From Magnetococcales bacterium (lineage in GTDB: Bacteria; Pseudomonadota; Magnetococcia; Magnetococcales; Magnetaquicoccaceae): DNA of 32,840 bases. The translations under genes were made by a program, and so were the position numbers. The stretch spans positions 1 through 32,840 of the forward strand of contig JADGAY010000027.1 of the NCBI GenBank assembly GCA_015231775.1, given 5' to 3'. The notes under the pieces were generated by a model. The model searched no databases. It was not told the origin of the DNA and saw only the letters and a program-made list of their open reading frames with translations. Below are positions 1 to 32,840 of the stretch, one piece after another. Each line of letters starts with the position of its first letter. Position 1 is the stretch's first letter.

Positions 1-125
1 CGATTTTCACGTTTTTTGTGAAAATCGTTTGCGCGCAGCTTTGGTCGTGACGGGTATTTTGCGGTTTTGCAAAATACCCGTCACGACCCTTGCCAAAACA
101 GGCCGCCGGAGGCGGCGGATTTTCT
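1..125. repeat. Partial copy (cut by the window start) of a multi-hairpin intergenic repeat: hairpin A 1-27 and hairpin B 43-88
   Basis: Perfect 10-bp arms cgattttcac/gtgaaaatcg around loop gtttttt. Perfect 20-bp arms 43-62/69-88 (ggtcgtgacgggtattttgc/gcaaaatacccgtcacgacc) around ggtttt. Flanks ttgcgcgcag and ccttgcc..aaacaggccgccggagg recur at 20793-20877. Confidence 0.9.
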
Positions 126-159
126 AAAGTACACTCAATCCCATCTTGGAAAAGCCGCC

Positions 160-618
160 ATGCCCATGCTCCGTACCCCCCATCTCCTGGCGACCTTTTT
201 CGGTTCGGGTCTGCTTCCCAAGGCCCCTGGCACCTGGGGCACCCTGGCCACGGTGCCGTTGGCTTATCTGAGCCAGCAGGCCGGTCCGGTCTGGGGCTGG
301 ACGATTCTGCTGGTGGTGTGCGTGGTGGGGGTGTGGAGTGCCGGGGTGGTGTGTCGGGAGACGGGTCGGGAGGATCCGTCGGAGGTGGTGATCGACGAGG
401 TGGCGGGATTCTTGCTTACGATGATCGATGCCCCACATGGCGCCATGGGAATGGTGATCGGATTTGTGCTGTTCCGGTTGTTCGACATCTTCAAGCCGTG
501 GCCGGTGAACGCGCTGGAGCGGCTGCCGGGTGGATGGGGGGTGATGGCGGATGATTTGGCCGCCGGGGCGTATGCCGCCTTGGGCATGGTTGGACTGGTG
601 TGGATGGGTTGGTTATGA
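160..618 (+). CDS. pgpA: Phosphatidylglycerophosphatase A
   Basis: LLATFFGSGLLPKAPGTWGTLATVPLAYL...DPSEVVIDEVAGFLLTM...GFVLFRLFDIFKPWP is typical of PgpA. The upstream part of the ORF (67-159) lies in the hairpin repeat, so ATG 160 is preferred. Confidence 0.92.
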   Translation: MPMLRTPHLLATFFGSGLLPKAPGTWGTLATVPLAYLSQQAGPVWGWTILLVVCVVGVWSAGVVCRETGREDPSEVVIDEVAGFLLTMIDAPHGAMGMVIGFVLFRLFDIFKPWPVNALERLPGGWGVMADDLAAGAYAALGMVGLVWMGWL

Positions 619-1745
619 AGTGTTTGCTGGTCATGCCACGCTGGAGCGAACAGGGGGCGCTGTTGCCGCCCTCCGGACGCCCCTACCTTGATCTGGCCCT
701 CGAGTGTCTGGGAATTACGTCCGTGGCGCTCCTGGAACTCGATGGCGATGGCCCGTTCGATCCCACCAAGATCCCGGAGGAGTATCCCCTGATCCTGATC
801 CAGGGGGATGGCCAGGGCGGTCGCCTGCGCCGTTCCCTGGTGTCGAGTCTCGGGCTGTCGCTTGGGCTGGATGGGGATGATTCCGATCAGCTCAAGGTGT
901 TCGGCGCCCGCGCCCTGACCGATGAGTCGGGACGCCCGGAAGGGTTCATCCTGCAACGCCGGGGCCGCATGGTGGCCTATTGCGAACGTTCGATCTGGGC
1001 GGCGCGTCGCTCGCTGGTGAAGATCCTGCGCGGCCTGATCGGGGATGGGAACGGAGGCCGGCGCAAACGGTCGGTTGCCTGCTGGATGGTGGAGGGGGCG
1101 GGAGAACCGCTGGATATGGGCACGGAGATCGGATCGTCGCTGCATGCCGCCTGTCGGGTGCGTGATCTGCCGAATGGGGATGCGGGCCTGTTGATTCCCG
1201 CCACCCTTGGCGAGGCGTATCAGAGCCGCCTCGCGGAGCAACTGGGCAATCGCATCTATGCTACCTCCCCGAAACCCCTGGAAGAGGTGGTGGCGGCACG
1301 CCTGCTGGAGGCGGGTGTCACGGTGGCGGTGGCGGAGTCCTGCACCGCCGGTCTGGTGGCAGCGCGGCTGTCGGCCCTGCCCGGCTCCTCCGCCTATCTG
1401 AACGCCGGTTGGGTCACCTATGCCAACGAGGCCAAGATGCGCGATCTGGGGGTGCACACGGATCTGTTGGCCAGTCGCGGGGCGGTGAGTCGCGAGGTGG
1501 CCCTGGCGATGTCGGCGGGGGCGTTGCGGCTCTCCGAGGCCGATCTGGCCGTGGCCGTGACCGGTATCGCCGGTCCGGAGGGAGGGAGCGCGGAGAAACC
1601 GGTCGGCACGGTCCATCTGGCGGTGCGCAGCCGTCAGGGCATGTTGTTGGAACATCGGGGATTTTACGTCGGCAGTCGCGAACAGGTGCGTTGGCGGGCG
1701 AGTCAGACCGCCCTGCATCTGCTGCGTCGGGTGATGGCGGGTTGA
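615..1745 (+). CDS. cinA: CinA family protein: C-terminal PncC-like amidase domain with a divergent MoCF-like N-terminus
   Basis: ESCTAGLVAARLSALPGSSAYLNAGWVTYANEAK...AVTGIAGPEGGSAEKPVGTVHLAV. ATGA overlap with pgpA (ATG 615-617, TGA 616-618). Confidence 0.85.
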   Translation: MKCLLVMPRWSEQGALLPPSGRPYLDLALECLGITSVALLELDGDGPFDPTKIPEEYPLILIQGDGQGGRLRRSLVSSLGLSLGLDGDDSDQLKVFGARALTDESGRPEGFILQRRGRMVAYCERSIWAARRSLVKILRGLIGDGNGGRRKRSVACWMVEGAGEPLDMGTEIGSSLHAACRVRDLPNGDAGLLIPATLGEAYQSRLAEQLGNRIYATSPKPLEEVVAARLLEAGVTVAVAESCTAGLVAARLSALPGSSAYLNAGWVTYANEAKMRDLGVHTDLLASRGAVSREVALAMSAGALRLSEADLAVAVTGIAGPEGGSAEKPVGTVHLAVRSRQGMLLEHRGFYVGSREQVRWRASQTALHLLRRVMAG

Positions 1746-1768
1746 AAAGAGGGAAGGAGAGATACGGC

Positions 1769-3130
1769 ATGGAGCGTCCCGAGATGAGCGGTTTGCGCCT
1801 GGGGGTGGCGGCGTTGGCCGCGTGGGTCTGGATCGCGGGGGTGGCGCCGCTCTATGCCGCCGATCCCCCGGAGGATCTGCCTCGGCGCCGGTATGCGCTC
1901 AAGGATCGCAAGGATGAGGTGATCGGCGGCACCTATTTCCGCCATCGCGCCACGGCCCACGATACCATGATCATCCTGGCGCGGGATAATCACATGGGTT
2001 TCAACGAGATCATGCTGGCCAATCCGGATCAGGATCCCTGGAGTCCGCGGGTGGGGAGCAAGATCCGCATGGATTTCCGCAAGGTGCTGCCGGGATTGAA
2101 CAATCCCGCCAAGATCGTGGTCAACCTCCCGGAGATGCGGATCTATCATTTTCGGGGCGATCGCATCGAAACCTATCCGATCGGCGTGGGTCAGGAGGGG
2201 ATGATGACGCCGCGGGTCCGTACCGCGGTGACCAGCAAGATGGCCGATCCGGTCTGGCGTCCCCCGGCCTCGATCCGCAAGGAGGATCCCTCCCTCCCGG
2301 AGGCGATCTATCCCGGGCCACGCAACCCCTTGGGCACCCATGCGATCTATCTGAGCCTGCCGGCCTATCTGATGCATGGCACCAACCGTCCGTTGGGGGT
2401 GGGACGACGGGTGAGCCACGGTTGCATCCGGCTCTATCCGGAAGATATCATTGAGTTTTTCCCGAATGTAAATGCGGGCGACAGCGTGGCGATCGTCAAC
2501 GAACCGGCCAAGGCCGGCTGGCGTGATGGGGAGCTTTATCTGGAGATCCATCCGATCCTGGCCGACCTGAAACACGAGGGAAGTCTGCGGGTGATGATGG
2601 AAAAGGCGGTCAAGCAGGCGTTGACACGGCGTCCGGATCTGCGCGCGGTGGTGGATTGGCGGCTTGCCGAGCGCATGGCGGACAATCCGGATGGCCAGTC
2701 GCGCCGCATCGCGGTGGCGGAGGGGTCCAATCCGGCGGCCCGGGATAAATATCTCACCGTGCCCGAGATCCCGGACGAGCAGACCATCCCCGAGGGTGGC
2801 CTGAAACTCCCCGACCTGGAACGGCTCGACCGGGAGGATGGCAATCCGGCGGCGATCCGCATCGATCAACCGGTGCCCAAGACGCACATGGAGCGCAAGG
2901 GAGCCAAACCCAACTCCGGCAGCGTTTGGCCTCCCGCCGGTGATGACTCAGGCGCCGAGCCGATGCCGGCCATCGCGCCCGAACCGCCTCCGGCCTCCAT
3001 CGCCGATCCGGCCTTCGAGCCGCAGTTGGAGTCCGAGCCGGAGGAGTTGCCCCTCGAGTCTGCCTCCGATCCAGCGGACGCTCCCGGACAGGGGGCGGTT
3101 CCACCCGATTATGTGCCGCCGCCACAATGA
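1769..3130 (+). CDS. L,D-transpeptidase (YkuD family), LysM-like N-terminus, Pro/Glu-rich C-terminal tail
   Basis: Signal-peptide-like N-terminus. YkuD motif HGTNRPLGVGRRVSHGCIRLYPEDI. SD-like ggaagga upstream of ATG 1769. Confidence 0.9.
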   Translation: MERPEMSGLRLGVAALAAWVWIAGVAPLYAADPPEDLPRRRYALKDRKDEVIGGTYFRHRATAHDTMIILARDNHMGFNEIMLANPDQDPWSPRVGSKIRMDFRKVLPGLNNPAKIVVNLPEMRIYHFRGDRIETYPIGVGQEGMMTPRVRTAVTSKMADPVWRPPASIRKEDPSLPEAIYPGPRNPLGTHAIYLSLPAYLMHGTNRPLGVGRRVSHGCIRLYPEDIIEFFPNVNAGDSVAIVNEPAKAGWRDGELYLEIHPILADLKHEGSLRVMMEKAVKQALTRRPDLRAVVDWRLAERMADNPDGQSRRIAVAEGSNPAARDKYLTVPEIPDEQTIPEGGLKLPDLERLDREDGNPAAIRIDQPVPKTHMERKGAKPNSGSVWPPAGDDSGAEPMPAIAPEPPPASIADPAFEPQLESEPEELPLESASDPADAPGQGAVPPDYVPPPQ

Positions 3131-3214
3131 CGCATCCAGGCGCCGCTGGATCCCCGGATCCCGCGGCGCCTGATGGCCGAGAACGACTCCGAAATCTCTC
3201 CTTGAGAGCAGCCG

Positions 3215-5680
3215 ATGGTCCGGGATTTCTCCTTCAAGCGCAAGATCGCGCTGTATTTTCTGCTGATCCTGGCGGCATTTCTCGTCACGGTCGCCCAATC
3301 CTACCTCCATTACGACACCAATCAATCCTCCTGGCAACGCGATCACCTGACCCGCCGCATCAGCGAATTGATGCACGGCATCGAAAACGACATCGATCAT
3401 GCCCATGCCGAGGTGGAGTATTTTCTGCGCATCAAGGATCCTCGGGTCGCGGACCGGGTGGAGGAGCTGATGCGGGATGCGCTGCCACGTTTGAAGGAGT
3501 TGGACCGGTTGCGCGTCATTCCGGAGGACAACAGCCGGGAGCGGGTGATGGCCTGGCTGGAGAGTCAACTGGATCTGTTCGCCGCGATCCGCAAGCGGAT
3601 TGAGACCATCGGACTGGACCCGAGTTCCGGCGAGCATGGACGCATCCGCGAGGAGATCCACGAGGTCGAGCAAATGTTGACCGGGCATGAAGAGTATCCA
3701 CTGCTCGCCTCGATGCTGCAACTGCGGCGGCATGAGAAGGATTTCATGGATCGCAAGCAGACCGTTTATCTGGAGCGGTTTCATGCCGAGGTGGATCGGT
3801 TCTACACCTTGGTGAATGAATCCGGGGACTCTTTAAGCTCCTCGGAGAAGATGCAGGTTCGCGTGTTGACGGTGAGCTATGTGCAGGGGTTCTACACGAT
3901 CGTCAGCGAAGTGTTGGCCCTGGCGCAGCAGATCGACAAGTTCCGCCTCGGCGTCGAGGAGACCCGCAAGGCCCTCGATGATCTGATGGACTCCCTCGAG
4001 ACCATCTACCAGAGTCACGATTTCCAGCAGACCGAACTGGTGACCACCCAGTTCTGGCGTTCCCAGCTCACGGTGTTGGCGATCCTTCTGACCATCGGAC
4101 TGCTGATGGCCGGCATGCTGCTGGATTTGATGGGCGCGGTGAACGCATTGAGCGCCACGGCCCGACGGGTGGCACTGGGGGAGGATCAGACCATCGAAGT
4201 GGATCGCCGCGATGAGATCGGGACTCTGGCGCGCTCCCTCAAGACCATGCAGGAGAGCCTGACGACCCGGAATCAGATTCTGGAGTCCACGGTTCGGGAG
4301 TTGCAGGTCAGCGAGCAGAGCAATCGGCGCGCTCTTGATCTGCGTACCGCCATTGCGACGATTCTGCAGCTGCCGTTGCAGGCCCTGACCCTGGAGGAGA
4401 TTCTCGAACGGGCTTTGCGGGTGGTGCTGGCGGTTCCCTGGCTCAAGGTGGAGCAGCGCGGCGCGATCTTTTTATACAATCGGGCCACCGAGCGGTTGGA
4501 CATGGCGGTCCATCACGACCTCGCGCCGCAACTGCTCACCACCTGCGCCTCCATCGAGATGGGCCATTGTTTGTGTGGTCGGGCGGCCAGCGAGCGCCGG
4601 GTGGTGAAGAGCAACCAGCTTGACCCGCGTCACGAGGTCCGTTTCGAGGGGATGCGCGAGCATGGCCACTACTGCCTGCCGATCCTCTCGGATCAGGATC
4701 TGTTGGGGGTGTTGAACGTCTATCTGCCCTCCGGCCACGCATTCGTGGACGAGGAGATCCATTTTCTCAACAGCATTGTCAACACCTTGTCCGGGGTGAT
4801 CGCCCGCCATCACGCGGAGGAGAATCTCTCGTACCTGCTTGCCACCCTGGACGCCAAGGTGGTGGAGCGGACCCGGGAGTTGCGAGAGAAGATCGAGGAG
4901 TTGGAGACCACCCGCAGTGAGTTGATCGCCAGCGAGAAGCTCGCCTCACTTGGACGTCTGGTGGCCGGGATCGCCCATGAGGTGAACACCCCCATCGGCG
5001 TGGCCTACTCCGGCGCCACGCAGTTGCTGGACGAAAGCCGCGCCTTGACCCAGCTTCTGGAGCGGGACGAGGTGGAGATCGACACGCTTTTGGCCGGCAT
5101 CGAGGCCATCGAGGGGGCGGCGCGTCTGGTGGAACGCAATCTGGCCCGCGCGGCGGAGTTGGTGCGGAGTTTCAAGCGCGCCTCCATCGACCACTCCTCG
5201 GAGGCGCTGCGCGACTATGTGGTGGGGGAGGTGGTGGGGGATGCGTTGATGAGCCTGCGCAACGCCTTCAAGCATTCGGCCATCGAGATCAAGGTGACCT
5301 GTCCCACCGGGTTGTGCGTGGCCGGGGTTCCTGGTTATCTCAACCAGATCCTCACCAACCTGTTGATGAACAGCCTGACCCACGGGTTCGCGCAGGGTAC
5401 CCGACCCGGACGCATCGACATCACGTTGGCCCTGCGTGGCCATCTGTTGAGTCTCACCTATGGCGATGACGGGGTGGGCATGACCCCCGAGGTGCGGGAG
5501 AAGGCTTTTGAACCCTTTTTCACCACCAATCGTTCGGCGGGGGGGAGCGGTTTGGGCTTGTACATTTGTTATAATCTCGTCACCACCAAGTTGCGTGGCA
5601 CGATCCAACTCGAGGGGCTGCCGGAGCGCGGGGTGCGGGTCACGGCCTCGTGGCCGGTGGAGGTGAGACGGGGAGCGTAA
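3215..5680 (+). CDS. Membrane sensor histidine kinase (TM - sensor - HAMP - GAF - HisKA - HATPase)
   Basis: Two hydrophobic segments; HAMP-like ALGEDQTIEVDRRDEIGTLARSLKTM; H-box GIAHEVNTPIGVAYSG; N-box LTNLLMNSLTHG; G-box GGSGLGLYI. Confidence 0.9.
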   Translation: MVRDFSFKRKIALYFLLILAAFLVTVAQSYLHYDTNQSSWQRDHLTRRISELMHGIENDIDHAHAEVEYFLRIKDPRVADRVEELMRDALPRLKELDRLRVIPEDNSRERVMAWLESQLDLFAAIRKRIETIGLDPSSGEHGRIREEIHEVEQMLTGHEEYPLLASMLQLRRHEKDFMDRKQTVYLERFHAEVDRFYTLVNESGDSLSSSEKMQVRVLTVSYVQGFYTIVSEVLALAQQIDKFRLGVEETRKALDDLMDSLETIYQSHDFQQTELVTTQFWRSQLTVLAILLTIGLLMAGMLLDLMGAVNALSATARRVALGEDQTIEVDRRDEIGTLARSLKTMQESLTTRNQILESTVRELQVSEQSNRRALDLRTAIATILQLPLQALTLEEILERALRVVLAVPWLKVEQRGAIFLYNRATERLDMAVHHDLAPQLLTTCASIEMGHCLCGRAASERRVVKSNQLDPRHEVRFEGMREHGHYCLPILSDQDLLGVLNVYLPSGHAFVDEEIHFLNSIVNTLSGVIARHHAEENLSYLLATLDAKVVERTRELREKIEELETTRSELIASEKLASLGRLVAGIAHEVNTPIGVAYSGATQLLDESRALTQLLERDEVEIDTLLAGIEAIEGAARLVERNLARAAELVRSFKRASIDHSSEALRDYVVGEVVGDALMSLRNAFKHSAIEIKVTCPTGLCVAGVPGYLNQILTNLLMNSLTHGFAQGTRPGRIDITLALRGHLLSLTYGDDGVGMTPEVREKAFEPFFTTNRSAGGSGLGLYICYNLVTTKLRGTIQLEGLPERGVRVTASWPVEVRRGA

Positions 5681-5865
5681 AGAGTGATTGTGAATCGCAT
5701 GGATACCTTGGTCAGCCCCGTGTTTCATCGGTTTGATCGGGTGGCGCGGTTTTTTCACCGATTGTTCGCATTCATGCCGTGAATTCCATTTTCCACCATT
5801 GTCGTTTCCATATCGACGAGATCTTTGGATGCCGATTCAATTATGATTGTCAACAAAAAATAAGA

Positions 5866-5894
5866 TTGACAGGATATGAATAATTTGTTACAAA
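5866..5894 (+). promoter_or_regulatory. Candidate sigma70-like promoter for the HD-GYP regulator gene
   Basis: TTGACA (5866-5871), 17-nt spacer, TACAAA (5889-5894), in a locally AT-rich stretch. Confidence 0.45.
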
Positions 5895-5935
5895 TGTGAC
5901 ACATTGTGACAAAATCTTCCTGTGAGTCCGTGCCC

Positions 5936-7429
5936 ATGACCGCCGAAAAACGCACCTTGCAACTGTCGGCCAAAGGATCCACCGTGACCACGGATCAGGC
6001 CGCCCTGCCGCCCTGGCCGGTACTGGTGGTGGATGACGATGCGGACGTGATCGCGGTCACCCGGTTGAATCTGCGTCAGTTTCAATTCGCGGGGCGTGGG
6101 TTGGCGTTGCGCGCGGCCTCCTCGGCGCGGGAGGCGCGCACGCTGCTGGAGAACACCCCCGGCGGCTTTGCCCTGGCCCTGATCGACGTGGTGATGGAGA
6201 GCGATGACGCCGGACTCCTGCTGGTGCGCCACATTCGCGAGACCCTCGGGGATCGGAAGATTCGGTTGGTCATCCGCACCGGACAGCCGGGACTGGCCCC
6301 GGAACGCTACGTGATCGACCATTTCGACATCGACGACTACAAGGAAAAGAGCGAACTCTCGGCGCAGAAGCTCTATACCACGGTGCGCTCGGCGTTGAAG
6401 TCCTATCGCGATCTGACCACCATCGACATGGCCCGCCAGGGTTTGGAGGCGATCCTGGGCGCGGCGCCACGCATGTATCTCCATCCCCTCGACTCCTTCG
6501 AGGAGTTCTACTCCGGTGTGTTCACCCAGATTCTCGGCTTGTGCCATCTGGGGGCCTACAGCGAGGTGCGCATCGCCAACGGCTTCCTCGCCCTGTTCAA
6601 CAAGGACGACATCACCATCAAGGCGGGGGTGGGCGATGTGCGTCTGCACGCCTCCCATACCGTGGCCTCGCGGGAGAACTTCACCTCCACCGAGACGGTG
6701 ATCCCCCTGCGGATTCGCGATGAGACCATCGGCATGCTCTATCTGGAGCATGGCCAGCCCCTCGATCCGCTGGCGTTGCATCTGCTGCGGATTTTCACCG
6801 GCCAGGTGTGCGTGGCGTTGCAGTCGTTGCGGATGCAGATGGAGCTGCGTCAGGCCCATCGTTCGGCGATCCAGATGCTCTCCGAGGCCGCCGAGGCCAA
6901 GGATGCCAACACCGGCGAGCACATCCAGCGCATCGTTTCGTTGACCCGGCGGCTCTCCCTGGCCCTGGGTCTGGCGCCGGATCTGGCCGAGCAGTACGCC
7001 CAGGCCAGTCAGTTGCATGATATCGGCAAGATCGGCATTCCCGACCAGATCCTCAACAAGCCGGGTCCATTGGATCAAGACGAATTTTCGCGCATCTCCA
7101 CCCATTCGGCCATCGGCGGCACCATCATCAAGGACGAGAAGAACTTCGGCATCGCCCGTGAGATCGCCCTCTATCACCACGAGAAGTGGGATGGGAGCGG
7201 CTATCCCGAGGGGTTGCGGGGCGAGGCGATCCCCATGTCGGCGCGCATCGTGTCGGTGGTGGATGTTTTTGATGCCCTGACCCATTGTCGGCCTTACAAG
7301 GGGCCGTGGAGCATCGGGCAGGCGGTGGACGAGATCCGGCGTTTGAGCGGGACCAGTTTCGATCCGCGGGTGGTGGATGCCTTTGCGCGGCTTTATGCCG
7401 AGGATCAACTGGCGGATCTGGTCCAGTAG
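5936..7429 (+). CDS. Response regulator: REC - DUF3369-like - HD-GYP (predicted c-di-GMP phosphodiesterase)
   Basis: REC: VLVVDDDADVIAVTRLNL...LALIDVVMES. HD-GYP: HDIGKIGIPDQILNKPGPL...HHEKWDGSGYPEGLRGEAIPMSARIVSVVDVFDAL. Start uncertain (ORF opens with GTG at 5906; ATG 5936 preferred). Confidence 0.88.
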   Translation: MTAEKRTLQLSAKGSTVTTDQAALPPWPVLVVDDDADVIAVTRLNLRQFQFAGRGLALRAASSAREARTLLENTPGGFALALIDVVMESDDAGLLLVRHIRETLGDRKIRLVIRTGQPGLAPERYVIDHFDIDDYKEKSELSAQKLYTTVRSALKSYRDLTTIDMARQGLEAILGAAPRMYLHPLDSFEEFYSGVFTQILGLCHLGAYSEVRIANGFLALFNKDDITIKAGVGDVRLHASHTVASRENFTSTETVIPLRIRDETIGMLYLEHGQPLDPLALHLLRIFTGQVCVALQSLRMQMELRQAHRSAIQMLSEAAEAKDANTGEHIQRIVSLTRRLSLALGLAPDLAEQYAQASQLHDIGKIGIPDQILNKPGPLDQDEFSRISTHSAIGGTIIKDEKNFGIAREIALYHHEKWDGSGYPEGLRGEAIPMSARIVSVVDVFDALTHCRPYKGPWSIGQAVDEIRRLSGTSFDPRVVDAFARLYAEDQLADLVQ

Positions 7430-8151
7430 TCGTTCAAGGCGCGCAGCAGGGCTTCGCTGGTGGGCACGGGTGGAATGACGGCGACCTGGGCCCCACGCCG
7501 GGTGAGCGCCTCGGCGGTCAAGGGGCTCAAGGCCGCCAGCAGGCAGCCGGGCGGCGGTCCGTTCGGCAACAGATCGAGGAGGATTTCGGCCCCGCGCGGG
7601 CTGAACAGCAGCATGGCCGCCACCTCGTGGAGCCGTTCCCGCACCGCCTCCGGCAGGCACGTCACCGCCACGCTCCGATAGACCGCCACGGTATCGACCG
7701 TTCTGCCATGGGCGGTCAACCGATTGATCAACTCCTCCCGGCCCTCCTCGGCGCGCAAGAAGAGCAGCCGTCGCGCGTCAGGCATCTGTTCGAGCAGTCT
7801 CTCCCCCAGCTTCTCCCCACCTTCGGCATGTTCCGGCACGTTCACCGTCCAGCCGCGTTCGCGCAGCACGTTGGCACTCTTCTGACCCACGGCGAAGAGC
7901 GGTGGCGGGGTGATGCCGTCCGGGAGGGCGGCATTCAGACAGCGGGCGCCGTTGGCGCTGGTGACGAGCAGGGCATCGTAGGTGTGCAGGCGGCTCAGGG
8001 CCTCCCGCAGCGGGGCGGGATCCTCGACCGGCTGGATGGCGGTGAGCGGGGCCAGCAGGGTTCGTCCGTGGCCCTGTTCGATCTGGCGCGCGGTCTGCGT
8101 GGCGCCGGGTTGAGGGCGGGTGACCAGGATCAGGCGGTTGCCGAGCTGCAT
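7405..8151 (-). CDS. hemD: Uroporphyrinogen-III synthase
   Basis: MQLGNRLILVTRPQPGATQTARQIEQGHGRTLLAPLTAI...DALLVTSANGARCL...FAVGQKSANVLRERGW...LLFSPRGAEILLDLL. Confidence 0.85.
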   Translation of the reverse strand: MQLGNRLILVTRPQPGATQTARQIEQGHGRTLLAPLTAIQPVEDPAPLREALSRLHTYDALLVTSANGARCLNAALPDGITPPPLFAVGQKSANVLRERGWTVNVPEHAEGGEKLGERLLEQMPDARRLLFLRAEEGREELINRLTAHGRTVDTVAVYRSVAVTCLPEAVRERLHEVAAMLLFSPRGAEILLDLLPNGPPPGCLLAALSPLTAEALTRRGAQVAVIPPVPTSEALLRALNDYWTRSAS

Positions 8152-8450
8152 GGGTGGATCCTTGGAGCAGGAGATGAACGGCCATGATTCCAGATGGTCC
8201 GAACCGCGGGATCCGGTTTCAGGCAGAACGGGATGGCCAATGACCCGCGCGCCACGCCAAACCCGCAAGATGGGACGAGAATCCCATTCTCTCCCAATCG
8301 TGGAGCCTGTTTTGCGAGATTTTCATCAAAAAATGTGATGCTTCCCATATGGGAGGGGCATGCAATCGTTTCGGATCTAACGTATGATATACGATCCCTT
8401 GAATGGGGCCTCTCTGGCAAGGGTGATCCTTTCAATCCCATGGCGTGGAC

Positions 8451-11400
8451 ATGAGTCAATCATTTCTGGAACGCATCGTTTCGTCCGATCGTTTGCGCGC
8501 GCTTCTGCCGGCTTTGTTGTGGGTGCTGGCGGTGGTCGCCTCGCTGGCGTGGAACCTGCGCGTCCTCGATCTGGCCGGTGTCGAGAGCCATGGGAATCGC
8601 TCCAGGGAAGCGCCCGTCGTCAATCGAAGCGTCGATCTGGGCTCCCTGCAAACCGAATCCTGGGTGCTCCATCTGTTTGCCCTGCTGGCAGGCGCCGGGG
8701 CGCTGCACCATTTCGAGCGGGCGCGTCGCAAGCGTGAATGGGCCGAAGAGGAGCGGCAGCAGGCCTGGTCACGGGAGCGGGAGTCCCTCAAGGATACCAA
8801 TCGCAAGCAATACACCCTGCTCAAGAAAATGTTGGACCAGTCCAGCAAGCTGACCCGCCAGAACGAGTATCTGGAGCAGCAGGGACAGGTGCGCGCGGTG
8901 ATCAACCGGCTGCTGTTCGACTCGCTGGAGGCGTTGTCGTTAAGCGAGCAGCTCGATCAGGCGGTGCTGTTGATCACCTCGATCCCCTGGCTGGACAGTC
9001 CGATCGAGGCCGGGGCGATCTTTTTGTGGGACGAGGAGCGGCATGAGCTGCATCTGGCCGCGCAGCGCGGGCTGCCCGAGCAGCTTATGGAACGGTGCGC
9101 CAGGGTGCCGGAGGGGTACTGTCTGTGCGGACGGGCGGCCAAGTCGCGTCGGACGGTGCATGCCCCGCGTCTGGACGCCCGACACGAGATCACCTACTAC
9201 GGCATGAGCGATCATGGGGATCACTGCTTTCCGATCATTGGCGGCGAGCGGCTGATCGGGGTGTTGAATCTCAAGATGGATGCGGGCTACCTCTTCACCG
9301 AGGAGAACACCAACCTGTTGAAACCGGTGGTCAACACCCTGGCGGGCCTGATCATCCGCTGCCAGCAGGAGGAGGAGCTGAGCAAGGCCAGACAGAGCGC
9401 CGAGCTGGCCACCCAGGCCAAGAGCGCCTTTTTGGCCAACATGAGCCATGAGATCCGCACGCCGATGAATGCCATCATCGGTTTGAGCCATCTGTGTTTG
9501 CAGACCGGGCTGACCGACAAGCAGCGGGACTATCTGTTCAAGGTGCACAGCGCGGCCAACTCGTTGTTGCGGTTGATCAACGACATCCTGGACTTCTCGA
9601 AGATCGAGGCGGGTCGCGTCGAGATGGAATCGGTGGAGTTCGAGCTTGAGGAGGTTCTGGATGGGGTGCTGGCGGTGATCGGGGTCAAGGCTATGGAGCA
9701 GGATCTGGAGCTGTTGCTGGATGCCGATCCGCGGGCGCCGAGCCATCTGGTGGGGGATCCGTTCCGGTTGGGGCAGGTGTTGACCAATCTGGCCAACAAC
9801 GCGGTGAAGTTCACCGAGCGCGGGGAGGTGATGATCGCCTCCCGGGTGCTGATGGAGGGGGAGAGCGACTGGTTGTTGCAATTCTCGGTGCGCGACACCG
9901 GAATCGGCCTGACGGACGAGCAGATGGCCAGACTCTTTCAGGAGTTCAGCCAGGCGGACAGCTCCACCACCCGCAAGCATGGCGGCACCGGGTTGGGATT
10001 GGCGATCTCCAAGCGTCTGGTGGAGATGATGGGCGGCGCGATCGAGGTGACGAGCAGGTCGGGGGAGGGGAGTTGTTTCACCTTCACGGCACGTTTCAAG
10101 CGGGCTGGCCGCATGATCGAGGATTATCGCGCCCAGATCGGCGATCTGGCCGGACGGGCGGTTCTGGTGGTGGAGGATCACGACTCCACCCGGTCGGTGC
10201 TGGCCGGTGGGCTGGAGTCCCTGGGTTTCGCGGTCTCCGAGGGACGCGATGGCGCGATGGCCATGGAGGCTCTGAGCTGGGCCCGGCAGGAGGATGAACC
10301 GTTCGCGCTGGTGCTGGTGGGCCGAATGCTCCCGGATGGCGACGGCGTGGAGCTGGCGCGCGCCATCAAGCACCAGGCTCCCGCGGGATCCGCTCCGGTG
10401 GTGCTGGTGGTGGCCGAGCAGGGCTTCGAGGTGCTGGAGTCGCGTCTTGGAGAGCGTGCGGGTCTGGATGGCATCCTGGAAAAACCGGTGACGCGGGGCA
10501 ATCTGTTCGAGGCGGTGATGCACGCCTTCAACCGTCCCACCGAGAAGTCGCGGCATCGCTCGCAGTTGGGGGATAATGCCGTGGTGCGTCAGATCGCCGG
10601 GGCGCATCTGCTGCTGGCCGAGGACAACGAACTCAATCAACAGGTGGCGCGGGAGCTTCTGGCACGGGTCGGGGTGACGGTGAGCGTGGTGGAGAACGGT
10701 CGCCTGGCCGTGGAGCGGGCGACACGCGACCACTTCGACGGCATTCTTATGGATTTGCAGATGCCGGAGATGGATGGACTCGATGCCACCCGCGCCATCC
10801 GGCGCGAAGGGTCGTGGGCGGCGCGCATGCCGATCATCGCCATGACCGCCAATGCCATGGTGCAGGATCAGGAGGCCTGTCTGGCGGCGGGGATGAACGA
10901 TCACATCGCCAAGCCGATCGATCCGGAGATTCTCTATGCGGTGTTGGCCAAGTGGATCCGTCCGGACACCTCGCGGCTCGTGGAGGAGCCGGTCGTGGTG
11001 TCAGCGCCGGTCGGCTCCGAGGTGGCGCCGCCGCTGCCGGAGCTGCCGGGACTTGACACCGACTCCGCCTTGCGGATCATGGGCGGCAACCAGGGGCTCT
11101 ATTTGGACATTCTGGGCCGGTTTGTCCACAATCAGGGCCAGGCGTGCCGGATGATGGAACGTCAGGCCGGCGCCGGGGCGTGGTCGGAGCTGGAACGGAC
11201 CGCGCATACATTGAAGGGGATCGCGGCCACCATCGGTGCCGCCGGGTTGAGCGGCATCGCCCAGGCCATCGAGCATGTGGCCCACGAAGGGGGGGAGATC
11301 GGCTCGGAGGGGCTGCCGGAGCTTTTGGAGCGGGCCGGGGTCGAGCTGGAGGCGGTTTTGCAGACGATCCGGAACGCTTTCCCCGAGACCCCTGTCCAAG

Positions 11401-11678
11401 GGGAGGATTCCGGGGAACGGGATGGCGGGAGCGACAAGGAGGGGTTGGCGCCCCTGTTTGCGAGGGCGGAGCGGATGTTTCGTCATTTCGATTCGGATGT
11501 CGAGGGGGTGATCGAGGCGATGCGCCCCCTGGTGGGAACGGACGCGGACCGGGAGAGTCTGCGGGTTCTGAAAACATTGTTGGATGGTTATGATTTCCAG
11601 GCCTGTCTGCGCCACCTGCGGGGGTGGGCCGATGAGGCCGGGATCACCTTGCGACCGGACGAGGAGAGTGGGGCATGA
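8451..11678 (+). CDS. Hybrid sensor histidine kinase (TM - GAF - HisKA - HATPase - degenerate REC - REC - HPt)
   Basis: [43 protein letters not shown]2 [22 protein letters not shown]; HPt [20 protein letters not shown] 8445 is an alternative start. Confidence 0.92.
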
Positions 11679-12799
11679 ACGCGGTGAATGGCGGTACGGT
11701 CAAGGAGGGGACGATTCTATTGGTCGATGACCAGCCGGATCAGATCAAGGTGATCAAGGCGGCGCTGGATCAACACTTTTTCGTGAAGGTGGCCATTCGC
11801 GGCGAGCTGGTGCTGCCCATTGCCGCCGAGGGCGGTGTGGATCTGATCCTGTTGGACATCCTGATGCCTGGCATGGACGGCTATGAGGTGTGCCGACAGT
11901 TGAAGGAGGATCCCCGCACCGGGGAGACGCCGGTGATCTTCTTGACCTGCAAGGATACCCAGGACGACGAGACGGTCGGCCTGCGGCTCGGCGCGGTGGA
12001 TTTCATTCGCAAGCCGAGCAGCGCCTCGGTGGTGCTGGCCCGGTGTCGCAACACCATCGCCCATCAGCGGGCCAAGGAGGATCTGCGCCGCAAGAACGAG
12101 GAGTTGCGACTGGCTCTCAAGGTCCGCGAGGACATGGAGCGGGTGTCGCGCCACGATCTCAAGGGCCCCCTCTCCGGGATCCTGGGTCTGCCCGAGATCA
12201 TGCTGCTGGATAACAACTACACGGAGAATCAGCGCAATCTGCTCAAACTGATCGAACGCAGCGGTTACATCATGCTCGACATGATCAACCGCTCCCTGGA
12301 TCTCTACAAGATGGAGAACAACACCTACCAGCTCAAGGCCGAGGATTGCGATCTGGTCGAGATCCTGAAGAACGTCACCGGCGGACTGGAGAAACTCATC
12401 CAGACCAAACGGTTGAAGATCGTGACCACGCTGGAGGGAAGCGACCATGCCACCGGTCCGTTTCTGGTGCGTGGAGAGCGGATGCTTTGTTATTCGGTCT
12501 TCTACAACGTGTTGCTCAATGCCATCGAGGCCTCGAACTTCAACAACGAGATCCGCATCCACCTGGCCCCGTCCGGGGAGATGGGCGCGGCGCGCATCAC
12601 CAACTCCGGCGAGGTGCCGGAGGCGATTCGCGAGCGGTTTTTCGACAAGTACGTCACCCATGGCAAGGAGCATGGATCGGGTCTGGGCACCTATTCGGCC
12701 TGGCTGGCCATCAAGACCCAGGGTGGACGGATGGAACTCGATGCCAGTCAGCCGGGCCTGACCAGCGTGAGCGTCACCCTGCCGCGTCCAGAGCGGTGA
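11675..12799 (+). CDS. REC domain-histidine kinase fusion, soluble
   Basis: [21 protein letters not shown]...[20 protein letters not shown]. HisKA-like [19 protein letters not shown]; HATPase [11 protein letters not shown]...[23 protein letters not shown] overlap with the upstream gene. Confidence 0.9.
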
Positions 12800-12846
12800 C
12801 GCGCGCGCTTGCGCACGGATCCCGGAGAATCAAAGATCGCCACCCC

Positions 12847-15800
12847 ATGTCGCGCCTCCTGATCGGGTTATTGTGGATTGTTTCCCTGTTTTCGGGTTTC
12901 GCCCAGGCCGAGCCGGTGGTGGCGCACCCGGATTTTGACTTCTCCCCCACGGTCAGCGCGGACGGGCGCTGGTTGGTCTATGTCTCCAACCGTTCCGGCA
13001 ATCGCGACATCTGGCTTCAGGAAATCACTTCCGGCAACACCGGGCTCTCCCGACAACTCACCGATCACCCCAGCGCCGACGAGCAACCCAGCCTCGATCC
13101 CACCGGCGCGCGACTGTTGTATGTCTCCCACGAACAGGATCCCCGCGGCGACATCGTGCTGATGGATCTGAAAACCAAGGCCAGGGAGCGGTTGACCGAT
13201 CGCGCCTTCGGCGAACAGAGCCCGCTCTGGCTTCCGGACGGCAAGGGGTTTCTCTTCACCCGCCAGGACGCGCCGGGGATGCCGGTGGCGGTGCTGCGGC
13301 GTCTGCTTGGCGACGACGAGGCGACCGTGTGGGTGAAGGGGGCCTCCGCCTGTACCCCGACCGTGGGGGCGTGGCTGGTCTGTTCGCGGGAGGGGCGGCT
13401 GATCGCCCTGCGCGCGGGGGCGAACGGCGCGGACGAGGGCAGCCTCAAGAACCTCACCCTGGGGCCGGAGTGGGATCTGGAGCCCCGTTTCCTCCCCCCG
13501 GACCGGTTGATCTTCACCCGCGTCTCCCCCGACGATGACAGCCGTTCGGCTTTGTGGATGGCCCGTTTCACCCCGGAGCAAGGGATTTCCGCCTTTTATC
13601 GGTTGACGCCGGACGGGGACTCCCCGCGCCATCCCGCCGTGGCGGGTGAGGCGATCATCTTCGGCGACGCCCGTGACGGGGAGATCCATCGTCTGGAGAT
13701 TCCAACCCTTCTGGCCGATCTTACCGCTCCCGACCGGGCGCGGGAGAAGGGGTTCGCGCTGCTGGCCTCTGGCAAGAGCGGGGAGGGGATGCGGATTCTG
13801 GAGAATCTGTTTCTCAACCCCGAACCAATCCCGGAGGCGGAACGGTTCGGGTTCGATTGGGAGTACCTCGATCTGCTGCTCGAGTCCGATGCCCTGGATC
13901 GGGCCCAGGCGGTGGTGGAGCGGTATCGGCGCGCCGCCGGGGATGGGGGGCTGCGTGCGGCGATCCAGGGGGTGGTGGTGCCGCTGTTGCTCGAACTCCC
14001 CCGACTGGGGGCGGACGAGGCCGAAGCACGACTGGCGCGGGGGCTTGAGGCCATCGAGGCGATCGCCCGCCGTCAGCCTGGAAGCGAGGCGGTGCGGGTG
14101 GAGGCCCGCATCGCCGCCAGCCGCCTGTTGCTGTTGGGCGGGGATACCGCCATGGCCCTGGCGCGGCTGAACGGCCTGGAGAGCCTTCGGGATCGGGATG
14201 ACCGGGTGCGGGTGCTGCTGGCCCGGAGTCGGGTGCTGGAGCGGGTGGGGGATGGACCGGGACGCAAGCAGATTCTTTTGAAGGTGATCGAGCTGGTGGG
14301 CGAAAAACACCGCTGGGGGGAGCGGGCCGTGGCGCGGCTGGTGGCGCTTGCCGAGGAGGGTGGGAAATTCCCCCGTCAGATCGAGGCGTTGCAGACGTTG
14401 ATGCGCGAGCATCCCGGCATCGGACGGTTGGCGGTGGTGGCCTGGAGCCGCATCGCCACCCTGCACCAGGAGAACGGCGACGAGGAGCGCTGCGTGGCGG
14501 CCCTCGAGGCGCTGTTGAAGCTGGAAGCGCTCACCCTTCGGGAGCGGAGTCGCGCCATCGGCTGGAAGGCGGAACGGCTCATCCGGCTGGAGGATTACGA
14601 TCGGGCTGCCGCGGCCTATGCCGAATGGCGTAACGTGAAAGGGGTATCCGAAACAGAGGCCGCCCGCGCCGCCACCCTGGAGATCCGTCAGCGGGTGCGC
14701 GCGGCGCGCAAACTGGCCGAGCTGGGGGATCCGAAGGTGGCGCTCAAACGGCTGACCGCCCTGCTGGTGGACCATCCGGAGTCGGTGGAGGCCCATCGCG
14801 CGGGTGTCGCCCTGCGGGTGCGCCTGCAGGGCGCCGCGCCGGTGGTGGCCCACTACGAGCAGTGGCTCAAAGAGGATCCCCAGGCCCCATCCCGTCGCTA
14901 CGCCTTGGCCCTGGCCCTGACCCATGTGGAGCCCATCGATCACGAACGGTTGATCGGGATGCTTCAGGCGGTGGTGGAGGAGGCCCCCGACGTGGCGGCC
15001 CATCACCAGACCCTGGCCTGGGTGCACGAGCAGTTCGAACGTTCCGGTAAGGGGGAGCGGGGCCATCTGGAGCAGGCGCTGCAAGGGTATACCGCCGCGT
15101 TGCGCCTCACCGACGCGGCCACCGCGCCCCAGGACGAGGCGGACCTGTTGTTGAATCTCGGCCATGTGCATCACGCCATGCGCAACCATGGCGAGGCGTT
15201 CCGATACTGGCAGCGCTGGACCCAACGCAAGCGCCCCCTGGCCGATCCGCTGGCCCATGCGCTGTTGTACCGCAAGATGGGGGAGAGCGCCTTCAAGACC
15301 GACCGCTCCCAGGAGGCGGCGCAGTATTACCGACAGGCCCTGGCGCTGCTCCCCGCCGATCGAACCCTGGTGCGCCTGGAGTTGACCGAACGGCTTGCCC
15401 TGGCCCAGCAGACCCTTGGCGAACACGCCCGCGCCGCCTTGGGATTCGCCCAGGCGCTGGAGATGAATCTGGCCGAGAACCGTACCGGCAATCTGGCGTT
15501 ATTGCAGCGCAACATCGCCTTCAATCTCCATCAGGCCACCCGGCCCGCCTCCACCCCGGAGGAGGCGCCGGTGGATCGCGAGGCGGTGCGCACCGCGCTG
15601 GCCGGGTATCTCAAAAGTCTGGATTGGCTGAAAAAACACGGCAAGGAGGATCGTCCACCGGAAAAAGGGTGGTTCAGCCTGCAACTGGCCCTGGGGGAGA
15701 ACGGCTCCCAGGCAGCGTTGGGATTCGACTTGAACGGCGAGGAGAAGTTGCTGTTCGGTCTGGTGTCCACCCTGCATCAGGCCTTGGACGCACCCGAGCA

Positions 15801-18800
15801 GGCCCTGGCGGATCTGGAGCGCAAACGGAAGCTTCTGGAGTCGGGCGGGGTGCTCGAGGCGGGAAGCCAGAAGGCCGAGCTGGCGGTGGTGCTCAACCGA
15901 CTCGGCCAGCTCCATGTGCGCTTGAAGCAGTTCGGACCGGCCTGGGAGCGGACCCTGGACTCCCTGGCCCTCACCGAGGCCCTGCATCTCCAGGCCGGTG
16001 TGCGCGCCAATCTGTATAATCTTTCCAAGATTGCGGTGGAGCGGATCGTGGCCGGCGAGGCCCACGATCCGGCGTGGGGGGTGTTGCTTGCCGCAAAGCT
16101 GGAGGGGCCGGATTGGGAGCGGACCCAACCCAAACTGGCCTTCTTCACCCTGGCCAACGTGGCGTTTCTGCTGGCCCAGCCGTTGGATGGGGTGGCGCTC
16201 CCGAAAGGGGGGGGCGAGGCCGGACGGATGGCGCGCTGGCACGCCTGGCTGGAGGCGCGGGGACGCTGCGACGGCTTTTATCGCCGCGCCGAGGCGCTGC
16301 TGCATGCGGACAAGGGGTTCGGCGCGCGGGAGTTGTGGAGCCATCAACTGCGCATCAAGTTGAATCGCCTGGTGATCGCCCAAGAGGCGGACAAGGAGGA
16401 GGCCGCGGCGCAACTGCGGGGCGAGATCGAGACCTTGTCGTCGGCGGGTCTGGCCGAGGGGGGGTGGATCGTGGCGCTGCTGGAGGCCGAGGGGAGCACG
16501 GATCCCCAGGTACGCGACGCCCGGTTGGATGCGGCGATCGAGGGGGCCCTGGCCTGGCCGGCCCCGCTCCATCCCCGTGGCGCGGGGCGGATTCTGGCGC
16601 CCTTTTATGAGCGGTTGATCGCCCTGCGGGTCGGGCGGCTGGTGGATGGGGGCGCGTTGGAGGCGGCCCTGGCCGTGGGGGAGCGGTTGGAGCGGATGCG
16701 GTTGGCGCTCCTGCTCAACGACCGGTTGGGGCGGGCGTTTTTTCTCAATGGTTTGGAAGGGGAGCGCGGAGAGATCGAGGCGCTGTTGCGCGGGTTGGAG
16801 GCGGTGTCGCTGGGACGCAAGCGCGCCGCCAACGAGGCGGCCTGGAAGGGGTGGCGCGCGGGGCTTGCCGGGCTGCGCGCGAGCCATCCCGAGGCCGCCG
16901 GATGGTTTTCCCCCGCCGAGCCGGCGCGCGCGGCCTATGCTTTGATCTCGGAGCAGCGCCCCTATCTGCGTCATCTGCCCGGCGAGGCGGGGGGACATCT
17001 GTTCCTGGTCACCGGTCCGGGGCAGATCCGCCATGCCCATGTGGAAGCGGATGGCCGGATACGCGACGGGGCGTCGTTGCGGGACCGGATCGCCGGGGCC
17101 GAGTGGCTTCATGCCGCCCTGCCCGGCGGGATCGAGGGCGGGGAGATCGCCCGGTTGCTGGAGCAGAAAACCGTGGCGCGGGTGAGCGGCCTGGAGGATC
17201 TCGTGGTCGGCGACCGGCGGCGTGGGGTGTGGAGCGGGCGCGTGGCCGTGAGTGGGGTTGTGGAACTGGCGTTCGATCCCACCCCGGACGCGCCTCCCCG
17301 GCGGGTGGTGCCTCTGGTGCGCGGCGCGGAGCGGGAGCCGTCCGAGCTGTTGCAGCCATCCCACGCGTTCATGAGCCTGCTGCCGCTCACCTCCCTGGCT
17401 CTGCCGGTGCCGGGGGTCGATGGCGACGTGGCGCGGCTTTCGCTTGCCGATTTCCGGCTAGCCGAGGGGCAAGGCGCGCTCCTGGTGACCGGCGCGGCCC
17501 TGGCGGATGGGAACGAACGGATGCTGCTCGAGGCAGCCCTCCAACGTGCCGGCTTCGCCCACGGGATCCTGGTGGATGCGGGGGAGAAACCGGAGCTGGT
17601 GACGCGGGTGTGGCGGGATTATCTGGCCCATCTGGAGCGCATGCCGCCCCTTTTGGCCCTGGAGACAGCCTGGAAGGGGCGTGGGGAGAAACGGGCCAAT
17701 CCGTTCCGCTTTTCCGGACGAGCCGGTTGGGAGGGGGAGGGGGCTCGGGAGCTGTTCGAGGCGGAGGTCGCCGCGTCCGGTCGTCTCAAGGAGGCCGGAC
17801 GAGTCGAGGAGGCGGTCGGGCGGCTGGAGAACGCGATGGCCTTGGCCCGGCGCGCCGGACGGGAGGGGGAGATCGGAACATTGACGGGCCGGGCGGTGGC
17901 GCTCTGGTCTGGGTTGGGGGAGGACGGACGCGCGGCGGCGTTGCAGGGGTGGTGGTTGGAACGGTTGAAAGCGGCGGGGACGACCGGCGACCTCAAGGCG
18001 CGCGCCCATCATGGGCTTGGGGTGTTGCTGGCGCGACTGGAGCGGTACGAGGCGGCCATGCCCCATCTGGACGAGGCGATGCGTCTTTGGGAGCGGCACG
18101 GGGAGGGGGGACGACCGGGGGCCAAGGCCTCCGGCGAGGTGGCGCGCGGGGTGGTAGCGGAGAATCGCGGTCTGGCGGGCGAGGCGTTGCACCGTTTCGA
18201 GTTGGCCTTGGAGCTGGACGGGAGGCGTCAGGACAGCGCGGCCATGGCCGCGCACCATTTAAGACTCGGGCGGATCCATCTGCACCGTCTGTATCGTCCA
18301 GATCCGGCGCTCCAGGCGTTCGAGCAGGCGGTGGCGTTGTATGAGGCGGTCGGGGATCGGGTTGGTGTCGGGCGGGCGCGATTGGAGATGGTGTTGGCCC
18401 GGATCGGGATGGGGGAGCTGGAGGCGGCGGGGCGGGAGCTGGAGGGGGCGCGTCGTCTGGCCGACGAGAGCCGGGACGGGGCGCTTGGCGCCGAGGTGGC
18501 GTTGCGGGAGGCCACCATCGCCTGGTATCGCGGCGCGTATCAGACGGCGTTACAGGCGCTGGAGCGGGTCGAGCCGTGGATCGAGACGAGTCGGGATCCA
18601 CGTTTGACCATCCAGCTTGCCAACAGTCGTGGTCTGATCTACTGGAGCCTCAACGAGCCGGATCTGGCGACCCGTCATCTGGATGCGGCCATCGAGCTGG
18701 CCAAGAAGCGCAATCTGCCCGGCGAGTTGGCCGCCTCCTTGAACAACCGGGGTTTGATCGAGCGGCAGCGTGGCGAGCCGGCGGCGGCGTTGGCGTCGTT

Positions 18801-20628
18801 CCAGAGCGCCCTGGCCCTGGACGAGGCGCGGCATGACAAGCACCACATGGGCAATTCGCTGCGCAACATCGGCATCACCCAATTGAAGCTCAAGCGACTT
18901 CCGGAGGCCGAGGCGGCGTTGCGTCGTGCCGAGGCGTTGGCCCTGGAGACCGGGGATCGGATTCTGCAGGCCAAGGGGTGGTTGGCGTTGGCGCAGCTCG
19001 AGCGGGTTCGGGATCACGCCAAGGAGGCGCTGGAGGGGTTTGAGCGCACGGCGGAGTTGTCGAAAAAGATCGGTCTGGCCGAGGTGCGTTGGCGGGGGTT
19101 GACCGGTGCCGCCGGGGCGTTGCGGAGTCTGGGTCGGGACGAGGAGGCCCTGGAGCGGCACGTCGAGGCGATCCAGGTGGTCGAGGGGTTGCGTGCGCCG
19201 CTGGGGATCGACACCCTGCGGCATGGATTTTTGGAGGACAAGCAGGAGCTGTATCGGGACATGATCGTCCTGTTGGCCGATCGTGGGCGGGAGCGTGAGG
19301 CGTTCGATCTGTTGGAGCGTTCCCGTTCCGGAGATTTCCAGGATCTGTTGGCCTCTGGAAGTGCCATCGAGGTGCATGGGGCGGATGAGGCCCGTTTGAA
19401 GCAGGTCAACGCCCTGTTCGCGGAGGTGGAGAGCCGGGCGCGGGCGTTGGTGGCCCTCAAAGGGGCGGAGGCGACGTTGTGGTCCGACTATCGGGCCAAG
19501 CGTGCCGAGGCCGAGGAGGCGTTGGTGACGTTGCGCGTTCGGAGTCCCGGTCTGGCGGCGCGGGTTTCGGTGGCGCCGGTCACGCTGGAGCGGTTTGAAA
19601 AGGTGTTGCCCGCCGGCGTGGGTGTGGCGAGCTACTTCGTGACCGAAAAGGAGCTGTTCATCTGGTTCACGCGCGCTGGAAAAACCCGTTTCAAGCGTGT
19701 TCCCGTGGGGGAGGTGCGTCTGGAGGAGACGATCCGCGCCTATCGCGACGCCATGCAGAATCAGGCGAGGGTGGATCGGCTGCTCACCCGTCTGCATGAT
19801 TGGTTGATCGAGCCGTTGGCCGAGGATCTGGAGGGGGTGACCCATCTGGGGATCATTCCGCACCGGTCGTTGCACGTGGTGGCCTTTGCCGCGCTGCGTG
19901 CGCCGGAGGGGTGGTTGATCGACCGTTTTCCGCTTTTTTACGAGCCTTCCGCCGCGTTGCTGGAACGGGCGTTGGCGCGACCAAGCGGTGAGAAGCCCAT
20001 GGAAGGGCGGGTGTTGGCCATCGGCAATCCGGATCTGGGGGATGCGGATTTTGATCTGGCCATGGCCGAGTTCGAGGCCGAGAGTGTACGCGGCAACTTC
20101 AATGAGGGGGATCTGCTCAAGGGGAAGAAGGCCACCAAGGGGTGGATTCTCGACCATATCGGCGACTATTCGGTGATTCACATTGCCGCGCACGGGGATT
20201 TTCAGAACATCAATCCGCTCTTTTCCTCCCTTTGGCTGGCGAGTGGGGAGAAATCTGGCGCTGGGAAGCGGGAGCGTGGGGAGATTCCTTCGGAGGTTGG
20301 CCGGTTGACCGCCCGTGAGGTGGCGGGTTTGCCGATTCGGGCGGAACTGGTGACCCTGAGTGCCTGTCAGACTGGATTGGGGCAGTTGCGTGGCAGTGAA
20401 TTGTTGGGATTGAACCGGGCGTTCTTGTATGCCGGCACCCGTAGTGTGCTTTCGTCGTTGTGGCGGGTGGATGATCTGGCCACGGCCTTGTTGATGAAGC
20501 ATTTTTACCGGTATCACAATCACATGGGCAAGGCGGAGGCGTTGCGGCAGGCGCAGTTGTTGGTGCGGCAGGCGCAGCCCCATCCGGCCAATTGGGCGGG
20601 TTTTGCGTTGGTGGGGGAGTATCGGTGA
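12847..20628 (+). CDS. Giant predicted secreted protein (~2593 aa): signal peptide - TolB-like/PD40 propeller - TPR array - CHAT-like degenerate region - TPR array - C-terminal CHAT (caspase-like) protease domain
   Basis: MSRLLIGLLWIVSLFSGFAQAEP signal peptide. PD40-like FSPTVSADGRWLVYVSNRSGNRDIWL. About ten ~40-aa TPR-like units at 17990-19200. CHAT motifs HIAAHGDF (20179-) and VTLSACQTGLGQLRGSELLGLNRAFLYAGTRSVLSSLWRVDDLATALLMKHFY. Confidence 0.9.
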   Translation: MSRLLIGLLWIVSLFSGFAQAEPVVAHPDFDFSPTVSADGRWLVYVSNRSGNRDIWLQEITSGNTGLSRQLTDHPSADEQPSLDPTGARLLYVSHEQDPRGDIVLMDLKTKARERLTDRAFGEQSPLWLPDGKGFLFTRQDAPGMPVAVLRRLLGDDEATVWVKGASACTPTVGAWLVCSREGRLIALRAGANGADEGSLKNLTLGPEWDLEPRFLPPDRLIFTRVSPDDDSRSALWMARFTPEQGISAFYRLTPDGDSPRHPAVAGEAIIFGDARDGEIHRLEIPTLLADLTAPDRAREKGFALLASGKSGEGMRILENLFLNPEPIPEAERFGFDWEYLDLLLESDALDRAQAVVERYRRAAGDGGLRAAIQGVVVPLLLELPRLGADEAEARLARGLEAIEAIARRQPGSEAVRVEARIAASRLLLLGGDTAMALARLNGLESLRDRDDRVRVLLARSRVLERVGDGPGRKQILLKVIELVGEKHRWGERAVARLVALAEEGGKFPRQIEALQTLMREHPGIGRLAVVAWSRIATLHQENGDEERCVAALEALLKLEALTLRERSRAIGWKAERLIRLEDYDRAAAAYAEWRNVKGVSETEAARAATLEIRQRVRAARKLAELGDPKVALKRLTALLVDHPESVEAHRAGVALRVRLQGAAPVVAHYEQWLKEDPQAPSRRYALALALTHVEPIDHERLIGMLQAVVEEAPDVAAHHQTLAWVHEQFERSGKGERGHLEQALQGYTAALRLTDAATAPQDEADLLLNLGHVHHAMRNHGEAFRYWQRWTQRKRPLADPLAHALLYRKMGESAFKTDRSQEAAQYYRQALALLPADRTLVRLELTERLALAQQTLGEHARAALGFAQALEMNLAENRTGNLALLQRNIAFNLHQATRPASTPEEAPVDREAVRTALAGYLKSLDWLKKHGKEDRPPEKGWFSLQLALGENGSQAALGFDLNGEEKLLFGLVSTLHQALDAPEQALADLERKRKLLESGGVLEAGSQKAELAVVLNRLGQLHVRLKQFGPAWERTLDSLALTEALHLQAGVRANLYNLSKIAVERIVAGEAHDPAWGVLLAAKLEGPDWERTQPKLAFFTLANVAFLLAQPLDGVALPKGGGEAGRMARWHAWLEARGRCDGFYRRAEALLHADKGFGARELWSHQLRIKLNRLVIAQEADKEEAAAQLRGEIETLSSAGLAEGGWIVALLEAEGSTDPQVRDARLDAAIEGALAWPAPLHPRGAGRILAPFYERLIALRVGRLVDGGALEAALAVGERLERMRLALLLNDRLGRAFFLNGLEGERGEIEALLRGLEAVSLGRKRAANEAAWKGWRAGLAGLRASHPEAAGWFSPAEPARAAYALISEQRPYLRHLPGEAGGHLFLVTGPGQIRHAHVEADGRIRDGASLRDRIAGAEWLHAALPGGIEGGEIARLLEQKTVARVSGLEDLVVGDRRRGVWSGRVAVSGVVELAFDPTPDAPPRRVVPLVRGAEREPSELLQPSHAFMSLLPLTSLALPVPGVDGDVARLSLADFRLAEGQGALLVTGAALADGNERMLLEAALQRAGFAHGILVDAGEKPELVTRVWRDYLAHLERMPPLLALETAWKGRGEKRANPFRFSGRAGWEGEGARELFEAEVAASGRLKEAGRVEEAVGRLENAMALARRAGREGEIGTLTGRAVALWSGLGEDGRAAALQGWWLERLKAAGTTGDLKARAHHGLGVLLARLERYEAAMPHLDEAMRLWERHGEGGRPGAKASGEVARGVVAENRGLAGEALHRFELALELDGRRQDSAAMAAHHLRLGRIHLHRLYRPDPALQAFEQAVALYEAVGDRVGVGRARLEMVLARIGMGELEAAGRELEGARRLADESRDGALGAEVALREATIAWYRGAYQTALQALERVEPWIETSRDPRLTIQLANSRGLIYWSLNEPDLATRHLDAAIELAKKRNLPGELAASLNNRGLIERQRGEPAAALASFQSALALDEARHDKHHMGNSLRNIGITQLKLKRLPEAEAALRRAEALALETGDRILQAKGWLALAQLERVRDHAKEALEGFERTAELSKKIGLAEVRWRGLTGAAGALRSLGRDEEALERHVEAIQVVEGLRAPLGIDTLRHGFLEDKQELYRDMIVLLADRGREREAFDLLERSRSGDFQDLLASGSAIEVHGADEARLKQVNALFAEVESRARALVALKGAEATLWSDYRAKRAEAEEALVTLRVRSPGLAARVSVAPVTLERFEKVLPAGVGVASYFVTEKELFIWFTRAGKTRFKRVPVGEVRLEETIRAYRDAMQNQARVDRLLTRLHDWLIEPLAEDLEGVTHLGIIPHRSLHVVAFAALRAPEGWLIDRFPLFYEPSAALLERALARPSGEKPMEGRVLAIGNPDLGDADFDLAMAEFEAESVRGNFNEGDLLKGKKATKGWILDHIGDYSVIHIAAHGDFQNINPLFSSLWLASGEKSGAGKRERGEIPSEVGRLTAREVAGLPIRAELVTLSACQTGLGQLRGSELLGLNRAFLYAGTRSVLSSLWRVDDLATALLMKHFYRYHNHMGKAEALRQAQLLVRQAQPHPANWAGFALVGEYR

Positions 20629-20662
20629 GGGGGGGTGGGATGATGATGGAAAAATCGTCGCC

Positions 20663-20880
20663 GGGGTCCGGGGACCGGCGCGGTCCCCGGCGGAGGCCGG
20701 AGGCAGAGCCTCCGGGACTTTGTTTTTGATTTTGTCCTTGCCTTTGGCGCGCTCTTCAAAAAAAGCGATTTTCACGCCTTTTGTGAAAATCGCTTGCGCG
20801 CAGCCTTGGAAGTGGCGTCGTTTTGCGTTTTTGGCAAAACGACGCCACTTCGCCTTGCCCCAAACAGGCCGCCGGAGGCT
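20663..20880. repeat. Four-hairpin intergenic module, forward copy (C 20668-20690, D 20697-20715, A 20765-20793, B 20809-20851)
   Basis: Perfect arms: ccggggaccg/cggtccccgg; ccggaggc/gcctccgg; gcgattttcac/gtgaaaatcgc; gaagtggcgtcgttttgc/gcaaaacgacgccacttc. Confidence 0.93.
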
Positions 20881-20889
20881 TCTCTCCCA

Positions 20890-21089
20890 CCGCGAGCAAT
20901 TCGCCCGGATTCGTTGCCAAAAAGCGGCAACGAATCCGGGCACATGAGACCGCGCGCTTGCGCGATTTTTCGCAAAAAGCGCGAAAAATCGCTTATCGTG
21001 AAAAGCGCGCGAAAGGAAAAAGTCATACAATCCAAGTCCCAAGGGCTTTGCCCTTGGATCCCACCAGGGGCCACGGGCCCCTGGACCCC
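20890..21089. repeat. Four-hairpin intergenic module, inverted copy (B 20903-20941, A 20962-20992, D 21039-21057, C 21064-21084)
   Basis: Perfect arms: gcccggattcgttgcc/ggcaacgaatccgggc; gcgatttttcgc/gcgaaaaatcgc; ccaagggc/gcccttgg; ccaggggcc/ggcccctgg. Its reverse complement aligns with the forward copy outside the stems. Confidence 0.92.
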
Positions 21090-21127
21090 GCCAGTCAAAC
21101 CTCCCATCCAGTCATGGTCACCACGTC

Positions 21128-22333
21128 ATGGAAGCATCGGGTTTAAAGAGACATATCATCATCCTCGCCCTGGCCCAGGGACTGCTGACCCTCAACAACG
21201 TCACGCTGATCGCCATCAATGGCCTGGCCGGTCTGCTGCTCGCCCCCAACGCCACCTGGGCCACCCTGCCCGTGGCCGCGTTCGTGGCCGGGGCCGCCCT
21301 GGCCACCCTGCCGGCTTCGTTCTACATGCTGCGCCATGGCCGTCAGAAGGGGTTCCGCCTCGGGGCCCTGCTCGGCCTGCTCGGCGGCCTGCTGGCCATG
21401 CTTGGCGTGATGGAACAGATCTTTGCGTTGATTTGTCTCGGCAGCCTCCTCTCCGGCTTTCATAACGCCTTCGGCCAACAATACCGCTTCGCCGCCGCCG
21501 ATGTCGCGCCCGAAGCGTGGAAAAGCCGCGCCATCTCCTGGACTCTGGCTGGCGGCATCCTCGGCGGCGTGCTGGGTCCGGAGTTGAGCAAAATCACCCG
21601 CGATCTGATCCCCCCGCTGTTTGCCGCCTCCTACGGCTCGTTGACCCTCTTCACCCTGCTGGCCTGGTGGGTGCTTGGACGGCTGGAACTCCCCCCGCTC
21701 CACAAAGAGCGGTTCGCCACGCCAGGACGGCCAGCCTGGCGTATCGTCACCCAGCCGGTCTATCTGGTGGCGGTGCTTGCCTCGACCACCGGGTATGGGG
21801 TCATGAACCTCTTGATGTCCGCCACCCCCCTGGTGATGCAGGCCTGCTCCCTGCCGTTCGGCGACGCCGCCTTCGTGCTCGAATGGCATGTGCTCGGCAT
21901 GTTCGTGCCGTCGTTCTTCACCGGCTCGCTGATCCATCGCTTCGGCGTCTTGCGCGTGCTCCTCGCTGGGGTGCTGCTGTTGTTCGGGTGCGGAGCCATC
22001 GCCCTGGCCGGACAGACCCTGGCCTATTTCTGGTGGGCCCTGCTGCTGCTGGGGATCGGCTGGAACTTTCTCTACATCGGCGGCACCACCCTTCTGACCA
22101 CCACCTACCGTCCCGAGGAGAAGGCCCATGCCCAGGGATTCCATGATCTGGTGATCTTTGGCGTGCAGACTATGACCGCCCTCTCCTCGGGCATGATCGC
22201 CACCACCAGCGGTTGGGATGGGCTCAATCGCGATGCCTTGCCCGCCATCGCCGTCACCACCCTGGCCATCCTCTGGCTCATGATCCGTCGTCCGAGCCTG
22301 GATGCGGCGGCCATGGGTCGAGGAGCGGGTTAA
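21128..22333 (+). CDS. MFS transporter
   Basis: About 12 hydrophobic segments: LALAQGLLTLNNVTLIAINGLAGLLLAP..., MNLLMSATPLVMQACSLPFGDAAFVLEWHVLGMFVPSFFTGSLIHRFG. Confidence 0.85.
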   Translation: MEASGLKRHIIILALAQGLLTLNNVTLIAINGLAGLLLAPNATWATLPVAAFVAGAALATLPASFYMLRHGRQKGFRLGALLGLLGGLLAMLGVMEQIFALICLGSLLSGFHNAFGQQYRFAAADVAPEAWKSRAISWTLAGGILGGVLGPELSKITRDLIPPLFAASYGSLTLFTLLAWWVLGRLELPPLHKERFATPGRPAWRIVTQPVYLVAVLASTTGYGVMNLLMSATPLVMQACSLPFGDAAFVLEWHVLGMFVPSFFTGSLIHRFGVLRVLLAGVLLLFGCGAIALAGQTLAYFWWALLLLGIGWNFLYIGGTTLLTTTYRPEEKAHAQGFHDLVIFGVQTMTALSSGMIATTSGWDGLNRDALPAIAVTTLAILWLMIRRPSLDAAAMGRGAG

Positions 22334-22446
22334 TCCCTCGGAATTGGCGAGAAAATAGGGGTGGCAAGAGCCCTGGGAGAGCATGTATGATATCCAGATA
22401 TGGCGGAATGCCACTTTAATCACCTTCCCACCGGGACTCCTCAATC

Positions 22447-22812
22447 ATGGCCTGTGACCAGATCTTCATTCGCGACCTGTTGGCGCGTTGCATCATCGGC
22501 ATCCAGGAGTGGGAACGCCACACCGTGCAGGATGTGGTGATCCAACTGGAGTTGACCACCGACACCGCCCAGGCCGGCGCCAGCGACCGGATCGCGGATG
22601 CGGTGGATTACAAGACCTTGACGAAAAAAATCATCGCCCATGTGGAGGCCTCCTCGTGTCAATTGGTCGAGGCGCTGGCCGAGCAGATCGCCACCCTCTG
22701 CCTGGAACATCCGCGGGTCGAGGCGGCGCGGGTGAGCGTGGAGAAACCGGGTGCGCTGCGCTTTGCGCGCACGGTCGGGGTTTCGATCCTGCGGCGGCGC
22801 GCGGCGACGTGA
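22447..22812 (+). CDS. folB: Dihydroneopterin aldolase
   Basis: DQIFIRDLLARCIIGIQEWERHTVQDVVIQLEL...AVDYKTLTKKIIAHVEASSCQLVEALAEQIA...VSVEKPGALRFARTVGVSI. Confidence 0.92.
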   Translation: MACDQIFIRDLLARCIIGIQEWERHTVQDVVIQLELTTDTAQAGASDRIADAVDYKTLTKKIIAHVEASSCQLVEALAEQIATLCLEHPRVEAARVSVEKPGALRFARTVGVSILRRRAAT

Positions 22813-23348
22813 ACAGACCGGTCTTGATCGCCTTTGGCGCCAACATCGCGCCCGAGGAGAATCTGGCCGCCGGGATCGCCCGGTTGCACGCGGAGGTGGG
22901 GGTGCGCGCCATCTCCACGGTCTACCGCACCCCGGCCCTGATCGATGCCGCCACCCCACACGACGCCAGGTTGCCCGATTTTCTCAACGGCGCCCTGTGC
23001 ATCGAGGGTGGCTGGGAACCCCTCGGGTTGCGAGAACTGTTGAAAAAAATCGAACGCGAACAGGGGCGAGAACCCGGTCAACCCGGCTGGGCGCCGCGTC
23101 CGCTTGATTTCGACATCGCCCTCATGGGAGAGACCCGCTTTGACCAGGAGGGGTTGACGATTCCAGACCCGGACATCCCGAAGCGGGATTTTTTGGCCAT
23201 GCCCCTGGCGGAACTGGCCCCGGAGCTGATCCATCCGCTTCTGGGTGAGCCCCTGGCCCAGGTGGCGGCCCGATTCACGGGTCAGGCCTCGACCATGCGC
23301 CCGGATCCCACCGCCACGGCTCGGCTGCGGGCCATTATCTCCTTGTGA
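22809..23348 (+). CDS. folK: 2-amino-4-hydroxy-6-hydroxymethyldihydropteridine diphosphokinase
   Basis: VLIAFGANIAPEENLAAGIARL...STVYRTPAL...LPDFLNGALCIEG...WAPRPLDFDIALMG...IPDPDIPKRDFLAMPLAELAP. GTGA overlap with folB. Confidence 0.9.
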   Translation: MNRPVLIAFGANIAPEENLAAGIARLHAEVGVRAISTVYRTPALIDAATPHDARLPDFLNGALCIEGGWEPLGLRELLKKIEREQGREPGQPGWAPRPLDFDIALMGETRFDQEGLTIPDPDIPKRDFLAMPLAELAPELIHPLLGEPLAQVAARFTGQASTMRPDPTATARLRAIISL

Positions 23349-23436
23349 CCAGCCGCATATTCCGGTATAGATATCGGTTCAAATAACCAGTCCCGAATCA
23401 TTCCTCCCGTATCACGTTCATGGAGAGATCATTCAG

Positions 23437-24327
23437 ATGTCCAATCTTTTCGAAGGGGTCTTCACGGCCCTGATCACCCCGTTCAAGAACAACCAGATCG
23501 ATGGCGAGGCCTTGCGCAATCTGATCGAATACCAGATCACCAACGGCGTGCATGGCATCGTGCCGTGCGGGACCACCGGTGAATCGGCCACCCTCTCCCA
23601 CGAGGAGCATCGCGAGGTGATCCGGTTGGCGATCCTGGCCGCCGCCGGACGGGTGAAGGTGATCGCCGGCGCGGGATCCAACTCCACCAGCGAGTCCATC
23701 GAACTGGCCCGTTATGCCCAGCAGGCCGGCGCGGACGGCGCCCTGCTCATCACCCCGTACTACAACAAGCCGGGGCAGGAGGGGCTCTATCAGCACTATC
23801 GCGCCATCGCCGAGAGCGTGCAGATCCCCCTGGTGCTCTACAACGTGCCGGGACGCACCGGGGTGGATCTTTTGCCGTCCACGGTGGCGCGCCTGGCCAA
23901 TCTCGGTTCGATCGTCGGCCTGAAAGAGGCGACCGCCGGCATGGAACGAGCCTCGACCATCCGCCGCATGTGCGGCAATGCCATCACCCTCTTTTCCGGT
24001 GACGACGCCACCTTTTTGCCCTTCCTGTCCATCGGCGGCAAGGGGGTGATTTCGGTCACCTCGAACGTCGCGCCGGCGCAGATGGTGGCCATCTGGAACG
24101 CCTGGCAGGCCGGTGACGCCGCCATGGCGCTGGATGCCCATGAGTTTCTGCTCGATCTCAACCAGAAACTCTTCTGCGAGACCAATCCGATTCCGGTGAA
24201 GGCCGCGGCGGCCATGCTCGGCTTGTGCGAGCCTGAAATCCGTCTGCCCTTGACCTGGCTGGCCGAGAACAATCAGGCGATCGTGCGTGCCACCCTGGTC
24301 AAGATGGGGTTGTTGGCGGCGGCGTAG
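23437..24327 (+). CDS. dapA: 4-hydroxy-tetrahydrodipicolinate synthase
   Basis: GVFTALITPFKNNQIDGEALRNLIEYQI..GIVPCGTTGESATLSHEEH...LLITPYYNKPGQEGLYQHY...LVLYNVPGRTGVDL...GLKEAT. Confidence 0.97.
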   Translation: MSNLFEGVFTALITPFKNNQIDGEALRNLIEYQITNGVHGIVPCGTTGESATLSHEEHREVIRLAILAAAGRVKVIAGAGSNSTSESIELARYAQQAGADGALLITPYYNKPGQEGLYQHYRAIAESVQIPLVLYNVPGRTGVDLLPSTVARLANLGSIVGLKEATAGMERASTIRRMCGNAITLFSGDDATFLPFLSIGGKGVISVTSNVAPAQMVAIWNAWQAGDAAMALDAHEFLLDLNQKLFCETNPIPVKAAAAMLGLCEPEIRLPLTWLAENNQAIVRATLVKMGLLAAA

Positions 24328-24343
24328 CCACCCAAGGAATAGC

Positions 24344-24793
24344 ATGGGCATCAAGATCATCAGCGAGAACCGCAAGGGGCGGTTCAATTACGAAATCCTG
24401 GAGAGTTTCGAGGCGGGCGTGGTACTCACCGGCACCGAGGTCAAATCCCTGCGGGCCGGCAAGCTCAATCTCAGCGACTCCTTCGCCGTGGTCCAGCGCG
24501 GAGAGTTGACCTGGGTCAACGCCAACATCTCCGCCTACACCCACGGCAATCTCAACAATCACGATCCCCTGCGCACCCGCACGTTGCTGATGCACCGGCG
24601 CGAGATACAGCGACTGATCGGCATCACCAAGGAGAAAGGGTTGACCCTGGTGCCGCTCAAGGCCTACTGGAAGGATGGTCGGGTGAAGCTCGAAATCGGG
24701 GTCGGACGCGGGAAAAAACTTTACGACAAGCGCCAGACCGTGCGCGAACGTGAGTGGTCGCGCGAGAAGGGACGCATCTTGAAGGGGGAGTGA
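24344..24793 (+). CDS. smpB: SsrA-binding protein
   Basis: IISENRKGRFNYEILESFEAGVVLTGTEVKSLRAGKLNLSDSF...KGLTLVPLKAYWKDGRVKLEIGVGRGKKLYDKR. Confidence 0.97.
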   Translation: MGIKIISENRKGRFNYEILESFEAGVVLTGTEVKSLRAGKLNLSDSFAVVQRGELTWVNANISAYTHGNLNNHDPLRTRTLLMHRREIQRLIGITKEKGLTLVPLKAYWKDGRVKLEIGVGRGKKLYDKRQTVREREWSREKGRILKGE

Positions 24794-24807
24794 AGCGTAT
24801 TGCCTGT

Positions 24808-24856
24808 CAGTTGGCATGGGTCCGACGGATCGTTCTCCTTGGACCCATGCCAACTG
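24808..24856. terminator. Probable (possibly bidirectional) terminator between convergent smpB and ihfA
   Basis: Perfect 16-bp inverted repeat cagttggcatgggtcc (24808-24823) / ggacccatgccaactg (24841-24856) with a 17-nt loop; no long U tract. Confidence 0.55.
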
Positions 24857-24898
24857 GCCCCGAATCGGTATTGATCCAGGTGATTACTTAAGATTTCG

Positions 24899-25198
24899 TC
24901 AGGCCGATTCGGCCTCGGCATCGGCCCCGGTGAGCACCAGCGGGCTGGCCCGATAGGTGACCACCTTGCGGCTGGTGATCTCGATGGGTTCGCCGGTTTT
25001 GGGATTGCGACCCGGACGCGCCCGTTTGCTGCGCACCGAAAAGACCCCGAATCCGGAGAGCTTCACGGTTTCACCCTGTTCGAGCCGTTGGGTGATCATT
25101 TCGAACACCTGCTCGACGATCGCGGTTGATTTGGGCCTGGATAGCCCGATGCGTTCATAAACCGCTTCGACCAGATCCGCCTTGGTGGTAGTTGCCAT
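24899..25198 (-). CDS. ihfA: Integration host factor alpha / HU-family DNA-binding protein
   Basis: TKADLVEAVYERIGLSRPKSTAIVEQVFEMITQRLEQGETVKLSGFGVFSVRSKRARPGRNPKTGEPIEITSRKVVTYRAS. SD-like aaggggaag upstream of ATG. Confidence 0.88.
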   Translation of the reverse strand: MATTTKADLVEAVYERIGLSRPKSTAIVEQVFEMITQRLEQGETVKLSGFGVFSVRSKRARPGRNPKTGEPIEITSRKVVTYRASPLVLTGADAEAESA

Positions 25199-25391
25199 AT
25201 TCTTCCCCTTGAATTCCAACTGCTCCATGGAATGTTTATTATTGATTCCCGCCCGAGGCCACTTCGTTCTCAACGAGGTGCGCGCTGGATCGGCCATTTT
25301 GACATAATGCCGTTCAGTATGCCCTGCAATCCGCTATATTCGCAAGAGTCATTATCACTTTTTGCAATAGGGTTTTTTTAATCGTTTCTCC

Positions 25392-28300
25392 TCATCCGGT
25401 TGGTGGTGCATCGAGGATCGCGCTGATTTTCTTGTACTCCTCCTCCATGGCATCGAGTTGGGCGATGGCGAGGGGGTTGTTCTTGAGTTCCACCTGTCCG
25501 CGCAGGCGCATGGCCTGCCATTTCACCCGGTAGGCGCCGATGCGGTCGGAGCCGGATAGGAACCACGCCACCTCCTCCTGGGCCTGATGGAAGTCGTCGG
25601 CCTGGAGGGCCTTGCGCAGCCGCCGCGCCTGCTCGGGCGCGTGTTCCAGGAAGGCGCGGCGTTGCCGATCGATCTCCAGGGGGTCACCTGCCACGGGCTT
25701 GAGGAGGGCGGCGATTCCGGTGGGCGCGTCGGCCTTTTCGGCGATGGGGGTGGCCGGTTTGCGCAGGAAGGGTTCCAGCGCGGCGTGCAACTCCTCGGAG
25801 CGGTATGGCTTGCGCAAGAATCCGCTCATGCCGGCCTCCTGGCACCGTTGCCGATCGGTTTCCAGGGCGTGGGCGGTACAAGCGATGATGGGAATGCGGG
25901 TGTTGGGGAACTGTTCCCGGTCGGCGGCACGGATTTTTCGGGTGGTTTCATAACCGTCGAGTTCCGGCATTTGCAGATCCATCAGCACCACGTCGAAAGG
26001 TTGGGTCGAAAGGAGGGTGAACGCCTCGTTGCCGTTGCCGGCCAGGGCCACTTCGTGACCGGCCTGTTCGAGCAGGTTGAGGGCCACCTTTTGGTTGTTG
26101 ATCAGGTCATCGACCACCAGGATGCGCAATGTCGAGGGGCGTCGGCCTCCCACGCGGCGTGGCGGGGCCGAGGCGGTGACCCGTCCCAGGGCGCGGTTGA
26201 CCGCGCGCAACAGCGGGAAACGGAGCAGCGGTTCCGAGAAGGGGACGGCATCGGTGAAGGCTTCGGCCAGCAAGGTCTCTTCCACGCGCCGGGCGGGCGG
26301 TGCGGTGACCACGGGGCGATTTTTCCAGCCATCGCGCTTGGAGAGTTCCGGCGGCACGGTTTCGGCGTTGCGCAGCAGGTGATAATCGACGATCAGCAGA
26401 TCATGGGGCGCCTTCGTGTCCGCCGCCTGGCGCAGCACGCCGCCCAACGCCTCCAGATCGGCCACCACCGTGGGTGTGGCGCCGGCCTGGACCAGGAGAT
26501 CGTGCAGGATGCCCCGTCCGGTGGGATTGTCGTAGGCGGCCACGATGCGCAACCCGGCCATGGGCTGGGTGGGCACTTCGACGCCGCCGCCTCGGGCCTC
26601 CATGACCGCCTCCTGTCCCGCCGGCGCGCGGCGTCCGGTGGCGAAGCGGGCCGTGAAGTGAAAGGTGCTTCCCTCACCCAGGGTGCTCTCCACCCAGATC
26701 TCCCCTTCCATCAGATGGGTGATGCTGCGACAGATGGTCAGCCCCAGACCGGTGCCCCCGTATTTGCGGGTGGTCGAGCCATCCACCTGGGTAAAGCGGT
26801 CGAAGATCTGATCCAGGCGATCCGTCGGGATGCCGATGCCGGAGTCCGACACCGAGAAACGCAACAGCACATGGCCATCGTGCTCCTCGGAAGCGCGCGC
26901 CACGTTGAGGAGCACCTCGCCCTTTTCGGTGAACTTGATGGCATTGGCGATCAGATTGATGATCACCTGGGAGAGTCGCAGCGGATCCCCCACCAGGGTT
27001 TCGGGCAGATCCGGGGCGATGCGGCAGTGGAAGCCGATCCGTTTCTGATAAGCGCGGATGGCCATGGTTTCGCAGGCGGCGCCGATGCGGCCATGCACGT
27101 CGAAGGGGATGTTCTCGAGCTTGAACTTGCCGGCCTCGATCTTGGAGAGATCCAGGATGGAGTTGATCAGATCCAGAAGGGTCTGCGAGGCGTTCTGGAC
27201 GATCAGGAGGTTGTCGCGTTGCACCTCGGTCAATTCGGTGCCGAGCACCAGATCGGTCATGCCGATGATGGCATTCATCGGACTGCGGATTTCATGACTC
27301 ATGTTTGCCAGGAATTCGCTTTTGGCGCGATTGGAGCTTTCCGCGACCTGCAGGGTCTCTTCCAGGGATTTGAGGAGCTGTTTGCGATCGGTGATGTCGT
27401 GGAGAAAGGCGGTGAAGATGGTATCTCCATCGAGCATGTCCGAGGTGAGCGCCATCTCCATGTCGATGATCGCGCCATCCGCGCGCATGGCGGGCGCCTC
27501 GATGCGGCGGCGCAGGGTGCCGTTGCGGTCGGTGCCGGTGGTCTTCCACTGTTCCATGCCGGAGATATGGCCAGCCCGTTGATCGGGGGGGATGATCAAC
27601 TCGACCACGGTCTTGCCGATGGCCTCATGGGTCGCGTAGCCGAAGAGCTTTTCCGCCGCCGGGTTGAAGCCGATCACGCGACCCTCGGCATCGGCGGTGA
27701 TGATGGCGTCGAGGGCGGAGTTGAGGATCGACCCGAGCCGTTTTTCGCGACTTTTGAGCTGTTCGTGGGCCTCCATCAAACGGCTGGTGCGTTCGGCCAC
27801 GAGGTTTTCGAAGTGGACGTTCTTTTCGATGATCTCGATGTTCTGGGATACCCGGCACAACAGTTCCTCGTCGCGGAACGGCTTGGTGAGGAAGTCGTTG
27901 GCGCCGGCCTTGAGGAACTGGGTGGCCATGTCGGTGCTGCCGTGGGAGGAGAGCCCGATGATGGCGGTGCGATCGCGGGTGTGGCGGGGTCGGATGCGTT
28001 TGATGAGTTGAAAGCCGTTCATGCCCGGCATTTCGTAATCGACGAGGATCAGGCGCACATCCGGGTGTTCCTGGAGCCGTTCGAGGGCCGATGGGCCATC
28101 GGCGGCCTCGAGCACCTGGAAGTTGCACCGTTTGAGGAACTGTTGGACATGGTGGCGTGAGCTTTTGGAGTCATCGACGACCATGGCCTTGATGGCGGCG
28201 TTTTTGCGGAGCCGGTCGATGAAGTAGAGCACCGCGTCGATGCTGCTGGCGTTGTCCTTGATGAAGTAGTCGAGCACCCGTTTGGAGACCACGCTGGCGC

Positions 28301-28565
28301 GCACGTCGTCCTTGATTTCGCCGGTGAAGACCACGGAGGGGATGTTGAGGGACTGGATGAAATCGACGATTTCGCCGTTGGGGGCGTCGGAGAGATAGAG
28401 TCCCAGGATGCCGAGAAAGAAATCGCTCCCCTCCTGGCGCACGATCTCCTTGGCCGAGGCCATGGAGGCGGCCCAGAAGACCTGGAAATGCAGTTCCGAT
28501 TCGATGCGTTGCCGCAGCAGCGCGGCAAAGCTTTTGGAACCTTCCACCAGGAGGATTTTTTCCAC
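25392..28565 (-). CDS. Multi-receiver hybrid histidine kinase (REC-like - REC - PAS - HisKA - HATPase - REC-like - REC - degenerate HPt)
   Basis: [18 protein letters not shown]...[80 protein letters not shown]...[21 protein letters not shown]. Start assigned to GTG 28565 (VEKILLVEG). Confidence 0.88.
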
Positions 28566-28858
28566 GGGTGCTCCCGAGTTCGAGTAAACGCCTGAACCGC
28601 GCGGCGCGGTCCCAAATTTTGGCAATTCTGGAAATATACACCATTACCGCGAAACGGTCGCTGGGACAAGTGTTTGTTTTGGCAATTATAGTATAAATGA
28701 TATCCATTTGCGGCGATTGATCGTCTCAAGGAGGCGGGCCGGTGCCGGGTTTGCCGCTGGGCAACGGCTGGGGGGCGGAAAACGCCATGGATTTTCTTGG
28801 ACCCGAGGGGCGGTTTCGGATAAACTTATCTCAGACGATCGCCACCAGGAGATGCGCC

Positions 28859-29233
28859 ATGAGCAGCCTTGTCATTCCGTTCGATACGCTGGCCTTTGTG
28901 AAGAAGCTGGAGACCGCCGGTGTCCCCTCTCCCCAGGCGGAGGCACAGGCGGAAGCCTTGTCGGATGTGTTGCAGAAGGTTGAGGAGTCGCGGCTGCAAG
29001 AGTTGGCCACGAAGGGGGATGTTCTCGCCGTTAAGAAGGAGGTCGAACTGGCGAAGGCGGAATTGCGCAAGGAGATCGAGGCCGCCAAAGTGGATACCAT
29101 CAAGTGGGTGATCGCGACAGGAATGATCATTCTGGGTGGGGTGGCCACGATCAACCGTTTCTTCCCGCCGCTCTATCACCTCCCCCCCGCCCAGGAACTG
29201 CGCCTGCCAGCCCCTCCCACGACAGCGCGCTGA
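28859..29233 (+). CDS. DUF1640 (CCDC90-like) coiled-coil protein with C-terminal TM segment
   Basis: IPFDTLAFVKKLETAGVPSPQAEAQAEALSDVLQ...LATKGDVLAVKKEVELAKAELRKEIEAAKVDTIKWVIATGMIILGGVATI. Confidence 0.75.
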   Translation: MSSLVIPFDTLAFVKKLETAGVPSPQAEAQAEALSDVLQKVEESRLQELATKGDVLAVKKEVELAKAELRKEIEAAKVDTIKWVIATGMIILGGVATINRFFPPLYHLPPAQELRLPAPPTTAR

Positions 29234-29710
29234 TTTTTTTGTCCTCCACTCCCCCGCCTGCCACCCATCCCGTGGGCCTCCCTTCCGCGCGGATGGCCGT
29301 TGATTCATCCCGTCCACGCACCGCGTCTCCCTTGACGCCATCTTATTCGCGTCATCTCCGCCACAGACGTTCTTGAAGAACTCCCCCGTCCCGTTGCTTG
29401 CAAATAACCTCCCGCGTCACCCCGCCACCACGATTTTCGGATCCGTCCCGCACAAGGTTATATCCTCTGATCCGAGCGCGGCATCAACAGCCGGATATCC
29501 AGATCTTGAGAGATGCCGCATGACTACCGTTGATCCTGTTCGAGTTGATTGATATGCTTTGAAATGGGATGATGAAACTTTTTGATCCTTTTTTCGGAGT
29601 AGTTATTAATGAACGTGGAGGATTGCGGCAGAATCCACTCCCTCGTGTTCAATTAAGCGAACAGTCTATGTTGAGATGCCTTGTAGTATTTACTTGAAGC
29701 GGAGCGGAAA

Positions 29711-29866
29711 ATGGCAAATGTCGCGCTGTCGGAGATGATCGTTCAGTTGCGGTCGGAGTTGGAGAAGGCCCAAAAAGAGGGAAGTGACAAGGATATTCGC
29801 TTTGCCAAAGGAAGAGCAAAAGGTTCAAGAGCATTTGTTGAAAATTGCTCAAGCCCATTTTGGTAA
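29711..29866 (+). pseudogene. Truncated trypco2-like (trypsin-co-occurring domain 2) reading frame, 51 aa
   Basis: MANVALSEMIVQLRSELEKAQKEGSDKDIRF resembles the start of trypco2 domains and then diverges (AKGRAKGSRAFVENCSSPFW*). Too short for the supplied ORF track. Confidence 0.5.
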
Positions 29867-30110
29867 TTTGTTGAGTGACAAGATTCTGATACAAGCTGCC
29901 GCGCTGGTGGCCAGGCACAGAACCAAGTCCGTTCAAGCGCATTGGCGGCCACTTCCCGGTCAGGCGGAGTTGATCGATCTGTTGCGCAGTGTATTCGAGC
30001 AGGCCGGAGTGGCTTTTGAGAAACAAAAGAGCGTGCTTGACACCGTGGCCCCCTTTGTTTTGGCCAAGGATCCGGCGGCGGCACGGAATTGGTCGGAGTC
30101 CGGGAAGTGA
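29784..30110 (+). pseudogene. Short ORF resembling the C-terminal lid of a MoxR-type AAA ATPase; probable deletion remnant
   Basis: FALPKEEQKVQEHLLKIAQAHFGNLLSDKILIQAAALVARHRTKSVQAHWRPLPGQAELIDLLRSVFEQAG...VLDTVAPFVLAKDPAAARNW; no Walker A/B motifs. Overlaps the trypco2-like frame. Confidence 0.4.
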
Positions 30111-32830
30111 GCAGGCGGGCGCTGCTTGGCCATGCCGATCTGGTGCGACTGGCCGGATCCTTGGACGCGGAGCGCGTGGAGGAACTGGCCTATCTGCTTG
30201 GCTATGAGAGGGAAATCAAGCCGACTCTTGCACCACCACCATCCCGGATTGAGGGCGAGGATGGCGGCAGACCGGTTAAGGAATTGCCTCGGCAAATTCT
30301 GGCTGCGCCTTTGACACCGGACTATTTTTGGAGACAGGAGCGCTTCACCATCCAGTTGAGTGATCCAGAGTTAAAGAAACGCCGAGATATCAAGCCTGAA
30401 AGTCAACGAGTGACTTATCCAGGCTGGCGGGCACGGCCCGTCATCGCGCCACCCTTTCAACCCCTGGCTCCCTGGCGGGAGTTGGTCGTGCGGTTGCGTC
30501 ATGCGCTCGGTGCCGTTGGCATGGGACCAGAGATCGACATCGACCGGGTTGTTGCTCGCATCAGTGCGGGCAAGGTGCTCGATCGATTGCCGCGCGTGCC
30601 GGTGTTCCGTTGGAGCGGTCGGTTGCAGGTGATCCTGGATCGGGGTCGCCGGTTGATTCCCTATTTCGACGATCAACGTTACGTTGCCGCCCATCTTCGG
30701 ACTTTGGTGGCCTCGTCTGATTTCATGCCGGCCATGATGGGGGACGGGGATGACATGCCTCGCTCGTTTGCCAAACACGGGGAGGAGATCCCCTACCAGT
30801 GGCCACAGCCTGGCACCCCGGTGCTGGTGATGGGTGATCTGGGGTTGCTGGCTGCGTCAGGGGGCGCAAGCCATTATTGGCTTGAGTTCGGGCAGTGTTT
30901 GCGAAGGGAGGGATGCCGTCCCGTGGTTCTGTTCCCTGGGGATCCCGTCAGATGCCCAAGGGAGATGGTCGAGGTCTGGAGCGTGGTGCCATGGGAGCGT
31001 TCCGGAAGGTTGTCGCTGGTGGATTTTAAGGTGGAACCGGTTCTGCTATTGTTGCGCCTGCTCTCCCCGGCTTTGCGCATCGAACCCGGATTGCTGCGCG
31101 CCGTGCGTCGGCTTCTGCCCGAGGGCACGATGGATGCCGGTGTTGAGGCCGAAGTGTGGCAGCACCCCTGGTTGAAGAGCGCCTCTCCCGCCGGAGCAAC
31201 GCTGAATGCCCGCCAACAGTTGGTGTTGCGTCGAGAGTTCGTGGAGTGGGTTGGGGATGAGCTGCGCCAGGAAGTGGCGCGAACGATTCGGGCGTGGCGG
31301 GCCGAACTGCCCGAGGAGATCTGGTTCCGGGAGTTGTTGTGTCTGGACCCGGCGGCGCAAGCCGGTATTCCGGGCTTTGATCTGGAGGATGCCCGACAGT
31401 ACGAACGGGCATTTTGCGCCGAGTTGAGCGGGACCGGAAAGGGTGTTACGCCGCATGGCCTGGATCTGATTTGGCAGGAGGCGAGCGTGGCACCGGCCTC
31501 CCGCTATTTCTGGTACGATCCCGAGGTCGGGTCCATGTTGGTCCAGTTGAACCATCGGTTGAACAGGGACCGCCCGGATTATCAACTACCTGAGGGGGTC
31601 ACCCCCGATCAGATTGGCCCGGATCCAGAGGACCAGCCGATTGATATCCAGGTAATCCAGATCGGTTCGGAACTTCACCTGAGAACCTCTCAACACGACG
31701 TGGGGAGTTTTCTCGCCCGGATCCGCACCGTGAATGGGTTGGTGACGGTGGGTGGGGTTGAGGAGGGAGAACCGATACTCGATACGGATAATGCGCCATT
31801 TTATCAAGGTGGTGATGATGCACCGTTTTACAAGGGTGGCGATGACGCCCCCTTTTGGAGTGAGGATGATAAGGCTCCGTTTTGGAGTGGCGACGAAAAA
31901 GCTCCATTTTGGAAATTCGGTCACTCCCGCTCCAAGGGTGATCCCGCCTTCTGGAAATCCGGCGCGCCGCCTGCCTGGGCGGACGCCTGGGGATGGGACG
32001 AGTATGGCGCGTGGGTCGAATTCGTCGTCAAGGGGGTGCGCCAGCGCATGCGCTGGATCCCGCCGGGGGAGTTCATGATGGGCTCGCCGGAAGACGAACA
32101 TGACCGGTATCCTGACGAAGGTCCACAGCACCGGGTGACCATCCGGGCCGGATACTGGCTGTGCGATACCGCTTGTACGCAAGAGATGTGGCAGGCGGTG
32201 ATGGGGAGTAATCCCAGCCATTTTCAGTCCCCGGATCGCCCGGTGGAGCAGGTGAGTTTTGAGGATGCGCGTGCGTTTTGTAAACAATTGGAGTCACTTC
32301 TGCCCGGTTTGGGCTTGGGTCTGCCCAGTGAGGCGCAATGGGAGTATGCCTGTCGGGCCGGGATCACGACACCGTTCTCCTTTACCACCACCACCATCAC
32401 CACGGAGCAGGTGAATTTTGATGGTAATCATCCCTATCTCCCGGATGATGCGAAGGGTGAGTATCGTGAGACGACCGTGCCTGTGACCTCTCTTCCTGAG
32501 AATCCCTGGGGGCTGTATGAAATGCACGGCAATGTACAGGAGTGGTGCCAGGATACTTGGCATGAAAACTACTCTAACGCACCCAAGGATGGGAGTGCCT
32601 GGGTGGATGTGAATGTTGATAGCCACGTGTTGCGTGGCGGATCTTGGAGTTCCTTGGCTCGCGTCTCACGGTCGGCATTTCGGCACTGGTACGATCCGTT
32701 GTATCGCTTTGATAATATTGGCTTCCGCTGTGCCCGAGTTCAGCAAGCTCAAGCTGGAGGCAAGGAGCAAGCCGAGCCGGTCTCTGCGGAATGTGTCAAT
32801 GAAAATGAGACACTCGTCTTCAGAATTTAA
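30107..32830 (+). CDS. SAV_2336-like N-terminal domain fused to a formylglycine-generating-enzyme (FGE-sulfatase/SUMF1-like) domain
   Basis: N-terminal part: LPRVPVFRWSGRLQVILDRGRRLIPYFDDQ...GTPVLVMGDLGLL...FGQCLRREGCRPVVLFPGDP. C-terminal part: MRWIPPGEFMMGSPEDEHDRYPDEGPQHRVTI...PVEQVSFEDARAFCKQL...LPSEAQWEYACRAG...NPWGLYEMHGNVQEWCQD...VLRGGSWSS...IGFRCAR. GTGA overlap with the upstream frame; TTG 30089 is an alternative start. Confidence 0.82.
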   Translation: MSRRALLGHADLVRLAGSLDAERVEELAYLLGYEREIKPTLAPPPSRIEGEDGGRPVKELPRQILAAPLTPDYFWRQERFTIQLSDPELKKRRDIKPESQRVTYPGWRARPVIAPPFQPLAPWRELVVRLRHALGAVGMGPEIDIDRVVARISAGKVLDRLPRVPVFRWSGRLQVILDRGRRLIPYFDDQRYVAAHLRTLVASSDFMPAMMGDGDDMPRSFAKHGEEIPYQWPQPGTPVLVMGDLGLLAASGGASHYWLEFGQCLRREGCRPVVLFPGDPVRCPREMVEVWSVVPWERSGRLSLVDFKVEPVLLLLRLLSPALRIEPGLLRAVRRLLPEGTMDAGVEAEVWQHPWLKSASPAGATLNARQQLVLRREFVEWVGDELRQEVARTIRAWRAELPEEIWFRELLCLDPAAQAGIPGFDLEDARQYERAFCAELSGTGKGVTPHGLDLIWQEASVAPASRYFWYDPEVGSMLVQLNHRLNRDRPDYQLPEGVTPDQIGPDPEDQPIDIQVIQIGSELHLRTSQHDVGSFLARIRTVNGLVTVGGVEEGEPILDTDNAPFYQGGDDAPFYKGGDDAPFWSEDDKAPFWSGDEKAPFWKFGHSRSKGDPAFWKSGAPPAWADAWGWDEYGAWVEFVVKGVRQRMRWIPPGEFMMGSPEDEHDRYPDEGPQHRVTIRAGYWLCDTACTQEMWQAVMGSNPSHFQSPDRPVEQVSFEDARAFCKQLESLLPGLGLGLPSEAQWEYACRAGITTPFSFTTTTITTEQVNFDGNHPYLPDDAKGEYRETTVPVTSLPENPWGLYEMHGNVQEWCQDTWHENYSNAPKDGSAWVDVNVDSHVLRGGSWSSLARVSRSAFRHWYDPLYRFDNIGFRCARVQQAQAGGKEQAEPVSAECVNENETLVFRI
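31787..31921 (+). repeat. In-frame tandem repeat, 5 x 27 bp, encoding [DE]-x-APF-[YW]-xxx
   Basis: DNAPFYQGG / DDAPFYKGG / DDAPFWSED / DKAPFWSGD / EKAPFWKFG, uninterrupted 9-aa period between the N-terminal and FGE domains. Confidence 0.95.
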
Positions 32831-32840
32831 TGTCGAGGCC

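Follow-up and report, generated by a model that had tools for sequence, protein, structure and literature searches.

A dispersed multi-hairpin repeat with variable stems at gene 3' ends in the Magnetococcales

How a paired stem can change without passing through a damaged intermediate is a long-standing question for the evolution of both RNA and palindromes. REP and BIME repeats are short intergenic palindromes of alternating orientation and high copy number that lie behind genes and rarely between divergent genes (PMC3733652). REPINs, which RAYT transposases mobilise, are hairpin-forming inverted doublets, non-coding and dispersed, whose variable inner part carries compensatory changes (PMC3116915). 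A third precedent comes from hairpins shaped by template switching, inferred earlier from rRNA and microRNA histories, in which several paired bases change in one step, the loop is kept and flanking sequence is occasionally copied to the opposite arm (PMC8794818). Here we describe an element from a Magnetococcales bacterium that shares features with all three systems. A literature search on repeats of the Magnetococcales found no paper. The feature is best explained as a copy of an ancient non-coding repeat of this order, which comprises several hairpins, is dispersed and lies at gene 3' ends.

The window, the whole stretch of 32,840 nucleotides that was analysed, carries the element at 20655-21096, where it fills the intergenic space that separates a CHAT-domain gene, whose stop is at 20628, from an MFS transporter gene starting at 21128. 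These outer limits were taken from an alignment of full copies and extend slightly beyond the 20663-21089 of the original prediction, which had described two facing copies of a module; the inverted relationship holds, and the two are really facing halves of one element that recurs throughout the genome. The halves are inverted relatives with arms of 35 nt and 83% complementarity, and each follows the same inward order of cap hairpins C and D, T-rich linker, GCGCGC, hairpin A, GCGCGC and hairpin B. All eight hairpins originally predicted are present at the coordinates given for them. In the left half, on the plus strand, cap hairpin C (20668-20690; CCGGGGACCG/CGGTCCCCGG) is followed by cap hairpin D (20697-20715), which has a terminator-like T-rich tract on its inward side, and by the linker (20716-20746), whose length differs among copies. 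Hairpin A, with its blocks, spans 20747-20801 (arms 20763-20775 and 20783-20795, loop GCCTTTT); the enclosing GCGCGC blocks, at 20747-20752 and 20796-20801, are self-complementary. Hairpin B (20809-20851) has 18 bp and the loop GTTTTTG, and the outer half of its stem is hypervariable among copies. A centre with the framework AAACAGGCCGCC... (20852-20902) separates the halves and is assigned to neither strand. The right half, on the minus strand, consists of hairpin B' (20903-20941; 16 bp, loop AAAAAGC on the plus strand and GCTTTTT on the minus), hairpin A' between GCGCGC blocks (20952-21010; arms 20962-20973 and 20981-20992), and cap hairpins D' (21039-21057) and C' (21064-21084). The normal form of A' contains an asymmetric internal loop, TTGC opposite TTATCGTGAAAA. 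A second, truncated half-element on the plus strand, comprising an A and a B hairpin (GGTCGTGACGGGTATTTTGC), lies at the contig start (1-94). It had been claimed that every stem is perfect and that the A and B loops have 7 nt; this is true of the window copy, but some other copies have imperfect stems, and in the same genome 47 of 53 B stems and 20 of 29 B' stems are fully Watson-Crick over the scored length. Elsewhere in the window, 27-bp tandem repeats (31787-31913) lie within a long ORF (30089-32830) that has an FGE-sulfatase domain.

The element is not a product of chance, since both strands fold 12-16 standard deviations below dinucleotide shuffles (z -12.2 and -15.8) and a B-core pattern occurs 50 times in its own genome, against 0 for a reversed control pattern. 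The free pyrimidine/purine pair in these 50 cores is always T-A or C-G and never T-G or C-A. BLAST gave 76 matches to the element in this genome (a MAG, hereafter G000), many of them full length at 72-85% identity, a number that is a lower bound because the 3.82-Mb assembly is in 389 contigs and many matches fall at contig ends. Many contigs of the assembly start or stop inside the repeat, which is probably a main cause of the fragmentation. At least 50 A/B modules were counted in G000 and about 47 in the genome of a sister species (G007). The covariance-model scan proposed in the original prediction did find further copies: a model made from 23 left halves matched 26 of 80 genomes, amounting to 26 of 48 Magnetococcales and 0 of 32 others of the phylum. 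Exact matches of a framework word were to records of the MAG Magnetococcales bacterium nHA4bin8, and no Rfam family matched above its gathering score. In other families of the order both hairpins retain a T-rich loop of 7 or 8 nt, on stems of unrelated sequence. We hold the family and its structure, as described, to be practically certain. Five of the outer flanks (L046, L088, L099, L012 and L085) bear an additional outer module (AAACCGCNACCATCACGGGATGCGTAGTTTTTAC) beside the caps. Another repeat, about 140 bp long and likewise dispersed, has the palindromes TTTGGTGATTCCA/TGGAATCACCAAA and GGCTGTTTGG/CCAAACAGCC and was seen at L060:3344-3490 and in about 35 places of G000.

Variation within the family is concentrated in the stems. 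In an alignment of 23 copies the pairwise difference is 0.04 and 0.09 in the framework blocks, 0.07 in the inner stems and 0.19-0.24 in the loops, and it rises to 0.36 in the outer A stem and 0.30 in the outer B stem, which makes diversity in the outer stems 3-10 times that of the framework. The copies thus recur and their outer stems are far less conserved than their framework, and the family of variable stems on a constant framework, as first proposed, is borne out by these differences. Pairing is retained throughout. Across 34 pairs in the 23 copies (782 cells), 99% are paired, and 86 are changed on both sides and 0 on one side only, counts that are not of independent events given the kinship of the copies. 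The covariation score is 0.322 against 0.094 when shuffled (0 of 500), and slid controls leave 30-52% of cells paired. When the variable columns of all A, A', B and B' copies in G000 are pooled, 950 cells are Watson-Crick (98%), 8 are G-U, 3 are A-C and 6 are other combinations; re-dealing the arms brings the Watson-Crick share down to 45-54%. The outer B arm takes 32 distinct sequences among the 53 copies of G000, and in 103 of 110 A-type hairpins a T-run on one arm faces an A-run of equal length on the other (T3/A3 to T8/A8). The more distant genome G002 has a 25-bp B hairpin at five sites, each different in an 11-nt stretch and all five perfectly paired. B' variants at L031:~930-1000 and L091:~570-640 carry a second hairpin nested inside the loop. 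Kissing of the A loop with A' and of B with B' was considered and set aside, the loops within an element being no more alike than shuffled ones overall; exact B/B' loop matches are slightly raised (P about 0.02, uncorrected).

Paired change of this kind is what selection on RNA structure might produce, if the elements were transcribed and their stems kept by stepwise change through G-U intermediates. Such selection would fit the finding that two hairpins with T-rich 7-nt loops are conserved throughout the order, and also the position of the elements behind genes and the strand orientation of the loops, which are never clearly inverted. The pattern of change fits it poorly. One-sided changes are absent beside 86 two-sided ones, and G-U, at 8 of 967 variable cells, is not clearly above other mismatches, unlike the frequent GT stem pairing of REP families described as transcribed (PMC3733652); nor does RNA selection predict matched homopolymer lengths or the copying of flanks described below. 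A structured RNA had been among the first suggestions, and a role as RNA is still conceivable, but the near absence of G-U opposes ordinary compensation at the RNA level, and we consider it quite unlikely that RNA selection accounts for the stems.

Comparison with the sister species allows the changes to be followed in place. Matching of coding flanks put elements of G000 and G007 at the same intergenic site in 12 cases. Both flanks were matched at six of these (the window, L019/L081, L095/L172, L037/L177, L041/L179 and the gap upstream of pyrF) and one flank at a further six; the site of L017 is also occupied in G006. The G007 copy at the window's site is partly decayed. In the alignments of orthologous sites stems have been replaced, often between the B subtypes B1 and B2, and are mostly still paired. 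Seven B pairs, which are hand-checked rows only because automated pairing mismatched several hairpins and its totals were left out, gave 75 columns that are the same, 28 changed on both sides, 2 broken and 0 G-U. At L064:1472-2718 in G007, an AT-rich ORF of 215 aa without a Pfam match (1827-2474) stands between two facing halves; the orthologous site of G000 has a compact element without this ORF.

The swapping of B1 and B2 at orthologous sites could also mean that copies trade hairpins from a fixed repertoire, by ectopic gene conversion or recombination, and that correction in place contributes little or nothing. Chimeric B hairpins whose 5' and 3' flanks come from different subtypes (L011, L025 and L031) and end caps that are interchangeable, with cap types found on either half, point the same way, and whole-hairpin replacement among dispersed copies could be the source of much stem exchange without in-place correction. 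As the whole account this is doubtful: the 32 different B arms among 53 copies still call for a source of new paired variants, and no other copy seen could have donated the stems with copied flanks. Elements at L018:940 and L020:986 stop at an identical position in the A' loop, beyond which unrelated sequence follows, a pattern that would suit breakage at hairpin tips.

The copied flanks are found in A-type hairpins. Nearly all A-type stems have at most 15 bp, and the exceptions are two G007 copies of 27 bp and 23 bp. In the first (L080/L060) the longer side of the internal loop is present as an exact complement in the other arm, which yields a perfect 27-bp stem, and the 3' flank TCGTGTAAA occurs as its complement in the 5' arm; the G000 orthologue, L013, has the usual asymmetric A' form. 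In the 23-bp stem, flank was copied in the opposite direction. These two are the only clear flank-copying events, both on one contig of the sister genome, and L045 resembles a third, re-registered case. Template switching between arms would be expected to leave such a copy of a flank in the opposite arm. Mechanisms by which arms are copied have been described (PMC8794818, PMC3820800), and loop-primed template switching would retain the loop (PMC8794818), as observed here. An inverted loop, expected at times under template switching, was not clearly seen among about 160 loops, so either the loop-primed form dominates or the loops are under selection.

The original prediction of arm-to-arm copying is therefore favoured by the complete lack of single-sided changes against 86 double-sided ones, a G-U share below 1%, run lengths matched in 103 of 110 hairpins and flanks copied in two sister-genome copies. 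This evidence supports templated copying from arm to arm over stepwise RNA compensation. Multi-base paired changes without single-sided intermediates, together with flank copying, are the marks of hairpins maintained by template switching, and they appear here in a bacterial repeat that is scattered in many copies and can be compared at orthologous sites, rather than in the history of an rRNA or microRNA. While the DNA is single-stranded in replication, the hairpin would fold and, by template switching or quasi-palindrome correction, one arm would template the other; an altered arm would thereby pass its change to its partner in a single step, without a lasting G-U intermediate, and stem variants probably spread by exchange between copies. 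Copying templated by the opposite arm is probably the main source of the paired changes, and we judge it likely, with slightly more reserve, that this and the family features shown hold jointly. It is improbable, to our mind, that the repeats form a fold-defined class in which a dedicated host or element factor recognises, as single-stranded DNA, long hairpins with a strand-oriented T-rich 7-nt loop, a reading in which arm-templated synthesis belongs to the normal cycle and thereby gives each copy a nearly unique, self-consistent stem.

Dispersal of the copies and their inverted ends (GGGGTCC...GGACCCC, with varying cap types), such as MITEs have, bring to mind an actively mobile, non-autonomous element, MITE or REPIN-like, in which a transposase acts on the hairpins and hairpin-templated transposition varies the stems; REPINs with compensatory changes are a precedent (PMC3116915). 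The gap between pyrF and bioA holds an element in G007 (452 bp); it is 24 bp long in G000 and 54 bp long in G005, with a facing pair of caps in G010 and a single cap in G003, so gain or loss of the element does happen. Against mobility stand the 12 sites common to the two species, and no target duplication was recognised on inspection of end alignments. The search for an autonomous partner found none, and no plasmid match was obtained. Of the eight genomes searched, most have Y1 (RAYT-like) genes, but the module does not lie beside them, and G002 carries 30 modules while lacking Y1 genes altogether. The suggested link to a RAYT is thus not supported, a RAYT-driven REPIN is rejected, and the mobile element of the original prediction has weak support from one presence/absence site; we think active mobility unlikely. 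The element has two facing halves, but its variation sits in the long stems of each half, and that of REPINs in the spacer between conserved REPs; no adjacent RAYT is present or, as G002 illustrates, needed. Genes between facing halves exist (L064, and a gene named by eye as trmL-like at L065:460-1400 in G010); an integron-like cassette was nevertheless rejected, most elements of the family having a centre of only about 60 bp, and a fumarase in L087 is merely a gene lying between two elements. The two inverted half-elements at L065 have identical A hairpins and completely different outer B stems.

The genes on either side of the elements are arranged non-randomly. With the orientation of flanking genes called by codon-usage scoring made for this analysis, G000 elements lie between 15 convergent, 16 tandem and 0 divergent gene pairs, and those of other genomes between 10 convergent, 8 tandem and 0 divergent pairs. 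Convergent and divergent pairs are equal in number on a circular chromosome, and 15:0 is for that reason a strong bias. REPs have a similar orientation bias (PMC3733652). T-rich tracts lie on the inward side of the D hairpins and a T-run lies beside A on the other strand; 5 terminator-like sites were found where 1.5 were expected. Judged by sequence, the D hairpin with GACTTTGTTT and, on the minus strand, the A hairpin with its T-run would both qualify as intrinsic terminators, G+C-rich hairpins followed by a T-run. Since the elements stand behind genes, never between divergent ones, and have inward terminator-like hairpins, they may serve as two-sided transcript ends or 3'-protecting structures, a tentative proposal for which we see nearly even chances. 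Each half would offer a hairpin and T-rich tract facing inward to transcripts arriving from its own side, and selection would retain the hairpins and the strand-oriented T-rich 7-nt loops. The window presents a difficulty for this role: with about 33 bp between the end of the element and the MFS start codon, a strong terminator at that place would have to be accompanied by a promoter within the element, and none was found in the window copy.

Set beside the REP/BIME repeats, the element has the same high copy number, extragenic position and avoidance of divergent pairs. It differs in its length of about 440 bp, with four cap hairpins and two long hairpins per half, and in its restriction to one order. 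It has no GTAG-tagged short unit: the 20-40 bp palindrome with GTAG or CGTC at one end is missing, 20656-21100 containing no GTAG or CTAC, and CGTC/GACG occurring there in the outer flank and the B stem and not as hairpin tags. Its stems have almost no G-T pairs, whereas REPs are reported with GT pairing. The element is a new, unusually clean variant of the REP/BIME type of repeat. As a major repeat of the Magnetococcales that had gone undescribed, it breaks assemblies and occupies the 3' ends of genes. With dozens of copies in each genome to serve as natural replicates, orthologous sites to compare between sister species and a set of stems that extends across the order, the family makes template-switch models directly testable in bacteria.
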